A stretch of DNA of 64,000 nucleotides from a virus. How positions within the stretch are numbered: the stretch's first letter is position 1; each line of letters begins with the position of its first letter. The position numbers and the translations under genes are program-made. The stretch spans positions 28,258 through 92,257 of the IMG/VR virus record IMGVR_UViG_3300050821_018287. One strand, given 5' to 3'. Shown piece by piece: positions 1 through 64,000 of this stretch. The notes under the pieces were generated by a model, which did no database searches, was not told where the DNA came from, and was given only the letters and a program-made list of their open reading frames with translations.

Positions 1-640
1 TCGCCGGCATGTAGCGGACCGCCTTCGCCACCGGCACCTGCGCCTGAACGAAGATGGAGGCGCGCCGGTAGCGCCGATCCACGTTCTCCTCGTCGTCCAG
101 GTACCGCATCCGCTCCATCGAGTAGGTGGCGCGCTCGTTGAAGTAGTGGGGGAGATCCAGCCGAAACCCGTACATGAAATCGACCGGGTTGAAAGCCGCC
201 TCGCACATCGCCATCAGCTCCCGGCGCATCGCCCGGTCCACCGCCCAGATGTCGACGATGATGGGGAGTGTGAACTCCGCCAGCTTCAGGAGGTAGGGGC
301 CGTCGATGTCGGTGCCGATCTTGTAGCGAGGATCCAGCGTCGGAGTGAAGCTGTGCGCGTCGTAGATGCCTTCCTCCTGGCTCCACACCGCCGCCGACGG
401 GTACTCCGCCTGGGACTCGGCGTCCGCCCACTCGGAGAAGACCTTGTTGAAGCGGACTTCGCGCCCACCCACCGCCACCGCCTTCAGCGTCAGGAGGTAC
501 TCGGCGAGCCCCCGCGTCAGCGCCGTCCGCGCGTCCGTCTCGCGGTTCAGCGTGTAGGCCACCGGCTTCGTGTCGGAGGTGACGAGGGTGGTGCCGGGGA
601 TCGGCGAGAGGTCCACGCCTTCCGAGGGGAGATCGCTCAA
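1..640 (-). CDS. Putative tail/neck protein, C-terminus outside window
   Basis: The frame is open to the window edge, giving at least 213 residues with the C-terminus missing. The start is TTG at 640-638, overlapping the TGA stop of the upstream gene by 4 bases, the coupling used throughout this genome. A recognisable stretch is FTLPIIVDIWAVDRAMRREL in the middle. I do not recognise the family. Its place directly after an HK97 gp10-like gene is where tail terminators and neck proteins usually sit, so a head-tail joining or tail role is an inference from position only. Confidence 0.6.
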   Translation of the reverse strand, partial: MSDLPSEGVDLSPIPGTTLVTSDTKPVAYTLNRETDARTALTRGLAEYLLTLKAVAVGGREVRFNKVFSEWADAESQAEYPSAAVWSQEEGIYDAHSFTPTLDPRYKIGTDIDGPYLLKLAEFTLPIIVDIWAVDRAMRRELMAMCEAAFNPVDFMYGFRLDLPHYFNERATYSMERMRYLDDEENVDRRYRRASIFVQAQVPVAKAVRYMPA

Positions 641-1158
641 CGGATCACCCCCAACCCGGACATCGCGCGGTCCAACGCCCGGCGGATCTCCTCGTGAATG
701 AAGCGGGTGATCTCCTTCCGCGCGCCGGTGAGGACGCGCCGCGCGCGCAAGCCACGCTTCCCGATTGCCTTCGAGACGGGGAACGCCGCACCCTCCGCCT
801 CCGACTTCGAGAGCCCCGCGCGCCTCTGCAACCAATGAGCGATCGGGGCGAGCGGAGGCGGGCGCGCCCCGCGGCGCCGGCCGAACTCGATGACACCCGA
901 GTAGGGCATGAGGTTGAAGACGAGAGCGCCGGTGGGGGTGGGCTCCGACTTCCAGCCGCGAGCGTAGTCGCCGGTGTTGAAGGCGCCCACCTGTCCCTTC
1001 GGGCTGGCCGGCTTCGCTGTGCGGGCGCGGGTGTGGAGAAGCGGAAGCGCGCGCAGAGCGCCGGAGACGATGCCCTTTCGGGCCTCGTGTTTGAAGCTCT
1101 GGCCGAGCGCCTTGTAGTGCTTCTCCAGGCCCTTCAGGGAGATCTTGACCGTAATCAT
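637..1158 (-). CDS. HK97 gp10-like head-tail/tail completion protein
   Basis: 173 residues starting MITVKISLKGLEKHYKALG, a typical gp10-like opening in which a short beta strand leads into a helix. The middle contains YSGVIEFGRRRG, close to the 'Y...vEfGt....p.p' signature of HK97 gp10/tail-completion proteins, followed by a basic helical C-terminus. Such proteins act at the portal-tail joint. The ATG at 1158-1156 overlaps the TGA of the upstream gene (TGATG), and a longer in-frame ORF reading back to 1827 is rejected because it runs through that gene. Confidence 0.7.
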   Translation of the reverse strand: MITVKISLKGLEKHYKALGQSFKHEARKGIVSGALRALPLLHTRARTAKPASPKGQVGAFNTGDYARGWKSEPTPTGALVFNLMPYSGVIEFGRRRGARPPPLAPIAHWLQRRAGLSKSEAEGAAFPVSKAIGKRGLRARRVLTGARKEITRFIHEEIRRALDRAMSGLGVIR

Positions 1159-1712
1159 CAGAAGCCCGGCTGCCCATCCCGCGCGCGATCCTCGTGCGCC
1201 TTCTCCAGCGTCACCTGCCACTGAAACTTGCCGGCGAAGAACTGCGGCGCGGCGCGAAGCTGAAAGCGGCGCTTCTGCCCCGAGAGGCCGTCCGAGCGAA
1301 GGAATTCCACCTCCCAGAAAATCTCCTGGTCGTTCGGAATGGGCGTGCCGTCGTCGTCGATCCCGCGGAGCTGCTCCTCCGTGAGCTGCCCGGAGATCTG
1401 CGTGACGAGAATGGAGCCCACTTCGTCGAGGCCCACCGGCTGGACGATCTCCTGGACCCCGGCGAGATCCGTCATCTTCGGCGTCGGCAGGAGGAGAAAC
1501 TCCGAGCCCGGGATGAGGTTGGGCATCCCGAGCCCGCGAGAGCCTCCGGACCACTGCACCCGAACGATCTTCACCGTGTACGGACGCATCCCGAATACGC
1601 TCAGCAAATCCCTCAGCTTGTCGGCGACAGGGAGCAACGTCCGCTGGAGCGTCTTCGCGAGCTGGAGCCCGGTGACCACCGTGAAGGGCCCGCCCTGTTG
1701 AGGAAGGGACAT
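1158..1712 (-). CDS. Phage structural protein, probable head-tail connector
   Basis: 184 residues beginning MSLPQQGGPFTVVTG. Mixed alpha/beta composition with no signal peptide, membrane segment or recognised motif. It sits between a putative adaptor (1713) and the gp10-like gene (637), in the head-tail joining block that follows the capsid gene, and is only 1 base from the upstream stop. The function is inferred from gene order alone. Confidence 0.6.
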   Translation of the reverse strand: MSLPQQGGPFTVVTGLQLAKTLQRTLLPVADKLRDLLSVFGMRPYTVKIVRVQWSGGSRGLGMPNLIPGSEFLLLPTPKMTDLAGVQEIVQPVGLDEVGSILVTQISGQLTEEQLRGIDDDGTPIPNDQEIFWEVEFLRSDGLSGQKRRFQLRAAPQFFAGKFQWQVTLEKAHEDRARDGQPGF

Positions 1713-2126
1713 TTACCCGTTCCTCGTGGGAATGGAGCCGGCGCGGCCCGGCCCGCCGACGGTGCGGTAGCGCATCGAATAGGCGTAGACGGGGACCCCG
1801 AGGATGTCCGCGAGGCGATACCCCCACCGGCGGTATTCGTCCTCCAGCCGCTCCAGCTCGTCCGAGCGCAGGGTCAGGTCGTCGAGCTTGTCCGCGGCGA
1901 GCCGATCCTGCCCGGCGATCAGCTTCGTCTCGATCCCGTCCATGATGTTGATGTAGCGGCGCACGCGATCCTCCGCGTACGGCACCAGCAACGTCACCGC
2001 CGACTCGAAGAGGAAGGCGGTTTGAATGGGCCGGGGGATGCCGAACTGGATTGACGCCGCCGGCTGCACCTCTGGGTAGCCGAGGTGGTACCGGCAGCGC
2101 TCAATCTCGGGCTGTGAAAGGGCCAT
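1713..2126 (-). CDS. Putative head-tail adaptor
   Basis: 137 residues. The N-terminus (ALSQPEIERCRYHLGYPEV) is helical, and the middle has 'VRRYINIMDGIETKLI' and a charged helix 'DELERLEDEYRRWGYRLADI'. This small, largely helical protein just after the capsid genes resembles in size and place the gp6/gp15-type head completion proteins of tailed phages. The family assignment is inference; the reading frame is well supported by position and tight packing. Confidence 0.6.
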   Translation of the reverse strand: MALSQPEIERCRYHLGYPEVQPAASIQFGIPRPIQTAFLFESAVTLLVPYAEDRVRRYINIMDGIETKLIAGQDRLAADKLDDLTLRSDELERLEDEYRRWGYRLADILGVPVYAYSMRYRTVGGPGRAGSIPTRNG

Positions 2127-2151
2127 TCCTACCGCTCACGTCGAGGAGCGG

Positions 2152-2442
2152 TTACCCCTCGATCGGCTCCATCTCCACCTTCGCCAGCTTCAGGTACTCG
2201 ACGTCGTGTGAGTGGCTCGTCACCACCTGGCCGGCGGCGAAGAAGTGGATCGCGCCGTTGTAGTTGATGTGGCGGCCGACCTTCACCCGGTACTTCTTCG
2301 GGCCCTCTTCCTTCTGCGGAGCGGCTTCCTCGGCAGGCTTGGACTCCGGCACGGCGACCGCGGACACCTCCACCTTCGCGTCGCCTTCCGCCGGGGCCGC
2401 CACTTCCGACTCGCCACCATCGATCTTCACGCGCTTGCCCAT
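2152..2442 (-). CDS. Small head-region protein with acidic Ala/Pro/Glu-rich N-terminal half
   Basis: 96 residues. Start ATG 2442-2440 is preceded by a clear GAGGAG site. Residues 1-48 are low complexity (Ala, Glu, Pro, Val) and the rest forms a compact domain with GRHINYNGAIHFFAAGQVVT. Small proteins of this type sit behind capsid genes in many phages, but I cannot assign a function. The start overlaps the end of the TTG-initiated gene at 2427 by 16 bases. Confidence 0.7.
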   Translation of the reverse strand: MGKRVKIDGGESEVAAPAEGDAKVEVSAVAVPESKPAEEAAPQKEEGPKKYRVKVGRHINYNGAIHFFAAGQVVTSHSHDVEYLKLAKVEMEPIEG

Positions 2443-2897
2443 GTGAGCTTCTCCTCGGTCAAGGAAAGTGGAGGTGGAACGCTGAGGTGAACTCTCGGGA
2501 ATCCGGTCTGACCCGACCGTGGGGGGATGTCCGCGAGTACGATCCTCTTGTTCCGACCTCCGATGTGAAGCGGTTCCGTGGCAAAAGCCAGGGTTTGCTT
2601 CACGTGGGGACGTGTCGAAACCTGGGCAGCAAGCCCGAGGGCGCAGTGATTCGGTACGCAGATGACAGGCAGTGACCGACCGCCAGGCGTCGAGCGTACA
2701 GGCACAATGCTGGTGACGCGTCCGTGGACCACCTCGTTGGAGTAGCTCTCGATTGGGGAGAGCATCGTGGTGGTGGAGCCGTGGAGCGACACTCCATGTG
2801 CGCTTGGGGCCCCGTTGTAGGTTGGCACGAGGCCAACACATTCGACGACGGCGGGGGCGCCCGCGGGTGCTTCCACTCTGGCGCCGCTCTCCGTCAA
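2427..2897 (-). CDS. Unknown protein encoded directly after the capsid gene
   Basis: 156 residues from TTG 2897-2895, which has AAGGAG at 2904-2909 with good spacing. The sequence looks beta-rich (VVECVGLVPTYNGAPSAHGV, VVHGRVTSIVPV) and third-codon GC is lower than in the neighbours. Position between the capsid and joining genes suggests a head decoration or accessory protein, but no family is recognised. It could be a chance frame; the ribosome site, length and coupling to the next start are the support. Confidence 0.5.
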   Translation of the reverse strand: MTESGARVEAPAGAPAVVECVGLVPTYNGAPSAHGVSLHGSTTTMLSPIESYSNEVVHGRVTSIVPVRSTPGGRSLPVICVPNHCALGLAAQVSTRPHVKQTLAFATEPLHIGGRNKRIVLADIPPRSGQTGFPRVHLSVPPPLSLTEEKLTWASA

Positions 2898-2924
2898 AAG
2901 GATCTCCTTCTGTACTGCGAGGGG

Positions 2925-2954
2925 GGTGGCGCGAATCGCAGAAACCGCGCCACC
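2925..2954 (-). terminator. Hairpin behind the capsid gene
   Basis: A perfect 9-base-pair stem (GGTGGCGCG / CGCGCCACC on the coding strand) with a 12-base loop lies 21 bases after the capsid stop. No T-run follows, so it may stabilise the capsid message or attenuate rather than terminate. Confidence 0.5.
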
Positions 2955-2974
2955 TCCCCTGGCCCTGGCAAGGC

Positions 2975-4360
2975 TTAGCCGTGCTCGATGGCGACGAAGC
3001 GCTTGTAGCGCGCGGCGTCGCCGGTGGTGGCGTCCGTCCGGATCGGCCAGTCACCCATGAACTTCCAGCTCGCGGACACCAAGTCCTGGAGCCGGTTCAG
3101 CGGCGAGCGGAGGAGGAGCTGGATGCGCTCGGTGTTCACCTCGATGCCGTTGTTGCTGATGCGCGGCTCGCCCACCTTCCCGGTGACACCGGCCTCGGTC
3201 AAGAGCAGCGCGAGGTCGATGTAGTACTCCATGATGCCGCCCTGGCCGGTGAACAGCGCCCGGTGGACCGGCACGGAGCTGGCGTTGAGCAGCTCTCCCG
3301 GGAACGGATCCGTGAGGATGTAGTTGCCGGACTTGTCGCCCACGGTCTCCTTCAGCGGCGACTCCGTGTTGCGGAAGAAGGCGACACCGAGGATGTAGCC
3401 GATGCCGAACTGCTTGTACATGAAGTAGTCCGGCAAGGACGTGTGGAGGCGCTGCCACTCGGGATCCGCGAAGATCTCCGACTCGGACGTCGGGTCCAGG
3501 TGGCAGTGGAAAGCGCCGTCGGTGTGCTCCGGGACGTTCTCCTGGCGCATGCGGGAGACCGCGGAGCGGACCGCCTGCATCGTGAGCAGCGAGCCCGCGT
3601 TGATCGAGTCGATCGAGTTGCCTCCGCCGACGCGCACTAGCACCGAGGCGTCGTTGGAGATGACCGGATCGCGGGAGGAGAACGTCTGCGCCACGTCGAG
3701 CGTCAGCGTTCCCGGCCCCACCTCATCCCCGGGGTTGGTCGAGGAGAAGCCGATCACGTTCACCGAGAGCGGCACGCCCGCGTGGATGATGTTGATGGGG
3801 AGGGGGTTGTTGCCGGTGACGACGCTGAACTGCACCGGGCTTCCCAGCGCCAGATCCGGCCGGCGGGAGCGGGTGAAGCCGTTCAGCCGGACCACCGGCA
3901 GCGACGTGGTGGCCGCGCCGGAGGCCGAAGCCACCGTGTTGCCCGACAGCGCCGCGTTGAACATCCTGTTGCGGACGATCCGGTTCAACGTCTGTCCCGC
4001 GGCGAGCCCGAGCTGCTGAGCGTTGCGCAGGAAGAGGTTGGCGATGGCGACGATGCTCGTCGGCATGTGGGTGTCGATCGTCTGCGCGTACTGCTGGACG
4101 ATCGCGTTCCACTGCTCCTCGGTGTACGTCTGAGGAATCGGGTCCTGGCCGGGGACGATGGGCTGTCCGTTCGGCGGGATGAGCCCGGTGCCGGTGAAGA
4201 ACATCGAATCACCGACGTTCCCCGGGAAGATGACGGGGGCTGCCTCGCCTCGGTACAACAAGCGGGGGAAGAGAGCATCATGGAACGCACGCTCCAGGAT
4301 TCCATCCTGCACCAGGGCGCGGATGTTGGGATCCTGGAGAATGACGGTAAAGTCGGCCAT
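2975..4360 (-). CDS. Major capsid protein
   Basis: 461 residues, the expected length for a capsid protein of the N4 gp56/P22-like broad group with HK97 fold. The N-terminal arm (residues 3-36) is DFTVILQDPNIRALVQDGIL and onward. The central part is rich in Ser, Thr, Gly and Asn. Around residue 280 there is FHCHLDPTSESEIFADPEW, resembling the conserved 'hP...ydl..dpew' strand-helix of gp56-like capsids. It follows the scaffold gene, and the ATG has a GAGGAG site. Inverted repeats flank the gene at 4377-4451 and 2925-2954. The N-terminal arm is copied in the small protein at 54581. Confidence 0.85.
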   Translation of the reverse strand: MADFTVILQDPNIRALVQDGILERAFHDALFPRLLYRGEAAPVIFPGNVGDSMFFTGTGLIPPNGQPIVPGQDPIPQTYTEEQWNAIVQQYAQTIDTHMPTSIVAIANLFLRNAQQLGLAAGQTLNRIVRNRMFNAALSGNTVASASGAATTSLPVVRLNGFTRSRRPDLALGSPVQFSVVTGNNPLPINIIHAGVPLSVNVIGFSSTNPGDEVGPGTLTLDVAQTFSSRDPVISNDASVLVRVGGGNSIDSINAGSLLTMQAVRSAVSRMRQENVPEHTDGAFHCHLDPTSESEIFADPEWQRLHTSLPDYFMYKQFGIGYILGVAFFRNTESPLKETVGDKSGNYILTDPFPGELLNASSVPVHRALFTGQGGIMEYYIDLALLLTEAGVTGKVGEPRISNNGIEVNTERIQLLLRSPLNRLQDLVSASWKFMGDWPIRTDATTGDAARYKRFVAIEHG

Positions 4361-4376
4361 CGGTTTGACTCCTCGT

Positions 4377-4451
4377 ACGGTGGAAAAACGTGGTGCTACT
4401 ACCTCACATCCCAGGCCGTGAGGTCAACTGCTCCGCCGTGATTTCCACCGT
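4377..4451 (-). promoter_or_regulatory. Nested inverted repeats before the capsid gene
   Basis: A 10-base perfect inverted repeat (ACGGTGGAAA at 4442-4451, TTTCCACCGT at 4377-4386, coding strand) encloses a second stem CCTCAC/GTGAGG (4402-4423). A TTGACC hexamer lies at 4422-4427, with no good -10 at the expected spacing. The block fills the 106-base gap between scaffold and capsid genes and could be a promoter, attenuator or processing site that raises capsid expression. Confidence 0.4.
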
Positions 4452-4466
4452 CGAGGGCCCTGCGAC

Positions 4467-5354
4467 CTAGGTCGGAACGGTCATCCCGCGCCTGCGGATT
4501 TCCGCTGCGAACTCAGGTCCCGACAGCTTCTTCACGTCAAGGCCGTTGCCCTTCCCGCCTCCGGCAATTTCCCCGGGCTTCGGAGGAGTCTGCTCTCCCC
4601 CCTTCGTCCCGGTTGTGGCGGGCTTCGTCACCTTTGGCGCTTCACCGAACAGGTACGGGCGATCCGTCTTGAGCTGTTCGAGCCACTTCGACTCGTCGAA
4701 CCCCTTCAGATCCTCCTCCGACTTCCCCTTCAACTCCGTGCGCAGGAGGAAGACGGCCACCGGAACATCCTTGACACCGGCCTTGTAGCAGGCGTCGCGG
4801 ATGGCCATTTCGGTCTCCGTACCTTCCTTCTCCCGCTCGGCCCGCTTCCGGGCTTCGGCCTCTTGTCGGGCCTTTCGAGCGAGTCCCTGACGCTCCTTGT
4901 CCCACTCCGCGCGGTCCCGCTGGTAGCGGGCCCAGGCCCGCCGGTCGTTCCGGCCTCCTGGGGGTGGCTTCGGCTCGCCGTTGGAGGTGGTGGTCTCCCG
5001 GGTCTCCCGGGTCTCCCGCCGCTCTCCGCCCTTCGGGGACGGAGCGGACAGCTTGGCCAGGACATCATCGAAGGACTGGAAGCCGGCCTTCTTGATCTTC
5101 TCCTGGAACTCCGCGAGCGCTTCCTTGCGTCCGCGGTCCTTGCTGTCGTCCAACCGCTTCTTCAGCGCCTTCGATGGGATGACGACGTTTTTCCCGTCGC
5201 CCACCACCGTATCGCCACCGGCTCCGGCAGCCTTCGCCGCCGCTGCCTTGTCTGCCGCTTCCTTCGCCGCCGCTTCGGCCGCTGCTGCTGCCGCTGCATC
5301 GGGTGGGGGAGGTGTACCTGCTCCTGGTCCTGCTCCGTCTTTCGCGTCCGGCAT
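4467..5354 (-). CDS. Capsid scaffolding protein
   Basis: 295 residues placed immediately upstream of the capsid gene, the classic scaffold position. The N-terminus (about 1-45) is Ala/Pro/Gly low complexity, residues 60-95 contain the charged helix 'ALKKRLDDSKDRGRKEALAE', the centre is strongly charged and predicted coiled coil (EWDKERQGLARKARQEAEAR), and the C-terminus is short and basic with RRRGMTVPT at the end. Highly charged, helical, Ala-rich composition is typical of scaffolds. Sequence-level homology to a named scaffold is not claimed. Confidence 0.7.
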   Translation of the reverse strand: MPDAKDGAGPGAGTPPPPDAAAAAAAEAAAKEAADKAAAAKAAGAGGDTVVGDGKNVVIPSKALKKRLDDSKDRGRKEALAEFQEKIKKAGFQSFDDVLAKLSAPSPKGGERRETRETRETTTSNGEPKPPPGGRNDRRAWARYQRDRAEWDKERQGLARKARQEAEARKRAEREKEGTETEMAIRDACYKAGVKDVPVAVFLLRTELKGKSEEDLKGFDESKWLEQLKTDRPYLFGEAPKVTKPATTGTKGGEQTPPKPGEIAGGGKGNGLDVKKLSGPEFAAEIRRRGMTVPT

Positions 5355-5535
5355 CGCTTCCTCGTGGAAGCCCTCTGGGTTTACTCCGTCCGGTCATTCC
5401 GGCTGTTTACCGCCGCCGTCCGCGTGGACGACAGAGACAACTTGCCGGGCTGGCGAATGGCGATAGTCCCAGACGCTTTTGGCTATTCGCCGGAGGGCGC
5501 TCTGTCCCCCCGGGTACGTTGAACTGCCGCTCCTT
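5355..5535. other. 181-base gap upstream of scaffold
   Basis: No gene seen. It contains an inverted repeat GGCGAAT (5452-5458) / ATTCGCC (5485-5491) with partial pairing inside, which could be a weak terminator or regulatory hairpin for the scaffold-capsid unit. No convincing -35/-10 pair was found. Confidence 0.35.
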
Positions 5536-6021
5536 CTAGAACTCGGCCTGAACCGAGGTCATGTTGACCGCGGGACGGGGGATGTACTCGATGACGAAGC
5601 CGGTGACGGCCGCCTCGAAGGTGAGGGTGGTGCCGTCGTCTGACAACACCGCCACGCCCGGGCCACCCGCGTCGCCCGCCAGCGGGGTTCCGCCGGAGTC
5701 CACCACGATGCGCGAGCCCGCGAAGGCGGCGCCCGCGGTGACGCGGAGGGAGGTGACCGAGAGGATTGCCGGGAGGAAGGTGGCCGGGGGCTCGACGTTG
5801 GTGTTGACGCCGGGGGTGGCAAAGGCGGCGGCGGCGATGGCCGCGGCGTTGTTCCCGAACACCTGCTGCGCCGCCGCCGAGGTCAGGCCCGAGAAGGTCT
5901 GCTTCTGGGGGGTGAGGTGCGTCCCGAGCTTCACCTGCCGCAGGAGGTCCGGCACGAGGTTCGGATCGGCGTTGTCGAGGAGGTTCTGCGGGGTCTCGGT
6001 GATGGTGCGGGTGGAAGCCAT
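5536..6021 (-). CDS. Virion protein of unknown function
   Basis: 161 residues. A helical N-terminal third (PQNLLDNADPNLVPDLLRQV) is followed by an Ala-rich stretch and a Gly/Val/Thr-rich beta region with 'GSRIVVDSGGTPLAGDAGGP'. Its composition and place upstream of the scaffold suggest a structural or decoration protein. No family recognised. It shares the beta-rich, Ala/Thr/Val style of the next gene at 6051. Confidence 0.6.
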   Translation of the reverse strand: MASTRTITETPQNLLDNADPNLVPDLLRQVKLGTHLTPQKQTFSGLTSAAAQQVFGNNAAAIAAAAFATPGVNTNVEPPATFLPAILSVTSLRVTAGAAFAGSRIVVDSGGTPLAGDAGGPGVAVLSDDGTTLTFEAAVTGFVIEYIPRPAVNMTSVQAEF

Positions 6022-6050
6022 TGCGTCGTTGCTCCTTGTGAAGGCGGGAC

Positions 6051-6449
6051 CTACGCGGTCTGCCCGAGGAATACATCAACTGTGGTCACTTGACCAGCGA
6101 GTCGAGTGAGGCTCAGCGCCGTGTAGGGCACCGTGTGGGAAATGAGGGCCAGGAATCCGTCCACAGGAATCACCTGAGAAGTGCCGTCCGCGCTCGTCAG
6201 CACCGCGTCGATCTTTAGGGAGGGCGACTTGATGATGATGATGTTGGCACCGCCGGGGGTCACCGTCCCCACCGCGCCGAAGGGAACCGCCTGCGGGCTG
6301 TCCGCGTTGAGCTGGAGCCCGGAGACGAGCTGTTTGGCGAGGAGTTGGTACTCCTCGTCGATCGGCGCGACGAGATCCGCGATCGTGGAAGGCGCGCCGA
6401 CGTTGGGCGTCGTCGTGTAGCTTCCGGTGAGCGCGAAGTTGTCGGCCAT
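6051..6449 (-). CDS. Virion protein of unknown function
   Basis: 132 residues, mostly predicted beta strands (NIIIIKSPSLKIDAVL, TTVDVFLGQTA) after a helical piece 'EEYQLLAKQLVSGLQLN'. The tight spacing to 5536 (29 bases) and similar composition suggest the two are made together. A head or tail decoration role is plausible, but no homologue is named. Confidence 0.6.
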   Translation of the reverse strand: MADNFALTGSYTTTPNVGAPSTIADLVAPIDEEYQLLAKQLVSGLQLNADSPQAVPFGAVGTVTPGGANIIIIKSPSLKIDAVLTSADGTSQVIPVDGFLALISHTVPYTALSLTRLAGQVTTVDVFLGQTA

Positions 6450-6506
6450 GAAAGGAGTGGTCGGGCCGTCTCGAAAGAGCTACCGGCCCGACCGGGGCGT
6501 GATGGT

Positions 6507-6704
6507 TTACCGCCCGCTGGGCGTCATCGGCCCGACGGTGAAGGGGGAGGGATCCGTGCCCTTCGGCATCTGGCTCTCCTGGAGGAGATCCTTCTGCGGC
6601 ACCTTCGCCACGACATCCTCGTACTTCCCGTGCTTCTTGTCGTAGGTCTCCGCCGCGTTGGGCGTCTCGCCTTGCAGGAGATCTTGGTTGGGGGTGTCGC
6701 TCAT
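6507..6704 (-). CDS. Small protein with YDKKHGKY motif
   Basis: 65 residues, hydrophilic and probably flexible. It contains ETYDKKHGKYEDV, which matches AYDSKHGKYDGSK in the 54-residue protein at 6730, and ends with DPSPFTVGP, like DTPFTVK at the end of the protein at 6907. The three look like diverged copies of one small protein. Function unknown; context is the head region. Confidence 0.6.
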   Translation of the reverse strand: MSDTPNQDLLQGETPNAAETYDKKHGKYEDVVAKVPQKDLLQESQMPKGTDPSPFTVGPMTPSGR

Positions 6705-6729
6705 CTTCCTTCTCCGGGGTGGATGCGGG

Positions 6730-6894
6730 CTACTTCCCGCCCTTCATGCTCAACGGCTGGTGGGTCTCGGCGCTCTGCTTGACGGCCTTCGCCTTCGCGG
6801 TCATCACCTTCGAGCCGTCGTACTTCCCGTGCTTCGAGTCGTACGCCTCGTGAGCCTTCGGGAGATCTCCGCTGACCAGATCCTCATTGCACAT
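6730..6894 (-). CDS. Small basic protein with YDSKHGKY motif
   Basis: 54 residues, MCNEDLVSGDLPKAHEAYD onward, ending in a Lys-rich tail (KAKAVKQSAETHQPLSMKGG). The ATG at 6894-6892 has GAGAG upstream and the stop is TAG at 6732-6730. It fills what would otherwise be a gap between two related small genes. The shared 'YD.KHGKY' supports reality despite the short length. Confidence 0.55.
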   Translation of the reverse strand: MCNEDLVSGDLPKAHEAYDSKHGKYDGSKVMTAKAKAVKQSAETHQPLSMKGGK

Positions 6895-6906
6895 GGTTCG
6901 CTCTCC

Positions 6907-7185
6907 CTACTTCACGGTGAACGGGGTGTCCAGGCCCCCGGTGGTGGGCTTCACGACGTTGCCCTTGGCAGCCAGCGCCTCGGACTCGTCGTAGTGTTGG
7001 GCGGTGACGCCGGGGAGATCCGTCCCCGCGACCGGCGAGCCGATCTGCGGGTCGATCGTCATCTGCGGTCCGGCGTTGAACATCTTGGAATCGGTGCCCT
7101 TCTCCAGGGCGCGCATCCGCGGAGAGCGCGGCGTGCTCACCGAGCCCGCGATGCCCTTGCCTGCAAACGGCCTCTCGCTCGCCAT
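6907..7185 (-). CDS. Small hydrophilic head-region protein
   Basis: 92 residues with a basic N-terminus (SERPFAGKGIAGSV, TPRSPRMRALEKG), Pro/Gly-rich middle and a C-terminal DTPFTVK. LPGVTAQHYDESEALAAKG aligns loosely with the YD.KHGKY proteins downstream. Function unknown. Confidence 0.6.
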   Translation of the reverse strand: MASERPFAGKGIAGSVSTPRSPRMRALEKGTDSKMFNAGPQMTIDPQIGSPVAGTDLPGVTAQHYDESEALAAKGNVVKPTTGGLDTPFTVK

Positions 7186-7196
7186 CGTCGTCTCCT

Positions 7197-7580
7197 TTAC
7201 TTCTTCACCGGCCGGGAGCCCAGAACGAAGGGCGCTGCCGGCGACTCGACTGAGTGCCGAGAGGGGAAATCGCGTTGGTAGTCCGCGCCCGCGAAGCCCA
7301 GGTCACCCTTCGCCCGGCGCTCGGTGTGCTCCCGGGGGACACCCTCGAAACCCAGCGCGTCGTTCGCGAAGGCGTGCTTGGCGCCGTCCCGAGTCTCCCA
7401 GTTCAACGGGCGCTCCGCCGGCCACTGCTGCTCCTGGAACGGCTCGTACCCGTACTCGTTCACCATCTTCGGCTCCTTGAAGACGGAGATGGGGCGCTCC
7501 TGCGGCGCGCGCTGCTCGTCCGGCACCATCACATGGAGCTTCTCGGGTGCTGGGGCCTTGGGGAGAGCCATGCGCGCCAT
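7197..7580 (-). CDS. Hydrophilic protein of unknown function
   Basis: 127 residues, rich in Glu, Pro and Arg, probably extended (EPFQEQQWPAERPLNWETRD). It ends APFVLGSRPVKK, again reminiscent of the PFTV endings of the three smaller neighbours. Start is uncertain: ATG 7580 or a second ATG 9 bases later (MALPK), neither with a strong ribosome site. A GC-rich inverted repeat lies just upstream (about 7581-7606). Confidence 0.55.
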   Translation of the reverse strand: MARMALPKAPAPEKLHVMVPDEQRAPQERPISVFKEPKMVNEYGYEPFQEQQWPAERPLNWETRDGAKHAFANDALGFEGVPREHTERRAKGDLGFAGADYQRDFPSRHSVESPAAPFVLGSRPVKK

Positions 7581-7611
7581 CGTACACGCCGCGCCGCGGC
7601 GTACGCAAGAG

Positions 7612-8046
7612 CTACTCCTCTGCCGCGCTGCGCTGGCGCTTCGCTGCCGCGGCGGCGCGCTGGGGCGTGGCGATCTTCCCGTCCACTATGGCTTGGTAAA
7701 TGGAGGTAATCAGCGCGTCACGCCGATCGTCCCCCTCTTTGATGTTGCTGAGCGCCAACTCGTGCTCCTTCTCGTGGACAGCGATCTCCTCCTGGACGTC
7801 CTTGTGGAGCTGAGCGACGGCCTTGTTCGAGGAGGTGACGGTCCACCCGGCGATCCCCACGCCGATCATCAGCGCCACTCCGAGCGTCCCACCGAGGATG
7901 GTGAGGAGGCGCCCGTAGCTGACGAAGTGCTGGTCCAGCTTTTCGAGCCGCTTCAGGACATCGCGCACCGCAACGCGGACACGGGGATCCGTGTTCTGCT
8001 CCACGAGGTCCCGAGTGGGGTGCTCCTCGGAAGAGTCGATCGCCAT
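7612..8046 (-). CDS. Single-pass membrane protein with coiled coil
   Basis: 144 residues. A hydrophilic N-terminus with a charged helix (VRVAVRDVLKRLEKLDQHFV) precedes one clear membrane segment at about residues 46-68 (LLTILGGTLGVALMIGVGIA), then a long charged helix (DVQEEIAVHEKEHELALSNI) and an Ala/Lys-rich tail. The coiled-coil plus one-helix layout is like XhlA-type or holin-accessory proteins, but it also fits a virion or spanin-like role. No lysin gene is nearby, so the function is open. Confidence 0.6.
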   Translation of the reverse strand: MAIDSSEEHPTRDLVEQNTDPRVRVAVRDVLKRLEKLDQHFVSYGRLLTILGGTLGVALMIGVGIAGWTVTSSNKAVAQLHKDVQEEIAVHEKEHELALSNIKEGDDRRDALITSIYQAIVDGKIATPQRAAAAAKRQRSAAEE

Positions 8047-8070
8047 GCCCCTACCTCCGGATGCGCGTGC

Positions 8071-8601
8071 TCAGTCGTCGTCGCCTTCATCTCCGCCGTC
8101 GCCGCCGCCCTCACCACCGTCACCACCCTTACCGCCGCCTTTGAACTTTCCGCCGAGCTGCTTGTAGGCGTAAGCCACCACCGCCACCGGATCATCCAGC
8201 TCGTCCCACTTCGGCTCGACGGCATTCTTGGCCTTGTGCCACTTGCCCTCGTCCTGCACGAAGTCGGGGGGCTCGTCGCCGTCCCCGTCGTAGTCCTGGA
8301 GGTGGTGCTCGATCTCCTTGTCCGCGGCGTTCTCCGCGTCCTCGGTGGCCTGGTCGAGATCTACGTGATGCTCGCCTCCATCGTCACCACCATCGTCTCC
8401 CCCGTGGGGCTTGCCTTTGCCCTTTCCTCCATCACCGTCTCCCTTGCCCCCGCCGTGCTTACCCCCGTGGCCGCCCTCACCCTCATCCCCGTCATCTCCC
8501 CCGTCGCCATCGTCACCACCGTCGTGGTCCTCGTCGCGCTCATCCTCGTCGTCCTTGTCGTGGTCGGCGAAAGCCTTCAGCTTCTTCGGATGGATGGCCA
8601 T
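8071..8601 (-). CDS. Asp/Gly-rich low-complexity acidic protein
   Basis: 176 residues. Residues 15-75 and the last 25 are runs of Asp, Gly, Lys and His (for example DDGDGGDDGDEGEGG). The only ordered-looking parts are about 78-105 (HHVDLDQATEDAENAADKEI) and 130-155 (WDELDDPVAVVAYAYKQLGG). Such composition could bind divalent cations or be intrinsically disordered. It is in frame with the operon and has no better competitor on either strand. Function unknown. Confidence 0.55.
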   Translation of the reverse strand: MAIHPKKLKAFADHDKDDEDERDEDHDGGDDGDGGDDGDEGEGGHGGKHGGGKGDGDGGKGKGKPHGGDDGGDDGGEHHVDLDQATEDAENAADKEIEHHLQDYDGDGDEPPDFVQDEGKWHKAKNAVEPKWDELDDPVAVVAYAYKQLGGKFKGGGKGGDGGEGGGDGGDEGDDD

Positions 8602-8649
8602 TTCGGGGGAGTCCTTTCGCGGGCAACGTACAGGCGCGCGGAATCTGCG

Positions 8650-9069
8650 TCAATCTTCCAGCTCGTAGCGGCGATTCGCCTTCGACCAGATCTCCACGGC
8701 CGCGCGACAAGACGGATCCTTCAGCACCTTCGCCGCGTCCAGCTCGACGCTCGGGTTGTACGCCTTGAAGTCGTCGCCGTGCCCGATGCGGATGTGGCAC
8801 TCCAGCGGACCCATGCAAAGCGTGATGAGGTTCCTCGGGTCCAGCTCCAGCGCCGGGTCCAGATGGAACGGCTTCATGTGGTGGACGTTCAGCCGCGCGG
8901 ATCCGCCGCACGCCGCGCACGTGGGGTGCAACGCGCGAAAGGCGTGCTCGACGCCCGGCCACTTCGAGGAACGCGGGGGCTCCCCCGTCAGCTTCTGGGC
9001 GAGCTTCGAGCCGCGCTTTGCTTGCTCACGAAGGGTGGAATGCGCAACGCGGAGGAGGTGGGAAAGCAT
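8650..9069 (-). CDS. HNH endonuclease
   Basis: 139 residues. A zinc-type pair CAACGG (about residue 50) is followed by LNVHHMKPFHLDP, ELDPRNLITLCMGP and ECHIRIGH, giving the His-Asn-His core: HH (catalytic), N in 'DPRNLI', and H in 'CHIRIGH'. HNH nucleases in head operons either assist terminase cleavage or are homing-type enzymes. The location between virion genes rather than beside TerL leaves both open. Confidence 0.85.
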   Translation of the reverse strand: MLSHLLRVAHSTLREQAKRGSKLAQKLTGEPPRSSKWPGVEHAFRALHPTCAACGGSARLNVHHMKPFHLDPALELDPRNLITLCMGPLECHIRIGHGDDFKAYNPSVELDAAKVLKDPSCRAAVEIWSKANRRYELED

Positions 9070-9082
9070 CGTCCGAATCCTA

Positions 9083-9733
9083 TCACAGCCCCGGGCATTC
9101 GTGCCCGATGCGATCTTGGAGACCTACCAGCGCCGGGTGGAAGTGGTGCTTCAGGGCTTCGTTGAACGCGCGAGCGCACCCCCACCCGTTCCGTCGACGC
9201 CACTTGAAGATCTCGTAGCCGGTCCGATCCTGCCCGTGGGAGCAATGAATTCCCACCCCCATCGAGCGGTAGAGGCTGATCAGCTCCTGAATCCGCTCGT
9301 CTTGAGCGGAGGACGGGCCCTGGACGTCCTGCTGCACGTCCTGAACGATGTTGGTCCCGTCGAAGGGTGGGATGGGGAGCTTGATGAGGGAGATCCCCGC
9401 CTCCACCGCCAGCTCGTCGCTCCCCTCGTCGTCGGAGTTGAGCTTGACGATGACGTGGACGTTGTAGTTGTCGTGGAGGTACTTCCACGGCTCCAGGCCC
9501 GCCTTCGGATCCGGCTGACCGAAGCGGACCACCGCCGGCTTCCCCGCGTCGCCCCACTCCACGACGTCGAGGTTGGGAACGCCGTGCACGTAGCGCATCG
9601 GGGAGCACGCGCCCAGAACCATCGCCAGTACCGCCACCCACCCCGTCAACCAGCGCGGGTGGAGATTGAACTCCGAGAAGATGCGCGCGTTTTCCAGCAT
9701 GCTCAGCCCCAGTCGTCGATCCTTCGCCGTCAT
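9083..9733 (-). CDS. Tyrosine/dual-specificity phosphatase-like lipoprotein
   Basis: 216 residues. Residues 28-43 form a hydrophobic segment ending LGAC (Cys43), a lipobox, so the protein is probably exported and lipid-anchored. The rest is a cysteine-phosphatase domain: VVRFGQPDPKAGL (about 68-80, the usual 'RsGQP' opening), a central 'VHVIVKLNSDDEGSDELA', and the P-loop HCSHGQDRTG at 163-172 (Cys164 nucleophile, Arg170). All catalytic residues are present; the general acid Asp is not assigned. The ATG overlaps the preceding stop (ATGA). The export signal sits about 30 residues in, which is long, so a later start is possible. Confidence 0.75.
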   Translation of the reverse strand: MTAKDRRLGLSMLENARIFSEFNLHPRWLTGWVAVLAMVLGACSPMRYVHGVPNLDVVEWGDAGKPAVVRFGQPDPKAGLEPWKYLHDNYNVHVIVKLNSDDEGSDELAVEAGISLIKLPIPPFDGTNIVQDVQQDVQGPSSAQDERIQELISLYRSMGVGIHCSHGQDRTGYEIFKWRRRNGWGCARAFNEALKHHFHPALVGLQDRIGHECPGL

Positions 9734-10143
9734 CGCAAAGCCTCCAGGATGAACTTGAACCGCTCGGTGTCGTTGGGGAGGTTCTGGAGCCACTGGCGCA
9801 CCGCCTCCGCGGACATCGGCGCCTTCTTCCACAGAGTCAGCTCGCAGTAGTTGGAGAGCTGCTCCAACGACGCCCGCGCCGGCTCTCCTGCCACCGCCAC
9901 ACCGATCGACGTGAGCGAGCCGGCCATCTGCCCGTCCGTCTCGACGATCGCCTTGTACGCGTAGCCGAGCGTGTCGAGGCCGGCCTTGAACTTCAGCATC
10001 CGCTCCTTCGTGCCGACGAGGATGGTCGCGCGCTCGTCCTCGGTGGGACGCACAAAGGGTGCCTCTCGCGCCGCGTGGGCGAGCTGGGCCAAGAGCTGAC
10101 CCCCGTTCAACTTGTCCCGGAGCACCGCAAAGAAAAACGTCAC
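9730..10143 (-). CDS. PTH2-like peptidyl-tRNA hydrolase domain protein
   Basis: 137 residues from GTG 10143-10141 (GTGA overlap with the head-morphogenesis gene). Features fit the archaeal-type peptidyl-tRNA hydrolase fold: an opening strand FFAVLRDKL, GGQLLAQLAHAAREA (family 'K.GK.aAQ.aHA'), then ATILVGTKERMLKFKAGLDT and VETDGQMAGSLTSIGVAV (family 'v.D.g.T...g..T..ai.P'). The C-terminal 45 residues are extra. PTH2 frees peptidyl-tRNA; phage copies may instead bind a host target. Family assignment is by pattern only. Confidence 0.5.
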   Translation of the reverse strand: MTFFFAVLRDKLNGGQLLAQLAHAAREAPFVRPTEDERATILVGTKERMLKFKAGLDTLGYAYKAIVETDGQMAGSLTSIGVAVAGEPARASLEQLSNYCELTLWKKAPMSAEAVRQWLQNLPNDTERFKFILEALR

Positions 10144-11231
10144 AGGTCCACCTGCCTCCCCCCGCGCATCTCCCAGGCGGGAACTCCCCACCCCGGGCGC
10201 CAAGGCGCGAGAATGGCCCTATCATTGGGCCGGTTCGGGGGAAAAAGCCACTGCTTCCCCCACATCTTCGTGTCCACGTCCGGATCCCTCGGCATCGTGA
10301 ACGAGACGCCCGCCGGGACCGCCTGACCGTGCATGGCGATGGAGTCGGCCCCCACCCGGTCGTCGAGCGGAGCGTAGGTGGCGTCGTCCACGTGCTCGCT
10401 CCAGCGCGTACGCAAGTCCTCCAGCTCCTTCGCCGCCTCCACGAAACTGTCGTGATGCGATGCGTTGAAGGCCCAGGCCGTTTCCGTCCTGACGATGCGC
10501 TCCCCTTGCCACCACTCCGCCGCGGCCACCTCGGGGATCCGCGCGATGGCCTCTTCGGTGGTCTCCCCCGCCACCAGGGAGAGCGTGAGCTGATCGTGCA
10601 CGTCCTCGAAGAGGCGCGTCCCCCACCGGGCCATCGACTTCCTGTGCATGTCGTCCAGCTCGGGCCGGCGCTTCTGGACGAGCGTCTGGAGCTTCACGGC
10701 CTCGTCGATTCGAAGGGGGACGGCGGCGCCGGTGAAGGTCTTCTCCAGCTTCCGCAAGTCCTTCGCGAAGGCTTCGATGGCTTCCGTCTGCGCCTCACGG
10801 GAGATGTCCCCCAGCTCTCCGGAAAGCTTCCGCGCGAGGAGCACCTGGCCCTGTTTGATCTGCGCGAGCGCCACCTGGCGCTGGTAGGCGGTGAACGAAT
10901 CCTTCATCCCGCTTCGCAGGACGGCGCGCAGCCGCGCCTCCACCTCGCGGTACGCCTCGTCGTAGACCTTCTTCATCCGAGCCACCCCGCGGCGGTCCAC
11001 GAGGCGATCCAACCGCGCGCGGTGCTCGTCCAGGACAGCTTCGTACGCTTTCGGCGCGTGGCCTTTGGCCGGCTTCAGCGCAGCCGCTGCCAGTTCGACG
11101 ATCTGCCCGAGCCCGCCGCCCTGCGCGGCGCGGGTCTCGTCGATCCACTTCTCAGCCGACTTGCGCGACGGGTGGTGGGAGGTGATCCACCCACCCGCCT
11201 TGTTCGCTACGCGCGCTTCGTACTTGTCCAC
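10140..11231 (-). CDS. Phage head morphogenesis protein (Mu F/SPP1 gp7-like)
   Basis: 363 residues. A long helical N-terminal two thirds (REVEARLRAVLRSG, QVALAQIKQGQVLLARKLSG) leads to the family core GETTEEAIARIPEVAAAEWW and RIVRTETAWAFNASHHDSF, the 'R..RTe....n.a....' signature of Mu gpF/SPP1 gp7 minor head proteins, followed by the usual Trp-rich C-terminal region with WSEHVDDATYAPLDDRVG. These proteins bind the portal and are packaged or assist assembly. It lies downstream of the portal in the same operon, as is normal. Confidence 0.8.
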   Translation of the reverse strand: MDKYEARVANKAGGWITSHHPSRKSAEKWIDETRAAQGGGLGQIVELAAAALKPAKGHAPKAYEAVLDEHRARLDRLVDRRGVARMKKVYDEAYREVEARLRAVLRSGMKDSFTAYQRQVALAQIKQGQVLLARKLSGELGDISREAQTEAIEAFAKDLRKLEKTFTGAAVPLRIDEAVKLQTLVQKRRPELDDMHRKSMARWGTRLFEDVHDQLTLSLVAGETTEEAIARIPEVAAAEWWQGERIVRTETAWAFNASHHDSFVEAAKELEDLRTRWSEHVDDATYAPLDDRVGADSIAMHGQAVPAGVSFTMPRDPDVDTKMWGKQWLFPPNRPNDRAILAPWRPGWGVPAWEMRGGRQVDL

Positions 11232-11254
11232 GGCGGGCGACGGGGCGAGGCCAA

Positions 11255-11713
11255 CTACTCCTCGTCTTCGTCCTCACCCTCGTCGCCGCCCTCCTCGGAG
11301 CCTTCCTCCGAGTCTGGTTTGGTTTCCTCTTCCTCGTCACCCTCGCCGTCGAGGTCGCTGAACGCTTCCCACTCGTCCGGCGGAGTCGCTTCGCCGTCCT
11401 TCGGATCGAAGAGGTTGCAGCACCCCTTCTTCTCCGAGACGTAGGACTGGACCGCGGTGTTGGCGCAGTAGGCGCCCTCGATGAGGAAGCGGCAGTTGCC
11501 GCAGGAGAAGCCTTTCCCCTTCGCGCTCTCGATCTCCATGTACCCCACGTGGGGCTCCTGGAGCCGGTGCTGCATCGCCTCGCGCGAGAGGTTGTCGGGC
11601 ATGTCCAGCCCGGCGTCGCCCGCCGAACCTTCACCCTGCTCCGCGGGAGCGTCGAAGGCTTCCTGGCCCTCGCTCTCCGCGAAGTTTTGCAGCGCCAAAG
11701 GATTCAGTCCCAT
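11255..11713 (-). CDS. Cys-rich, acidic-tailed head-region protein
   Basis: 152 residues. The middle holds a cysteine cluster GFSCGNCRFLIEGAYC ... GCCNLF (five or six Cys within 35 residues), probably a metal site. The C-terminal 45 residues are almost all Glu/Asp/Gly. The gene stands between a fibre-like gene and head morphogenesis. Small proteins with a 'CgnC.f....C......CCnlF' core occur next to phage head genes, but their function is not known to me. Confidence 0.6.
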   Translation of the reverse strand: MGLNPLALQNFAESEGQEAFDAPAEQGEGSAGDAGLDMPDNLSREAMQHRLQEPHVGYMEIESAKGKGFSCGNCRFLIEGAYCANTAVQSYVSEKKGCCNLFDPKDGEATPPDEWEAFSDLDGEGDEEEETKPDSEEGSEEGGDEGEDEDEE

Positions 11714-11725
11714 GCTGCCTCCGGC

Positions 11726-12568
11726 TTACGGGAAGTTGATGACGTCCCAGTCCACGGTCGAGGTGTCCGCGCCGGAGGAGCTGGTGATGATGAAGGAGCC
11801 GTTGCCCGAGCCGGGGGTGCGCGACGCAGCCGCGGCCTTCAGGTTGCCCTGGGTGCCTCCCACCGTGTTGGTGGTGAGGCCGATCACCGCGCCGGCCGCG
11901 AGCCACTGGTTGCTGATGGTGATGGACCCCGCGGTCATCGCCGCCGACGTCCCCTTCACCGCCGCCGGCATGAAGGCCATCGACGTGGTGCCGATCACCA
12001 TCGCGCCGTTGGTGGTGATGACCCAACGGCTCTTGTTCCAGAGAGTGCCTTCCGAAACGCGGATCTCGCTGGCACCGTGGATGAAACCGGTGGCCCAGTC
12101 GATCGCGCGCTGGAGCTGCCACGGAGTGGAAGCGGAGCCGAGCGAGAGGACGTTGTAGACGCCGTTGTCCACGCCCGCCGCGCCGACCGCGAGGAGGACA
12201 CGATCCCCCACCGCCAACGTCACGCCGTCCTGCGCCGCCAGGGCGCCGTTCGCGTTCGCCGTCAGCAACCCCAGCACCCCCAACAGGCCGTTGTTGGTGT
12301 AGGCGGGGAGGGCGGTGGCGATGGCCGCGCGGACGCCGAGCGCCGTGCTCGCCGCGCCGCCCGCCACCGGGAAGATGACTCCGGGCTCGAAGTCGGGGAC
12401 CTGGCTCAGCTCCAGGAAAGTCGAGGGCGGGTTGCCCAGGGCCGCCTGAACGTTCGCGAGCAAGTCCTGGACGATGACGCTGCCACCCGGCTGAAGGGTC
12501 GGGTTGGGGCCGTAGATGTCGGGGATGCCAACGGGGAAGCCAGTGTGGTTGCGGACGAGCACGGCCAT
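11726..12568 (-). CDS. Tail fibre/baseplate-like virion protein
   Basis: 280 residues, rich in Ala, Gly, Thr and Val. It carries the segment LAVGDRVLLAVGAAGVDNGV followed by YNVLSLG and WQLQRAIDW, a pattern ('GDrVLl....a...NGiY.v.s.gs...w.l.Ra.D') that recurs in tail fibres, spikes and other adhesin-like virion proteins. The N-terminus has VRNHTGFPVGIPDIYG. Probably a surface component of the particle; no enzymatic motif. Confidence 0.6.
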   Translation of the reverse strand: MAVLVRNHTGFPVGIPDIYGPNPTLQPGGSVIVQDLLANVQAALGNPPSTFLELSQVPDFEPGVIFPVAGGAASTALGVRAAIATALPAYTNNGLLGVLGLLTANANGALAAQDGVTLAVGDRVLLAVGAAGVDNGVYNVLSLGSASTPWQLQRAIDWATGFIHGASEIRVSEGTLWNKSRWVITTNGAMVIGTTSMAFMPAAVKGTSAAMTAGSITISNQWLAAGAVIGLTTNTVGGTQGNLKAAAASRTPGSGNGSFIITSSSGADTSTVDWDVINFP

Positions 12569-12598
12569 GAGTTTGGTCTCCGGGAGAGGGTGCGAGCT

Positions 12599-13021
12599 TC
12601 AGCGCTGATCCGACTGCTTATCACCTTCGGGCTTGACTTGGGAAGAGTCATCCCCATCCTCGCGCGCCTCTTCGTGGATGTCGTCGTGGCACTTGTCGCA
12701 GATGACGGCGATGTTGTTGGGGTCGTTGGAGTGGCCCTTCTTGGAGAGCCACTTCGACTTCACGATCCCGCCCTTGTGGTGGAGGGAGAGGTTTTCCCGC
12801 AGGCCGCAGCGCTTGCACCGGTACTCGTCCCGCCGGAACACCCCCAGGACGAGCGACGAGGGCAGCCCACCCTTCCCCTCGTTCGCCAGCGTCGCGCCGT
12901 GCTCCTCCGCCTCCGCGAGGAGCTTCTTGTACGCGCGCTGCTCCCCCGGGCCGTCTTCCTTCTCCTTCTTCTTCTCGGGCTTCTCGGTGGACTTCATCCA
13001 CCGGTGGGTCAGCTCGCTCAC
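12599..13021 (-). CDS. HNH endonuclease
   Basis: 140 residues from GTG 13021-13019 (GTGA overlap). After a Lys/Glu-rich N-terminus, the nuclease core reads VFRRDEYRCKRCG, NLSLHHKGG, NDPNNIAVICDKCHDDIHEE: two CxxC pairs for structural zinc and H-N-H residues in 'LHH', 'DPNNI' and 'CHDDIH'. A second virion-operon HNH after 8650. Role in packaging or as a mobile element is not decided by the sequence. Confidence 0.85.
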   Translation of the reverse strand: MSELTHRWMKSTEKPEKKKEKEDGPGEQRAYKKLLAEAEEHGATLANEGKGGLPSSLVLGVFRRDEYRCKRCGLRENLSLHHKGGIVKSKWLSKKGHSNDPNNIAVICDKCHDDIHEEAREDGDDSSQVKPEGDKQSDQR

Positions 13022-13425
13022 GTACCCACCTTGTCCTGCGTCCCGTCCCAGACGAATTCCCCCTCAGCTCCGACGGGGAAATGGGCGTGGCACCCGACAC
13101 AGAAGGTGGAGCCGTAAAACTGCGGATTTCGGGCGTACGTCTCGGCGATGGCCTGTCCCATCCGCGTCACCACCCCGCACTTCGTGTGGATGTAGCTGTT
13201 GCGCACGGGACGGACGAAACCCTTCGCGCGCTCCTCCTCGGAGAGGATGTAGTACGCCTCGTGCTGTCCGTCCGGGCGCGCGGGCGCGGGCACGCCCTTG
13301 TCCTCGAAGCCGGGGCGCGGAGGGAGCCCGTCCGTCGTCGCCCGACCGACGAGCCGCTGTCTCGCGTCTTCCGCCTTCCGTTTCGCGTCGTCTTCCACCA
13401 TCCGCCTCCAGCGCTCGCGGCTCAC
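13018..13425 (-). CDS. Zinc-ribbon-like protein of unknown function
   Basis: 135 residues from GTG 13425-13423, overlapping the upstream stop by 4. A helical basic N-terminus (RERWRRMVEDDAKRKAEDAR) is followed by Pro-rich linker and a C-terminal domain with IHTKCGVVTRMGQAIAET and YGSTFCVGCHAHFPVG. The three Cys plus His suggest a metal-binding fold. It is one of a run of three genes (13018, 13422, 12599) that all carry paired cysteines. Confidence 0.6.
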   Translation of the reverse strand: MSRERWRRMVEDDAKRKAEDARQRLVGRATTDGLPPRPGFEDKGVPAPARPDGQHEAYYILSEEERAKGFVRPVRNSYIHTKCGVVTRMGQAIAETYARNPQFYGSTFCVGCHAHFPVGAEGEFVWDGTQDKVGT

Positions 13426-13826
13426 GCGAGTTGTGAATTGATGGGCACTTGCGACACGGGACTCATCTTCGGGGGCCCGCGATCGATGTCGACGAGAACC
13501 CAACTCGGTCCTTTCGCCGCCTGCTTTTCGGCGGTCACCTTGCACCGGTCGCAGGCGTAGATGTTGGAGATCAACAGCATCTCCCCGTTGACGGTTTTCA
13601 CCGTCGGGAGGAAGGGCCCATTGGGGTTCATCGCCATCAGCCGCGCCACCAGGCCCGGGTTCCTCTTCACCATCTCGTCGACCGGAGCGAAAGTCTTGAT
13701 GCGGATGGCCGGGGGGCCTCCGCACCCGAGACACTTCCCGCCCGCGAAGGCAAGGCGCCGGTGCATCTCTTCGGGCGTCTCCTTCCCGTCAGCGAATTTC
13801 TTGATGTGGTGGACTTTCTGTTTCAC
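13422..13826 (-). CDS. Two-CxxC zinc-binding protein
   Basis: 134 residues from GTG 13826-13824. Cys pairs GKCLGCGG (about residue 34) and YACDRCKVTAEKQ (about 102) are separated by a mainly beta segment with VKTVNGEMLLISNIYACD, so a single zinc site formed by two knuckles is likely. Function unknown. It begins with a basic HH-containing stretch (KQKVHHIKKFADG). Confidence 0.6.
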   Translation of the reverse strand: MKQKVHHIKKFADGKETPEEMHRRLAFAGGKCLGCGGPPAIRIKTFAPVDEMVKRNPGLVARLMAMNPNGPFLPTVKTVNGEMLLISNIYACDRCKVTAEKQAAKGPSWVLVDIDRGPPKMSPVSQVPINSQLA

Positions 13827-14284
13827 GCGCTGCCCCCTGTCGCCCCTAGGTATACCCGCTCGCCGAAAGCCCGTCCAATCTCCTCCCAGTTCATCGCCGT
13901 CGGGCCGCTTCCGCAGCGCAGCGCCTTGTCGTCGATGAAGAGATCCAGGCCGCTCTTGTCTGCCGTAACGGCGGAGAAAACGCCCGGCACCTCCCGGTGT
14001 ACGAAGTCGAGCATCTGGAGATAGCGGATGATGTGAAGCTCGTACTCGTCGTCCTCCGGGTACCAGGGCTCGAAGTCGTCGCGCAGGGTGAGGGTGTAGG
14101 TGTTCTCCCCGGTGAGGAGCCGCTTCGAGGCGCGGGAGCTGAAGAGGACGAGCACGTGTCCCGCGGCGGCGAGCGACAGGAGGCCGTCCTTGGCGTCGGG
14201 GAGCCACTCCAGCGGAGTCGTCACGTCCTCGTAGGCCGTGTCCTGCCTGACGAGCGTCTTGTCGAAATCAACCCCGATCCGCAT
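13823..14284 (-). CDS. HAD-superfamily phosphatase
   Basis: 153 residues. Motif I is GVDFDKTLV (Asp6 nucleophile and Asp8, DxDxT), motif II is VLFSSRAS, and motif IV is DLFIDDKA with two adjacent aspartates; a Lys for motif III lies between (RASKR or ADKSG). This is a small, capless HAD of the type often found in phages as a nucleotidase or polynucleotide phosphatase. Substrate cannot be inferred. Start ATG overlaps the end of the 57-residue gene upstream by 17 bases. Confidence 0.75.
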   Translation of the reverse strand: MRIGVDFDKTLVRQDTAYEDVTTPLEWLPDAKDGLLSLAAAGHVLVLFSSRASKRLLTGENTYTLTLRDDFEPWYPEDDEYELHIIRYLQMLDFVHREVPGVFSAVTADKSGLDLFIDDKALRCGSGPTAMNWEEIGRAFGERVYLGATGGSA

Positions 14285-14441
14285 TCGCCTTTTCCATCCG
14301 CTCCAGCTCGTGCCTCAGCCACTTCGAAACCGTCTCGGGATCCTTCCCCGTCTTCTCCTCCAGCGTCTTCAACGTCCGGTGCAGGGTACGAATGAGCGCG
14401 CCCCGGAGCCCGTAGAGCTGGACGAGCGATTCACCTTCCAC
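14268..14441 (-). CDS. Small helical protein
   Basis: 57 residues from GTG 14441, 4 bases after the preceding TAG. Sequence is charged and helical (RGALIRTLHRTLKTLEEKTG, SKWLRHELERMEKANA). Strong third-position GC and placement that fills an otherwise empty 160-base gap support it. Function unknown. Confidence 0.5.
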   Translation of the reverse strand: MEGESLVQLYGLRGALIRTLHRTLKTLEEKTGKDPETVSKWLRHELERMEKANADRG

Positions 14442-14445
14442 CGAG

Positions 14446-14820
14446 CTACTGCCTCCGAACGATGGCCTTCACCCTCCACTTTACTTGAACCGTCGGAAAG
14501 CCGGGACTCGCGGTGTGGGCGGAGAGGCGCCAGTAGCTGGCGAGCGGATTGGGCCCAATCTCGAAGGAGCACTGGGAGAGCGGCGGCGCGGTGGCTGTCT
14601 GGGTCTTCCCAGTCACCGGATCCGAGTCGGGCGAAACCCCGTCCTCGCTCCGGTCCAGGATGACCGTCAGGGGATTCGCCGCGTCGAGGTTGACCACCGC
14701 AAAGAGGAGCCCGCCGGTGTGCGGCCAGCTCGTGAAAGGGAGGAGCGCCGTCAACACCGACACGCTCACCGGCGCGGAGAAGTCGATGAGGATGTCGGTG
14801 TCGCTGTAGGGGAGCGTCAC
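14446..14820 (-). CDS. Beta-rich virion-region protein
   Basis: 124 residues from GTG 14820-14818 (GTGA overlap). Predominantly beta strands: TDILIDFSAPVSVSVLTALL, LLFAVVNLDAANPLTVILDR, VQVKWRVKAIVRRQ. Probably a small structural protein or tail-fibre accessory. No family recognised. Confidence 0.55.
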   Translation of the reverse strand: MTLPYSDTDILIDFSAPVSVSVLTALLPFTSWPHTGGLLFAVVNLDAANPLTVILDRSEDGVSPDSDPVTGKTQTATAPPLSQCSFEIGPNPLASYWRLSAHTASPGFPTVQVKWRVKAIVRRQ

Positions 14821-15053
14821 GCGAGGAGCTTCCTCATCATCTCCCGGAAGCCCCAAGGCTCGGGCCGGTGGGCCTGGAAGAGGGCGCGCTGGACGCGCTG
14901 GAAGATGGCGGTGCGCCGCTGGTCCATGTCGTAGCGGCGCGGACGGAAGCCTTTGCTGGTGGGCTTCTCGTCGAGGAGGGCCAGCTCATGGCGGATCTGC
15001 TCCTGGGCCTGCCGCAGGACAATCCCCAGGAGCGGCTTTCGGATGAAGATCAC
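14817..15053 (-). CDS. Small basic helical protein
   Basis: 78 residues from GTG 15053-15051, starting MIFIRKPLLGIVLRQAQEQI. Mostly amphipathic helix with a basic centre (GFRPRRYDMDQRRTAIFQRV). Coupled to both neighbours by 4-base overlaps. Function unknown. Confidence 0.55.
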   Translation of the reverse strand: MIFIRKPLLGIVLRQAQEQIRHELALLDEKPTSKGFRPRRYDMDQRRTAIFQRVQRALFQAHRPEPWGFREMMRKLLA

Positions 15054-15325
15054 GGGGTGACTGTCGTCACCTTGAACTTCATTCCGGCGATGTCGCTCTT
15101 GAAATCCGTCTCCATGTACACACCGGTCACGACGCAGTACACCCACCCGTTGCCGGTGTTGAAGGCGAAGTTGACCACCGCACCGAGCAACACCTGATAG
15201 AGGACGGTGATTGCGCCTCCGGCCGCGGTGAAGATTGCCTCCGCCTCCGCCTTGGAGGTGGTGATGGTGCTGGCGTGGACCGAAAGCGAGAACAGCAACG
15301 CTGCAAGCAGGAAAAACCGTTTCAT
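15050..15325 (-). CDS. Secreted small protein
   Basis: 91 residues with a textbook Sec signal peptide: MKRFFLLAALLFSLSVHAS, cleavage expected after HAS. The mature part has a hydrophobic stretch (GAITVLYQVLLGAVVNFAFN) and then beta strands. Start ATG 15325-15323 has GGAGG upstream; the longer frame reading back through 15841 is rejected. It is one of three adjacent genes with signal peptides. Confidence 0.65.
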   Translation of the reverse strand: MKRFFLLAALLFSLSVHASTITTSKAEAEAIFTAAGGAITVLYQVLLGAVVNFAFNTGNGWVYCVVTGVYMETDFKSDIAGMKFKVTTVTP

Positions 15326-15339
15326 TGAGAACCTCCAGT

Positions 15340-15798
15340 TTACGGCGCGCAGTAGTAGCAGGCGGAGAGGTTGAAGGAGACGGAGGCGATCGCCGCGTTG
15401 CTCACGATCGTCGTCGCCAGGGCGTTGCTCACGGCCTTGATTGGGGTGGCCGGGATGCGCGAGTTGTTGGCGATGATTCCGGCGGTCGCGGTGACGGCCG
15501 ACTGGAGCGCGAGCCCGTTCAGGTTGGTGGTGGTGGTGGTCGCGAGCCCCGCGGTCGGCGCGGCGGAGGTGGCCACGTCGGACCAGATCCCCGTGATGTA
15601 GGCGTACTGGCCGCCGGGGCAGATTGGGATGGTGATGGTCTGCTGGGTGGTGCCCTGCGCGTTGAGGCAGATCGCCGCGTCGTTGCGCGTGGACGACTGC
15701 GCCACGAGAGTCGCGCCCGGAGGGAGGATGTCGCCACGCGCGAGCATCGGCAGAGCGAGGAGGGAGATGAGGATCGCGTAACGCTTCCAGTTCTTCAT
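15340..15798 (-). CDS. Secreted Ala/Thr-rich protein
   Basis: 152 residues. The N-terminus MKNWKRYAILISLLALPMLA is a Sec signal peptide with likely cleavage near ARG. The mature protein is beta-rich and low complexity (Ala, Thr, Asn, Ile) with Cys pairs AICLN...PICPGG and SACYYCAP that could form disulfides after export. It has an AAGGAG ribosome site. Adhesin-like or virion-surface role is a guess. Confidence 0.65.
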   Translation of the reverse strand: MKNWKRYAILISLLALPMLARGDILPPGATLVAQSSTRNDAAICLNAQGTTQQTITIPICPGGQYAYITGIWSDVATSAAPTAGLATTTTTNLNGLALQSAVTATAGIIANNSRIPATPIKAVSNALATTIVSNAAIASVSFNLSACYYCAP

Positions 15799-15809
15799 GT
15801 GCTTCTCCT

Positions 15810-18131
15810 TCAGGGTTGGCAGTTGGAGCGGCGGACAGCATTACACCGCTGGAGCAGCGGATTCAAAGGCTGAAGGACGACGTTGGTTACGCCGCTCCAC
15901 GGTAGGGAATTGGACGCCTGGCTCGGGAGGAACGGGTCCAAGCCCGTAGCCACGACGAGCCCGCCGCGCTGCGCGGATTGCGCCTGGGCCACTTGTCCCG
16001 GGGAGAGCGACGGCTGAGGAACGTTGTAGACGCCCGCCACTAGCGCCGGGTACGCCTGGGCTTGAAGCTCGATGGCTGCGGTCTGGAGGAATGTGTCGGA
16101 GCCGTTGGTGCCGATGGTGAGGGTACCGGAAGTTGTCGAGGCGACGGTTGAGTGCGCCGTCCCGAAGGAGTTGCCGTTGCCGACGTCCTGAGAGGTGACG
16201 TCGAAGGTGGTGGTGGAGAGCGTCGTCCCCGGGAGGCCCACACCGGTATTACCGTCCACGAAGGCTGCGATGACCCAGGAGCCGGCCTGGACGCTGAGCG
16301 CAGTCGAGTCCACCGGAAGCGCCGCCCCGGACACCCAACTGCGCCCGCCCTTCGCGCCGACGGTCTGGCTCGCGTTCGCGAAGGAGTAGATGCTGAACTC
16401 CCCGGAGAGCAGGACGGTGGCGGAGTTGGTGGCGGTGATGGTGTCGTTGATGAGGGTGCTGGCGGAGTACGCGGTCCAGACGGCCGCGCCCGCGGCGTTG
16501 GGAGACTCGATGTTCTCCACCTGCTTCGTCCAGGTCAGGCCCGCCGCGTCGGAGATGGTGACGGGGTAGACCGTCGTCCCAGCGGCGGCGAAAGTGACCG
16601 CCACCACCAATACTCGTCCCGCGCCTCCCGTCGAGAAGGCGGCGGAAGTGAGCGTCCGGGTGTTGACCCGGTTGAGCGTTGCGTTGACGGGAAAACCGGT
16701 ATCAAGCGTCGGTGAGGGCGCAGTGCCCGAGGAGACGGGCCCACCCACGATGAACGGCCCCATCCCCGCATTCGCCGTCACCGTCCCCGTCACCGAAGCC
16801 GTTCCGCCGTCGAGCGTCACCGCGTGTGGCTGGACGGGGATGGCCTGGGAGATGTGGTCAACATCCGTGGCCACGCGCCCGTCGAGCCCTTTTGGGAGCT
16901 TCGTGGAAGCGGAGAGCGCGGCGAGCTGATTCTGGACCGCGGCGAGCTGCGCCTGAAGCTGCGCCAGGCTCACCCCCGCGTCGAAGTCCTGCGTGGCCTG
17001 GACCGCGGGGAAGGAGTCTGACGACACGGTGACGCGCGGCACTCCCGCTCCGCTCGCTCCCGTCCCAGTAACCACAGGGTTTCCCCCGAATTGAGTGACG
17101 TTGGTGCTGGCGTTGGCGGGCGGTGACGTCGTGACGGTCCCGGAGACCGGGACGGGCTGCCCGCCGGAAACCCCCTGAATCGTCTCCACAGTCGTGGACG
17201 GGCTCCCAGCCGTGCCTTGGACCGCGGTCTGGTTGGCGGCGGTGGCCGCGCCGGTGGGCAGAGGAAGGGAGGACGCGGAGATTGGCTGAGTCGTCGTCCC
17301 CGTCGGGTCCACACGTACTGGGTGCGCCGCCGTCCCAAGCACATTCGTCCCGTCGGTCACCTCGACCGGCCAGGAGTTGGCCGCGGTGTTGGGGGTGCCT
17401 TGGTTCGCCGTTACCGTCCCACTCACTGGCTGAGTCCCGGGGAAGTTGGACACCGAGACGGATCCGAGCGCATTCGAGCCGGCTGGGAGGGGTGAGTTGG
17501 GGCTGAGACCCACGACGAGCGCCGGATCCGCGGCTGCCGCGGCCGTGCTCGCCGCCTTCACTGCCACCGGCCCGTTGGTCCCGTCGGTGAGTTTCTGGGG
17601 CCAGGCATTCGCGAGGGTGTTGGGGGAGCCCTGGTTGTCCGTCACGGTCCAGGAGCCACTCTGGGAGACGCTCCAGGGCGGAGTGCCCTGCTGGACTGTC
17701 CACGTCCCGGATTGCGTCACACTCCAGGCGCCTCCGCCCTGAAGGACGGTGAGCCGGCCGGAGGCGTCGATGGAGAGCTGATTCGTGCCGCCGGAGTCGA
17801 GGAGCTTGACGCTCCAGGTGCCCGACTGGAGTGACGCCACCGGGAGCGGGTTGGCAGCGGACACCCCCACGAGGTTCCCGCCGGAATTGAAGCCGGTGTA
17901 GTTGGCGTCAGCCGGCACTGCCGCGCCCGTTGCGCTGGAGGCGTTGTCTCCGCCACCCCCTCCACCGCCCGCGCTCGTCTTCAGCGTACCGTCCGCGGCG
18001 ACCGAGGCGCACTGCGGGGGGCTCGCCGTCGCGTCGCAGATCTTCGTGAGCTGGATCTGCGGTTGCTGCGCGAGCGCGGCCAGGCCCAGGAGCAGACTAA
18101 GGGCGGCGAGACGTGAGGCGCAGCTCATCAT
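15810..18131 (-). CDS. Large repeat-bearing fibre/adhesin-like protein with signal peptide
   Basis: 773 residues from ATG 18131, chosen because it opens a Sec signal peptide (SRLAALSLLLGLAALAQQ). The first half is made of diverged repeats such as QSGTWTVQQG, SQSGSWTVTDNQGSPNT, VSGTVTANQGTPNTAANSWP and VTDGTNVLG, a pattern typical of fibrous phage or surface proteins. Around residue 420 lies a helix LAQLQAQLAAVQNQLAALSA, probably trimeric coiled coil, then a beta-rich domain with VLVVAVTFAAAGTTVYPVTI. Probably forms an extended fibre. The signal peptide is unusual for a virion part. Confidence 0.65.
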   Translation of the reverse strand: MMSCASRLAALSLLLGLAALAQQPQIQLTKICDATASPPQCASVAADGTLKTSAGGGGGGGDNASSATGAAVPADANYTGFNSGGNLVGVSAANPLPVASLQSGTWSVKLLDSGGTNQLSIDASGRLTVLQGGGAWSVTQSGTWTVQQGTPPWSVSQSGSWTVTDNQGSPNTLANAWPQKLTDGTNGPVAVKAASTAAAAADPALVVGLSPNSPLPAGSNALGSVSVSNFPGTQPVSGTVTANQGTPNTAANSWPVEVTDGTNVLGTAAHPVRVDPTGTTTQPISASSLPLPTGAATAANQTAVQGTAGSPSTTVETIQGVSGGQPVPVSGTVTTSPPANASTNVTQFGGNPVVTGTGASGAGVPRVTVSSDSFPAVQATQDFDAGVSLAQLQAQLAAVQNQLAALSASTKLPKGLDGRVATDVDHISQAIPVQPHAVTLDGGTASVTGTVTANAGMGPFIVGGPVSSGTAPSPTLDTGFPVNATLNRVNTRTLTSAAFSTGGAGRVLVVAVTFAAAGTTVYPVTISDAAGLTWTKQVENIESPNAAGAAVWTAYSASTLINDTITATNSATVLLSGEFSIYSFANASQTVGAKGGRSWVSGAALPVDSTALSVQAGSWVIAAFVDGNTGVGLPGTTLSTTTFDVTSQDVGNGNSFGTAHSTVASTTSGTLTIGTNGSDTFLQTAAIELQAQAYPALVAGVYNVPQPSLSPGQVAQAQSAQRGGLVVATGLDPFLPSQASNSLPWSGVTNVVLQPLNPLLQRCNAVRRSNCQP

Positions 18132-18345
18132 CCCGACTTTCGTACCACGTCTGGAGAGCGTGCGCACGACGGTCCAACGGTACAACCTGCGTCTGTAGGA
18201 GATCCACATCCACCCTCAGCCGAGCATTCTCATCCCGCTTCGACTGGATCTCCTCTTGACGCGCTGCGTCCCGCCCGAGGATGAAGCCGCCAAAGCCCGC
18301 GGCGCCGGCCAACGCGAAGGCCACCAGCACCCCCCAGCCATTCAT
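18097..18345 (-). CDS. Small membrane-anchored coiled-coil protein, i-spanin-like layout
   Basis: 82 residues. Residues 5-24 are a membrane helix (GVLVAFALAGAAGFGGFILG), followed by a charged coiled coil (AARQEEIQSKRDENARLRVD). This N-in/C-out layout matches Rz-type inner-membrane spanins, but no lysin or o-spanin is adjacent, so the assignment is weak. ATG overlaps the portal stop (ATGA). Confidence 0.55.
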   Translation of the reverse strand: MNGWGVLVAFALAGAAGFGGFILGRDAARQEEIQSKRDENARLRVDVDLLQTQVVPLDRRAHALQTWYESRDDELRLTSRRP

Positions 18346-20069
18346 TTCCAGTCCTTGTCCGAGATGGGTTTGTCGAAGGACATCCCGCCTCCGCCGCCCT
18401 TCCCACCACCTCCGCCGCCACCCTTGCCCCCGCCACCCATCATCAGCGCGTCCATCTCCTCCTGGCGCTCTTTCGTCTCCTTCTTGATCCGCTCCAGGAG
18501 GCTCGACACATCCTCCACCCGGAAGAAGGGCGCGACAAACTTCGAGGCGTGCTCGTCGTCGATGAGTGCGCCGGCCTTGGCCTGGACCGCGGCGGTGACG
18601 GACTGAACCACGTCGGAGATGACCGGCTCGAAGTAGGGGGGCCACTGGAGCTTCAGCTCGGCGTCGAGCGCGTTCGGCCCCATCACCAGCTCCTCCATCG
18701 TCGTCTTGTCCCCCTTCTTCACCGCCTTCTTCGGGAGGAGGAGGCCCTTGGACACGGAAGTCTCGTTGCCCTCCTCGTCCGTCTCCGTCTCCGGCTGGGC
18801 CAGCTTCGCCGCAGCTTTCAACATCATCCGCAGGAGCGGCTTGACGCCCTTCTCGCCGTACTGCTCACGGAGGATGTCCGCCTTCGCCAGCATCGAGCTG
18901 AACACGCGGTCAATCTCCGTCGCGGTCCGGTTCGCCATCTGCGGGTGTTCCAGGACGCACTGTGCCACTTCGAGCGCGAAGGCGCGGAGCTTGTCCACCA
19001 TCTCCAGCGCCGCCTTCGAGCCCGAGCCGGTCATCTCCATGTACCCGGCCGAGCCGCCCACCGGCACCTTCAGGGTCCAAGAGCTGCCCTTCTTCACCTC
19101 GGGGAGATCCGCGTTGGTCTCCACCATCAGCGTCGGATCGCAGTTGGCCAGGGTGCCCTTGTGCGCCTGGGCGATGAGCTGATCCATCCCCTCCATGATC
19201 TCGAAGATGCCCTGGCAGTCGGGATCCCCGTCCACGTCATCCACCACCGGGAGATTCTGGACCCACACCACGGGGCAGAAGCCCAGCCCGTGCGTCACCG
19301 CGTCCTCCACCTCCCAGTGGGGCTCCTCCTCGGTGACGATGGCGGGCTTGAAGAGGATGTCCTGCTGGTCGGTGATGATCCGCCGGTACCAGAATTTCAC
19401 CTCAACGTAGAGCCCGGTCTTCGGGTCCTTGATCTCCCTGGGGTACTGGTAGCGCTTCTCGATGCCCTTGAGGGTGAGAGTCGTCCGGTCCGCCCACTCC
19501 GCGTGGGTCCAGCGCGCGTCGTGGATCTCGATGAGGGGCTTGCCGTCGATGAACTTGAAGCCAATGGCCACTGTCCCCTGGCCGCCGCCGAAAGCCCGCG
19601 CCTGGATCATCGCCGCCCAGAGCCGCGCCGCCTCCGCGAGCGCGCGCACGTACTCCTCCGTCTCGGGATCTCCCTCCACGCGGATTTGGGGGTGGTGGCG
19701 CTCGGAGAAGAGGAGGCCCGTGAAGCGGTCCACGATGACCTTGCACAGGTTGTACGGGGCGCTCGGCCGCCGAAACTTCAGAGGCATCGTCTGGGCCCCG
19801 GCGTCTACGAAGCCGGGTGGGATCTGCTGGCCGGTGGCGATGGCCTCGTGGTCCAGAGCGTCAGCGTGCTCCGAGCCGTCCCAGTTGAACTTGCAGGGCT
19901 CGTAGTGGGCGCACTTGTACCAGCTCCACAGCCAGTTCAAGAGCTGCTGGCGCGGCGTCATCCCGAGCCGGCGGATCTTCTCCATCGCGTCGTCAGGGAT
20001 GATCTGCCCGCCGGTGCCGGCGATGACGGAGCGGCCTGCGTCGGCCTCGACGACGGTAGCGCTGGACAT
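18342..20069 (-). CDS. Portal protein
   Basis: 575 residues, normal for a portal. N-terminal region with RRPSAPYNLCKVIVDRFTGL matches the portal opening where bound DNA-facing helices begin; the centre has HDARWTHAEWADRTTLTLKG and VVWVQNLPVVDDVDGDPDCQ, typical of SPP1 gp6-like portals; a long helix LADKAFALEV-like stretch follows (MVDKLRAFALEVAQCVLEHP). The last 60 residues are Gly/Lys low complexity (GGGGKGGGGGGGKGGGGG) and probably disordered. It lies between terminase and head morphogenesis, as expected. Confidence 0.8.
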   Translation of the reverse strand: MSSATVVEADAGRSVIAGTGGQIIPDDAMEKIRRLGMTPRQQLLNWLWSWYKCAHYEPCKFNWDGSEHADALDHEAIATGQQIPPGFVDAGAQTMPLKFRRPSAPYNLCKVIVDRFTGLLFSERHHPQIRVEGDPETEEYVRALAEAARLWAAMIQARAFGGGQGTVAIGFKFIDGKPLIEIHDARWTHAEWADRTTLTLKGIEKRYQYPREIKDPKTGLYVEVKFWYRRIITDQQDILFKPAIVTEEEPHWEVEDAVTHGLGFCPVVWVQNLPVVDDVDGDPDCQGIFEIMEGMDQLIAQAHKGTLANCDPTLMVETNADLPEVKKGSSWTLKVPVGGSAGYMEMTGSGSKAALEMVDKLRAFALEVAQCVLEHPQMANRTATEIDRVFSSMLAKADILREQYGEKGVKPLLRMMLKAAAKLAQPETETDEEGNETSVSKGLLLPKKAVKKGDKTTMEELVMGPNALDAELKLQWPPYFEPVISDVVQSVTAAVQAKAGALIDDEHASKFVAPFFRVEDVSSLLERIKKETKERQEEMDALMMGGGGKGGGGGGGKGGGGGMSFDKPISDKDWK

Positions 20070-20072
20070 TGG

Positions 20073-20396
20073 CTAGTGGCTCTCGCCCGAGGTGCTGGTG
20101 GAGATGATGTAGGTGCCGCCCGGCGCGAGGAACGGATTGGGCGCAGTGGCCGGCCCCGGAGGCACGATGCCGATCGGCGCGGCCCCCGGCAGCGCCGGCC
20201 CTGGGACGAAGCCGGGGATGCCCCACGGGATCGGCGCAGCACCAACCCCGCCAATCATCCAGTTGGCCGGGACATCCCCGATGAGAGCCGAGCGCGCGAG
20301 ATCCGCCTTCAGCTCGGAAAGCTCCTCGCGCAGAGCTTTCACCTTCTTCTTCAGGGTGCGGTAGCGCTTGACCAACTTTCGGAGGAGCGGGATCAC
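20073..20396 (-). CDS. Coiled-coil, Pro/Gly-rich small protein
   Basis: 107 residues. Residues 1-40 are a basic coiled coil (LRKLVKRYRTLKKKVKALRE), the rest is Pro/Gly/Ala-rich and probably extended (GPALPGAAPIGIVPPGPATA). Just upstream of the portal. Function unknown. Confidence 0.6.
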   Translation of the reverse strand: MIPLLRKLVKRYRTLKKKVKALREELSELKADLARSALIGDVPANWMIGGVGAAPIPWGIPGFVPGPALPGAAPIGIVPPGPATAPNPFLAPGGTYIISTSTSGESH

Positions 20397-20725
20397 GGCT
20401 CCAGCTTACCCCGCGGCGCGTCCGAAAACATCGCCGACGCTTCCGGCCGGCGCAAGCCCGGGAAGACGCGGGGCACGTACACCTCGCTCCCGCTCAACGT
20501 CTGGCCCGGGTTGAACTGCGTCTTCGTTTGCATCCGCAGGTTCAGCTTCCCGTGGAACAGGATGCGCAGCCGGTCCAGGAAGGACACCCTCACCTCGACT
20601 CGGGTGTGGATGGCGTTCGTCCACAGGACACCCCCGAGCGCCTCCGCGGCCAGCGACGCGCGGTTGTGCGGGGTGTCCGCCACCCCCGACAACCCACCGG
20701 CTTCCTCTTTCGGGAGAGCATTCAC
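20393..20725 (-). CDS. Unknown protein of packaging region
   Basis: 110 residues from GTG 20725-20723 (GTGA overlap with upstream stop). Contains ASLAAEALGGVLWTNAIHTR and VRVSFLDRLRILFHGKLNLR, a hydrophobic-basic alternation suggesting a membrane-proximal or beta region. A longer frame back to 21085 is rejected because it overlaps two better genes. Function unknown. Confidence 0.55.
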   Translation of the reverse strand: MNALPKEEAGGLSGVADTPHNRASLAAEALGGVLWTNAIHTRVEVRVSFLDRLRILFHGKLNLRMQTKTQFNPGQTLSGSEVYVPRVFPGLRRPEASAMFSDAPRGKLEP

Positions 20726-20907
20726 CGATCCTTCTCCACTACGTCCTGAAGATGAGGATCCCCCATCGAGCCCTGGACGAGAGGCCCGTTGATCTTCCCC
20801 AGGACTTTGACGATCGTGTCCAGCACCCATTCCGTAAGGCGACCAATACGCGTGTCTACCCGGACCTCGATGAACCAGCTCGCCACCGGCACCCGGACGA
20901 CCCTCAC
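20722..20907 (-). CDS. Small unknown protein
   Basis: 61 residues from GTG 20907-20905, coupled to both neighbours. Beta-like start (RVVRVPVASWFIEVRVD) then a helix (LTEWVLDTIVKVLGKI). Function unknown. Confidence 0.5.
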   Translation of the reverse strand: MRVVRVPVASWFIEVRVDTRIGRLTEWVLDTIVKVLGKINGPLVQGSMGDPHLQDVVEKDR

Positions 20908-21557
20908 GGCTGCCTCTTGTAGAAGGAGTCCCGCCAAGCCTCCGCGGCCTTCTTCCACGTCGGGTCCGCGTTGTCCCAGCTTCCCCCGTGAGCGTTGGAG
21001 AGAAGCCCCCAAGCCACGTCCAGCGCGTGCTGATCCGGCGCGGGTGTCCGCGCCACCGCCCGGTCGCCAAGCCGATCCGCCTCAACGGCGAAACCGAGCG
21101 CCTTGCCGATGGCCTCGATGTTCCGGAGCGTCGTCGCCGTGTCCAGGCCCTTTCCCTTCGAGATGGCCACGGCGCCAGCGGCGAGGATGTCCTGGGCCGC
21201 CTTGAGCAGGCCCGCCGCCACCAGCTTCGCCAGGGCTGCCTGCTGCGTCTCCAGCCCCGCCAGCATCTTCGCCTGAAGCTCGGGGCTCAGCTCAGTCCCC
21301 GCTTGCGACGTCGGGCTCGGCTGGGCGGGGTGGACTGGGCTCACCTCCGCCTCCGGGTGCTCCGGGCAGCTCTCCCCGGACGACAGCTTCCGGCCGCAGT
21401 GCTTGCAGTACCGCGCCGTCACCGCCTCCGGCCCCGTCGGCGTTCCCCCGTACAGGGACGTCGGATCCCCCGTCACCCGGCGGTCCGGCATGCTCGCCTC
21501 CACTTTCTTTCGCTTCGCGTCGTCCGCCAGCGCCCTCTCCAGCTCCGTGCCTTCCAT
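20904..21557 (-). CDS. Zinc-finger, helical packaging-region protein
   Basis: 217 residues. ATG 21557-21555 has a strong GGAGGAG site. After a charged helix (ELERALADDAKRKKVEASMP) there is a zinc knuckle RYCKHCGRKLSSGESC (about residue 50), then a long Ala-rich helical region (LAKLVAAGLLKAAQDILAAG) and a C-terminal helix. Possibly a DNA-binding packaging helper. Its first 266 bases overlap another open frame (21292-21717). Confidence 0.6.
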   Translation of the reverse strand: MEGTELERALADDAKRKKVEASMPDRRVTGDPTSLYGGTPTGPEAVTARYCKHCGRKLSSGESCPEHPEAEVSPVHPAQPSPTSQAGTELSPELQAKMLAGLETQQAALAKLVAAGLLKAAQDILAAGAVAISKGKGLDTATTLRNIEAIGKALGFAVEADRLGDRAVARTPAPDQHALDVAWGLLSNAHGGSWDNADPTWKKAAEAWRDSFYKRQP

Positions 21558-21717
21558 TCGACTCCTCCGCTTTGGTGCAGGCCTCACACCAGAGAATGAA
21601 CGTCTCGTGCGCAGCTTCCTTCCTCCGGTACGCCTGGAGGGCATCGGGAAAGACCTCCTGCCCGCAGGCGGTGAAGCCGTTGGGAAGGATGATGTGACCG
21701 CTCGCGTCTTCGACCAC
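21292..21717 (-). CDS. Cys-containing protein, overlaps next gene
   Basis: From GTG 21717 the first 50 residues look genuine: MVEDASGHIILPNGFTACGQ, then AYRRKEAAHETFILWCEACT, with C...WCEAC as a likely zinc pair and good codon use. No stop occurs before 21292, so on paper the last 88 residues overlap the zinc-finger gene and become Gly/Arg-rich junk-like sequence. Either the two are joined by a frameshift, the overlap is real, or a stop was lost by mutation or sequencing error. Confidence 0.4.
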   Translation of the reverse strand: MVEDASGHIILPNGFTACGQEVFPDALQAYRRKEAAHETFILWCEACTKAEESNGRHGAGEGAGGRREAKESGGEHAGPPGDGGSDVPVRGNADGAGGGDGAVLQALRPEAVVRGELPGAPGGGGEPSPPRPAEPDVASGD

Positions 21718-21766
21718 CGTACACCCCCTGAAGGGAATACCCCTACCACCGAGCCGGCCTCCCGCG

Positions 21767-23287
21767 CTACCTCACCGTCAAGTTGCCGGGGAGCACCGAC
21801 ACCTTCTCCGCGCCCATTCGGATGCCCTCGCGCGCGAACCACGCCGCCATCATCCGGTCCGGCGTGTGGCCGTCGGGCTTGTAGAACAGCATGTCCTGGA
21901 TCCACACCGCCACTTCCTTCTCCACCTTCCCCTGCCCCAGCACGTTCGGCGGCGGGCACATGATGGGGCCGGTGGAGGGGATGGCCCATTTCCCCTGGCT
22001 CATCTCCGCGGCGATGGACTCGATGCCGAATTCCGGGTGCGCCTTGTTCCGGCCGGTGGTGTGGGCCCGGAGCGGAAGCGCGGCCTGGTTGCGGGTGAAC
22101 TGGAGGATGAAGTCCTGGGCGGCGTTGTTCTCCACGACGACGAAGGAGAAGAAGCGCCGGTTGACGTCGATGATGCGATCCACAATCTCCGGCCCGGTCC
22201 ACTTCCCCGCGAGGATCTCCAGCGGCACCCGCGTCTGGTCCGGCAAGAGGAGGAGCGTGAAGAACACGGTCCAGTCCGCCGCCGCGTGCTGCTGAACCGC
22301 GAGGTCCACCCCCGTGTACGTCTTACACCCGGGGGGCATCGTCTGGAGCCCGTAGCACTGGAGCCCATTCCACAGGGCGAAATTCTTGAACTTCACGGGC
22401 GCGTCCGCCCCCGCGGCGATGCACCGGTCAATCCACTCACGCTTGAAGCGGGCCTCGGCGTCGTCCCGCGCCAGGCACAGAAACTGCCGCGCGAATTCGA
22501 TCGGCGGCATGATGGCCTTCTTCGCCGCAATCCGCTCCTCCGGCCAGGCCGCCTTCCACCGCGGCTTCCCCTCGTTGTCCACGACGGGGTACCGGAAGCT
22601 GGACCAGCCCGGCGACTTCGCCAGCCGGTGCATCAAGTCTTCCGGATGGAAGGCGGTGCCGACGAAGATGATTCGGGCGTCCTTCGTGAGCCGGCCTTCG
22701 AGGGTGGCGTGGAACCAGTCGTACAAGTCCTGCATCGCCGTGGCGGTCCGGCAATTCTCGAAGTCGAGGATGTCGTCGAGGATGAGCCTGTCAATACGGG
22801 CGCCGAGGATGGTGCCGTGGACGCCCACCGCCTGGACGCTGGGATCCTTCGAGCGGTTCCCCACCACGTAGAGCTGCTGGTTGGTCCAGGGCGTGGCCGG
22901 GCGCAGCTCCGGGAAAACCTCGTGCAGCTCCGGGCTCGTCTCGATGTACTGCCCCACCATCCTCACCAGCTTCTCCGACTGCTTGTAGGCGTTGGAGACG
23001 ATGGCGCAGCGCAACGTCGGGTCTTTCCCCAACTCGTGCAGCGTCCGGGCGATGGAGAGCTGAGTGGTCTTCCCGTGCTCGACCGCGCTCCAGAGGATGA
23101 GGCGGTTGTTCTTGTCCGCCAGCTCGTGCCACGCCTGGTGCACCGGGGCCTGACGCAAGGGTCGCCCCGTCTTCTCGTCGCGCATGACGGCGGTGACGAA
23201 GGAGTTGATGTCGGTCCGCGCGTGGCGGAAGACGAGCGCGCGCGGGCTTCGGTCCAGCGGTGTCGTGAGGAGCGGGGAGAAGCTCAT
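21767..23287 (-). CDS. terL: Terminase large subunit
   Basis: 506 residues. The N-terminal ATPase has Walker A SAVEHGKTT (67-75), an adenine-motif region before it (residues 45-60) and Walker B RLILDD (167-172), with coupling motif FVGTAFH (208-214). The C-terminal RNase H-like nuclease shows TGVDLA (Asp328) and VVVENN (Glu386), with a third acidic residue expected near 430-460. It cuts concatemers and drives DNA into the prohead. ATG 23287-23285 overlaps the upstream stop; the longer frame back to 23488 is a shadow. Confidence 0.9.
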   Translation of the reverse strand: MSFSPLLTTPLDRSPRALVFRHARTDINSFVTAVMRDEKTGRPLRQAPVHQAWHELADKNNRLILWSAVEHGKTTQLSIARTLHELGKDPTLRCAIVSNAYKQSEKLVRMVGQYIETSPELHEVFPELRPATPWTNQQLYVVGNRSKDPSVQAVGVHGTILGARIDRLILDDILDFENCRTATAMQDLYDWFHATLEGRLTKDARIIFVGTAFHPEDLMHRLAKSPGWSSFRYPVVDNEGKPRWKAAWPEERIAAKKAIMPPIEFARQFLCLARDDAEARFKREWIDRCIAAGADAPVKFKNFALWNGLQCYGLQTMPPGCKTYTGVDLAVQQHAAADWTVFFTLLLLPDQTRVPLEILAGKWTGPEIVDRIIDVNRRFFSFVVVENNAAQDFILQFTRNQAALPLRAHTTGRNKAHPEFGIESIAAEMSQGKWAIPSTGPIMCPPPNVLGQGKVEKEVAVWIQDMLFYKPDGHTPDRMMAAWFAREGIRMGAEKVSVLPGNLTVR

Positions 23288-23568
23288 TCCAGCGAGCCCA
23301 CCGTGGGGAGCCGCGGGGAGCACGCCCAACGACGACACAGCGACAGCCTCCCCGCCAACGCGTGGGTGTGAGGGATGGCGCCGATGGGGTTGACGTCGGT
23401 GTGACGGGAGACGAGGTGGCGAAGGAGATCGTCCGCGTCCTCCCGCGTCATCTTCATCTCGTTCAGCTTCCCCTCGATCGGCTCCCACCCGCTCATCATC
23501 AGGAGCGCATCCAGCTCGTCGAGGAGCGGCGCCGCGAGGACAGGGTGAAAGCTCACGTCACCCCTCAC
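23284..23568 (-). CDS. Small protein upstream of terL
   Basis: 94 residues from GTG 23568, or 90 from GTG 23556, which is better placed after a GAGGGG site. Helical, with MTREDADDLLRHLVSRHTDV. Short genes immediately before TerL are often packaging cofactors, but no signature is seen. Confidence 0.5.
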   Translation of the reverse strand: MRGDVSFHPVLAAPLLDELDALLMMSGWEPIEGKLNEMKMTREDADDLLRHLVSRHTDVNPIGAIPHTHALAGRLSLCRRWACSPRLPTVGSLE

Positions 23569-24232
23569 AGAGCAAGTAGCGATCCGTCTCCGGACGATCC
23601 GCGAAGCCCGAGTCAGCGCGCTCCGCGCGGACGTGAACGTGAAGCTCCTCGCTCACCAAGCCCTTCCGATGCAGAGCCCAGATCGCCCCGCGTACCTCTT
23701 CGGCGGTGAACGTCCCGGCGTTGAGCGCCCGCTCCAACACCGCATTCGGCGCGCCCAACCGCGCCAAAGCCTCCAGCTCCAGAACGAGCGGGACGCTGGC
23801 GCCGGTGGAGCAGAAGACTTTGCCCATGACCTTCTCGAAACCCTTCGCTCGCTTCGCTACAGCCACTCCCGCCGCCGCCGCCTCGTCACAGCATACGCGG
23901 GCATTCTTCCCTGGATCGAACGGAGCCGCGGGCCGAACGAGCGGGTGGATTCCGGATACGAATCCCCAGCCGGTGCCGGTGGGGAGCTTCGTGTAGCCTG
24001 TCTGCTTACACCAATCGGGAACGTGGAACGTGGGTGCTGGAGCCTCACCGCGGGCGACCCGCCCCAGGTTCGCCTGGTAGACCGGAACGTCCCCCGAGCC
24101 CACTACCTTCCAGCCGGCCGCCTTCTCCAGCGCAGCTTTGAGTGTCCGGATCTTCGAAACCGTGAGGGGCCCAACCCTCAGTTCCAAGTCAGTGGACGGC
24201 CCCATTGCCGGTACTTTGAACTGGTACGCCAT
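23558..24232 (-). CDS. Unknown protein of packaging region
   Basis: 224 residues, starting inside the C-terminal part of the upstream gene (44-base overlap). N-terminal beta/alpha region (DLELRVGPLTVSKIRTLKAA), Cys at KNARVCCDEAA and KVFCSTG, a C-terminal helical region EEVRGAIWALHRKGLVSEEL resembling a winged-helix. Function unknown; possibly DNA binding. Confidence 0.6.
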   Translation of the reverse strand: MAYQFKVPAMGPSTDLELRVGPLTVSKIRTLKAALEKAAGWKVVGSGDVPVYQANLGRVARGEAPAPTFHVPDWCKQTGYTKLPTGTGWGFVSGIHPLVRPAAPFDPGKNARVCCDEAAAAGVAVAKRAKGFEKVMGKVFCSTGASVPLVLELEALARLGAPNAVLERALNAGTFTAEEVRGAIWALHRKGLVSEELHVHVRAERADSGFADRPETDRYLLCEG

Positions 24233-25181
24233 CGCTTTCCGCCCCTGCGCCTTCGCGCTCCTTCTTTTCCCTCGCCCGCCGCACGGAGTCTAGCGCCGCC
24301 TCCGCCCAAGTCTCCTCCTCCTCCAGCGTCGCCTCCTCCACCATCGACAACCCCGCCACCTCGGTCGGCTCCCCCACCCTGAGACGTTCCACCTGAAGCG
24401 CGAGCATGACGCTGCGCTCCGCGGCCATCGCGAAGTGGCCCAGCTCCCGCAAGCATCGGACGATCTGGAGCGGCGTCAAAACCGTCGCCTTGTCCTCGAT
24501 GAGCGTCTTCAGCCGCGCGGCCAGGGCGCGCCCCTGCTGGAGCGTCTCCGTGGCCACCGCCACCGCAGTCACCGCTACCTTCCGCCCGAGCTTCGCCCCC
24601 ACCGCCTCGTCCGCCATCGTCTCCGCGGCGTCCACCTTCGCCTTGTCGAGCAAGTCCGCCATCCGCCGCTTCGCGTCCTGCTCTGCCTGGGCCAGGCGCG
24701 CCGTCGCGGCAGTCTCAGCCTCGGCCGCCTTCTGGAGCGCGAGCGCCTCCGCCTCCTTCAGCTTCAGCTCCGCGCCGGAGAGCTTCCCCTCGGCGTCAGC
24801 CAGGCCCGACTCAGCCAAGGCGCGCAGCTCGGCCGCTTCCTTCGCCGCGGCGACCCGGAGCGCCTCCGCTTCCGCCTCCGCCTTCTCGCGGATGGCGGTG
24901 GCCTCCAGCGCGGCCTCGGAGGTGGCCTTGGCGATGATGCTCTCACGCAGCCCTTCCGCGGTCAGCTCCTGGCGCGCGGCGCGGAGCGCCAGGTGCTCGT
25001 CCTTCAGGACTTGCTCAATGGCGGAGAAGCCGTGTTGGGCCCACCCCCGCGCCCAGCCCCGGCGCGCTGTCTCGAAGGCGCAGCCGGCGGCCACCGCGGC
25101 GTAGCGATGCTGACCGGGCGCCTCCCGGTACGCCTTCAGGAGCGCCTCGTAGAATTCTTTCGTGATGGGACGGCGAGCCAC
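24189..25181 (-). CDS. Putative terminase small subunit, coiled-coil
   Basis: 330 residues from GTG 25181. Residues 1-50 (ITKEFYEALLKAYREAPGQH, AAVAAGCAFETARRGWARG) look like a helix-turn-helix of the small terminase or MuB-type DNA recognisers. Residues 70-190 are one long Ala/Glu coiled coil (EAEAEALRVAAAKEAAELRA), and the C-terminus is helical with EEATLEEEETWAEAALDSV. First gene of the late operon, two genes ahead of TerL, consistent with TerS; the coiled coil is longer than in typical TerS. Confidence 0.5.
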   Translation of the reverse strand: MARRPITKEFYEALLKAYREAPGQHRYAAVAAGCAFETARRGWARGWAQHGFSAIEQVLKDEHLALRAARQELTAEGLRESIIAKATSEAALEATAIREKAEAEAEALRVAAAKEAAELRALAESGLADAEGKLSGAELKLKEAEALALQKAAEAETAATARLAQAEQDAKRRMADLLDKAKVDAAETMADEAVGAKLGRKVAVTAVAVATETLQQGRALAARLKTLIEDKATVLTPLQIVRCLRELGHFAMAAERSVMLALQVERLRVGEPTEVAGLSMVEEATLEEEETWAEAALDSVRRAREKKEREGAGAESDGVPVQSTGNGAVH

Positions 25182-25252
25182 GGAGCCTTTCCAGCCTCCC
25201 GCATCTTACAGGACGGGTCAAGCTCCCCGCCAATTCGGAAGAATGCAAGCCC
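25182..25252 (-). promoter_or_regulatory. Gap before the late operon, possible weak promoter
   Basis: 71 bases with no gene, the only break between the small-gene array and the packaging operon. On the coding strand TTGGCG (25228-25233) and TAAGAT (25203-25208) are separated by 19 bases, a weak sigma70-like match. A GGAAAGG ribosome site follows for the GTG start at 25181. Confidence 0.3.
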
Positions 25253-25567
25253 CTAGGAACGCTTGAGAACCAGCATCACCGCCGCCGCCTTCACCGCCTC
25301 CACCAACCCATTCATCGTCATGTGGTACTGCACTTCCCGCTCCTCCACTTCGAGCCGCCACGGTCTCCACGCCACCCGGGACACCACCAGCAAGCACTCC
25401 CCCGTCTTGGTCTCAAAAGTTATGTAAAATTTCCCCAGGCGTTGCCGCCGCTGCGACTTCCGGGCTGGAACCACTTCCCATCCGCCCGGTGGATACGCGG
25501 CGGTGGACACGAGGCCCGTCTCCGCCTTCAGGAGGCCCATCACGCGATTTGCTTCATTCTCGGACAA
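25253..25567 (-). CDS. Array paralog 1 (small protein family)
   Basis: 104 residues from TTG 25567, placed 1 base after the previous stop with GGAG upstream. Architecture shared by the whole array: a Trp-containing beta-rich body (GGWEVVPARKSQRRQRLGKF, VSRVAWRPWRLEV) and a C-terminal amphipathic helix, here MNGLVEAVKAAAVMLVLKRS. The helix aligns with the other members at the pattern L..VV..(M/L)(K/Q)A..A...L. No known family; function unknown. Confidence 0.6.
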   Translation of the reverse strand: MSENEANRVMGLLKAETGLVSTAAYPPGGWEVVPARKSQRRQRLGKFYITFETKTGECLLVVSRVAWRPWRLEVEEREVQYHMTMNGLVEAVKAAAVMLVLKRS

Positions 25568-25568
25568 G

Positions 25569-25919
25569 CTACTGGCTCCCTCGGAGCCAAGCCCGCGCAA
25601 TTCTTACCTTCATCTCCCAGACGACATCCCGGAGCGTCGCATGCTTCGAGTCGGGCTCATTCCGGTAGACGAGGGAGATGCTCAGCACCCACCGCGCCTT
25701 GTCCCGGTAGAGCCAGCCCTCGTGGATGGGGGGAGGCTCCATGTGGGTGATGCGGATCCACGCAATCGGCCCCACCGTCCCGAAGGTGAAGACGACCGCC
25801 CGTGCACCTTTCACTCCTGGCGTCCCAGAGGTTCCAATAACCTCCGACTGCCAGAAGGTGCCCCGCTCGAACTAAGCCTTCACCGCCTTCAGGACTCTCC
25901 CCGCCGAGGTCAGCTTCAT
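25569..25919 (-). pseudogene. Array paralog 2 with in-frame amber codon
   Basis: Reading from ATG 25919 (ATGA overlap intact) gives KLTSAGRVLKAVKA, then TAG at 25874-25872, then FERGTFWQSEVIG in the same frame on to TAG 25569. The intact neighbour at 25916 reads TPSSARRVIRVVLA-R-FEPGTFRHGQVV, so the amber replaces one residue and the copies align on both sides. An 81-residue fragment could restart at GTG 25814. C-terminal helix LRDVVWEMKVRIARAWLRGS matches LSEVVQEMKAQMARRALEVG of the neighbour. Broken gene, readthrough, or sequencing error. Confidence 0.65.
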
Positions 25920-26326
25920 CCCACCTCCAGGGCCCGCCGCGCCATCTGCGCTTTCATTTCTTGTACAACTTCTGAAAGCCGACGGTGGTAGGTGCTGGGA
26001 CCGTCCACTACCACCGATCTCTCCCCCATCCCAGCGTCCGGGTTGCGTTTGAGCCCGGAGAGGTTCCACCCCTTCAAGAAGCCCACCGGGCTCTCCCACG
26101 TCACGAAGCTCCCCATTCTCCCCTTTGGATCCAGCCGGTTGAGAAGGAAGCGCGCCCACCCATCCCAGGACGGGAGGGTGAAGGAGATCGCCCGCGGAGA
26201 AGCCTCTCCCCCACCCTTCGACTGGCGCTCCCGAAGCGGGGGAACCACCTGCCCATGCCGGAAGGTCCCCGGCTCGAAGCGGGCCAGCACCACCCGAATG
26301 ACGCGGCGCGCCGAGGAGGGTGTCAT
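25916..26326 (-). CDS. Array paralog 3
   Basis: 136 residues from ATG 26326. It is the closest relative of the amber-interrupted copy. Body contains ISFTLPSWDGWARFLLNRLD and FVTWESPVGFLKGWNLSG; C-terminal helix is RLSEVVQEMKAQMARRALEV. The longer frame back to 26542 is a shadow of gene 26323. Confidence 0.65.
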   Translation of the reverse strand: MTPSSARRVIRVVLARFEPGTFRHGQVVPPLRERQSKGGGEASPRAISFTLPSWDGWARFLLNRLDPKGRMGSFVTWESPVGFLKGWNLSGLKRNPDAGMGERSVVVDGPSTYHRRLSEVVQEMKAQMARRALEVG

Positions 26327-26622
26327 AGGCCCGACAGTGCCCGGTACGCGAGGTGGGCCTGAATCGCCTGGACAGCCTCCAGAAGCGTCCGAACGGGGAT
26401 GTTGGGCTCCGCGTACCGGAACGCGCTCACAATCCAACAGCGGCCCGCCAAGAGCTTCTGGCGCTGCAACGTGTAGACGACCTCCCCGCTCGTCCCGGCC
26501 ACCGGAAATTCGAGCGTCTCCCCCGCCCGGTTCGCCCACCACCGCACGCTCGGGTGCGCGAAGGCTCCCGAGAGCCGCCTCTGCACCGCGTACACCACCC
26601 GCCAGGCCGAAGCGTGGGTCAC
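26323..26622 (-). CDS. Array paralog 4
   Basis: 99 residues from GTG 26622 (GTGA). Body SAWRVVYAVQRRLSGAFAHP and RCWIVSAFRYAEPNIP, helix TLLEAVQAIQAHLAYRALSG. Coupled on both sides by 4-base overlaps. Confidence 0.65.
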   Translation of the reverse strand: MTHASAWRVVYAVQRRLSGAFAHPSVRWWANRAGETLEFPVAGTSGEVVYTLQRQKLLAGRCWIVSAFRYAEPNIPVRTLLEAVQAIQAHLAYRALSGL

Positions 26623-26957
26623 GGCCTCTCCAAGCACATCCGCGCCAGCTCCGCCTGGACGAGCCCGACGACCTGGGAGAGGTTCAAAATCCAGCCCGTC
26701 GGATCCTCCGAGGTCCAATGGAGCTGTCGGACGGAGTGGCGCACCTGCCACACCCGGCGGTACTTCGGGCTGTTGGAGGGAAAGAGCTGGGGGAAGATGT
26801 GCCTCGGGAGCCGAATGCGCCGAAGGATGAAGACGCAGGGATCCCCCGGAGCCTGGACGTGCACGGTCAAGTCGTGCCAGTCCGAGCTGGACAAGACGCA
26901 CCGAAAGCCCGGCCCGAGGGCACGGTTCAGCACCTCCATCACCAACCGCTCCGTCAC
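26619..26957 (-). CDS. Array paralog 5
   Basis: 112 residues from GTG 26957. Body includes SSSDWHDLTVHVQAPGDPCV and WQVRHSVRQLHWTSEDPTGW; helix LNLSQVVGLVQAELARMCLE. The body differs strongly from its neighbours while the helix is kept. Confidence 0.65.
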   Translation of the reverse strand: MTERLVMEVLNRALGPGFRCVLSSSDWHDLTVHVQAPGDPCVFILRRIRLPRHIFPQLFPSNSPKYRRVWQVRHSVRQLHWTSEDPTGWILNLSQVVGLVQAELARMCLERP

Positions 26958-27331
26958 GACAGCCTCAGAACGTGCTCGGCCACGCGTGCCTGAAGCTCGC
27001 AGTGCAGCTCCCGAAGGTGCTCGAACCGCCAAGGTACGAGCCGCCGTCCTTTCCCGAAGGGACCTTCATCCACGTACAGCCACCAAGAGGTGCCCCGCTC
27101 CTTGTCCACTCCGGGCCGGAAGGGGCGCCGATGGATCTCGAAGCGCTGCTCGGGCGTCCGGAATTCCACCGCAGGACGGATGATGCCAGTGCCGGGGATC
27201 GTCGAGTGGAGCTGGACCTGGACACACACCGTCCCGTCGTTGCGCTGCTCCACCCCAGCCCACCCCGCGTCGGAGGAGCCGAGAAGCTTGAGGACGAGCT
27301 GCATCGTTCGGTGGGCGCAACGCAGTGTCAT
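26954..27331 (-). CDS. Array paralog 6
   Basis: 125 residues from ATG 27331 (ATGA). Body is beta-rich, GTVCVQVQLHSTIPGTGIIR and TSWWLYVDEGPFGKGRRLVP; helix HLRELHCELQARVAEHVLRL. Longer reading back to 27583 rejected. Confidence 0.65.
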   Translation of the reverse strand: MTLRCAHRTMQLVLKLLGSSDAGWAGVEQRNDGTVCVQVQLHSTIPGTGIIRPAVEFRTPEQRFEIHRRPFRPGVDKERGTSWWLYVDEGPFGKGRRLVPWRFEHLRELHCELQARVAEHVLRLS

Positions 27332-27570
27332 TCCCCGCGCCTCAGCGCCCGATGCGCCTGATCCGCCTGAATCAGCTCGACCGCGGTGCGGAGACTCCGA
27401 GCGAAGTCGGCCAACCAAGGTGCCAACGTTCCCGTCTGCTGCTCCACCATCCACCCCCGGTGGCCCCGAACGATGGCCTTGTACAAGAGAAACTTCACCT
27501 TGGAGACGTACAGGATGAAACGCCCGTACCCGTCCGAGTGGACCAGCTCCCCGCGAAGCTTGTCCGACAT
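27328..27570 (-). CDS. Array paralog 7
   Basis: 80 residues from ATG 27570 (GTG 27579 also possible). Body GYGRFILYVSKVKFLLYKAI and HRGWMVEQQTGTL; helix SLRTAVELIQADQAHRALRR. A 38-base gap to the previous stop is one of very few breaks in the array. Confidence 0.6.
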   Translation of the reverse strand: MSDKLRGELVHSDGYGRFILYVSKVKFLLYKAIVRGHRGWMVEQQTGTLAPWLADFARSLRTAVELIQADQAHRALRRGE

Positions 27571-27608
27571 CAGGTGCACGCACCGAGCCTGCCTCGCGCG
27601 GGTCCAGC

Positions 27609-27920
27609 TCAATCCAGCACCGTCGGATGCAAGTCGTGATTCTTCAGCACCCTCAGCGCCTCCGCCGCGCGCACCCGACGCTCCGCCCACTTCTTCGCCG
27701 CCTCCCGCGTCTTGTAGCGGCGCGCTGGTGGAATCGGCCATCCCCACCTCCAACCCTGCCGCTGGAAAAGGACGAGGAAGCGCCCCGTCACGAAATGGTA
27801 GGTGGACTCGTAGATGGTAGCGATGGCCCGCCAGGGCTCGAACGGTCGCTCTCCGCGATCCCCGTCCAACAGGTACTCCTTGCCGCCGACCTCGCCCAAG
27901 CTGTTCCACTGAAGGTTCAC
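27609..27920 (-). CDS. Array paralog 8
   Basis: 103 residues from GTG 27920. Body FEPWRAIATIYESTYHFVTG and FLVLFQRQGWRWGWPIPP. The end switches to the second helix type, YKTREAAKKWAERRVRAAEA, matching the F.T...A...VE pattern of members 9 to 15. Confidence 0.6.
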   Translation of the reverse strand: MNLQWNSLGEVGGKEYLLDGDRGERPFEPWRAIATIYESTYHFVTGRFLVLFQRQGWRWGWPIPPARRYKTREAAKKWAERRVRAAEALRVLKNHDLHPTVLD

Positions 27921-28234
27921 CGCTCCGACTCCAACGCGTGTCGAACCTCCGCGGCCATCTTCCCGTGGATCCGCCTCAGCCAGACCGCTCTCCACTTCTT
28001 CCAGCTCTCCGGCGATTCGACCGCGTAGTACACCCCGCCCTTTGGACCCATCGGCGCACCGAGAAGCGCGCCGAAGGTGTGGGCCGATCGCATCATGCTC
28101 GGAGAGAGCCGAGCGTAGTGGATGGGTCCTTTGAAAACGCCGCGGATCTCCAGCCACCAATCGAGCGGCATGTAGCAGCCGGACGGCGCAGGGGGCTTCG
28201 CCGGCACCCGAAGGGACGCGCTCCAGTCCGTCAA
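27917..28234 (-). CDS. Array paralog 9
   Basis: 105 residues from TTG 28234, overlapping the upstream stop by 4 bases. Body CYMPLDWWLEIRGVFKGPIH; helix SPESWKKWRAVWLRRIHGKM then AAEVRHALESER. The large in-frame extension to 28987 is rejected because it runs through three better genes. Confidence 0.6.
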   Translation of the reverse strand: MTDWSASLRVPAKPPAPSGCYMPLDWWLEIRGVFKGPIHYARLSPSMMRSAHTFGALLGAPMGPKGGVYYAVESPESWKKWRAVWLRRIHGKMAAEVRHALESER

Positions 28235-28596
28235 GGCGCGTACCCCACTGCGCTCGCCTTGATCCGCGCGCGGAAGTCGTCGTCCGACTCCCCCGGCAAC
28301 CGAGACATCCCGTACAGGATGCCCGCGACGTTGAGCGCGTCCCCGGTCGTCGTCGGGGACAGAATGTCGTCGTCCCCGTCCTTGAGCCGCGCCTCCGCGT
28401 CTTCGGCAAGGATCTGCCGGTCCACCTCCGCGCGAGCCTCTTCGGGCGTGGCGAAGGTCTCGCCTGTGTCCACCACCACCCAGTTGTCGCCGATCTGGAA
28501 GACCGCGCGGAGCGGCTTCGGATCGTCTTGCCGGCGCCACCCACCCATCGCGAGTGACACCCACTTCCCGATCCGCTGTTGGTTGAAGAAGTACAT
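28231..28596 (-). CDS. Array paralog 10, with extra C-terminal tail
   Basis: 121 residues from ATG 28596 (TGATG), GTG 28599 equally possible. Body VFQIGDNWVVVDTGETFAT; helix TPEEARAEVDRQILAEDAEA, then a unique acidic tail ending ESDDDFRARIKASAVGYAP. The tail makes it the member with the longest region after the helix. Confidence 0.6.
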   Translation of the reverse strand: MYFFNQQRIGKWVSLAMGGWRRQDDPKPLRAVFQIGDNWVVVDTGETFATPEEARAEVDRQILAEDAEARLKDGDDDILSPTTTGDALNVAGILYGMSRLPGESDDDFRARIKASAVGYAP

Positions 28597-28877
28597 CACA
28601 CGCCTCGCTGGAGAAGGATCCGCGCCATGTGGGCGCGCACGCTATCCTCCAGGTACTTCTGCGCCGCCTGCATCGTCGAGAAGACCGACGAAACTTCGAT
28701 GTCCGGCTTCGCGTCCTCACCGACGAACACGTGAGCCACGTACGTCCCGACCTTCGCGATGTCGATCCGCCCGAAGCGCACCCCCACCGTCGAGGGTGGG
28801 ATGTTGAAGAAGAGGAGGTAGCGCTGCGTGCCCCCCGAGCGATCGTAGCGGTACTCCAACATGAACGGGTCATCCAT
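28596..28877 (-). CDS. Array paralog 11
   Basis: 93 residues from ATG 28877. Body MLEYRYDRSGGTQRYLLFFN and VGTYVAHVFVGEDAKPDIEV; helix FSTMQAAQKYLEDSVRAHMA then RILLQRGV. A clear F-x-T start of the helix. Confidence 0.65.
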   Translation of the reverse strand: MDDPFMLEYRYDRSGGTQRYLLFFNIPPSTVGVRFGRIDIAKVGTYVAHVFVGEDAKPDIEVSSVFSTMQAAQKYLEDSVRAHMARILLQRGV

Positions 28878-29211
28878 CCTCGGGCCCCTTCATTTTGCGA
28901 AGCGCCGCCTCGGCCATCCTCGCCAGCTTCTCCTTCTCCACCTCCTCCTTCGCCTTGTCGAGGCTCTGGAAGTAGCCGATGCGACACTCGGCGCTGAGGG
29001 CTCCCTGGAACACGAAGCCCGCCCAGCCGAAGGAGGCGATGCTGCTCATGTGGTGCGCGCGGAAGCAGGAAGGGTAGACCACCCCGTCGTAGGCGGGACG
29101 ACCGCCCAACCCGAGCGTCGCCCGGTGCATCTCCCCTGTGCGGGCCACTCCGAGGCGGTCCACCAGCTTCTCCTGCATGTTGTAGGCTGCCGACTCCCAG
29201 TTGAAGGTCAC
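28870..29211 (-). CDS. Array paralog 12
   Basis: 113 residues from GTG 29211 (GTGA), with GTG 29217 two codons earlier possible. Body FRAHHMSSIASFGWAGFVFQ; helix YFQSLDKAKEEVEKEKLARM followed by AEAALRKMKGPEDG. The Cys in VVYPSCFRAHHMS is not conserved in the array. Confidence 0.65.
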   Translation of the reverse strand: MTFNWESAAYNMQEKLVDRLGVARTGEMHRATLGLGGRPAYDGVVYPSCFRAHHMSSIASFGWAGFVFQGALSAECRIGYFQSLDKAKEEVEKEKLARMAEAALRKMKGPEDG

Positions 29212-29600
29212 GGCCACACCAGCGGACCGTTCAGATTCTCCCCCAACGCCGCTCGCGCGAGCCGGGAGAGGACTTCCGCCTCAGCCGCATCCTGCGCGAT
29301 TTTGGAGGTGCTGTAGCCGGAGCCGATGATCTGGAGGTCCCCGATGTTGACCCCGTGGAGTCTCTGGATCCACTCCCCGTCGTCGTTCTTGTAGGAGTCG
29401 AAGCGCTCTCCCGCGCCCCAAAGCCCGAACGCCGCCCAATACCCGCCACCCTGCTCTGCGATGACCGCGAGCCCCCGCCAAAGCGCCCGATGCTTTTCGT
29501 CCTCTGGGCGCTCCTGCCCACCGATGAAAACGAAGCCGCCCGAAAGCCCGTAGTGCTCCGGCGAGCCGTACAACCGCGTTTCGAGCCATTCGAGCGCCAT
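29208..29600 (-). CDS. Array paralog 13
   Basis: 130 residues from ATG 29600 (TGATG). Gly-rich body LSGGFVFIGGQERPEDEKHR and GGGYWAAFGLWGAGERFDSY; helix YSTSKIAQDAAEAEVLSRLA, RAALGENL. Longer frame to 29882 is a shadow. Confidence 0.65.
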   Translation of the reverse strand: MALEWLETRLYGSPEHYGLSGGFVFIGGQERPEDEKHRALWRGLAVIAEQGGGYWAAFGLWGAGERFDSYKNDDGEWIQRLHGVNIGDLQIIGSGYSTSKIAQDAAEAEVLSRLARAALGENLNGPLVWP

Positions 29601-29893
29601 CAGTCCACCGATGGATCCCCAAGCCGCCACCGCGCGCTCATGATGGCGTCCTCCCGCTCCCGCTCCTTCGTTTCCTCCTCCACCCAATCCATTGCCGCTT
29701 CGACTGTGGTGAAGAGGCGCCGAGACGGCTCCCGACGCAAAGAAGGGTGCAGCCGGCCCTCGAAGCGCGGCATGCGCAGAAGCGACTTCGGATCCGAAAC
29801 AGGCCAGACCGAGCCGACCGAGCCCGAGTATTGCACCGTCTCCGAAGCGACGAGGTAGCGCGCCTCCGGGTTGATCTGCCACTCCAGCTTCAT
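29600..29893 (-). CDS. Array paralog 14
   Basis: 97 residues from ATG 29893 (ATGA). Body WQINPEARYLVASETVQYSG; helix FTTVEAAMDWVEEETKERER with end MSARWRLGDPSVD. Confidence 0.65.
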   Translation of the reverse strand: MKLEWQINPEARYLVASETVQYSGSVGSVWPVSDPKSLLRMPRFEGRLHPSLRREPSRRLFTTVEAAMDWVEEETKEREREDAIMSARWRLGDPSVD

Positions 29894-30162
29894 GTTGGTG
29901 CCCCCAAGCGATCCCTCGCGTCCTCTGCCTTGATGACCAGCTCCGCCTCCGCCCGCGCCTCTTCGATCGTCTCGTACTCCTCGTCGAACATCCTCACCCG
30001 CCGAAGCCGGCCGCTGAGACAAAGCTTCCACTTCCCCTCCTGCGTCTTGAAGAAAGCGACGTTGAGGTCATGCCCGTTAACCTGCACTGGCCGGTCCGTC
30101 GGAAGGTACCAGCCCTGAAAGTACAACTCATCCTCCCCGAGGTAGACGAGCCCCGACGACAC
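29890..30162 (-). CDS. Array paralog 15 (first transcribed)
   Basis: 90 residues from GTG 30162. Body LYFQGWYLPTDRPVQVNGHD and EGKWKLCLSGRLRRVRMFD; helix YETIEEARAEAELVIKAEDA, RDRLGAPT. It is the upstream end of the array and starts 7 bases after a CGAACAAGGCT element, so the array may be expressed from a signal here. Confidence 0.65.
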   Translation of the reverse strand: MSSGLVYLGEDELYFQGWYLPTDRPVQVNGHDLNVAFFKTQEGKWKLCLSGRLRRVRMFDEEYETIEEARAEAELVIKAEDARDRLGAPT

Positions 30163-30169
30163 AAGGGAG

Positions 30170-30178
30170 CCTTGTTCG
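30170..30178 (-). promoter_or_regulatory. CGAACAAGG element before array
   Basis: Coding-strand CGAACAAGGCT, 7 bases before the GTG of gene 29890. One of eight copies near gene starts. AAGG may also serve as ribosome site. Confidence 0.45.
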
Positions 30179-30180
30179 GG

Positions 30181-30714
30181 CTAGGGGGAAACGCCCCGCC
30201 AGATGACGTGGACGTTGGGGAAGGTGGCACAGTCGCGACCCACCCCCAACGGGTTCCCCGGCGCCCCATGTGTAACGCGCCCCTTCAGGAATCGGAGCTG
30301 AGGCCCTCCGGCCAGCTCCCGGTAGGGCTCGATGTACTTGTGCCACCAGGCGCGATCCGTCCAGGAGGGGAGGTGCGCGACGACGAGCTTGCACCCGAGG
30401 CTCAGCTCGCGCATCGCCTTCTCCAACCACTCGCCGATGTTGGAGTAGGGCGGGTTGAGGAAAACGCGGTGGCCAACCCACGACTGGACGAGCCCGTTGT
30501 CCGCCTCTCCGTACCACCGTCCGATGAGCTGCGCACTGAAGCACTCCGCCGAGGCGCACGGGTCCAACGTGAAGCGAAACTCGTCGTGGAGGGGAATGAG
30601 CACCTCGCGCGGAGTGAATTGGTAGTCGAGATCCGTCACCAACGGGATCGCCGGCTCCAGGAGCGAGAGCTGCTCCCCCTTCAGGATCGGGCCAGGGTTT
30701 GCTGTGTCACCCAC
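30181..30714 (-). CDS. Dam-type DNA N6-adenine methyltransferase
   Basis: 177 residues from GTG 30714. It shows the phage Dam family layout: FTLDPCASAECFSAQ (SAM-binding entry), GEADNGLVQSWVGHRVFLNP and the catalytic motif NPPYSNIGEWLEKAMRE (D/N-PP-Y). Then LVVAHLPSWTDRAWWHKYI. It methylates adenine in duplex DNA; target unknown. Start overlaps the neighbouring gene by 34 bases. Probably protects phage DNA or belongs to the modification cluster. Confidence 0.8.
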   Translation of the reverse strand: MGDTANPGPILKGEQLSLLEPAIPLVTDLDYQFTPREVLIPLHDEFRFTLDPCASAECFSAQLIGRWYGEADNGLVQSWVGHRVFLNPPYSNIGEWLEKAMRELSLGCKLVVAHLPSWTDRAWWHKYIEPYRELAGGPQLRFLKGRVTHGAPGNPLGVGRDCATFPNVHVIWRGVSP

Positions 30715-30911
30715 GCGACTGCCTCCTCAACAACGTCCTTCCGGTAGAGGATCTCCCTCGTCCCGTCATTCCCCCGGCGCGTCATCCTCATCGCCGACAG
30801 CTCCTCCGGGCTCATCCACGACTGCCGATACAACGCCGCTCGCAACGAGAAGACGCTGACCTCGTACACCGCCGCTGCAACCGCCAGCGTCATCCACTCG
30901 ATTTCAGCCAT
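30681..30911 (-). CDS. Small putative HTH protein
   Basis: 76 residues, ATG 30911. Sequence MTLAVAAAVYEVSVFSLRAA, YRQSWMSPEELSAMRMTRRG and REILYRKDVVEEAVAWV resembles an excisionase-type winged helix, with one HTH and a beta hairpin. Overlaps both neighbours (22 and 34 bases). Possibly a transcription regulator. Confidence 0.5.
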   Translation of the reverse strand: MAEIEWMTLAVAAAVYEVSVFSLRAALYRQSWMSPEELSAMRMTRRGNDGTREILYRKDVVEEAVAWVTQQTLARS

Positions 30912-31432
30912 GGCCTGACGATCGCCAAGAGGTCTTCCGGACTTTGGCCCGCGTTCAGCTCCAGCCGCCTCTCGAAAGTCTCGGCGAAGCGCGCGGATTT
31001 CGTCTTGCGGCCCTTCACCCAGGACGGATTCTGATTGCTGCCCCGACGCAACCGGCGCCGGTGCACCTCCTCCTCGTCCGCGAAAAGGAGTACGCACCTC
31101 AAGACCGTCGGTGGGCAGCTCAGCAGAACGTTGCGATTGTCGAAGTAGCGGACCACCTTCGCGTTGGAGAAGCGATCCCCGTCGAAGATGGTGAGCGTGC
31201 AACGCTGCGCGAGAAACTCCGACCAGAAGTCCAGCGCCTTCCCGACTCCGTTGTAGGGTACGGTGTCCGCGCCGTCGAAAGTCGCGCCCGTGTAATGGCC
31301 TCCGGCACAGACCGTAGGACCCACCGTCCACTTCGGCTTAGAGACGATCGTCGAGTTGGACTCCAGGAGTCCCTTCACCAGCGTCGTCTTCCCCACGCCC
31401 GGCTCACCCACCACCCAGAGGATCTGGTTCAC
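30890..31432 (-). CDS. P-loop kinase, candidate 5-hydroxymethyl-base DNA kinase
   Basis: 180 residues from GTG 31432 (GTGA). Walker A GEPGVGKTT (residues 9-17), a Walker-B-like LTIFDGDRF (about 83-91), and a basic lid region HRRRLRRGSNQNPSW (about 125-140). Such P-loop kinases stand beside TET/JBP and aGPT-Pplase-like genes in phage hypermodification operons, where they phosphorylate hydroxymethyl bases in DNA. The assignment to that role is from context; it may instead be a generic nucleotide kinase. Confidence 0.55.
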   Translation of the reverse strand: MNQILWVVGEPGVGKTTLVKGLLESNSTIVSKPKWTVGPTVCAGGHYTGATFDGADTVPYNGVGKALDFWSEFLAQRCTLTIFDGDRFSNAKVVRYFDNRNVLLSCPPTVLRCVLLFADEEEVHRRRLRRGSNQNPSWVKGRKTKSARFAETFERRLELNAGQSPEDLLAIVRPWLKSSG

Positions 31433-31854
31433 GGTTGCCTCCGCCGGGAGTCGAAGCCCTGTTTGAAAGGAGACTTTCTACGTTCGTCCGGACCCGCCTT
31501 GAACGCTCCCGGCGACGCCTGCCGGCCACGATTTGCCGCCGAGATCTTAGCCCGCGCCTCTGGTGAATGCTTTCGCCCGCGCTGCGCTGTGCTCATCCGC
31601 AGCCGCGTCTCCGGTCGAATGACCTTCCCCCGATGGTGGTGACTCTGGTGGCAAGACCGGTGGCACAAAGCCCAATTGTTCGGCGTGTCGTTGTCGTGGT
31701 TGTGGTCCTTGTGGTGAACGACGGGCTCCAACGGATCGCGAAAGGGCGGGCCTACCTCCACGACTCCGCCGCAAAAGAAACAGACCCAAGGACCGAAGCC
31801 CATCGTTCGAAAGAACAGCCACCAACCCGAGAACGTATGCCGCTTACCGGACAA
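31429..31854 (-). CDS. HNH homing-type endonuclease with NUMOD-like tail
   Basis: 141 residues from TTG 31854, which has a strong AAAGGAG site; it overlaps the upstream gene end by 11 bases. Core: WVCFFCGG zinc pair, VVHHKDHNHDNDTPNNWALC and HRSCHQSHHHRGK, giving the H-N-H triad. The C-terminus carries repeats MSTAQRGRKHSPEARAKIS and RGRQASPGAF, the 'G.khs.etr.kis' NUMOD3 pattern of DNA-binding homing nucleases. An insertion in the modification cluster. Confidence 0.8.
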   Translation of the reverse strand: MSGKRHTFSGWWLFFRTMGFGPWVCFFCGGVVEVGPPFRDPLEPVVHHKDHNHDNDTPNNWALCHRSCHQSHHHRGKVIRPETRLRMSTAQRGRKHSPEARAKISAANRGRQASPGAFKAGPDERRKSPFKQGFDSRRRQP

Positions 31855-32773
31855 GGAGGGCTCCTTTGTCTCGGTAGACCTTGAGACGCTCAGAATCGAC
31901 CCCTGACCAACCACCCAGCTCTCCGAGATAGTCCACAGGAAACGATTCGAGCCGAGCCTGCTGCATACGGTCGCCACACTCAGCGACGTGGCTCATTTGG
32001 AGATCGATGTCCGTCCCGGAATAGTAATGCCCGCGACAGAGAGAGTTGAAGTCGCAAAGCGCGGTCTCGAATTGGTCGAGCCCGGAGAAGAGAACCGCCT
32101 TCAGCGCCTCAGCGTAAGCTTGCTTCTGGATGTCAGGATTCGCAAGACACTCCTGGATGGAAAGCCCGCACACCCGCGCGAGCCCCGCGTAAGGCCCCGT
32201 CTCCTCCCCACCGCGCGGTTCCCCAATGTCCGGAGCGACGATGAGCGCGCCGTGAACGTTTTTAAGAAGGTCCGACCACTTGTAGCTAGCCCAGCCCCCG
32301 TTGCCCGGGATCTGCTGAAAAGCGAAGCGCGCTCGGTCCCAACCCTGAGTGCTCGAAACGCTGTCGCAACAAGCCTCCACCCACCGATCGAATTGTCCGC
32401 CTCGGGTGAAGTGGAAGGCGTAGTTGATGTGGAGGCGCGCCTTGTCGTTGCCGCGGAAGCCGCGCCGCTCCACTCCCGTCGGGAGACCCAAAAGTGGCTC
32501 GTGGATCTCCGTCGGCTCCGGATACTTCGTCCAAACGATCTCCGCCGAACGGAGGTTGTAGAAGGTGACGTAGAGGAACGTCCTCCACAGCGCGGTGTTC
32601 AGCGGAAGCTTCTCCAGTTCGTAGAGCCGGCGCAGCACCGGATACGTCGGGTCCAAGTCGCCTGACCAGAGCTGCGTCTTGGAGAAAGTGCAGAAGTCGA
32701 CCCACAAATGCTCACGCGTGATCGCTCGCTCGCCGAAGAAGACAAACTGCTTCCCCTTGTCGGCCATCGGCAT
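31844..32773 (-). CDS. Putative base-hypermodification protein (aGPT-Pplase / hmU-DNA-kinase helical domain-like)
   Basis: 309 residues from ATG 32773 (TGATG). All-alpha looking. FCTFSKTQLWSGDLDPTYPV, LPLNTALWRTFLYVTFYNLR and SAEIVWTKY resemble the conserved opening of the aGPT-Pplase/HMUDK-helical proteins ('F..F...R.......P...D.iL..y.F.N.yR..D'), then RLHINYAFHFTRGGQFDRWV and GNGGWASYKWSDLLKNVHG. Located between the TET/JBP-like oxygenase and the P-loop kinase, which is the family's usual neighbourhood. Homology is by pattern recall and needs a profile search. Confidence 0.45.
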   Translation of the reverse strand: MPMADKGKQFVFFGERAITREHLWVDFCTFSKTQLWSGDLDPTYPVLRRLYELEKLPLNTALWRTFLYVTFYNLRSAEIVWTKYPEPTEIHEPLLGLPTGVERRGFRGNDKARLHINYAFHFTRGGQFDRWVEACCDSVSSTQGWDRARFAFQQIPGNGGWASYKWSDLLKNVHGALIVAPDIGEPRGGEETGPYAGLARVCGLSIQECLANPDIQKQAYAEALKAVLFSGLDQFETALCDFNSLCRGHYYSGTDIDLQMSHVAECGDRMQQARLESFPVDYLGELGGWSGVDSERLKVYRDKGALLVR

Positions 32774-33585
32774 CACGGCTTCTTGCCTCGCTTCTCGGAG
32801 CGGATCGTACCCAGTCTCCGCGCCCGGTCCAACTCCTCGGCCGGCGACTGGCAATGGCACATCCCCCGAAGCGAGTAGAAAACGACGGTGTAACGGTAGG
32901 AGCGCGGGGAGAGACTCCGGATGGGTGTCACCCCGTGGAGGAGGGAAGACCCGTCGAAGAGGATGAGCGAGCCGGGAATGAACTTGAAACCAATGCCGAG
33001 CTGAGGCACCGCGAGGTGCCCGCCGTCAATGTCCTTCGTGAAGGCAAACATCGCACTCCAGAAGCCCGGGAAGTTGCCCGCGTCGCGGTGGTAATAGAGC
33101 TGGTTGTTCCAGTTTGCGATCCCCGAGGTGTAGATGCTCCCCGGTAGCACCCACCCCGGCTGCACCTTCTCCCAAATGAGCTGGGCCTGCGCCACGTACT
33201 GCTCCGGCACCTCCTTCTCAAAGTACCGGGAGGCGAGCGACGCGAGAGAGCAGATCTTCGCATGCGCCTCCGGGTTCTCCATCGCCACCACCGAGCAATA
33301 GCAGTAGTCCTGGCGCAGAGGATTGCGGGGCATGAAGCCCACGGTCCTGTCCTGGTGTCGCAGACCCGACGTCCGGTAGGCGCGGTGGTAGCGAAGCGCT
33401 TGAAACGCCTCCACCATCCCCGAAAGGTTTTCTTCCGGCTGGAGGTAGGCGATGCGGAGGGTGTTCTCCTCGTAGATGAGGGTGGGCTTGTCGATGAGCA
33501 CCGCGAAGTCTTGCTCATGCGCGGGGACCTTCCGCGCGAGCGCCTTCACGTCGACTTCAATTCGCTGGAGTCGTACGTGTTGCAT
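32773..33585 (-). CDS. TET/JBP-like 2OG-Fe(II) dioxygenase
   Basis: 270 residues from ATG 33585. A double-stranded beta-helix core is marked by YYHRDAGNFPGFW (His166-x-Asp168), DIDGGHLAVP (188-194), GSLILFDGSSLLHGVTPI with distal His217, and RSYRYTVVFYSLR with Arg231 for 2-oxoglutarate. The spacing and the 'hRDaGN ... GG.L.vP ... LHGV ... R.t.vfY' pattern fit the TET/JBP family, which hydroxylates 5-methylpyrimidines in DNA. A Cys-rich tail (GMCHCQ) follows. Other 2OG oxygenases remain possible. Confidence 0.7.
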   Translation of the reverse strand: MQHVRLQRIEVDVKALARKVPAHEQDFAVLIDKPTLIYEENTLRIAYLQPEENLSGMVEAFQALRYHRAYRTSGLRHQDRTVGFMPRNPLRQDYCYCSVVAMENPEAHAKICSLASLASRYFEKEVPEQYVAQAQLIWEKVQPGWVLPGSIYTSGIANWNNQLYYHRDAGNFPGFWSAMFAFTKDIDGGHLAVPQLGIGFKFIPGSLILFDGSSLLHGVTPIRSLSPRSYRYTVVFYSLRGMCHCQSPAEELDRARRLGTIRSEKRGKKP

Positions 33586-34216
33586 CGAACAAGTCCAGCA
33601 GCTTGAGGACGGCCTCGGTATGGCTCTGGACCCCATGGGCTTCCATCACCGCTTTCAGCCGCGCCAACGCCACGTCATAGGCCGCACCCTCGAAGTAGAG
33701 GACGACTTGCTTGATGTTGGCGGAGAGAAAACCCGGGAGAAGCTCCGCCGGAGTCGCCCCCACCTCCGTCTTCGGAGGCTCCACCGAGCGGAGGAGCGCG
33801 TCCACATCCGTCGGCTCGTAGCCAGTGCCAGCGAGGAGATCCCCCGTGTTGAGCCGGCCCAGCATCTCCGCCAGCGCCTTCTCGTCCCACCCGCCGACCT
33901 CGGTGAGCCGGTTGGAGGCGATGACATACGCTTCGGCCTCGGTGTCGTCCTTCGAAGCCCACCCGGTCAGGACTGGAACGAACCACCGGCCGTCCCTCAC
34001 CTCCACCCCCGCTGGCACCTCACCCCGCTTCTTCAGCTCCAGAAGCGCCTCCCGCCGGCCGTGCCCCGCCACCATCCGCCCCGTCCGCTGGTCCACCACG
34101 ATCGGCTCGGTAAAGCCGAAGCGGCGAATGGAAGCCTGGATGTCGGCCTGTGCGTGAGTCTTCGGGTTGCGCTCGGCCGTCTTGAGCGAATCCAAGTCTG
34201 TCGCGACGATCTTCAT
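33557..34216 (-). CDS. ParB-like nuclease/sulfiredoxin-fold protein
   Basis: 219 residues. The ParB core shows RFGFTEPIVVDQRTGRMVAG and GHGRREALLELKKRG (the 'GHGRr.A' box), followed by YVIASNRLTEVGGWDEKALA, typical of phage ParB/methyltransferase-associated proteins. Such proteins appear next to DNA modification genes. Three ParB-type proteins occur in this window. Nuclease or binding role unknown. Confidence 0.75.
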   Translation of the reverse strand: MKIVATDLDSLKTAERNPKTHAQADIQASIRRFGFTEPIVVDQRTGRMVAGHGRREALLELKKRGEVPAGVEVRDGRWFVPVLTGWASKDDTEAEAYVIASNRLTEVGGWDEKALAEMLGRLNTGDLLAGTGYEPTDVDALLRSVEPPKTEVGATPAELLPGFLSANIKQVVLYFEGAAYDVALARLKAVMEAHGVQSHTEAVLKLLDLFDATRTTPAN

Positions 34217-35931
34217 GCTGCCCCCTGAAGTTGTCCGCCTTCAATCCTCCACTTCACAGTGGGCCCGAGCTGGAGGCGGCCGGCAATGTAGTCGGAGTGG
34301 GTGATGACTACCACCGCCCGCTCCTTTGCGAGGTCCACCAGGACCGCCGCCAGAGCGTCCTGCCCGTCCACGTAGAGCGAGTCAAACACCTCGTCGAAGA
34401 AGAGGGTGCCAGCGCCCAGGCCACCGGAGAGTGCGCCGAGAGCGAAGAGGAGCGCCACATCAATCCGCCGCCGCTCCCCCGCTGACGCGCCACGGTAGCC
34501 CTCCCCGCCGCCAGCACCCTCCACCTCCAAACTGATTGCATCCGTCACCCCACCCGTCTTCTTCTCGGTGTAGGACTTGAGGCGGACCGAGAGCGCCGGG
34601 ACGGGGCCCGCCGCCGTGACGCGCGGGGCACCGGAGATCCGCGCGAGCCAGCCGTTGGCCGCCGCCTCGACTGCGCCGAGCGCCCTCCCGAGGATGTGTG
34701 CGCGCACCCCCTTCGTCCCCAAGACAACCTCCACCGCCCCCAACTCCTGCAACGTCTTCTCCAGAGTACCCGCCTCGGTGTCCGCGTCAGCAAATTGCTG
34801 CTTTGTCTTTTTCAGATCCGCTTCGGCCTGGGCCAGAGCCCGGTACGCGCGGTCCAGCTCACCCTTCCGGCGAGCGTGCGCAGCCACCCCCGCCTCCGCG
34901 GAACGAATCCGCTCACGCAACTTCGCATGGCGCTCGTTGAGCGCGGCGAGAATCCCGTCCAGCTCCTTGAGCTGTTCGTCGATCTCCAGGACAGCCTCGA
35001 CGCTCTTGGCCTGGGTCGCCTCAGCCTCCTTCTTCAGCTTCCCGATCGCCTGGACCAGATTCCCCCTGAGTTTCGCGGGAATCTCCTGCCCGCAGGCGGA
35101 ACACGTGCCTGTGTCCCCAAGCTTCTGGAGCTGACGCTTGAGCGCGTCCATGTTGGCCTGAACGCCGCCGTCCGAGCTGCGCAGGTTCATCGCCTTCGAG
35201 TACTCCGCGCGCCGGCTCGCCTCCGTTTTGTCGATGGCCTTCTTCACCTCCGTCGCCTGCGTCTGAAGCGCGAGAGGAGATTCCGTCTCCTCATCCCCGA
35301 AACTAAGCGGCGGAACCGAGGCCCCGGTGACCGTCTCCGTGCACTGAAGCACCGACCGCGCCGCACCCTTCACCCGCTCGTCGAGGATTGCGGCCTGACG
35401 CCGGCACTCGTCCCACTGTCGCGTCGCCGCCTTCAGATCTGTCCTACACTTCTCCAAGGCCACATCGAAGCGCCCGAGCTGGAGGAGCCCCTCCAGAAAA
35501 CGCTTCCGCTCCGAGTCGGTGGCCTCAGTGAAGCGTGCCGCATCCGACGAGCTGAACACGTGCCTCCAGCGCCAAGTCTCGAAGGAGCCGATCCGCTCCT
35601 CCAGGGCTTCCTGCGCCTTGGAGTTGGTTTCGTACTCCGCCGAGGGCCCGTCATTCGTCGACCAGTCCAGCGCGGATCTCCCGCCCGCAGTCCTCGTCCG
35701 CGTCACCCCCAACCCCTCCGCGAGGAGCCGGAGCATTCCCGCCTTCTCCTTCACCCACGGGCTCGTCCCGCGGAGCGTCTCGCCGAAACCTCCGTAGGCC
35801 ACTCCCTCGATAACGCTGGACTTCCCTCCGCCGTTGGGTCCAGTGACGAGGACGATGCCGCGCTCCGGGAAAACAAATTCGGAGTGCTCGTGGACGGTGA
35901 AGTTGTTGAGGACGAGACGTTGGACATTCAT
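34213..35931 (-). CDS. SbcC/Rad50-like recombination ATPase
   Basis: 572 residues. Walker A GPNGGGKSS (31-39) near the N-terminus, coiled-coil arms, zinc hook TCSACGQEI (Cys277, Cys280), an ABC signature GASAGERRRIDVALLFALG (about 485) and Walker B GTLFFDEVFDSL (about 515). Short for SbcC, like T4 gp46. It pairs with the SbcD-like nuclease at 39673 for DNA end processing. Six genes separate the two. Confidence 0.85.
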   Translation of the reverse strand: MNVQRLVLNNFTVHEHSEFVFPERGIVLVTGPNGGGKSSVIEGVAYGGFGETLRGTSPWVKEKAGMLRLLAEGLGVTRTRTAGGRSALDWSTNDGPSAEYETNSKAQEALEERIGSFETWRWRHVFSSSDAARFTEATDSERKRFLEGLLQLGRFDVALEKCRTDLKAATRQWDECRRQAAILDERVKGAARSVLQCTETVTGASVPPLSFGDEETESPLALQTQATEVKKAIDKTEASRRAEYSKAMNLRSSDGGVQANMDALKRQLQKLGDTGTCSACGQEIPAKLRGNLVQAIGKLKKEAEATQAKSVEAVLEIDEQLKELDGILAALNERHAKLRERIRSAEAGVAAHARRKGELDRAYRALAQAEADLKKTKQQFADADTEAGTLEKTLQELGAVEVVLGTKGVRAHILGRALGAVEAAANGWLARISGAPRVTAAGPVPALSVRLKSYTEKKTGGVTDAISLEVEGAGGGEGYRGASAGERRRIDVALLFALGALSGGLGAGTLFFDEVFDSLYVDGQDALAAVLVDLAKERAVVVITHSDYIAGRLQLGPTVKWRIEGGQLQGAA

Positions 35932-35948
35932 CGCTTCAGTTCCATTCG

Positions 35949-36920
35949 CTACTCCTTCGACTTGTCTGAGGTGGGGGAGGGCTTACGTGGATCGCGGTAC
36001 TCGGCCCAGGAGCAAGCGCGGTACAGGCCGGTTATCGCCCAGCGCTGAAAGGCCTTGAGGTCGCCACGCGACTGGTCGAACGCCATCGGGTAGGGCTCGC
36101 ATCCGAGCGCGACCATTTCGTTGAAGCGGTAGAGGATTTGCTCCCAGGTCTCGCCTTTGGCGAAGCCGATCAGCATGTAGACGCGGAGGTGTTTCGGCGG
36201 GACGCCAGCGGCCTTGAGGTCGGCTACGCCCCGCTTGAAGGCCCTCTCGTCGCCAAGGTTGTCCCAGGCCGTATAGAGCACGCGGCGGCGGAATTCGTTG
36301 TCGCGGTACTCGACTGAGGCGATCGCCGCGGCCGACTCCTCGTTCACGACGCGGATGTTGATGCCCTGGCTGAAGCAGACGTGAAAGCCGCCGGCCCGGA
36401 TCTCCGCAACGCGCGCGCGCCAAGCTTCCGGCTCCTGCCCAAAGAAGTCGTTATCGAGCAGCAGCAGATTTCGCGGCCATGGTTCGCCACGCCACAAGTC
36501 CGCAATCGACCGGACAGATCTAGCCGGGCCCTCTTTCTTCGGCACGACGCAAAATGAGCACTTGAGACGACAACCGCGCTGCGTAAAGCCGATGCTCCTG
36601 CGCTCGTCTGGGTAGAGCGAATAGTCGGGGGCAAGCGCTTCCCAGTCGACTGACGAGTCAACTTCCGAGAGCGCGGACTCGACGCGGACGCCAGTACCGC
36701 CCCAGCGGATGTCTCCCCACTCGGCCTCAATGCGAGCCCGAAGCTTGGCCGAGAAACCGAAGATGCTTGAGCCGTACACTTCCCCCGGCGGGTCCCAGAG
36801 CTGCCGCTGCCCGGCCCCACGCACCAATCGGACAGATTCACCGCGTCCACGGAAGTACGCGCCCAGCTTCATCAGGGCCAGGTTCGGCAGCGCGCCATCC
36901 GCGTGGACGAGATATTTCAT
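35949..36920 (-). CDS. Radical SAM protein
   Basis: 323 residues, ATG 36920. The Fe-S motif is GFTQRGCRLKCSFCVVPKKE: Cys117, Cys121, Cys124 (CxxxCxxC). Upstream (residues 1-105) is a Rossmann-like region, so it may be a B12-binding-like or truncated domain. Then LLLLDNDFFGQEPEAWRARV, FSQGINIRVVNEESAAAIAS and RVYMLIGFAKGETWEQILYR complete the TIM-barrel signatures. Phage-encoded; the substrate may be a DNA base or tRNA, and the cluster suggests DNA. Confidence 0.8.
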   Translation of the reverse strand: MKYLVHADGALPNLALMKLGAYFRGRGESVRLVRGAGQRQLWDPPGEVYGSSIFGFSAKLRARIEAEWGDIRWGGTGVRVESALSEVDSSVDWEALAPDYSLYPDERRSIGFTQRGCRLKCSFCVVPKKEGPARSVRSIADLWRGEPWPRNLLLLDNDFFGQEPEAWRARVAEIRAGGFHVCFSQGINIRVVNEESAAAIASVEYRDNEFRRRVLYTAWDNLGDERAFKRGVADLKAAGVPPKHLRVYMLIGFAKGETWEQILYRFNEMVALGCEPYPMAFDQSRGDLKAFQRWAITGLYRACSWAEYRDPRKPSPTSDKSKE

Positions 36921-37585
36921 CCCTCCGGATCCCCGTTGACGTTCTTGATGGGGGGCGCGCCGGGGAAACCCTCCCGCTGCACCCAAGTGATGAGAATACC
37001 GCGCCCGAAGAGAGCGCCGAGGAAGTAGGGGATCGCCTCCCACTTCGCCACGTACCAAAGACTGAGGGGCTTCCCTGTCCACGTCCCAATGTTTCGAAAG
37101 GCGACGAGACGCTCCGCCTGGCTCAAGGACTTCTTGATGATCTCCTTCAGCGGAAACGGGCTCCGGATAGCCAGGACAGGCCGCTCCATCCCAGTCACGA
37201 CAGCCCAAAAGGCGACCGCGCCGTTGGTGGTCCGAGGCTGGTTCTGCGGGATGGAATCAGCGGTGTCCCCACCACCGAGGCGCAACGCCGCGTCGTAGGA
37301 GCGGTTGCGCGCCGTCTCCATCCTCAGCATCGCAAAGCAGTCCCGGTAGAGCCGCCGCCCTTCCATCGGGGAGATCTCGTGGTCCGACTCGACGACGAAA
37401 CGGGCGACGTGGGTGAGTCGAATGCCGCGGTTCTCCGTGCTGTCCCGCCGGACGACGAAGGGGTAGTTGGTGCCGGCGAACGCCTGAACCCCGCGCCAAC
37501 GCTGCGCGTCCAGGGGCACCCGATAGAGCGGGGTATCCTCCTCCCAGGCCCCAATCTCAGGGTTGTCTTTGTCGGCTTCCCTCAT
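36917..37585 (-). CDS. Unknown protein in modification cluster
   Basis: 222 residues, ATG 37585 with ATGA coupling to the radical SAM gene. Contains THVARFVVESDHEISPMEGR, NGAVAFWAVVTGMERPVLAI, PLSLWYVAKWEAIPYFLGAL and ends NVNGDPEG. No recognised domain. Close coupling to the radical SAM gene suggests a partner. CGAACAAGGCT lies 10 bases before the start. Confidence 0.6.
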   Translation of the reverse strand: MREADKDNPEIGAWEEDTPLYRVPLDAQRWRGVQAFAGTNYPFVVRRDSTENRGIRLTHVARFVVESDHEISPMEGRRLYRDCFAMLRMETARNRSYDAALRLGGGDTADSIPQNQPRTTNGAVAFWAVVTGMERPVLAIRSPFPLKEIIKKSLSQAERLVAFRNIGTWTGKPLSLWYVAKWEAIPYFLGALFGRGILITWVQREGFPGAPPIKNVNGDPEG

Positions 37586-37791
37586 TCCCCCAGAGCCTTG
37601 TTCGCCAACAACTCAATCTCCTCCAGCGCCCCGGTCGCCCCCTGAAAACCGCCCTCCCGGCAGCTTCGGGCCTGCTTTCGGATGAGACGAAGGAACATCC
37701 GAATCCGCTCTCGCTGGTGGAGGAAGTGTTCGGCTTGGACCTCGGTGCTGACCCGGACGATGCGCGCCCGAAGCAACTCCTCATCTGACAA
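37582..37791 (-). CDS. Small charged helical protein
   Basis: 69 residues from TTG 37791, overlapping the upstream stop by 11 bases. Helical and basic, IVRVSTEVQAEHFLHQRERI and IRMFLRLIRKQARSCREGG. No function assigned. Confidence 0.45.
   Translation of the reverse strand: MSDEELLRARIVRVSTEVQAEHFLHQRERIRMFLRLIRKQARSCREGGFQGATGALEEIELLANKALGE
37596..37604 (-). promoter_or_regulatory. CGAACAAGG element
   Basis: Coding-strand CGAACAAGGCT, 10 bases before the ATG of gene 36917, inside the end of gene 37582. Confidence 0.4.
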
Positions 37792-38452
37792 GGCACGCCT
37801 CGGACTCCGTGGAGGAACGGAACGCCGACAGCACCGCCCGGTGGACCTCCTCGTTGGGCGCCCGCGCATCCACCACCACCCACCGCCCCGGATGCTCATG
37901 AGCCATCCGCTTCCACAACGCCGCGTAGCGGCAAATGACATCGTCGAGGTAGCTCTTGTGCTCCTCGTACCTATCTCGCGGAGCCTTCCACCGCTCCAAG
38001 CGTTGCTGAATGGTGGCGGAGTCCGAATCGAGGAGGAGGAAGAGATCCGGTTGGGGAAGCCATCGGTGAAGGTCCACCAAGTAATCCGGGTCCAACCCGT
38101 CGTTGCCGCCGTAGACAACTCCCGAGGGCCAGTAGCGGTCCAGGATGACATTCCCGCCGCTCGCCGCTTCGAGGATCTCCGGCGCCAGCTCCATCCGGTT
38201 GGCGGACTGGAGCGACTGGAAAGTCATTGCGTCGAGGAGCCGCGCCTCATCCACTGTCCCGCTCCAGGGGCGCGGATCCCCGTAGATGGTGCGCCACTCC
38301 CGCTTCAGGTGCTTGTCGATCAGCTTCCCCATCGGCGTCGTCCGGTCCGGAAACTTGAACGTGCGCCCGCCGATCTCCTGCCCCAAGAGCCACGCCTGGG
38401 TCGTCTTCCCCACCCCGTCCACACCCTCGATTGCGATGATACTCATGCTCAA
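37781..38452 (-). CDS. tmk: Thymidylate kinase
   Basis: 223 residues from TTG 38452 (TTGA overlap) or ATG 38446. P-loop IEGVDGVGKTTQAWLLG (residues about 8-24), DR(Y/S) motif VILDRYWPSGVVYGG (about 100), and the dTMP-binding lid region with RLERWKAPRDRYEE. Standard fold for dTMP to dTDP phosphorylation. In a phage with base modification it may also act on a modified nucleotide, but this is inference. Confidence 0.8.
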   Translation of the reverse strand: MSMSIIAIEGVDGVGKTTQAWLLGQEIGGRTFKFPDRTTPMGKLIDKHLKREWRTIYGDPRPWSGTVDEARLLDAMTFQSLQSANRMELAPEILEAASGGNVILDRYWPSGVVYGGNDGLDPDYLVDLHRWLPQPDLFLLLDSDSATIQQRLERWKAPRDRYEEHKSYLDDVICRYAALWKRMAHEHPGRWVVVDARAPNEEVHRAVLSAFRSSTESEACLVR

Positions 38453-38736
38453 CCCCCAGTAGGTACGACTCCGTTCGGCTTCACGGGTGAGGTGCGCACC
38501 TGCTTCCGCATCTCCTCTTCGAGTCTGTCGATCCGCTTCCGCTCCCCGGCGAGGGCGTTGGTGAACTCCCGGGCGAGGGTGGCGATAGATCCCTCGATCG
38601 CCTTGAAGCGCTCCTCCGACGGAGGAGGCGCACCCTTCGGCGGTTCACCCCCGGCGTGGTGGGTGTGTTCGAAGTCGATGGTGCAGGGTCGGAGACCCTG
38701 AGGGGTTTGGAGCAGCCATCCGCATTTGTCGGGCAT
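38449..38736 (-). CDS. Small protein with Cys and coiled-coil
   Basis: 95 residues. Early part CGWLLQTPQGLRPCTIDFEH with Cys and His residues suggests a small metal site; then a Pro-rich linker and a charged coiled coil (ATLAREFTNALAGERKRIDR). Function unknown. Confidence 0.5.
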   Translation of the reverse strand: MPDKCGWLLQTPQGLRPCTIDFEHTHHAGGEPPKGAPPPSEERFKAIEGSIATLAREFTNALAGERKRIDRLEEEMRKQVRTSPVKPNGVVPTGG

Positions 38737-38748
38737 TCCGTTTTCCTA

Positions 38749-39078
38749 TCACGCCATCCGGCGCGCTCGCCAAACCGCAATCGGTGCAGCATGCCGTGAC
38801 TTCTGCGTCGTGGGGGTGTAGGCGCCGGTCTTCTCTATGAGACCCAACTTGGCCATCATCGACATCACCGCCCCGAGCGCCCGCGGCTCCGGAGGCCGCT
38901 CCAACCCCACGGCCCAAACGTCGTCCGAAGTGAAGTTGCCCGTGTCCCGTGCCACCTGCGACACGGCGCGGATCGCCTTCTCAATCCACCCCGGTGGAGA
39001 TCCCAACGCAACCTTCTTCAGCGCCTTCTCCTTCAAGGCTTTCCCCGCCGCACCGTCGAAGAGAGTGAGCTGGCTCAA
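38749..39078 (-). CDS. Putative winged-helix protein
   Basis: 109 residues from TTG 39078. The segment GNFTSDDVWAVGLERPPEPR and AVMSMMAKLGLIEKTGAYTP, with QKSRHAAPIAVWRARRMA at the end, is the recurring phage/prophage pattern in which 'td.vW......p.p..lg.vm..l...g.i..t' leads to '......h..p..vW.s'. Likely DNA-binding winged helix. Confidence 0.6.
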   Translation of the reverse strand: MSQLTLFDGAAGKALKEKALKKVALGSPPGWIEKAIRAVSQVARDTGNFTSDDVWAVGLERPPEPRALGAVMSMMAKLGLIEKTGAYTPTTQKSRHAAPIAVWRARRMA

Positions 39079-39482
39079 AAGTACCTCCCGCACTTGTCGC
39101 AACGTTGCGCCGGCAACACCGGCTCGCGTTTGAAACCGGCGAGTAAAAGCGCCACCCGCGCCGCGGTCAGCTCGTCGTTCATAACTTTGTTCTGAAGCTT
39201 GTAGAAGTTGGCGACCCGCTGCGCCTCCAAAAGCTCGTGCACCCATCGGTAGAACGGCGCGCTTTTCCACTTCGCGACGAGCGCGGCGAAGATGGGCTCC
39301 ACGCGGTCCGGAGGCACCGCAAAGACCTTCGACTCCCCGGTTACCGGATCCCGCTTGTAGAACACGAAGGCATCCGCCAGGCACTCCGGCGCAATCTCCG
39401 CGTTCCGCACCGCGTCCACCATCGCCGTAACGGTGGCCTTCAGGTACTCGTTCGCCGCGCGGAGACGCTTCAGCTCAGTCAC
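39075..39482 (-). CDS. Helical protein with C-terminal CxxC
   Basis: 135 residues from GTG 39482. Long helices (KRLRAANEYLKATVTAMVDA) and a final CDKCGRYF. The single CxxC could be half of a zinc site in a dimer. Function unknown. Confidence 0.55.
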   Translation of the reverse strand: MTELKRLRAANEYLKATVTAMVDAVRNAEIAPECLADAFVFYKRDPVTGESKVFAVPPDRVEPIFAALVAKWKSAPFYRWVHELLEAQRVANFYKLQNKVMNDELTAARVALLLAGFKREPVLPAQRCDKCGRYF

Positions 39483-39676
39483 GTCTCCTCCCGAAACTGC
39501 CGCCGAAGTCGCCGAAGAATGTTGTAGACCGCCCCTGCCAAGGTCCCCGCCCTGCGAAACGATGTGATGAGATGAACTTTCTTCTGCCGGGCGGTGTCGG
39601 TGAGAAAATCGTCCACAACGTACACCATCGCGCTCCACGCACGGTCTTCACCTGAAATCTCGATTTGAAGCCTCAC
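39479..39676 (-). CDS. Small unknown protein
   Basis: 65 residues from GTG 39676, coupled to the SbcD-like gene. Two beta strands (RLQIEISGEDRAWSAMVYV) and a basic helix (AVYNILRRLRRQFREET). Confidence 0.5.
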   Translation of the reverse strand: MRLQIEISGEDRAWSAMVYVVDDFLTDTARQKKVHLITSFRRAGTLAGAVYNILRRLRRQFREET

Positions 39677-40785
39677 GATCCCCCCAGGTACCCCTTCGCG
39701 CGGGAGAGGACCGCCGCGCGGTCGACACCCTCCGGGAGAGGCATCGCCTTCACGAATCCGTCGAGACTCTCCGCGAGCGTCTCCGCAGAGCGAGCGACGG
39801 TGGCCGCGGTCCGCGTCGCAACGTTCAGCTCGGCCGCATCGGGAAGCACCTCACCGTCGAGAATGATCCCCCCGTCCTTAGCGCTCTCCACCCACTTCTT
39901 CGCCGCGTCCAGGTGCTCCTGCTTCATCGTAATCTCCACGAAGAAGCTGTTGCCGGGCTTTCGCGTCAGGTCCGCCGCCTCGCTCACCGTCGAGCACTTC
40001 AGGAAGCGCGGGCCGGGAATCTCCTTCCAGCTCAGCCGCTTCAGCTCCGAGTCGTAGAAGGCGAGCCCTCCGACGTCTTCAAGACCGGGGTTGTCGAAGC
40101 CGGTGGGACAGAGCGTCCCGCACTGGACGATGTACGGAACACCGCCAAGCTGGGGGTGAGCCGTAGGCGCGAAGAACACCTCGCGCGTATGCCAGTTGCC
40201 CGCGAAGGCGGCTTCAATCCCGTGCTTCCGACAGACCTCCAAGACGAGCGAGGCGGGCACCGAGTCGTGCGAGTCCTTCAGCCACGGTGGGGTGTCCTCG
40301 TCGGAGATCCCGAGGTGGAAGCAGAGCACCCTCACCTTCTTCACCGAGGCCGCGGCCAGCGCGTCCACCGCCTTCGGGAACCAATCCGCTGCGCGCCCCG
40401 GGCGGAAGGGAACGAACCAGACCTCTCCCTCACCCACCGGAGCGATCGTCGGTTGCTCGATGACGTTGGAGATGGGCTTGAGCGGGCCGAGCGCGTTGTC
40501 CCCCGGCAGCTCCGAGTCGGTGTCGTGGTTTCCCCGGAGCGTGGTGCTGGAGCGCACGCCCATGAGCGCTTCCTGGACGGCGGTGATGAGCTGGGGCTCG
40601 GGGCGAGAGGTGTCGAAGAGATCCCCCAAGACGATGAACTCCGCGTTGGCCTTGTCCGCTTCCGCCTTCGCCCGCTTCAGGACGTCCACCGTCATCCGGG
40701 CCCGGCGGTTGAGCCCGGCTTCGATCGGCCCACCCATCCGCCGGTGGTTCCCCGTGTGCGGGTCTGCGCAGAGGGCGAGCTTCAC
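39673..40785 (-). CDS. SbcD/Mre11-like nuclease
   Basis: 370 residues. Metallophosphoesterase motifs: CADPHTGN (residues 6-13), VLGDLFDTSRPE, TTLRGNHDTDSE, CFHLGISDEDTPP and GNWHTREVFFAP. All metal ligands (Asp, His, Asp, Asn-His, His, His) are seen. The C-terminal third is helical and likely binds SbcC. Pairs with 34213. It starts at the 3' end of the small coiled-coil gene (ATG 40785, GTGA-like overlap). Confidence 0.85.
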   Translation of the reverse strand: MKLALCADPHTGNHRRMGGPIEAGLNRRARMTVDVLKRAKAEADKANAEFIVLGDLFDTSRPEPQLITAVQEALMGVRSSTTLRGNHDTDSELPGDNALGPLKPISNVIEQPTIAPVGEGEVWFVPFRPGRAADWFPKAVDALAAASVKKVRVLCFHLGISDEDTPPWLKDSHDSVPASLVLEVCRKHGIEAAFAGNWHTREVFFAPTAHPQLGGVPYIVQCGTLCPTGFDNPGLEDVGGLAFYDSELKRLSWKEIPGPRFLKCSTVSEAADLTRKPGNSFFVEITMKQEHLDAAKKWVESAKDGGIILDGEVLPDAAELNVATRTAATVARSAETLAESLDGFVKAMPLPEGVDRAAVLSRAKGYLGGS

Positions 40786-40997
40786 TTCCGCACCCGGGCG
40801 TCGAGCTGAGCACGTAGCTCCTGATTCTCGTCCTCGGCACGCTTGAGCATGCGACCCAGAAAGTGGCGCTTCTGACCCATCTTCTCGACCTGGGTGAGAG
40901 CGTCCGTCCAGTGCTTCCGGGCGAGCGCGTTGGCCTTCCGCAGCGCCTTGTTCTCGGCTTCGAGCGCGTCGATCCGCTCTGCGTCAGTCAGAGGCAC
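40782..40997 (-). CDS. Small coiled-coil protein
   Basis: 71 residues from GTG 40997 after a GGAGGAG site. Entirely helical: ERIDALEAENKALRKANALA, RAEDENQELRAQLDARVRK. Probably dimeric. Function unknown. Confidence 0.6.
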   Translation of the reverse strand: MPLTDAERIDALEAENKALRKANALARKHWTDALTQVEKMGQKRHFLGRMLKRAEDENQELRAQLDARVRK

Positions 40998-41006
40998 GGG
41001 CTCCTC

Positions 41007-41987
41007 CTAGAGCGCTTGGACGGAGCGGGTACCGGTCTGGTGGTGGGCCCAAGCCGGCCCAGGCAGGCGCGGCTTCTTCCCCGTCTCCATCTCGATCCGC
41101 TTCGCGAAGAGAGCCTTGATGCGACCGTAGGCCGGGGAGCGATCCCGCTCGGAGAGGTGCCGGCCCAGGAGGTAGTCCAGGTACGGCGAAGACGTTGAGA
41201 GGGACAGGAGGCGCTTCCCGAAGAGATCCTTGTTCAGCCGGGTCGTGTTCGGGCTGAACTGTGAGAGAACCGTTCGCCGGTAGAGCCACATGCAAAGGAC
41301 GAGGTTGAGGTTGGACCAGAGGCGCGCGTACTCCGGATCCCTCCCCCACGCCTTCACAGCAATCTTCAGGAAGTCCACCAGCGCCTCCGCATCGGTCATC
41401 TGCATGTCCCGAGCGCGGATCGCCGCCGGAGTTGTGGAAGCCGCGGGGACGTCCGTCCCGCTTCCGAACCAGCTCCGAAGAAGCGCGGACATCGAGAGGA
41501 TCGGCGAGCGCTCGTTGCGACGGATCTGGTCATACCCCACGAAGGAGCACTCACTGCGGATGTACGTGAGGGTGGGGATGGTTCCCTCCAGGCCACGCAT
41601 GATGTCGTCGGGGCGGAGGCGGACGAGCTGAGAGTTGAGGTTGACAAACTCCTCCCCCATCTCGCTCATGTCGTCGAAGAAGCGCTTGCGGACGTCGGCG
41701 TAGCCGGTGGCGCACTCGCTCAGGTAGAACGCCTCGCGCCGGTGCTGCCCATCCAAGAGGTACTCCTCCCGGCCGATGATGCCGATGGTGATGACGCCGG
41801 GGAGCACCCCACCGTCTTCCTTGATCTGCTGGGCGAGGTTGCGGACCTTCTCGTTGATTCGAAGGGGCCGCTGGAAGGGGGGCGACTTCCACGCCTTCGA
41901 CTTCTCCACCGAGAATTCGATTGTGTCGATGGTGGTGTGGGTGGCCCGCTTCGCTTCGGTGTTGAGGAGGCGGATGTTGGTAGTCAT
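41007..41987 (-). CDS. DGQHR-domain protein
   Basis: 326 residues. The hallmark is EEYLLDGQHRREAFYLS (about residue 80), preceded by PLRINEKVRNLAQQIKEDGG. It has the ParB/DndB-like 'DGQHR' fold. The C-terminal two thirds are helical (FLKIAVKAWGRDPEYARLWS) and not assigned. Sits 19 bases after a CGAACAAGGCT element and next to the SSB gene, so a replication or DNA protection role is likely. Confidence 0.75.
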   Translation of the reverse strand: MTTNIRLLNTEAKRATHTTIDTIEFSVEKSKAWKSPPFQRPLRINEKVRNLAQQIKEDGGVLPGVITIGIIGREEYLLDGQHRREAFYLSECATGYADVRKRFFDDMSEMGEEFVNLNSQLVRLRPDDIMRGLEGTIPTLTYIRSECSFVGYDQIRRNERSPILSMSALLRSWFGSGTDVPAASTTPAAIRARDMQMTDAEALVDFLKIAVKAWGRDPEYARLWSNLNLVLCMWLYRRTVLSQFSPNTTRLNKDLFGKRLLSLSTSSPYLDYLLGRHLSERDRSPAYGRIKALFAKRIEMETGKKPRLPGPAWAHHQTGTRSVQAL

Positions 41988-42006
41988 GGTCGGTCTCCGA
42001 GGACAG

Positions 42007-42015
42007 CCTTGTTCG
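42007..42015 (-). promoter_or_regulatory. CGAACAAGG element
   Basis: Coding-strand CGAACAAGGCT in the 84-base gap before gene 41007, 19 bases from the ATG. Confidence 0.45.
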
Positions 42016-42071
42016 AGCGGCGGAAAACCGCCCCCGAGTCGACGAAGACCCGAGGGCGGTCTGACCAGCCC

Positions 42072-42851
42072 CTAGAACGGAGCGTCATCATCCTCGATGT
42101 CGTCCTGCGCGCGGCGTGAAGGCGCGCCGCGGGAAGCTGCGGGGGACGCGCCACCGCCCACCTCCCGCTCCGCCGGAGCCGCCTCCTCCGCCTCATTGCC
42201 TTGAGCCTCAGCGATCATCTTGCGGATCTCGTCGTTGGACGGGATCTTCTCGATGGCCTCCAGGTTGAACATCTGCGACAGCCACTCCATGTTGCCGAGA
42301 GGGGTCGTCTTCCGAGCCGGGATGCACTTGTACTCGGTGTCGTTTTTCGTCTTCCCCGTGCGGTGGATGACGATATCGAAGCCTTCCTCCGGGTGAGAGA
42401 AGTCGCCGCCCACCTCGGGGTTGGCGCGGATCTCCGCCAACTGCTCGTGGATGGTTTGTCCGAAAGCGGCGACCTGGACCCCCTTCTCCGGATCGTTCCG
42501 GTCGATGACGTTCGCGAAGACCCGGCGCCGCGCAAACAGGTTCTTCGCCTTCTCGAAATCCTTCTTGTTGCCGGTCGCCTTCAGCTCGTCCGCCCTCCGG
42601 CAGACCATGCAGGGCTGACTCGCATTCTGCCGGGGGCAAGCGAAACGGACCTGCTTCCCGCCGGGGAAGTCGATGTAGTGCTGCCAGCACGTGTGAAAGG
42701 GGGACTTCTTCCCGGCCGGCGGAGGGAGGATCCGGATGTACGTGTCCCCCTCCTTCAGCTCCAGAAACTTCCGGTTGGCCTTGGCCAGATCCTCCTTCTC
42801 CTTCACCGCCTCTTCCGCGTCGTAGGTTCCGTACTGCACGATGTTCGACAT
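42072..42851 (-). CDS. Single-stranded DNA-binding protein (gp32-like)
   Basis: 259 residues. ATG 42851 is chosen because the longer frame crosses gene 42911. OB-fold-like core with LKEGDTYIRILPPPAGKKSP and a zinc site FACPRQNASQPCMVC; then VFANVIDRNDPEKGVQVAAF. The C-terminus is a flexible Ala/Gly/Pro region and an acidic tip DDIEDDDAPF, typical of SSB tails that recruit partners. Fits T4 gp32-type SSBs. Confidence 0.75.
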   Translation of the reverse strand: MSNIVQYGTYDAEEAVKEKEDLAKANRKFLELKEGDTYIRILPPPAGKKSPFHTCWQHYIDFPGGKQVRFACPRQNASQPCMVCRRADELKATGNKKDFEKAKNLFARRRVFANVIDRNDPEKGVQVAAFGQTIHEQLAEIRANPEVGGDFSHPEEGFDIVIHRTGKTKNDTEYKCIPARKTTPLGNMEWLSQMFNLEAIEKIPSNDEIRKMIAEAQGNEAEEAAPAEREVGGGASPAASRGAPSRRAQDDIEDDDAPF

Positions 42852-42910
42852 TTCGATTTTCCGTTGTCTCGTCTTCGTTGTGGGGCTGTCGTCCGCCGCC
42901 CCTTTCGCGG

Positions 42911-43375
42911 TCAAAAGTTGGCGTCGGTCCGCCGCGCGGCGAGGCGCGAGCGGATGACCGGATCGTTCTCCATCTCCTGTCGAATGGTGGCGCCGAGGGA
43001 AACGAGCATCTCCCGCTTCGTGCGAATGGACTCCAGGACGGTCCGCAGTCGATCCTTCTCCGCCTCCGCTTCGAGCCGCGCGAGGTAGGCGGCCTGGACC
43101 GCTGGGTCTGCCTCCACCGTCGCGTCCACCGCCGCCTCGGTCGCCTTCTGTCCCTCGCCAACCATCTTCGCTCGCAGCACCAGCCACTGCTTCGCGCGCA
43201 CCGTCTTCTCCTCGCGCTCGGCGAGAAGGAAGGCGCGCGAGGCCCGCGAGTAGCGCTCGCCCCAGTAGGCGAAGTCCCCGGGGAGCCGGGTGAACTCCGC
43301 CTCCATCTGGAGTGGCTCGATGTACACGCACTCTTTGAGGTAGTCGTCCACCTCGATGTCGTGAAGGGTAGCCAT
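42911..43375 (-). CDS. Helical protein next to SSB, possible recombination mediator
   Basis: 154 residues. N-terminus VDDYLKECVYIEPLQMEAEF and GDFAYWGERYSRASRAFLLA, then coiled-coil (ARLEAEAEKDRLRTVLESIR). Proteins with a similar start and layout neighbour phage SSB and recombination genes; a UvsY-like mediator role is a guess based on position. Confidence 0.55.
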   Translation of the reverse strand: MATLHDIEVDDYLKECVYIEPLQMEAEFTRLPGDFAYWGERYSRASRAFLLAEREEKTVRAKQWLVLRAKMVGEGQKATEAAVDATVEADPAVQAAYLARLEAEAEKDRLRTVLESIRTKREMLVSLGATIRQEMENDPVIRSRLAARRTDANF

Positions 43376-43495
43376 CTACTTCCGCCCCCAGTTGGCCAGC
43401 GCCTCCGCGATGCTGATGAGGGCGATCGCGAAGATGCAGATCCAGACCGTGACGAACCACGGGTGCGCGTCGAGGAATTGCCAAAAGGTCGTCAT
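43376..43495 (-). CDS. Tiny membrane protein
   Basis: 39 residues, MTTFWQFLDAHPWFVTVWIC then IFAIALISIAEALA: a single hydrophobic helix. ATG 43495 follows a GCAGG site and a CGAACAAGG element. Stop TAG touches the next start. Could be an early membrane-targeting protein. Confidence 0.45.
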   Translation of the reverse strand: MTTFWQFLDAHPWFVTVWICIFAIALISIAEALANWGRK

Positions 43496-43500
43496 CCTGC

Positions 43501-43647
43501 TCAGCCTTGTTCGGTCCGCGTCAATCCGCCGCCCCGCTTCTTCCACACCTTCCCGCATCGGAGGCAAGGCAACCCATTCAGGTTCCCGTCCTTGTCGTAG
43601 GCGCGGAAGCCCTCCCCGAGGCACAACGTACACTTCTCGTCCGACAT
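43501..43647 (-). CDS. Small two-knuckle zinc protein
   Basis: 48 residues, MSDEKCTLCLGEGFRAYDKD, then GLPCLRCGKVWKKRGG: two CxxC pairs as in zinc ribbons or DnaJ-type knuckles. ATG 43647 overlaps the upstream stop (TGATG). Confidence 0.5.
   Translation of the reverse strand: MSDEKCTLCLGEGFRAYDKDGNLNGLPCLRCGKVWKKRGGGLTRTEQG
43505..43513 (-). promoter_or_regulatory. CGAACAAGG element
   Basis: Coding-strand CGAACAAGGCT, 9 bases before the ATG of gene 43376, in the last codons of gene 43501. Confidence 0.4.
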
Positions 43648-43934
43648 CAGCGCCGCGAGCGGTAGAACCGCGCCTTCACCCTCTCGCTGGCGGTGAAGGC
43701 GAGGGTGGAATGCGGTGGAGACCTCCGCCATTCCCCGTCCGGAGACAGGACCCGCTTCGCCTTCCGCGTGGAGCGGCGAAACACCCCGAAGTCGGGGACG
43801 GCGAAACGCCCGTACACGCGCGCCGACGACTCGATGCGGATGAAGACCCGCTTCAGGACCCTCTTCGTCACCTTCAGCTCCAACCGCGACTCCTCCGCAA
43901 TCAACCTCACGAACCAGTCCCACGTCATCGTCAC
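43647..43934 (-). CDS. HU/IHF-like DNA-binding protein
   Basis: 95 residues from GTG 43934 (GTGA after the polymerase). The HU-like pattern: WFVRLIAEESRLELKVTKRV (N-terminal helices), RVYGRFAVPDFGVFRRSTRK (the 'G..v.ipgfG.F....R..R' core), then a basic arm. Histone-like proteins bend DNA in replication or packaging. Confidence 0.7.
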   Translation of the reverse strand: MTMTWDWFVRLIAEESRLELKVTKRVLKRVFIRIESSARVYGRFAVPDFGVFRRSTRKAKRVLSPDGEWRRSPPHSTLAFTASERVKARFYRSRR

Positions 43935-46480
43935 GCCTCCAGGTGTTCGAGACTGCCCCACCGCTCTCCCACTTCGATGTCCACTTCGAGGAGATCTCCA
44001 CAGCCCTTGAACGAGGTCATCTCGTGCTTCGCGCGGGCGGCGATCTCCCGGACGAAGGGCTTGGGCACGACGAACAGGAGCGCGTCGTGGATAGGGAGGA
44101 CCAGCTCCGCGGGGAGCTTCTCCTCGACGATTGCGTGGACAATCTTCCCCAGCGAGGCCGTGCAGAACTCCGCCGCGGAGCCCTGGACGGCGGTGTTGAA
44201 AGCGCCGTTCTCCGCCTTCGAGCGGTTGTAGTTGTCCTCGTCGGCGATCCGCCACATCGGCCGACACCGCGCCGGCTCGCCTTCCCAGTACGTCCAAGCC
44301 ACGCCGTCCTTGCGCGCGATCTCCTTGCAGCGCTCGATGTAGAGGGGGAGCTTTTTGTACGCGCCGTAGATCGCCTGGCGCACCTTCCGCGCCTCCTCCA
44401 CCGAGCACTTCAGGAGATCCGCCAGCGTCTCGTCCGTCATCCCGAAGCCCACGGCGAAGTTGACCGTCTTGGCGATGGAGCGGTGGGGCTTCTTCACGTC
44501 CCCCGGTTCAATCCCCCACATCTGGCGCGAGATGAGCTGGGCGGTGGCTAGGTGGAAGTCCACCCCCGAGCGGATCACCTTCAGCATCTCCTCGTCGCCC
44601 GAAAGCCACCCCATCATCCGGTACTCGATTTGCTTGTAGTCGAGCATCAGAAACAGGGTGCCCGGCGGCGCCACGAAGCAGTCCCGGGCCATCTTCGTCT
44701 CCGGGTGATCCGGATCCGGCCGGACGATAGACTGGAGGTTGGGATCCGACGAGGAGGCCCGCCCGGTCCGCGCGCCGTCGAGGTTGATGCTGGTGTGGAT
44801 CCTCCCGTCGTCCCGGATGTTCCGGAGCCACTCGTCACACCGGCCCCGGAGCGTCTCGAAGCGCGAATGCTCCAGGAGCACCGGCACCGCCGGGTGCTTG
44901 TCTCGGAGCTGCTCCAACGCATCCGCCTCCGTCGTCGGCTTCCCGCCCTTCGTCTGCCAAGGCGAGGTGAGGCCGAGCTTGTTGTAGAGGAGATCCGCCA
45001 CCTGGGGATCCGAAGAGGGGGAGAAGTCGCCCCACTGCTTCAGCGTCGCCCGAAGCTTCCCCAACTGGAGATCCATGTACTGGGCGTAGAGGTTGACCGC
45101 GCCTCGGTCCACCGGCATCCCCCAGGCCTCGACTTGACGAATGGCGCGCGCCGCCGGCAGCACCACCGCCTCCCAGATCCTCCTCTGCGGCTTCTTCCTC
45201 GACAGCTCGATCCCCTTCAGCGCGGAGAGCTTCGAGGTGACGAGCGTGTCCCGCCCGTTGTACCGAAGGAGGACGTCCCGAGGCAGGTACCCGTAAGCGT
45301 ACGCCTCCGCATCCGCCCCCTCGGGGATTGGGTTGTACCCGAGCCGGGCGAGCGTCTCCGTCGCGAACATGAGCGTCTGGGTCTTCTCGGTCTCGCTCCG
45401 AGCCCGCGCCTTCGCTCGGGCGCGGTTGAGCCCTTTCACGATCTCGTCGATCTGCGCGCGGGCCTCTTGCTTGTGCCCGCCCATCCCCACCAGCTCCGCC
45501 ATGTCGTCGAGGTAGCCCGAACCCTCCGGCTCCAGGAGCTTCCGCTGAAGCCGGACGTCGAAGACGATGCCCTTCACCACGCAGTCCAAAGCCCAAGCGA
45601 AAGCATTCTCATCGTACTTCACGCCGGAGCCGCCCTTGGCCACGTCCGGATCCGTGAGGATCCGCCGGAAGGGCTCGAACACCTCCCGGTTCTTCAGCGT
45701 CTCCTCCTCCAACATCCACACCGTCTCGCGCCCGAGCGCGGCGAAGCTGGCGCAGAGGATCCGGTAGTCCCGGTTGAAAAGCTGCCCCGACGCTTCGACG
45801 TCGAAGCTGAACCAGTCGGTGGAGAGCAAGTCCTCCACCGCCTCCTCCGCATCCTCCCGCGTCGCCACCACCTTCGCCTCCGCGCTCCAAGGCGGCGGCG
45901 GGAGCTGCGCGGTGAGCGCCCACTCCAAGTCCTCCTCGAAGTAGCGGCGCAAGAAGCGGTTGCGCTCCCCCGCGGCGGGGTGGATGAGGAAGAAGATGGG
46001 GATGGGCTTCCCGTCGTTGTAGAGCCAGGCGTACCCGCGCCGCGTCCGCAACGGCGGGACGTTCCGCCCGAGGAGGGACTGGATTGCCCTGTCCCCCAAC
46101 GCCAACACCCGCGTCGGCTTCGCCTCCTTCAACGTCTGGGCGAGGAAGGGCCGGCACTTCGCGACGGCATCTGCCGGAGGCTCGCCCGCCCCGAAGCACC
46201 GGTAGGCGTTGTCCATGACGACCTTCCCGCGCCACCGGTGCATGAGCTGGTCGCGAAGGTACTGCCCGGACTTCCCGATGTTGGGGCGCCCTTCCGCGTC
46301 TTCGTGCCGGCCGGGTCCCTGGCCCACGACGAGGAGCCCGCCGGCCTCCCCCTCCGCCGTCACCACCGTCTTCCGGCCGGCGGCGAGCGCGCATCGGCCA
46401 CAGTTGAAGTCCAGCTCCGACGGGGCGATCGTCTCGATCAGCGCCTTCGGCGGAGTGGGGTAGAGGGGAATCCGCTCCAT
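43931..46480 (-). CDS. polA: DNA polymerase I with N-terminal uracil-DNA glycosylase and 3'-5' exonuclease
   Basis: 849 residues, three parts. Residues 1-190 are a family-4-type UDG: Cys27 and Cys30, Cys95 and Cys109 (4Fe-4S ligands), VVGQGPGRHEDAEGRP (51-66) and LIHPAAGERN. Residues 205-400 are an exonuclease with FSFDVEASG and YNGRDT. Residues 430-849 are family-A polymerase: MLDYKQIEYR (612-621), KTVNFAVGFG (671-680) and LPIHDALL with catalytic Asp (795-802). UDG-polymerase fusions occur in phages with modified thymine, such as SPO1. Replicative polymerase. Confidence 0.9.
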   Translation of the reverse strand: MERIPLYPTPPKALIETIAPSELDFNCGRCALAAGRKTVVTAEGEAGGLLVVGQGPGRHEDAEGRPNIGKSGQYLRDQLMHRWRGKVVMDNAYRCFGAGEPPADAVAKCRPFLAQTLKEAKPTRVLALGDRAIQSLLGRNVPPLRTRRGYAWLYNDGKPIPIFFLIHPAAGERNRFLRRYFEEDLEWALTAQLPPPPWSAEAKVVATREDAEEAVEDLLSTDWFSFDVEASGQLFNRDYRILCASFAALGRETVWMLEEETLKNREVFEPFRRILTDPDVAKGGSGVKYDENAFAWALDCVVKGIVFDVRLQRKLLEPEGSGYLDDMAELVGMGGHKQEARAQIDEIVKGLNRARAKARARSETEKTQTLMFATETLARLGYNPIPEGADAEAYAYGYLPRDVLLRYNGRDTLVTSKLSALKGIELSRKKPQRRIWEAVVLPAARAIRQVEAWGMPVDRGAVNLYAQYMDLQLGKLRATLKQWGDFSPSSDPQVADLLYNKLGLTSPWQTKGGKPTTEADALEQLRDKHPAVPVLLEHSRFETLRGRCDEWLRNIRDDGRIHTSINLDGARTGRASSSDPNLQSIVRPDPDHPETKMARDCFVAPPGTLFLMLDYKQIEYRMMGWLSGDEEMLKVIRSGVDFHLATAQLISRQMWGIEPGDVKKPHRSIAKTVNFAVGFGMTDETLADLLKCSVEEARKVRQAIYGAYKKLPLYIERCKEIARKDGVAWTYWEGEPARCRPMWRIADEDNYNRSKAENGAFNTAVQGSAAEFCTASLGKIVHAIVEEKLPAELVLPIHDALLFVVPKPFVREIAARAKHEMTSFKGCGDLLEVDIEVGERWGSLEHLEA

Positions 46481-46481
46481 C

Positions 46482-46664
46482 TCACTCCACGGTCTCCAGC
46501 TTCGGGGCCTGCTGATAGCGCCCCGCCAACGCCCTCACCACCGTCGTCCGGGTACAGTCGAAGCGCTCGGCGAGGTCCGTGTAGGAGAGATCTGGGTCCA
46601 CCGCCTTGGCCCGGCGGATCCGCTCAGCGCGGTCCGCCGCCACCTCGCGCGTCGCCCGCCTCAC
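46482..46664 (-). CDS. Small HTH protein
   Basis: 60 residues from GTG 46664. Basic helix then DLSYTDLAERFDCTRTTVVR, a clear helix-turn-helix. Located just before the polymerase gene (1-base gap). Possibly a regulator. Confidence 0.6.
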   Translation of the reverse strand: MRRATREVAADRAERIRRAKAVDPDLSYTDLAERFDCTRTTVVRALAGRYQQAPKLETVE

Positions 46665-47425
46665 TTCGCCGCTCCGCCCAGCTCCTTAAAAGCGAGGAGG
46701 GTGGACTTGACCCGATCCTTCATGTCCGGGGTGCGGGCCAACACCGGGATCTCCGGCCGAAGCCGCTCGCACTCCGCGACGATCGCCACCTCCTCCGTGA
46801 TGCCGCGGGTGGCGAGCCAATCCACCACCTCCAACATCCGCTTCGCCTTCTTCACTCCCTCGGGAATGTCCGCCGCCCCGTTCCCCGCGGGCGGGGTCTC
46901 CGCAGCCTTGGCGGGCACGGGAGCCTCTTTCGGAGGGGTGGGGGTGGTTCCGGCTGGGGGAGGCGCCTCGGAAGCCGCCTGCGCCCCGGCAGTGGGCTCC
47001 GCAACGTCCTTGATGGGGGTGAGCTTCCTGGCCCGCTTCCCGGCTTTCTCGTCCTCTTTCGGAGCCTCCGGTGTAGGTGGGGGTGTGGGCTTCGGCTCCT
47101 CGCCCACCTTCGTCCCGGTCGCCTCCGCCTTCCCGAGCGCCAACCCCGTCGCCACCCCTTGGGCGTAGACGTCTTTCACCGTCGCTTCGTCCTTCGGAGG
47201 GCGGTCCGCTGCGGAGCCGGGCGCCGGCTTCGCCGTGAGCGACGAAGGCTTGACGGTGTAGATCCGATCCGTCTTGAGCGCGTCGAGAATGGCCTCCGCC
47301 ATCTCCAGCGACACGTTGTTGATCGTGAAACCCCCGACCCCTTGGTGGCTGTCCCACTCGACCCGAACCAACTCGCCCATCACCACCGCTTCGCCTTCGA
47401 AAGCCGTCAACTTCGTCAAGCCCAT
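46661..47425 (-). CDS. Two-domain protein with long Pro-rich linker
   Basis: 254 residues from ATG 47425 after GGGAGGAGG. N-terminal domain has VRVEWDSHQGVGGFTINNV and EAILDALKTDRIYTVKPSSL; residues 110-190 are Pro/Ala/Glu linker (PPPTPEAPKEDEKAG); the C-terminal helical domain has KAKRMLEVVDWLATRGITEE. Function unknown; replication-cluster location. Confidence 0.6.
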   Translation of the reverse strand: MGLTKLTAFEGEAVVMGELVRVEWDSHQGVGGFTINNVSLEMAEAILDALKTDRIYTVKPSSLTAKPAPGSAADRPPKDEATVKDVYAQGVATGLALGKAEATGTKVGEEPKPTPPPTPEAPKEDEKAGKRARKLTPIKDVAEPTAGAQAASEAPPPAGTTPTPPKEAPVPAKAAETPPAGNGAADIPEGVKKAKRMLEVVDWLATRGITEEVAIVAECERLRPEIPVLARTPDMKDRVKSTLLAFKELGGAAK

Positions 47426-47447
47426 TGTGTGTTGCCTCCTCCCGGTG

Positions 47448-47456
47448 TCTTGTTCG
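47448..47456 (-). promoter_or_regulatory. CGAACAAGA element (variant)
   Basis: Coding-strand CGAACAAGAC, 22 bases before the ATG of gene 46661, upstream of its ribosome site. Confidence 0.35.
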
Positions 47457-47475
47457 CGCGGAGCGCAATCCGCCC

Positions 47476-47676
47476 CTACGTCAGGCCCTTCTGCGTCGCG
47501 ATCCACTCGGAGATCGTGATGGTGCCCTTGTCCCCCTCCACCTTCACATCCGTCTCCTCCCAGTTGACCTCCGACTTCGGCACCCACACCTCGTTGTCGT
47601 AGATGTCGACCAGGAGCGCCTTCTCCGTCTCCTTCAACACCTCCGCGTCGTGGTACTGGATGAAGCGCCGGGGCAT
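47476..47676 (-). CDS. Small beta-rich protein
   Basis: 66 residues, ATG 47676 overlaps the stop of the upstream gene (TAATG). KALLVDIYDNEVWVPKSEVN and VEGDKGTITISEWIATQKGL form a likely OB- or SH3-like sheet. Confidence 0.6.
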   Translation of the reverse strand: MPRRFIQYHDAEVLKETEKALLVDIYDNEVWVPKSEVNWEETDVKVEGDKGTITISEWIATQKGLT

Positions 47677-47909
47677 TACTTCAGGTACCTCTTCTCAAGG
47701 TTCGCCGCTGCGTCGAGCACCGCGGCGATGGTGTCCCGGTGAACTCCTCCCGGAACCGAGTCCTGAATCAGGAGGATGATCGCGCGCCGCGTCAAAGGTC
47801 CCTCCAGGATCTTCTGAGCCGCCGCCGCGATGTCGACAATGGACCGCTCGAAGACTTCCAACGGCACCGGGTTGTCCTCTTCCTTCTTCACCACTACCTC
47901 ACGAGGCAT
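47676..47909 (-). CDS. Small helical protein
   Basis: 77 residues, ATG 47909 after a GGAGGGA site. VFERSIVDIAAAAQKILEGP and RRAIILLIQDSVPGGVHRDT. No function assigned. Confidence 0.55.
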   Translation of the reverse strand: MPREVVVKKEEDNPVPLEVFERSIVDIAAAAQKILEGPLTRRAIILLIQDSVPGGVHRDTIAAVLDAAANLEKRYLK

Positions 47910-48760
47910 GCGCGTCCCTCCGCTCTCAGCCAGCCTTGTTCGACTTCATCCGGATCCACCCTCGGCTCCAGCTTCACCGAGCCCGCACGCTGCCCTTCCA
48001 GGCGCAACCGCATCCCGAGCGCCCAGCCCTCTCGCCAGGCGTCCCCGTCGAGCGTCACGGCGATCGGCCGGCTCGCCGCGGCCAGGGCAAAGATCTGCTC
48101 CTCGCTCGGCTTCCCGAGGAGCGCCACCCCGTCCGGCCAGAGTGCCAGCGCGTCGAAGACCCCCTCCACCGCGAACGCGGGCTCATCCGTCGAGACGAGA
48201 AGCGCGGCGGAGTTGTAGAGGATCTCCCGCCGCTTCATCCCCATCGGGTACGTGTAGGCGCGCTCCAGCGCCTTCGTCCACGCGCGTCCGACCCACCCCA
48301 ACCAGGAGCCGTCCGGCGCGAGCACCGGGACGATGATGCGCCCCTCGTACTTTCCGTCGAGGCAGGCGCCAATCTGCGCCGCTTTCCAGATGCTCCGGGG
48401 GATGCCCCGCTTCGTAAGGTACCGGCGAGCGTCCCCCGCGCACAGCGCCGTCAACCCGTCCCCCTCCCAAAGCGGGGTGTAGCCCTCCGGAGGCCGGTGC
48501 GCGGCAGCCTCCACCGCGTCCAGCTCGGCCGCCGGCCGCTCCTCCACGTCCGGCTCCCACCCGTCGAGCCGCCCGCGGACGCTGCACTTGAAGCAGTGGT
48601 ACCAGCCCGTGCGGTGGTTGAAGCCGAAGCTCTGGCGGTGGTCCGCCTTCCCCGTCCGCAGGATGCAGAAGGGGCAATCCACCCGACCCCACTGACCCGA
48701 GCCCGCCGGAGCCGAAGCACAAGCCTCCGCCGCCAGGGCGCGCTTCTCGTCCCGGGTCAT
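47894..48760 (-). CDS. DNA primase (DnaG-type)
   Basis: 288 residues. CHC2-like zinc finger DCPFC (Cys29, Cys32) and YHCFKC (Cys56, Cys59). The Toprim domain shows FAVEGVFDAL with Glu199 and TLDGDAWREG with Asp238-Asp240. The C-terminal helicase-interacting domain is very short. Precedes no separate helicase domain, so it works with the DnaB-like protein at 48757 (ATGA overlap). Confidence 0.85.
   Translation of the reverse strand: MTRDEKRALAAEACASAPAGSGQWGRVDCPFCILRTGKADHRQSFGFNHRTGWYHCFKCSVRGRLDGWEPDVEERPAAELDAVEAAAHRPPEGYTPLWEGDGLTALCAGDARRYLTKRGIPRSIWKAAQIGACLDGKYEGRIIVPVLAPDGSWLGWVGRAWTKALERAYTYPMGMKRREILYNSAALLVSTDEPAFAVEGVFDALALWPDGVALLGKPSEEQIFALAAASRPIAVTLDGDAWREGWALGMRLRLEGQRAGSVKLEPRVDPDEVEQGWLRAEGRACLVR
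47934..47942 (-). promoter_or_regulatory. CGAACAAGG element
   Basis: Coding-strand CGAACAAGGCT, 24 bases before the ATG of gene 47676, inside the end of the primase gene. Confidence 0.4.
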
Positions 48761-50151
48761 CCGTCGGACCCCGGCTCGGGCAACGCCAGCGCCATCGCCG
48801 CCTGCCAAGCCAACGTACCGCGCTGCACCCACTCCGCGTGGCGCGGATCCCTCTCGATGGGGGCAATCTGCCCGGTGGCGAAGTAGGCGGGAAGCGGGCC
48901 AATCATCTTCCGCGAGTCGCCGAAGCGGTGCTTGGCGTTGAAGATCCCCATCTCATTCGTCTCGTCGTTGTAGTTGAACGTCAAGACGACATCCGCCACC
49001 CGGGGCTTGTGCATCGAATCCGCGGTGTGCTCCATGTCCACCTTCTTCCCCTTCCGCTCCTCGCGGCCTTTGCTCTGGGAGCCGGTCCACCCGCGCTTCT
49101 TCCGCTCCTTGATGAAGGTGTGAAACTCCCACATCGAGTCACCCTGCTCGGTGTAGCTGCTGCCCTTCGAGTCCTTCGACTTGGTGCACAGGTCGATGTA
49201 GTCGAGGGCCACGAAGTCGATCGGCCGACCGTCCTCCTCCTCGCACCGCTCCACCCACGCGACGAGATCCCCCACCGTCGTCCCCTTCGCCGTGAAGTCC
49301 ATGACGTGGAAGTTGCCCAGCGGCATCTCCCCCATGATGTAGGCCGCCCGATCCATCCCCCCGCTGCGGATCTGCTTCGTGGGGATGCCGGTGAGGAAGG
49401 CGCCCACCCGGGAGAGCACCTCCGCCCGCGACAGCTCCAGCGTCGCGTAGGCGACGTTCTGCCCGAGGAGAAGCGCGTTGCCCGAGAAATGCGTCAGCCC
49501 CATCGACTTCGCGCCGCCCGGGCCCGCGATGATGAGGCCGACCGTTCCGATCGGCAGCCCCCCATCGAGGGACGTGTCCACCTCCCCAATGCCCGTGGGC
49601 AACCGCTCCATCCCCTTCAGCGTCGCAATCTCCGCCGCCGCGCCGCGCAGCGTCGTCCCGGTGCCCTGGTCATTGACTCCGAGCGCCTTGGCCTTGGAGA
49701 TGAGAGTTTCCACCTCCTTGAAGCCGTTGCCCTTGCCGTAGGCGTCCAGGCCCGCCTTCGCCACCTCATGGGCGATGCGCCCTTGGAGGACGGGGACAAG
49801 CTGCCCCTCCACGTCCCCCTCGGTGGGGAGCCCGTCCATCAGCGCCGAGTCGAAGAGATCCAACACCGCGCGGATCTGCGCCGAGGTAATCTTCCCCTCG
49901 TCGCTTTGGCGCTGGAGCCGTTGCAGCACCACCGACATCGCCGAGGGGCCGCGCCCCGTCTCCTTCCAGATGAGCTGAGCCGCGTGCATCGCCTGACGCG
50001 CGGGCTCCTCCGCGAGGAGATCCGCGTCCACCGAGCTGCCCACCTTCGCCATGAAGCGCGGGCGGGTGCACGCCGTCACCACCACCGCTCTCTCGAATGC
50101 AGCCGGCAACCTGTACGGCTCAGCCGCCTTGCCACCCTTTGCTGTCACCAC
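48757..50151 (-). CDS. DnaB-like replicative helicase
   Basis: 464 residues from GTG 50151. N-terminal helical domain, then RecA-like core: PTGIGEVDTSLDGGLPIGTV (about 186-205), Walker A variant GPGGAKS (210-216, Ala where Gly is usual), VAYATLELSRAEVLSRVG (motif 1a/2 region), Walker B IDFVALDYID (311-320), Arg finger and GIFNAKHRFGDSR. Follows the initiator and precedes the primase, as in lambda O-P and other phages. Confidence 0.8.
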   Translation of the reverse strand: MVTAKGGKAAEPYRLPAAFERAVVVTACTRPRFMAKVGSSVDADLLAEEPARQAMHAAQLIWKETGRGPSAMSVVLQRLQRQSDEGKITSAQIRAVLDLFDSALMDGLPTEGDVEGQLVPVLQGRIAHEVAKAGLDAYGKGNGFKEVETLISKAKALGVNDQGTGTTLRGAAAEIATLKGMERLPTGIGEVDTSLDGGLPIGTVGLIIAGPGGAKSMGLTHFSGNALLLGQNVAYATLELSRAEVLSRVGAFLTGIPTKQIRSGGMDRAAYIMGEMPLGNFHVMDFTAKGTTVGDLVAWVERCEEEDGRPIDFVALDYIDLCTKSKDSKGSSYTEQGDSMWEFHTFIKERKKRGWTGSQSKGREERKGKKVDMEHTADSMHKPRVADVVLTFNYNDETNEMGIFNAKHRFGDSRKMIGPLPAYFATGQIAPIERDPRHAEWVQRGTLAWQAAMALALPEPGSDG

Positions 50152-50181
50152 CCGCTCCCGAGCCTACGAAAAAGGAAAGTC

Positions 50182-51531
50182 TTACCGCCGCGCCCCCCAC
50201 AACCACTCGCCCCGCCGCGCGAGATCTCGGAGCCTTGTTCGGGTCTCCTCGTTCTCCGCGCGCGCTTCGGCGCACCGCGCCTCGAAAGAGCCGCTGGGGA
50301 AGTAGCGCTCCACCACGGCTTGGATGTTCTTCCGCGTCGGATCCGGGAGCGTGCGGATCTCCCGGTCCATCGCAAAGTAGGCCGCCAGGATCGGCTTCGA
50401 CTTAGGGCCGAAGACGGTGCGCGTGACGGAATAGGTCAGCTCCTCCGAGTGGTACCAGCCGTGCTTCTCCAGGAGCCGCTTCGTGCTCCACACCCAATTC
50501 ATCCGCGGTGGGCTCGCCGCAGCGCGACTCGGTTGGTACTCCTTCCACTTGTCACAGGAGAAAGCGGCCCATCCCGCGGGAGCGATGTCGTAGCGCTCCA
50601 GAAGCTCCGCCGCGTCGAGGAGAGCCCGACCGGTGGAGGAGGTTGCGTTGACTCGGTACGGAACGTCCTTCGCGTCGAAGCGGCTTTGGACCGCGCCCCG
50701 GTAGCACCGAACGAGGATCGCCAAAGTCTCCTCCTCGGTTCGCTCCGGGGGAAGCTTCGCTGGGCGGGGGGTGTCGACCGGATTCAGATCGGGTAGTGGG
50801 AGGCGACCGCACTGGCCAGGAAGGGGGACGGGACGGACCCTCGGAGGATGCTTCTTTCCGCCGAATGCCTTTTCAAGAATTGAACAAATGGCGGCGTCGG
50901 ACGGCGAGCTTTGCGAGCCGGCGACTGCCGCATCGTTCCTATCTTCCGAGCGAAGCGAGGAAGTAGGAACGATCCTTGGAGGAGGTATGATCGTAATAGC
51001 AGTTACGTCCCCCCCTATAGTCCCCCCGACGGTCTCTTGAGACACACAAGAGACCGCGGTCTGTTGAACGTTTTTGGCGATCTCTTGAGGCGGCGCGGTC
51101 TCTTGAGGACCGTTGGCGACCTTCAAGAGACCGTCGTTTGCTTCAAGTGACCGCGCGGTCTTTTGCGGTTGGACGGCCTCTTGAGCGCGTCCGAACGCGC
51201 CCGCGCGCATCCCGCCGTGGTGGTTCATGCTTCCGAGTCTCATCCAAGATGCGGGTGGGATGGACACCGACCCGTCCTCTTCCCGCTCCCCGAGAAGCCG
51301 ATCAGCTTTGTCGAGGAGCCCGGCCGAGCGCAACCGATCCGTCACACGGCGCACGGAGTCCACCGTGGAGCCCGCTACGCGCGCCACCGCGCCGCGATCG
51401 ACCGGAACCCTACCGTAGCCGTCACGGTAGTACAGGAGGGCTGCCCAGGCCGCGGAGCACGCCTTGCCGAGGCGCCGGGTGAACTCCTCCCAAGGGACTT
51501 TGACGACTCCGCCGGAGAGGGAAGCGCTCAC
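50182..51531 (-). CDS. Replication initiator, O-like, with iterons inside the gene
   Basis: 449 residues from GTG 51531, overlapping a small leader ORF by 4 bases; a longer in-frame reading to 51627 lacks a good start. Residues 25-80 are a winged-helix/HTH (RVPVDRGAVARVAGSTVDSV, RRVTDRLRSAGLLDK). Residues about 116-167 are low complexity (QPQKTARSLE, GPQETAPPQE) because they carry the iterons. The C-terminal half contains YDIAPAGWAAFSCDKWKEYQ, NWVWSTKRLLEKHGWYHSEE. Layout matches lambda O: N-terminal origin binding, internal origin, C-terminal helicase contact. Confidence 0.65.
   Translation of the reverse strand: MSASLSGGVVKVPWEEFTRRLGKACSAAWAALLYYRDGYGRVPVDRGAVARVAGSTVDSVRRVTDRLRSAGLLDKADRLLGEREEDGSVSIPPASWMRLGSMNHHGGMRAGAFGRAQEAVQPQKTARSLEANDGLLKVANGPQETAPPQEIAKNVQQTAVSCVSQETVGGTIGGDVTAITIIPPPRIVPTSSLRSEDRNDAAVAGSQSSPSDAAICSILEKAFGGKKHPPRVRPVPLPGQCGRLPLPDLNPVDTPRPAKLPPERTEEETLAILVRCYRGAVQSRFDAKDVPYRVNATSSTGRALLDAAELLERYDIAPAGWAAFSCDKWKEYQPSRAAASPPRMNWVWSTKRLLEKHGWYHSEELTYSVTRTVFGPKSKPILAAYFAMDREIRTLPDPTRKNIQAVVERYFPSGSFEARCAEARAENEETRTRLRDLARRGEWLWGARR
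50233..50241 (-). promoter_or_regulatory. CGAACAAGG element
   Basis: Coding-strand CGAACAAGGCT inside the end of the initiator gene, 81 bases before the helicase start. Confidence 0.35.
51031..51184. repeat. Iterons, likely replication origin
   Basis: Nine copies of a 10-base repeat GGTCTCTTGA or its complement: 51031, 51046 (reverse), 51058, 51079, 51097, 51123 (reverse), 51143 (reverse), 51157 and 51175, with one to three mismatches in some. They lie inside the initiator gene, near a more AT-containing stretch (50985-51020). Same place as the iterons of lambda ori inside gene O. A direct-repeat origin is the best reading; spacing is not the uniform spacer of CRISPR. Confidence 0.6.
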
Positions 51532-51632
51532 GGCTGGTGGGCTCCACGAAAGCGCCCTGGGGCAGTAGCGTTCCCGGGAGGGAGTACCAAGGACCCAAGA
51601 CGCTTCCAGCGCGCCTTCGCGCAGCACACCAT
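51528..51632 (-). CDS. Possible 34-residue leader ORF before initiator
   Basis: ATG 51632 has a strong GAGGAG site (7 bases upstream) and the ORF ends TGA overlapping the GTG of the initiator. Sequence starts MVCCAKARWKRLGSLVLPPG. Only the ribosome site and GTGA overlap support it; the protein itself is featureless. Confidence 0.35.
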   Translation of the reverse strand: MVCCAKARWKRLGSLVLPPGNATAPGRFRGAHQP

Positions 51633-51732
51633 CGATACTCTCCTCGCTCCGTTGTCGAGAGAGCTGCCCACCCTCGCGACGGCTGACAGCTTATGCCGGA
51701 GCTTCTGGAAAAAGGAAAGGGTCCCGACGAAA

Positions 51733-51785
51733 AAACCGTGCTTGGATTTCTACAAGGAAAAGTCGAGGGTTGCGGCGCACGGTTT
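51733..51785 (-). terminator. Long-loop hairpin followed by T-run
   Basis: AAACCGTGC (51777-51785) pairs with GCACGGTTT (51733-51741) on the coding strand, followed by more T residues. The loop of about 35 bases is long for a factor-independent terminator. It starts at the stop of gene 51785 and fills the gap before the initiator. The rest of the gap (51633-51732) holds no gene I can see. Confidence 0.35.
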
Positions 51786-52075
51786 CAACGCTCCCCGATC
51801 AACGCCGCCCGCGCCCAGTGCGCCCGCACGCGCTGTTCCACTTCGCGCTTCGCCGTGGCGAGGCTCCGGAAAACGTTGTTGTGCAGTTCCGGCTCCCCCA
51901 ACACGAGCCCCAATGCGCGCCACCTACCGCCCTTCACCGGATCGAGCCAGGCGAGCGACACCCATTCCCCGGCGGAGTGGGGGGTGTCGCCGCGCTTCTG
52001 GAACACCCACGAGGTCAGCGCATCGTCGGCGTCCTTGGGACCCTTGTCCTGCGTCCAGCGCGTCTCAGGGCTCAT
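51785..52075 (-). CDS. Paralog of the small-protein array
   Basis: 96 residues from ATG 52075 (ATGA). Body TSWVFQKRGDTPHSAGEWVS, LAWLDPVKGGRWRALGLVLG; helix VFRSLATAKREVEQRVRAHW followed by ARAALIGER. Same F-x-S/T helix as members 8-15 of the array at 25-30 kb, here 22 kb away. Confidence 0.6.
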   Translation of the reverse strand: MSPETRWTQDKGPKDADDALTSWVFQKRGDTPHSAGEWVSLAWLDPVKGGRWRALGLVLGEPELHNNVFRSLATAKREVEQRVRAHWARAALIGER

Positions 52076-52320
52076 GGGATGTCGCTCTCTTCTGAGGCAT
52101 CCCAATTCAGCGCCCAGCGGTCCTCATCCTGGGCCAGCCGCTCCGCCGTGTTTCGAGCGATTGCCGCGAGGCACGCCTTGCACGTTACCTTGGAAACGTC
52201 CGCTGTCTTCAAGGCCCGCTTGCGGTCCTCGGACGTAATCGCGTCGAGCCAGTTGCGCGCGATCAACCCGCACATCATCGTGATGCCGGGTGGGTAGAGA
52301 GGGAAGTGGACCTTCTTCAT
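52072..52320 (-). CDS. Small Cys protein, paralog of 55865
   Basis: 82 residues from ATG 52320 (ATGA). KVTCKACLAAIARNTAERLA aligns with LVTCNGCLEALARDTVRRLE of the gene at 55865, and both begin with M(K/R)K..FP. One CxxC. Function unknown. Confidence 0.6.
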   Translation of the reverse strand: MKKVHFPLYPPGITMMCGLIARNWLDAITSEDRKRALKTADVSKVTCKACLAAIARNTAERLAQDEDRWALNWDASEESDIP

Positions 52321-52631
52321 TCGCAAAGCCTCCGGCGGGTGTCCTCTTCTGCCGCCCACACCAACTCTTGCATCTCGTCCCACCAGCGGCGACGCCGGTT
52401 GTTCTCCACCCACTCCTCGAAACGGACGACGAGAAGCGAGAAGGACGGGCGCTTGCGCGTGAAACGGTACAGGCAGTCGTTGCAGAACACCCGGTACACC
52501 TCACTGGGGGGCTGAAAGACGACCCAGCGCCCGTTGAAAGCGAAGATGTGCTCCGCGGCGCACCCCCAACAAAGCGACTCCGACGTAAGGTTGACCATCC
52601 CGGGGCCGGGATCGCTGAGAGTAAGGCTCAT
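52317..52631 (-). CDS. Cys pair, helical-tail small protein
   Basis: 104 residues. CWGCAAEHIFAFNGRWVVFQ and YRVFCNDCLYRFTRKRPSFS provide two CxxC pairs, likely one zinc. The C-terminal helix (DEMQELVWAAEEDTRRRLCE) ends like the small-protein array. Confidence 0.6.
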   Translation of the reverse strand: MSLTLSDPGPGMVNLTSESLCWGCAAEHIFAFNGRWVVFQPPSEVYRVFCNDCLYRFTRKRPSFSLLVVRFEEWVENNRRRRWWDEMQELVWAAEEDTRRRLCE

Positions 52632-52846
52632 CCGCCGAGCCTCCGACGCGCGTCCGTTGCGGTGAGGAAAGCGTCAACCTCCTTCGCCCACTCCACCCAG
52701 TCTCGGTAGGACAGCTCGAACCCCATCGCCTCCGCGACAGCGCGGGCGCGGGACAAGCATCGATCGCAGAACATCGTCGTCTGCCCCGGCCAAAAGGCGA
52801 TCCACCGCGCGGTGTCACCACAGTCTTTCGAATCGCAGAGGTTCAT
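52628..52846 (-). CDS. Small two-CxxC-like protein with terminal helix
   Basis: 72 residues. NLCDSKDCGDTARWIAFWPG and TMFCDRCLSRARAVAEAMGF, then helix WVEWAKEVDAFLTATDARRR. Similar to 52317 in layout. Function unknown. Confidence 0.6.
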   Translation of the reverse strand: MNLCDSKDCGDTARWIAFWPGQTTMFCDRCLSRARAVAEAMGFELSYRDWVEWAKEVDAFLTATDARRRLGG

Positions 52847-53106
52847 CCGCCGAGCATCTTTCTCGCAGCCCAGGCCTTGGAGACCTCCTCACACCAGGCC
52901 ATGCCCTCCGCGAGGGTCTCAAAGCTCGCCTCGCGGATCTCATCCTCGAAGAAGCACGCGTGAAAGAGCGCGGATTGCCCGAGGTTCGGGTACTGGAGCA
53001 CCCAAGCGATGCGGTGGTCTCCGTAGGTGAAGTACCAGCGGTGATTATCGTCTCCGCCACGAACATCGTTGTCCCACCAGAGGCCTTCCGGCTCCGACAG
53101 CGGCAT
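52843..53106 (-). CDS. Paralog of the small-protein array
   Basis: 87 residues from ATG 53106 (TGATG with the helicase). Body GGDDNHRWYFTYGDHRIAWV; helix SFETLAEGMAWCEEVSKAWA, ARKMLGG. The F.T...A...E pattern matches the 25-30 kb array. Confidence 0.6.
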   Translation of the reverse strand: MPLSEPEGLWWDNDVRGGDDNHRWYFTYGDHRIAWVLQYPNLGQSALFHACFFEDEIREASFETLAEGMAWCEEVSKAWAARKMLGG

Positions 53107-54575
53107 CACCCCTCCAGCGTGAAGCCCAGAGGCATCTGCTGTAGGTCCAGCACCTCGTGCCCCTCGGAGACGTACGCCTTGATGCGGGCGCGTCCGTGCT
53201 TCTCCAGCCACGGGTTGCCTTCGTCCCGGATGTCGTAGACCTCGAAGGAGGTTTTCCCCTCACTCACCCGCATCCCGCGGCCGATCCGCTGGAGGGCGGC
53301 GATGATGGACTTCCCTCCGCTCCCCACCACCACCGAGCGGAGCTGGGGGATGTCCACGCCCTCCTGAAAGATGACCGAGGAGATCAGCACCTCCGTGTGC
53401 CCGGAGACGAGCCGGGAGATGGCGCGCTGGCGCTCCTTCGTCGTGTCCGAGCCCCAGACGAATTCGGCTTTCAATCCCACCTCGCGCAGCTTCCGGTGGA
53501 GGAGCTTCCCGTGGTCAATCTCCTTCACGAAGACGAGGCAGGGCTTGGCCGCGCGCTTCGCCAAGTCCGCCAGCGTCCCGTTCCGCAGGGGGCTCTCCAC
53601 GACGCACTCCCGGTAGACCTTCTGCCAATCGCGCTCCGTCCACCAGGAGGCTTCCTGCTGCACGCGCACGAGGCGGATCCGCGGCTTCGACAGGACACCT
53701 TCCTTGATGAGCAGCTCGGGGCGGATCGAATAGATGACCGGCCCGAGCGCCCCGACGGCGAGGATGGAGCGCTGGTCGGTGCGGGCGAGCGGGGTGCCGG
53801 AGAGGCCGACCCGGTAGTAAGCCGGGCAGCTCATCGCCACCTTGTAGAAGCTGCCCGCCGGCAGCGTGTGGCACTCGTCCACGATGAGCCCTTCGGTTGC
53901 GCGGAGGAGATCTCCCGCCGGAGTCGGCCACACCGCCTCCGTGACGTGGGTCAGCCCGTCCCCGCGCTCAACGCGGACAATCCGGGCCTTCTTGCGCTTC
54001 CGTTCGCGCTCCAGCGCCGCGTAGAGCGTCTGGAACGTCGCGACGGTGAAGCGCTGAACGTCCCACTGCCCGTCGCCGATCCGCCCCGCCTTCTCGTTCA
54101 ACCGCTTCTCGAAGCGCTCTGCCGCCTGCTCCAGAAGGTTTCCCCGGTGGACGAGGAAAAGCCACCGGCACCAGAGCATGCTCGCGAGGCCCGTGGCGAT
54201 CTCCGTCTTCCCCGCGCCAGTGGGCGCCTTGACGATGCCGCGCTTCCGCGCGACGACCGCCAACACCGCGTCGAGCTGGTACTCCCGGAGCCAGTCCAGG
54301 TGGGAGTCCTTCGACGCCTTCGGGTTGCAGACGGGCTCCCGGTTGTCGCCCACCTCGATCGTGACTCCGGCCTCCTTCGCCGCCTTTTGGATGAGGGGGA
54401 GGAAGCCGGTGGGGAAGGTCTGCTCCACGAGGTGGAACAGGTGGATCTTCTCCCCGGCGCGCCCGCGGTGGTAGGCGGTGGCGTCGTCGAAGGCGAGGTA
54501 GTGCCGGAGCCAGGCCACCTCTTCGTCCGTCGCGCGGGTGACTTTCGTGTTGAGGTTACGAACGTCGAGCCACAT
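53106..54575 (-). CDS. SF2 DNA helicase, UvsW-like
   Basis: 489 residues. Motif I APTGAGKTE, motif II VDECHT (DECH), motif III LSGTP, motif V SSVIFQEGVDIP and motif VI ALQRIGRGMR. N-terminal 100 residues have the extra region HLDWLREYQLDAVLAVVAR (Q-motif-like). Branch migration or restart helicase, as T4 UvsW. Likely coupled with recombination proteins. Confidence 0.85.
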   Translation of the reverse strand: MWLDVRNLNTKVTRATDEEVAWLRHYLAFDDATAYHRGRAGEKIHLFHLVEQTFPTGFLPLIQKAAKEAGVTIEVGDNREPVCNPKASKDSHLDWLREYQLDAVLAVVARKRGIVKAPTGAGKTEIATGLASMLWCRWLFLVHRGNLLEQAAERFEKRLNEKAGRIGDGQWDVQRFTVATFQTLYAALERERKRKKARIVRVERGDGLTHVTEAVWPTPAGDLLRATEGLIVDECHTLPAGSFYKVAMSCPAYYRVGLSGTPLARTDQRSILAVGALGPVIYSIRPELLIKEGVLSKPRIRLVRVQQEASWWTERDWQKVYRECVVESPLRNGTLADLAKRAAKPCLVFVKEIDHGKLLHRKLREVGLKAEFVWGSDTTKERQRAISRLVSGHTEVLISSVIFQEGVDIPQLRSVVVGSGGKSIIAALQRIGRGMRVSEGKTSFEVYDIRDEGNPWLEKHGRARIKAYVSEGHEVLDLQQMPLGFTLEG

Positions 54576-54580
54576 TTGGG

Positions 54581-54817
54581 CTACCCCTTTTTGGGCTTGT
54601 ACGTCAGCGTCGGGAAGACCGAGGTGTGGAAGGCTTTCTCCAGGATGCCCTCCTGGACGACCTTCCGGATCGCCGGGTCGCTGAGGATGACGTTGAAATC
54701 GGGGCCGGAGCGCGGTTCCGCCTTGAGCGCTTCGAGTGCCTTCTGCGCCTGCTTCGCGAGGCGGCGGCGCCGAAGGAGCCGAGCGCGTTTCTGCGTCTGT
54801 CGGCGGGAGAGGCTCAC
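54581..54817 (-). CDS. Basic protein carrying a copy of the capsid N-terminal arm
   Basis: 78 residues from GTG 54817 (GTGA). Residues 1-30 are Arg-rich (SLSRRQTQKRARLLRRRRLA). From about residue 41, DFNVILSDPAIRKVVQEGIL aligns with residues 3-22 of the major capsid protein (DFTVILQDPNIRALVQDGIL), and the match continues (LEKAFHTSVFPTLTY against LERAFHDALFPRLLY). About 22 of 34 positions are identical. The protein ends right after the arm. Possibly an assembly regulator, decoy, or cargo tag. Located in the early region far from the head genes. Confidence 0.75.
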   Translation of the reverse strand: MSLSRRQTQKRARLLRRRRLAKQAQKALEALKAEPRSGPDFNVILSDPAIRKVVQEGILEKAFHTSVFPTLTYKPKKG

Positions 54818-54999
54818 TTTTCCGGTCTCAAAGTGAGGTCCATCGTGATGAAGTCGGCGGGAGCTGGCGTCCGAACGCGGGCGATCACATTCAACACGTC
54901 TCCCATGATCGACTCGATGGAGATCTTCGTTCCCGGAGGCAGCCGCTTCTCCAGCGACTTCGTGAGTGGCTCCAACGTCGAGCCCAAGACCTGATTCAC
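54814..54999 (-). CDS. Small protein
   Basis: 61 residues from GTG 54999. LEPLTKSLEKRLPPGTKISI and ESIMGDVLNVIARVRTPAPA give mixed helix/strand. Good third-position GC. Ends in GTGA with the capsid-arm gene. Upstream 55000-55110 has another basic reading frame (GTG 55114, SRRRLQKRRGRSPDARKRQQ) in the frame of gene 54581. Confidence 0.55.
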   Translation of the reverse strand: MNQVLGSTLEPLTKSLEKRLPPGTKISIESIMGDVLNVIARVRTPAPADFITMDLTLRPEK

Positions 55000-55110
55000 G
55001 TAAACGCACCGTCGCGCCCGGATCCCCGAGCGCGAGGAGGGATTGTTCCCTCTGCTGACGCTTGCGCGCGTCGGGTGAGCGTCCTCGCCGCTTCTGGAGG
55101 CGCCGCCGGC

Positions 55111-55359
55111 TCACAGCACCTCCGCCCACATATCCGCCCAGAAAGCCTTGCAGAGGCGCTCACAATCGCCGCAGAGGACGCGAAGCCGGTTCATCTTCTC
55201 GTCCACGTATGCCGTCTCCACCGGCACCTCGAAGCCGGGTTTTCCACACCGCTCCTCGAAACCTTCACACGGACCCGCGGGCAGTCGTCCCCCGAGCGCG
55301 ACGAGCGCCGTGTCAGCCATCGCGCGGCGGCGCCACGCTTTGGAGCGCTTCGACCTCAC
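55111..55359 (-). CDS. Small Cys-rich protein
   Basis: 82 residues from GTG 55359. Cys at PCEGFEERCG and VLCGDCERLCKAFW; likely one zinc site. Basic N-terminus (RSKRSKAWRRRAM). Confidence 0.55.
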   Translation of the reverse strand: MRSKRSKAWRRRAMADTALVALGGRLPAGPCEGFEERCGKPGFEVPVETAYVDEKMNRLRVLCGDCERLCKAFWADMWAEVL

Positions 55360-55613
55360 TTCTTCCTCGGGACCAGATCGACTTTGATGTGCAGGCCCAC
55401 CGCGTCGAGAACCTCCGCCACGGTGTAGATGGTGGGGTTCTTGCTTTGGAGAAGCTGGGCAACACCTTGTCGGGTGATCTGGAGCCGGCGCGCCAGCTCC
55501 GCCCGCGTCAAGCCCTGCGCCAACATCGCCTCCTTCACCATTGCGAAAACCTGCTCGGCGAGCCGCACCGCTTCCTTCTTCGCTTCCTCCTTCAGCTCCG
55601 CGCGCGCCCTCAA
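55356..55613 (-). CDS. Cro/C1-type HTH regulator
   Basis: 85 residues from TTG 55613. HTH: MLAQGLTRAELARRLQITRQ, GVAQLLQSKNPTIYTVAEVL, with conserved 'LT..eLA..l.itr..v..ll'. Coupled to the excisionase-like gene. Likely early transcription regulator. Confidence 0.75.
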   Translation of the reverse strand: MRARAELKEEAKKEAVRLAEQVFAMVKEAMLAQGLTRAELARRLQITRQGVAQLLQSKNPTIYTVAEVLDAVGLHIKVDLVPRKK

Positions 55614-55843
55614 GCGTCCAACCCCAGAAGCTTCACCGCCTCCGGATTCTGCTCCCGGAAGTAGCGGATGAGGGAGGCCCACTCCACGTACCACCGGCCG
55701 CCGACACGCACTCCGTGGACCTTCTTCTCGTCGATCCAGCTCCGGATCGTCGTGGTGGTGAGGCCCGTCTTCTCCGCGACTTGGGGCGTGGTGACGTAGC
55801 CCTTTTTCGCGAGGATGGCCTCTTGGTTAGGCTTCTCGTCCAT
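55610..55843 (-). CDS. MerR/excisionase-like HTH protein
   Basis: 77 residues. YVTTPQVAEKTGLTTTTIRS, WIDEKKVHGVRVGGRWYVEW: winged-helix of the HTH_17 type. Starts 9 bases after a CGAACAAGG element. Confidence 0.7.
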   Translation of the reverse strand: MDEKPNQEAILAKKGYVTTPQVAEKTGLTTTTIRSWIDEKKVHGVRVGGRWYVEWASLIRYFREQNPEAVKLLGLDA

Positions 55844-55852
55844 TGACCTTCT

Positions 55853-55861
55853 CCTTGTTCG
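55853..55861 (-). promoter_or_regulatory. CGAACAAGG element
   Basis: Coding-strand CGAACAAGGAG, 9 bases before the ATG of gene 55610; the trailing GGAG may serve as the ribosome site. Confidence 0.4.
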
Positions 55862-55864
55862 ATT

Positions 55865-56071
55865 TCATAGTGATTCCTCAAGCCGCCGCACCGTGTCCCG
55901 CGCGAGCGCCTCCAAACACCCGTTGCACGTCACCAGCGCGCGATCCTCGACGCACTGGATGCCCCGCTTCTGGGTGCGTTCATCCGCCTGGAAGCGGTTG
56001 AAGCACCACGTTATCTTCTCCCAGAGCGTCTGGGAGCGGAGGAGGTGGACGGGGAATTTGGCCTTGCGCAT
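55865..56071 (-). CDS. Small CxxC protein, paralog of 52072
   Basis: 68 residues. VTCNGCLEALARDTVRRLEE matches the protein at 52072. The N-terminus is basic (RKAKFPVHLLRSQTLWEKIT). Function unknown. Confidence 0.6.
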   Translation of the reverse strand: MRKAKFPVHLLRSQTLWEKITWCFNRFQADERTQKRGIQCVEDRALVTCNGCLEALARDTVRRLEESL

Positions 56072-56074
56072 GGG

Positions 56075-56713
56075 TCAGGTCCCGTTCCACAGCTCGACGA
56101 GGAGCCGAAGCCCCGCGGCGAGGTTGCCTTTATTCCCGGCCTCCTTCGAAGCCTTCTTGAGCGCGGCGCGCATCAGCTTCATCTCCTCCTTCGAGGGGAA
56201 GGCGATCTCCAGCACTGCCGGCTCATTGGGCTCCGGATCCGGCTCGGGTGGCGACTCAATCGCTTCGGGCATGACGTCCTCGCCCGTGTGCGCGACCGCG
56301 GAGAGCAAGTCGGAGATCTCCCCCGGGGAGTAGCCGGTGATGGCGAGGTCCACCTTGTCCCAGCCCTCCTTCTCCAGATTCGCGAGGATGCGCGCGGCGG
56401 CGGAGAGGTCCAGCTCCCCCCGCAACCGGTTCATCCCCAACCGGAGCGCGGCGGCGGTCTGTGGGTCGAAGTTTTCCACGACACAGGGGATGGAGTCGTA
56501 GCCCAGCTCGATCGCCGCGCGAACCCGGTGGTGGCCGTCGATGATCTCGTAGCCGTCGCTGGGTGCGGCTGGATCCCTCGCCACAAGCACCGGCTGGAGG
56601 AAGCCCTCCTTGCGGATGTTCTCGACGAGCGCGGTGTAGGTGGCCTCCTCCATCCGGTTCGGGTTGTCCGGCGCGGTGTGGAGGAGAGCGGGGTTCAGGA
56701 TTTCAATAGACAT
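56075..56713 (-). CDS. ParB-like protein
   Basis: 212 residues. Core IRKEGFLQPVLVARDP and YEIIDGHHRVRAAIELGY ('DGHHR' box), then LGMNRLRGELDLSAAARILA. C-terminal Pro/Glu linker and helix (SKEEMKLMRAALKKASKEAG). Third ParB-type protein in the window. Confidence 0.75.
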   Translation of the reverse strand: MSIEILNPALLHTAPDNPNRMEEATYTALVENIRKEGFLQPVLVARDPAAPSDGYEIIDGHHRVRAAIELGYDSIPCVVENFDPQTAAALRLGMNRLRGELDLSAAARILANLEKEGWDKVDLAITGYSPGEISDLLSAVAHTGEDVMPEAIESPPEPDPEPNEPAVLEIAFPSKEEMKLMRAALKKASKEAGNKGNLAAGLRLLVELWNGT

Positions 56714-57035
56714 GGGTCTTTCCTAGTTCCCACCCCAGGACGACCTGTGTCCAGCGGCGGGTGACTTCCTTCTTCGCTCGGGACAGGGCCCGCTCGAAAG
56801 TGGCGTACCGGGCGACGATCCTCACCGACTCGTACGGCCAGTTGTTGACGATGAACGGGCGGGTAGCTCCTACCCAAGAGATCTGCCCGCGCCGCGGCCC
56901 CAGCTTCGCCTGGGACGGAGCCTTGAAGACGTAGATGGACTTGCACCGTGGGGCGGAGACGCGGAACCAGCCGCGCCCCGCGCCCCGCGGGTTTTTGCAC
57001 TGCGTCACGCGGACGGGTGGCTTACGCTCTCTCAT
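56703..57035 (-). CDS. Small protein resembling the array family
   Basis: 110 residues from ATG 57035. Body CKNPRGAGRGWFRVSAPRCK, PFIVNNWPYESVRIVA; helix RYATFERALSRAKKEVTRRW. The F/Y-x-T helix motif fits the array, though the end is different. Confidence 0.5.
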   Translation of the reverse strand: MRERKPPVRVTQCKNPRGAGRGWFRVSAPRCKSIYVFKAPSQAKLGPRRGQISWVGATRPFIVNNWPYESVRIVARYATFERALSRAKKEVTRRWTQVVLGWELGKTHVY

Positions 57036-57400
57036 CGGGCGCGCTTTCTCCGCGGCTCCGGCAGAGCCCCGTTCTCCAGCCACTCGTCCGTGTCGTCGTA
57101 GACGAGATCGAAGGCATCCACGTCGAGCTGCGCTGGGTCGTACATCCCGAGCCGACTGGCGATCCGAAGCATCTGCGTTGAGGCCTCATTTTTCTCCATG
57201 AAGATGAGCGCTCCAGCGCAGTGAGCCTCCACCTTCTTCGGCCCGCCCTTGACGCCCGTCGTTTGGTGACAGGCGAACGTTCCTCCCGGGTTGCCCAAGA
57301 CTGTCTCCGAGATCTCCTCGATGCGCCCAGAGGTGAGCGGGATGCCTCCCTTCCGAAGAAAGGGGCAGTCCGCGCACGGCCGCTTCATTCCGTAGTTCAT
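57032..57400 (-). CDS. Cys/His-rich protein
   Basis: 122 residues from ATG 57400. PCADCPFLRKG near the N-terminus, FACHQTTG and EAHCAGALIFMEKN. Pattern of a widespread small phage metal-binding family that starts 'PC..CPf'. Function unknown. Confidence 0.6.
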   Translation of the reverse strand: MNYGMKRPCADCPFLRKGGIPLTSGRIEEISETVLGNPGGTFACHQTTGVKGGPKKVEAHCAGALIFMEKNEASTQMLRIASRLGMYDPAQLDVDAFDLVYDDTDEWLENGALPEPRRKRAR

Positions 57401-57948
57401 CGCTCCTCCCAAAGCCGCTTCAGCTCACCGTCCTTCCGGGCCCGCGCCCGGAGCTTCTCCACCGCCCGTTGCACCCGGCGCGCGGGCACCCGCGCCTCCT
57501 CCGCCACCTCCCGCGGCCAGCGATCCGACATCACCGCCTCCCGACCCAGGCCACTCCTGTCGTTCCCCCGGACCCAGGCCCTCACCCGGCCCTTCCAGCG
57601 CTCGTCGTGAAGACGCGCATCCGCTGGTGCCGCGGGCGCTCGGAGAAAGCCGGTGGCCGAGAGTGGGAGCCGGCGCACCTCTTCAAGCCGGTGACGCTCA
57701 CCGTGGGAGGAGTTGACCGGGGTCCCGTTCTGCCAGAGGTAGGAGCGGACCGCGTACATGGCGGCGTTCCCCGCGTAGGCGGCGAAGCGGACACCGCGCC
57801 CGGGGTCAAACGTCTTCGCCGCCCGGAGCACCGCCAGGACGGCCTCCTGGAAGAGGTCCGCCTTGTCGATGCCGTAGGAGCCGCGCCGGGCGTAACCGGC
57901 GGCGACGTCCCGGGCGATGCGCTGCACTTCGTCGATGTCCGGCTTCAT
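57397..57948 (-). CDS. Phage-encoded sigma factor
   Basis: 183 residues. Sigma-70 region 2: KADLFQEAVLAVLRAAKTFD, PGRGVRFAAYAGNAAMYAVR (about 28-66), typical of 'DL.QEg.iGl..A...fdp..g..F.tyA...i...'. C-terminal region 4-like HTH: PREVAEEARVPARRVQRAVE. Region 3 and 1 are absent. Likely directs middle or late transcription. ATG 57948 (ATGA). Confidence 0.75.
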   Translation of the reverse strand: MKPDIDEVQRIARDVAAGYARRGSYGIDKADLFQEAVLAVLRAAKTFDPGRGVRFAAYAGNAAMYAVRSYLWQNGTPVNSSHGERHRLEEVRRLPLSATGFLRAPAAPADARLHDERWKGRVRAWVRGNDRSGLGREAVMSDRWPREVAEEARVPARRVQRAVEKLRARARKDGELKRLWEER

Positions 57949-58322
57949 GGCTTTTCTCCACGGGCCTTGGCCAAGAATTCCCTGGCCAGGTCCATCAGCC
58001 GCTTCGTGTTGGTCGGTGTTTCGAGGACAGCGACCGCGAGCGCGTAGCCCAACGGCGCCGCGGAGGCCAAGAGCGCGTCCGCGTCGCAGCTCGCGATCGT
58101 CCCGCTCTCGTTGAAGGTGATGTTGCGGGACATTGCTGAGCACGTTGCTGAGCACGTGCTGCCGTCAGCGGACACGTAGGTCCGGTCGTGGTCCCGCTCT
58201 CCGAGGTGGAGGTGCGGAAAGAGCCGGAAGGCGTGCCCACCCGGGCCCGTCGTCTTGGGGTTGACCGAGGGGTGATCCCCCACGCAAGCGAACCACGGTC
58301 CTGGAGTGAACTTAGGCTTCAT
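57945..58322 (-). CDS. Unknown protein, FTPGPW family-like
   Basis: 125 residues beginning KPKFTPGPWFACVGDHPSVN, a pattern of small phage proteins that start 'FTPGPW'. A hydrophobic C-terminal helix (ALAVAVLETPTNTKRLMDLA) follows. Function unknown. Confidence 0.6.
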   Translation of the reverse strand: MKPKFTPGPWFACVGDHPSVNPKTTGPGGHAFRLFPHLHLGERDHDRTYVSADGSTCSATCSAMSRNITFNESGTIASCDADALLASAAPLGYALAVAVLETPTNTKRLMDLAREFLAKARGEKP

Positions 58323-58620
58323 GGCGAAGCTCCTTCAGCATGGCGTCCTTCTCGGCTTCGATCTTCTTCAGGTCGATCTCGAAGAAGCGCGCGAGGAGGC
58401 TCTGGATGGACTCGTTGTGGCTGTAGAGGACGTCCTTTGGCGTATCACAGTGCCAGCGGTGGGAGCGCCGGCAGGCTTCCGGGCACGCGCACGCGGCGGT
58501 GTGCTCGTGGTACGCCGCGAGCTGGATGCCCTGCTCCCCCAACCACTCGATGAACTCGCCGACCCGCTGAGCGAAGGGGAGGATCTTGGCCTGCTTCTCG
58601 TGCTCCGGGTAGGACTTCAA
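58312..58620 (-). CDS. Unknown protein with CACxxAC motif
   Basis: 102 residues from TTG 58620. Contains YHEHTAACACPEACRRSHRW (Cys and His in a cluster, possible zinc site), C-terminal helix SLLARFFEIDLKKIEAEKDA. Function unknown. Confidence 0.55.
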   Translation of the reverse strand: MKSYPEHEKQAKILPFAQRVGEFIEWLGEQGIQLAAYHEHTAACACPEACRRSHRWHCDTPKDVLYSHNESIQSLLARFFEIDLKKIEAEKDAMLKELRHEA

Positions 58621-59147
58621 GGCGCACCTCCCACCTTGAGCAACGCCTCCGCGGCGTACGCTTTGCGGAGGACGGGGTTGTGCTTCGCGGCGCGGAGCTT
58701 CTTCGCGTCCGTGCCGATGTTGATGGCCCACTGTGGCGCCCAGATCTCCGCAGCCACCGTCATGTTGAACGAGTCGACGGAGCGACCGTTGAGGGTCTTC
58801 ACGCGGAGCCCGGCCTGGGTGAAGGCGACGAAGAGGAGGGATCTCGCCGAGGTTCCCGGGGCGTAGGGGATCGGCACCCACCCCCGCGCGCGCAGGCGAA
58901 GCTTCTGCGCCGCGAGACGCTGGCCCGGGGTGAGCCCTCGCGGACGCTCCTTCGCCTTCAGCGGCACCACCGGGTAGAGCGAATCGATGGTGTGGCGCAG
59001 GCCCTTCGCCGCGCGGAGGTACTTCCGGCGTGCGTTGGCGCGGGCGATGCGGCCCTGGTTGAGAGAGAGCGAGGCGAGTGCTTTGCGGAGGTCTTTCAGC
59101 CGGTGGATGACGTCCGGCACCTCCGACTCGAAACGGATTCGGTACAT
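58617..59147 (-). CDS. Basic protein of unknown function
   Basis: 176 residues from ATG 59147, after GGAG. Mostly basic: ARANARRKYLRAAKGLRHTI, LAAQKLRLRARGWVPIPYAP; then SLLFVAFTQAGLRVKTLNGR. Preceded by a two-hairpin leader. Likely nucleic-acid binding. Confidence 0.6.
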   Translation of the reverse strand: MYRIRFESEVPDVIHRLKDLRKALASLSLNQGRIARANARRKYLRAAKGLRHTIDSLYPVVPLKAKERPRGLTPGQRLAAQKLRLRARGWVPIPYAPGTSARSLLFVAFTQAGLRVKTLNGRSVDSFNMTVAAEIWAPQWAINIGTDAKKLRAAKHNPVLRKAYAAEALLKVGGAP

Positions 59148-59213
59148 GGTGGTCTCCTTTGGGAGCGGGATCGCTCCATCGGGAGCCCGAGTCGTCCCGG
59201 GCTCCCTGTGCAA
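59148..59213 (-). promoter_or_regulatory. Two-hairpin leader, copy 4
   Basis: Hairpin 1 GGGAGCCCG/CGGGCTCCC (59181-59206), hairpin 2 GGAGCG-ATCC-CGCTCC (59162-59177), then AAAGGAG and the ATG of 58617. It begins at the preceding TAG with TTGCACA. See the finding on this element for covariation. Confidence 0.6.
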
Positions 59214-59450
59214 CTACCCCGCCTTCTTCTCCGCGTTGGTCGGGCCGAGCTTCCCGATCCACTTGTCCAGCTTCCCTCGCAACGCCCTCAGCTCAGTCGT
59301 CGCCTGCGCGGCGGTCCAGTTGGCGTAGCGCTTGTGGCCGCACCCGGCGCAGGGGACCGGCACCCCCGCTTCCGCCTTCAACGCCCGGACAACCGTGTCC
59401 ACAACATCCCGGGCGTTCCTCAACTGGATCAGCATCTCCGGACGGGTCAT
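59214..59450 (-). CDS. Small CxxC protein
   Basis: 78 residues from ATG 59450 (ATGA). Helix (IQLRNARDVVDTVVRALKAE), then VPCAGCGHKRYANWTAAQAT and a charged helix. One CxxC. Confidence 0.55.
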   Translation of the reverse strand: MTRPEMLIQLRNARDVVDTVVRALKAEAGVPVPCAGCGHKRYANWTAAQATTELRALRGKLDKWIGKLGPTNAEKKAG

Positions 59451-60316
59451 GACTCGCCACCAGCCGCCAGCGCCGCCGCGGCCAGGTTCGCCTTCAGCCC
59501 GTCGAGCCGGCCCCGGAGCGCGTCCAGCTTGACGTCCAGGAGCGCCTCGTACGCCAGCACCTTCTCCGTCACCTCCGCACATCGGGAGGCACGGGTCTTC
59601 AGCGCCCGCTCCCCCACCGCGTCGGGAGTGCCCAAGTCCTCCTCCAGGAGCGCCGCCTCCGCCTCCGCCTCGCGGGTGATGGCGTCAAGGATGGCAGCCA
59701 CCGCCTCCTCTGACTTCAGGGCCGGGACTTCCGCGAAGAAGTGGCCCGACACCGAACGGATCGCGGTGATGATCCGCTGCCAGCGGTCCACCGTCGCGTA
59801 GGGGATGAAGTAGATGCCGCCCATGTCCCGCAAGGAAACCGCGTTCACCTCCCGCACCAGCTTCGCCAGCCAGTTGGAGATGTCGGAGGAGTCCAGCTTG
59901 GAGAGCTGGGCGTTGAAGGACGCTTGGATCTCCGCGCCCGTCTTCTCCTCCGACTCGTTGCTGGCGATGGTGACTCCGCCGGTCTTCGCGCACTCCGCGC
60001 TCAGCACCTCGCGGAAGATGAGCTTGCCGTCCACTTCCTCGCGCCGGCACAGCGCGATCTCCCTCTCGTCCCCCTTCCGGGTGCGGACGATGGTGGACTT
60101 GTTCTCGTAGCCCTTCATGACGCGCCGGAGGATCCGGTAGTCCGAGGGCACCGGCGGAAGCGACTCCTCGGGGAGCCCCGCCAGCTTCCAGGCAACCGCG
60201 AGCTTGTCCTGGTCGACTTCCCCGGACAGCCTCCACCACGAAATGCACCCGGCGGTCGCCACCGCGTCCTGCACCGCCACCACTCCACCCACGACATTCG
60301 ACTTGACTGCGCCCAT
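59447..60316 (-). CDS. Conserved-looking companion of the MoxR/VWA cluster
   Basis: 289 residues, ATG 60316 after a GAAGGAG site. AVATAGCISWWRLSGEVDQD, IVRTRKGDEREIALCRREEV, LRDMGGIYFIPYATVDRWQR, VSGHFFAEVPALKSEEAVAA. Helical C-terminus. I do not recognise the family; position suggests a partner of the AAA+ ATPase. Start chosen for the leader and the ribosome site. Confidence 0.6.
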   Translation of the reverse strand: MGAVKSNVVGGVVAVQDAVATAGCISWWRLSGEVDQDKLAVAWKLAGLPEESLPPVPSDYRILRRVMKGYENKSTIVRTRKGDEREIALCRREEVDGKLIFREVLSAECAKTGGVTIASNESEEKTGAEIQASFNAQLSKLDSSDISNWLAKLVREVNAVSLRDMGGIYFIPYATVDRWQRIITAIRSVSGHFFAEVPALKSEEAVAAILDAITREAEAEAALLEEDLGTPDAVGERALKTRASRCAEVTEKVLAYEALLDVKLDALRGRLDGLKANLAAAALAAGGES

Positions 60317-60390
60317 TTTCGTTTCTCCTTCTTTGGGAGCACCGTTGCTCCATCGAGGCGCCCGGGACTTCCCCGAGCGCCCCTGTGCAG
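60317..60390 (-). promoter_or_regulatory. Two-hairpin leader, copy 3
   Basis: Hairpin 1 in 60357-60383 (GGCGC... /...GCGCC), hairpin 2 GGAGCA-ACGG-TGCTCC (60336-60351), then AAGAAGGAG and ATG of 59447. The stem pair A-T where others have G-C is compensatory. Confidence 0.6.
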
Positions 60391-61683
60391 CTAGGTGCTT
60401 GTTGCTGGCCTGCGGTCCACCACGATCGCCTCGCCCCAAGGGGCCGGCGCCTGCGTCCCGCCGATGAGGACCCAGATGACCTTCATCCCCGCCGGGGGCT
60501 GAGCCGGCGCCGGGCCGTACCCATCCGTGCAGAAAACGAACACGGAAGGCCGCGGGGTGGTCCGCTCCACGGCTGCGAAGATGGGGCGGAAGTCGGTGCC
60601 TCCGCCCCCCTTCAACATCCCCAGGAGCTGTTTGTAATGGCGGACCTTCGCCTTGACATGGACCTCCGCGTCGCAGGCGAGGAAGTCCACCTGCGCGCCG
60701 ACCGCACTGAGGATGCCCTTCGACTCACGGAGCGCTTCCTCCAGCTCCGCCGTCCCCATCGAGCCCGAGGTGTCGATGCCGATGGCCACCTGGGGGATCG
60801 GCGCGCGAAGCGCCGGGAGGATGGGGAAGCCGGGCCCGTAGCCGAGGGCTGCTTGACGCCGGGACGGCTTCGAGTAGGAGTAGTCCACGGCACCGGCCTT
60901 GAAGGCGACCGCGGAACGGCAGGCCCGCGCCAGCTTCGTCTGCCAGGGGATGTGTGGGGGCCCCAACATCACCTCCGCCCACCGAGCCAGGCCCGCCGGG
61001 ACGGTGCCCCGGGACTTGCTCGCCTCCTCGCGAATGGCCTCCGCGGTCTGCTTCGCCACCCGCTTCTGCTCCACCTCCGAACGGCCCATGCCCGGCGGCA
61101 GATTCGCCTCCTCCGGGAGCGGGTTGCCGGCAACTCCGCCGCACTTCCCGTTTCCGGGACCCTTCGGCCCTTTCGTGCCGGAGATCTGCCCGGAGCCGTC
61201 TGCGTCGCCTTCACCACCTTCCCCGTCTCCGCTGCCCGACATCCGCACCTTCTGCGCGTGCTGTCGGATGGAGTGGTAGTACTCCTCGAACAGAAGCCCA
61301 TCCTTCATCGGGGGCTTCAGCTTCGAGGGGAGGCACGGATCTACGGGAAGCTTCCCCTTCGCATTGATGATGTCGTCGTTGATCTCACAGTCCTCGGCGA
61401 TGTTGGCGAGCTGCGGATCGAAGTTGTTGTCACGGCACCGTGCGTGGTGACCTCGGATGTAGTGGCTGACCTCGTGGATGATCGCCCACGCCGTCGCCTC
61501 CACCGTCCACTCCCGGTTGTTCACCAGCTCCGGGTCGTACATCATCACCGCCTTCTCGGAGACCGCGAACGTTCCCAGGCCCGGAGTCGGGTAGGGGATG
61601 AGCTGGAAGATGGCGGTGGTGAAGTAGGGAGCCTTCACAGTTGCCATCAGCCGCGCGGAGGCCAGCCAGTCTTTCGCGTTCAT
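60391..61683 (-). CDS. VWA-domain/metallopeptidase-like protein
   Basis: 430 residues from ATG 61683. Residues 60-80 have WAIIHEVSHYIRGHH with HExxH zinc-peptidase-like motif (His70, Glu71, His74). Residues 150-200 are Gly/Asp-rich linker. C-terminal VWA fold with MIDAS: IDTSGSMG (303-310), GGTDFR (361-366), CTDGYG (385-390). Matches the DUF2201-type metallopeptidase-VWA pairs that work with MoxR ATPases. ATG overlaps the stop of 61680. Confidence 0.8.
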   Translation of the reverse strand: MNAKDWLASARLMATVKAPYFTTAIFQLIPYPTPGLGTFAVSEKAVMMYDPELVNNREWTVEATAWAIIHEVSHYIRGHHARCRDNNFDPQLANIAEDCEINDDIINAKGKLPVDPCLPSKLKPPMKDGLLFEEYYHSIRQHAQKVRMSGSGDGEGGEGDADGSGQISGTKGPKGPGNGKCGGVAGNPLPEEANLPPGMGRSEVEQKRVAKQTAEAIREEASKSRGTVPAGLARWAEVMLGPPHIPWQTKLARACRSAVAFKAGAVDYSYSKPSRRQAALGYGPGFPILPALRAPIPQVAIGIDTSGSMGTAELEEALRESKGILSAVGAQVDFLACDAEVHVKAKVRHYKQLLGMLKGGGGTDFRPIFAAVERTTPRPSVFVFCTDGYGPAPAQPPAGMKVIWVLIGGTQAPAPWGEAIVVDRRPATST

Positions 61684-61964
61684 GAAATCTCCTCGGGGGT
61701 GGGGAAGGGGAGCAGCTTGGGAACGAAGTTGGCGCGGACCACCGGCAACGGCTCCACCCGCTTCTGGTCGTCGAGGATGAACCCCACCAGCTCGGCCTGC
61801 TTCTTGATTTCGTCCCGCTTCTGCGTCAGCCGCAGGACGATCGTCGGGCTCGGCCTGGACATCAGCTTCGCCGTGGTGAGAGTGGTTTGGGCCTGGGCGA
61901 GCGCCACCTGGAGGTCTTCGAAAAGCCTCCCCAACGTCAGGTACTGCGGATTCGTCAGGTACAT
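61680..61964 (-). CDS. Small helical protein
   Basis: 94 residues from ATG 61964, with AAAGGAGACACC upstream. Helical: LGRLFEDLQVALAQAQTTLT, LRLTQKRDEIKKQAELVGFI. Between the MoxR and VWA genes. Could be a linker or adaptor of that complex. Confidence 0.6.
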   Translation of the reverse strand: MYLTNPQYLTLGRLFEDLQVALAQAQTTLTTAKLMSRPSPTIVLRLTQKRDEIKKQAELVGFILDDQKRVEPLPVVRANFVPKLLPFPTPEEIS

Positions 61965-62035
61965 GGTGTCTCCTTTGGGAGCGTGAGCGCTCCGGTGGAG
62001 CGCCCTCCGCGAAGAGGGCGCCCCGACCGCAATGC
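61965..62035 (-). promoter_or_regulatory. Two-hairpin leader, copy 2
   Basis: Hairpin 1 GCGCCCTC/GAGGGCGC (62000-62021), hairpin 2 GGAGCG-CTCA-CGCTCC (61978-61993), then AAAGGAG and ATG of 61680. Confidence 0.6.
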
Positions 62036-63223
62036 TCAAGAAGCTTTGATTCCGGCGTTGTTGAGGATCGGCTGGAGCCGGACCAGCGCCGGCTGCGCCT
62101 CCTTCCCCACCGCCAACCCCGCTCGGGCCATGACGCGCCCCGCGGGCACCGCGACGTCCGCCGCCTCCTTCGAGACCTCATCAGTCAGGGTCCAGAAGAT
62201 GACCATGCGGCCCTTCTTCGCGTCCGGCTTCATCTTGTCCTTCTCCGCGACCATCAGCGCCGCGCAGGAGGAGAGGACCGCCGCCGTACGGTCCAGCCGC
62301 ATCGGATCGTGCTTGAACTTCACCTTCCCGTCGAGGACATCCCCCGGCTCGGGCAAGTCCTGCTTCGCGCGCCAGCCCATGAACTCGGCCGCCGCGCCGA
62401 CTCCGACGAAGGCGCCCAACAGCTCGTCTGCCACTGTCGCGTCCACCCCGTGCACTTCGCACGAAGCCAGCGCCCGCGCCGCGTACTCCCAGGTGCGGGG
62501 AGACGGCCACGCGCAGGAGGCTTCCGGCGAGCCGGCCGGCGGCATCTTCAAGAGCAGCTCCGGACGCGCCCGGACGAAGCCGGAGATGAGCCCCCGGGCA
62601 GCGGCCCACGGACCCGACCACGCCTCCATCACCCGCTCCTCCTCCTTCTCGGGGTTGATCACCTTTCCGTCCGGGGAGGTGCCGTTGCCCGAAGTCAGGA
62701 GCCAGTCACTCCACTCGGACGTGGAGGGAGTCCCCCACTTGATGTGGCCGAAGCGGTTGGCCAGCGGCATCGCCAAGTCCCACCCGCTCGCCGCCTCCTC
62801 GACAGAGTTTTGCGCCGCGCAGATCCGCACGGTGTCCGGCAGCTTCAAGTCCCCCACCACCGCGTCGGTGACGATGCGGAGGAAAGCGGCCTGCACCGCC
62901 GGGGGAGAGGTGTTCAGCTCGTCGGCGAAGATGAGCCCGTGCTTCGAAGCGGCGAGCCGCTCCGCCCACGGGGGAGCGAGCAAGGTGAGCTTCGTCCTGT
63001 CTCCGTCCTTCTTCTCGGGGACCTGGAGACCGCCGAAGTCGGAGGGCTCGCGGATGGAGGAGATCAGCACCTCCGCATCGAGGCTGCACAGCATCGCCTC
63101 CTGCTCCACGTTGGCCGTCTTGCCGGTGCCGGGGTGGCCTTCGAAGAGGAGGGGCAACCCCCAACGGTGTTTCGGGCCGGGGGTGAACCACGCGATTCGC
63201 AACAGCGTACGGATGAGGCTCAT
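62036..63223 (-). CDS. MoxR-type AAA+ ATPase
   Basis: 395 residues from ATG 63223. Walker A GHPGTGKT (29-36), Walker B LIFADE (97-102), sensor 1 CAAQNS (Asn139) and LANRFGH with Arg finger. C-terminal lid region is helical. MoxR ATPases act with VWA partners as chaperone-like complexes; the partner is the gene at 60391. Confidence 0.85.
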   Translation of the reverse strand: MSLIRTLLRIAWFTPGPKHRWGLPLLFEGHPGTGKTANVEQEAMLCSLDAEVLISSIREPSDFGGLQVPEKKDGDRTKLTLLAPPWAERLAASKHGLIFADELNTSPPAVQAAFLRIVTDAVVGDLKLPDTVRICAAQNSVEEAASGWDLAMPLANRFGHIKWGTPSTSEWSDWLLTSGNGTSPDGKVINPEKEEERVMEAWSGPWAAARGLISGFVRARPELLLKMPPAGSPEASCAWPSPRTWEYAARALASCEVHGVDATVADELLGAFVGVGAAAEFMGWRAKQDLPEPGDVLDGKVKFKHDPMRLDRTAAVLSSCAALMVAEKDKMKPDAKKGRMVIFWTLTDEVSKEAADVAVPAGRVMARAGLAVGKEAQPALVRLQPILNNAGIKAS

Positions 63224-63301
63224 GGCGTTACCTTTCTTTCGTGGGAGCGGGATCGCTCCAGTGAGAGGCCGATTCGCTCGGCCCCTCGTGCAACCATCCC
63301 G
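63224..63301 (-). promoter_or_regulatory. Two-hairpin leader, copy 1
   Basis: Hairpin 1 in 63263-63287 (GAGGGGCCGA with TCGGCCTCTC on the coding strand), hairpin 2 GGAGCG-ATCC-CGCTCC (63244-63259), then AAAGAAAGGTAACGCC and the ATG of the MoxR gene. A 9-base insertion separates it from the upstream TAG. Confidence 0.6.
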
Positions 63302-64000
63302 CTACAACAGGTCCAGCACCTTCTGTGCGGTCGCGATCGTCAGCTCCCGGTTTGCGTCCGTCGTCTGCGTCGGGTTTCTCATCACAATGATGCACTCGCG
63401 GAGGGCGGAGTGGACCTGACCGATCGTTGCGTTGGTCCGGCGGAAGGTCTCGGAGCGCCCTTCAACGTGGATGCGCCCCGCGTCGCCGTGCGCCTCCTCG
63501 AAGCCGGGGGTGTGGATGGTCGTCAGTGCGTGCTTCAGAGCCGCGACGCGGAGCGCGTCGGTGGGCTGGGAGAGGGCCATGCTGCACGCGATGAGCTGCG
63601 CGCGCACCCCGCTCAACGTCTTCGTCATGTTAGTCACCTGCTCCCGGAGGGTGTCGATCTCGTTCATCATCCGGTCGCGCTCACCCGCCGCGGCTTCCGC
63701 CTCCTTCGAAGGAGCGTTGTAGCCGGGGACCTTCAGCTCAACCGCGCCCGGGGGCAGACCGCCTTCGACCTTCTGGAGGGTGAGCTGGATCCGTCCGTCG
63801 TACTTCTTCGCTTCGATCTCCGAGTCCACCTCATCGCGCCAGCTAGGGTGAGCCCGCTCGGTGTCGCCCAGGACCGCGTGACCGATCGGATGGGTGATCT
63901 TCCCATCAGCGACGACGCCCCAACGGTGGAGCGTCGCGAAGAGGTGCGCGTTGATGTCACTCCCGTGGACCGCGCCGATCCCGAGGGCTTCTTGCTGCCG
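63302..64000 (-). CDS. Unknown protein, N-terminus outside window
   Basis: The frame is open to the window edge; at least 232 residues with no start inside the window needed (GTG 63829 is internal). Upstream part contains ALGIGAVHGSDINAHLFATL, then GVVADGKITHPIGHAVLGDT; the downstream part is a coiled coil (ERDRMMNEIDTLREQVTNMT) and a helical end. Precedes the MoxR gene; possibly part of that unit. Family unknown. Confidence 0.55.
   Translation of the reverse strand, partial: RQQEALGIGAVHGSDINAHLFATLHRWGVVADGKITHPIGHAVLGDTERAHPSWRDEVDSEIEAKKYDGRIQLTLQKVEGGLPPGAVELKVPGYNAPSKEAEAAAGERDRMMNEIDTLREQVTNMTKTLSGVRAQLIACSMALSQPTDALRVAALKHALTTIHTPGFEEAHGDAGRIHVEGRSETFRRTNATIGQVHSALRECIIVMRNPTQTTDANRELTIATAQKVLDLL

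Follow-up and report, generated by a model that had tools for sequence, protein, structure and literature searches.

A small basic phage protein that carries a copy of the major capsid protein N-arm

Introduction

In several phages the scaffolding protein binds to a helix in the N-terminal arm (N-arm) of the major capsid protein (MCP). For P22, PMC9965877 describes contacts between scaffold residues R293 and K296 and coat residues D14, E15 and E18 in the N-arm helix. In 80alpha, according to PMC5644958, the C-terminal helix of the scaffold sits on the N-arm helix alpha-1, and PMC6813328 has the scaffold of SPP1 binding the N-arm helix of its MCP. PMC12749128 names the N-arm helix as a scaffold docking site in general terms. 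In these three phages the arm is part of the MCP, and a free-standing arm is not described in the passages covered.

Other small proteins are known to intervene in assembly. CpmB of SaPI1, Sid of P4 and TcaP of PLE are small coat-binding proteins that change the assembly outcome (PMC5644958, PMC10945586), with CpmB acting at the N-arm helix site (PMC5644958); all are encoded by satellites, and they either mimic the scaffold, which is the partner of the arm, or cage the shell from outside. Ccm of SaPIbov5 is a second capsid-derived protein that acts beside the true MCP (PMC8569155), the T4 internal proteins are small cargo that a short tag directs to the core of the scaffold (mature IPI* has 76 residues; PMC3012670), and Tab is a phage protein that blocks virion assembly (PMC10884400).

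Here we describe a 78-residue phage protein that copies the arm itself. The gene lies in a 64,000-nucleotide stretch (the window; positions 28,258 to 92,257 of IMG/VR virus record IMGVR_UViG_3300050821_018287), and all coordinates below refer to the window unless stated otherwise. The part copied is the N-arm domain type of P22 gp5/gp8, SPP1 gp13/gp11 and 80alpha, up to the E-loop boundary. Its nearest natural comparison is Ccm, a whole MCP homologue that redirects assembly; however, Ccm has the complete HK97 fold, assembles into pentamers and comes from a satellite (PMC8569155), whereas the protein described here consists of the N-arm and a basic helix only and is encoded by a phage. It is basic (pI 11.5) and its size (78 residues) would suit an internal protein of the T4 kind (PMC3012670), although the T4 tag is not known to be a copy of a capsid arm. 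Tab resembles one of the roles considered below but acts on tail assembly (PMC10884400), and nothing in the literature covered suggests a capsid origin for it.

Results

A 78-residue gene directly upstream of a helicase

The gene and its neighbours are the following:
54581-54817, minus strand: 78-residue gene encoding a basic helix and a stand-alone MCP N-arm, recognised by homology, coding score and fit to its neighbours
54814-54999, minus strand: 61-residue neighbour directly upstream, for which our searches found no relatives
53106-54575, minus strand: superfamily 2 helicase of 489 residues directly downstream (phrog_16, E 3e-74; ResIII and Helicase_C domains)
55610-55843, minus strand: MerR/excisionase-like helix-turn-helix (HTH) gene (HTH_17)

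The reading frame runs from a GTG start at 54817 to a stop at 54581 on the minus strand and encodes MSLSRRQTQKRARLLRRRRLAKQAQKALEALKAEPRSGPDFNVILSDPAIRKVVQEGILEKAFHTSVFPTLTYKPKKG; almost every gene in the record of 92,257 bp has this orientation. Its start shares a GTGA overlap with the stop codon of the upstream gene, and its stop codon lies 5 bp from the ATG of the helicase, which bears out the adjacency to a helicase described in an earlier note on this DNA. With a codon model self-trained on the long open reading frames of this genome, the frame scores +27.7 and the opposite strand -1.9; a self-trained gene caller also retains it. Given the positive coding score, the overlap upstream and the short gap to the helicase, the frame looks like a genuine gene. 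The predicted protein has a pI of 11.5 and a charge of about +12.6, of which residues 1-38 contribute +10.5.

The small protein matches the N-arm of the phage's own MCP

The earlier note had reported a copy of the capsid arm in this protein, some 50 kb from the MCP gene. The sequences involved are:
2975-4360, minus strand: MCP, HK97 fold, 461 residues (phrog_1357 major head protein, E 3e-13)
4244-4354, minus strand: MCP N-arm residues 3-39, the source or a sister sequence of the copy, delimited by alignment to the small protein and by the arm profile
54590-54700, minus strand: copy of MCP N-arm residues 3-39, forming residues 40-76 of the small protein

The MCP assignment is accompanied by a weak match to the N4-gp56 model TIGR04387, which falls under the cut-off, and by its AlphaFold2 model, which finds HK97-fold capsid proteins of phages when compared with the PDB (best E 1.5e-10), the N4 capsid and HK97 among them. 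Residues 40-76 of the small protein align to MCP residues 3-39 without a gap, and 22 of the 37 positions are identical. The note had given about 22 of 34 positions; the break it had placed in the arm ('GIL-LEK') is not real. The ungapped BLOSUM62 score of 118 lies far outside the range of 100,000 shuffles (mean -37, SD 13.1, maximum 24), the comparison that the note had suggested, and corresponds to z = 11.8. The distance between the two genes measures 50.5 kb.

Within the genome's own gene set the match has a BLASTP E of about 1e-11 and is the strongest similarity between any two different genes in an all-against-all comparison. When the complete 92-kb record is searched in all six frames, the match is found again at E 4.5e-11, with no third copy of the arm in that record. 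A profile built from 66 MCP arms of other phages only recovers the small protein at E 8e-16, the next match having an E of 1.3. That the small protein and the capsid arm are homologous is well supported. Its closest MCP arms are practically tied (own MCP 118, L031 119, L033 118), so the copy may have arisen in the ancestry of this phage or have come from a closely related one.

The copy ends at the predicted start of the E-loop

54719-54805, minus strand: Arg/Lys-rich helix, residues 5-33 of the small protein, as predicted by AlphaFold2

The AlphaFold2 model of the small protein consists of this long basic helix followed by helices at residues 42-46, 48-58 and 60-67; pLDDT is 85-96 in the block of residues 1-30 and 68 for residues 31-40. 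The last three helices fall approximately at the places of helices 5-9, 11-18 and 21-29 of the arm in the MCP model, where a further short helix follows at 35-38. The MCP model (mean pLDDT 81, arm region 59-75) predicts an E-loop strand at 41-44 and a spine helix at 103-137. The end of the small protein corresponds to MCP residue 41, the start of the E-loop in the model, meaning that it holds the arm and no more: the N-arm is present, while the E-loop, the spine helix and the P- and A-domains of an HK97-fold MCP are absent. The earlier observation that the copy stops where the arm ends agrees with this boundary at the first predicted E-loop strand. As modelled, the protein carries exactly the MCP arm (residues 3-41), with nothing beyond it, behind a 38-residue Arg-rich helix. 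A fold search with the 78-residue model against viral models gave no match.

The arm helix is conserved while the linker has drifted

Over the 37 aligned codons, the small gene and the MCP gene agree at 23 first, 27 second and 15 third positions; different codons are used at 12 of the 22 identical residues, and nucleotide identity across the arm is 59%. The codons have thus moved apart, most of all in their third positions, and the protein sequence has been kept, a pattern expected of an old copy under constraint as a protein.

This constraint is unevenly distributed. Identity between the small protein and the MCP of the same phage is 72% at arm positions 1-25, where MCPs from different phages share a median of 76% with one another; at positions 26-37, a 12-residue linker, the figures are 33% and 83%. 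We also took the columns conserved to at least 95% in a set made up of the 66 MCP arms and the arm of this phage's MCP. In positions 1-25 the small protein retains 10 of the 12 such columns, and in positions 26-37 it retains 1 of the 4. With helix identity at the level seen between MCPs and linker identity far below it, selection has kept the arm helix (residues 40-64 of the small protein), apparently for the same contacts as in the capsid, and not the linker (residues 65-76), the hinge to the shell domain, which has drifted, apparently freed from constraint. Selection on the arm helix is, on these comparisons, well supported.

These data leave it highly improbable that we are dealing with a chance resemblance, a recent assembly artefact or a decaying pseudogene. 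The gene does come from one metagenomic record only, which keeps such explanations in view, but against them stand the z of 11.8, the codon-position constraint and an intact frame whose start and stop are fitted to both neighbours; a recent copy is countered by the nucleotide identity of 59%, and a chimera by the co-occurrence of distant head and helicase modules in relatives.

Chance, a simple recent duplication and an assembly artefact were rejected.

An old partial duplication could also have been exapted, leaving a reading frame that now works outside head assembly, for instance by binding nucleic acid in the service of the replication genes, its arm being no more than a structural helix. 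The helicase and ParB-like genes close by, the strongly basic N-terminus and the presence in one phage only would all suit such a role. The arm helix, however, keeps 10 of 12 MCP-invariant residues, and a helix with an unrelated role would not be expected to hold the exact MCP consensus while the linker next to it drifts; we consider this origin rather unlikely.

The free-standing arm is so far a singleton

We searched whole records of 64 related phages, 14 of them reached via the MCP and 50 via the arm, many being fragments. Each contains exactly one arm, always that of the MCP. The same arrangement in related phages, which the earlier note had proposed looking for, was absent from all 64 records; and where the note had made its proposal depend on a translated frame with counterparts in relatives, the frame looks coding but the relatives hold the arm in the MCP only.

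Searches with the whole protein in viral contigs, bacterial and archaeal genome contigs, phage records and plasmids returned no match. The arm profile found nothing in genome contigs, and in viral contigs the best 80 of its 145 matches are normal MCPs or MCPs cut by a contig end. A DNA pattern for LEK-type arms had a single match, which is an MCP, and a pattern for arms without the Asp that follows FH in the MCP had none. No relatives of the basic N-terminus came up in a search run without a positive control. The protein had no match among family model libraries, none to the scaffold family models (PF06810, phrog_194), none to PADLOC defence models at E <= 0.01, and nothing meaningful in a PDB sequence search. 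In the open-access literature searched, we met with no account of a capsid N-arm that stands by itself. The protein is so far a singleton. Lacking a shell domain, it is no capsid protein; the family models do not place it among scaffolds, and it is neither a satellite factor nor a defence protein listed in PADLOC.

The gene occupies a variable slot away from the head genes

The slot between the HTH gene and the helicase (54581-55613) here contains four small genes, with the arm-bearing gene last. Among relatives whose helicase-upstream region was read, the slot is empty in G001 and G021 and holds a 94-residue Cys/His-containing protein in G017 and a 130-residue Lys-rich protein in G019; the MerR-like gene directly abuts the helicase in some relatives. 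The helicase is largely present in 7 of the 64 related records, mostly tens of kb from the MCP, as here. The gene is thus surrounded by helicase, HTH and ParB-like genes, the head genes lying elsewhere, a setting more in line with an early or regulatory function than with a structural one. Terminase, portal, MCP, scaffold and DNA polymerase are all encoded in the record, which is not a satellite devoid of head genes.

A variable slot would also suit a decoy, in which the arm titrates a host sensor of nascent MCP or an arm-binding factor of a capsid-hijacking satellite. Capsid-sensing immunity exists, since CapRel-SJ46 binds newly made MCP (PMC9712102), and PMC12749128 and PMC5644958 describe competition between the 80alpha scaffold and SaPI1 CpmB for the N-arm helix. 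We nevertheless regard this as very unlikely: no such sensor or satellite is known for the host of this phage, MCP binding activates CapRel, so that a free piece might set off the sensor where it was meant to block it, a decoy would not explain the basic helix, and nothing specific points to the satellite version.

Other observations on this genome

About 1.06 kb (50725-51784) of this otherwise packed genome has no predicted gene. Within it, at 51027-51168, a GGTCTCTTGA-like motif recurs several times in direct and inverted orientation, and the region is possibly a replication origin or an operator array; Rfam gave no match in 50600-55200. Three small, mutually similar proteins (52072-52320, 55865-56071 and, to the left of the window, 2246-2500 of the record) form a scattered paralogous family. 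The adjacent small genes at 6507-6704 and 6730-6894 have a similar N-terminal part (58% over 24 residues), so that the MCP arm is not the only sequence partially duplicated in this genome.

Discussion

The scaffold as presumed partner of the arm

4467-5354, minus strand: head scaffolding protein, the presumed partner of the arm (phrog_194, E 2e-7)
4479-4541, minus strand: C-terminal motif of the scaffold, LDVKKLSGPEFAAEIRRRGMT, the presumed MCP-docking helix

The scaffold gene lies upstream of the MCP gene, and against PF06810 its product scores 34.4 bits, just under the cut-off of 35. In 38 relatives and in this phage its C-terminus is a conserved basic motif of 21 residues close to VDARKMSPQEFQALLRKRGLN, and the stretch before it varies strongly among relatives. 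A short conserved motif at an otherwise variable end is what a docking helix would look like, and this terminus is probably the MCP-docking helix of the family. By analogy, it fits as an independent sign of arm docking of the kind described for P22, 80alpha and SPP1. No second copy of the motif occurs in the genome. The acidic MCP residues D19 and E23 are retained in the small protein as E56 and E60, and these could face the basic scaffold motif.

A proposed capsid-derived docking tag

Because the scaffold binds the N-arm helix of the MCP in P22, 80alpha and SPP1, we propose the small protein as one that docks on the procapsid, where it probably grips the partners that the MCP arm grips in head assembly. 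It would have formed when a copy of the MCP N-arm was joined behind the 38-residue Arg-rich helix. The arm helix would dock on the partners of the MCP arm, chiefly the basic helix conserved at the scaffold C-terminus, and alternatively or additionally in the groove of a neighbouring subunit. Once docked, the protein would ride into the growing procapsid or modulate it, and its helix of about +10 would enter the procapsid and meet DNA or the scaffold core. The protein would then be an internal head protein or cargo, or an assembly co-factor, addressed by a capsid-derived tag. Whatever goes beyond selection on the arm helix, namely the binding partner, the location in the head and the contact with nucleic acid, we infer, and we give the reading as a whole a little less than an even chance.

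The readings as assembly regulator and as packaging tag are both consistent with this anatomy and with the published docking role of the N-arm. T4 internal proteins are a working precedent for head cargo with an address tag; they are diverse and can be host-specific, only their capsid targeting sequence being conserved (PMC3012670), which would agree with a singleton in a variable slot. Presence in one phage only speaks against a core role in assembly, co-expression with the head genes is not assured for a gene located away from them, and we also counted against docking that the charged N-terminal helix is without a known relative. Since the setting favours an early or regulatory role over a structural one, no single function receives a majority of our confidence.

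A binding helix that stands alone, detached from any shell domain, is also what a competitive inhibitor classically looks like. A free arm could compete for sites on the scaffold or on neighbouring subunits and so delay or abort assembly, acting as a timer on its own phage early in the cycle or as a dominant negative on a superinfecting relative. The location in a helicase/HTH region far from the head genes, in a slot of variable content in relatives, would be in keeping with this; MCP arms are highly conserved in the family, so that one peptide could hit many relatives, and blocking of assembly as a defence has a precedent in Tab (PMC10884400). The carrier would be inhibited as well, however, unless timing or partner specificity separated the two, and no prophage carrier was found in the bacterial genomes searched. 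We consider inhibition unlikely.

Implications

Most known small modulators of assembly imitate or replace the scaffold, whereas the protein described here would imitate the coat protein. That the phage has turned its own MCP N-arm into a free tag, or a brake, on a nucleic-acid-binding helix, in mimicry of the coat protein, is a proposal we make tentatively and rate as somewhat below even. In the literature covered, N-arm helices have been studied only within the capsid protein. A free-standing arm under selection would be a natural experiment on whether an arm by itself suffices for scaffold binding, for entry into procapsids or for a block of assembly. If the proposal is true, it would show a route by which phages may make small head proteins out of segments of their coat protein, and it would provide a natural cargo tag for phage capsids.
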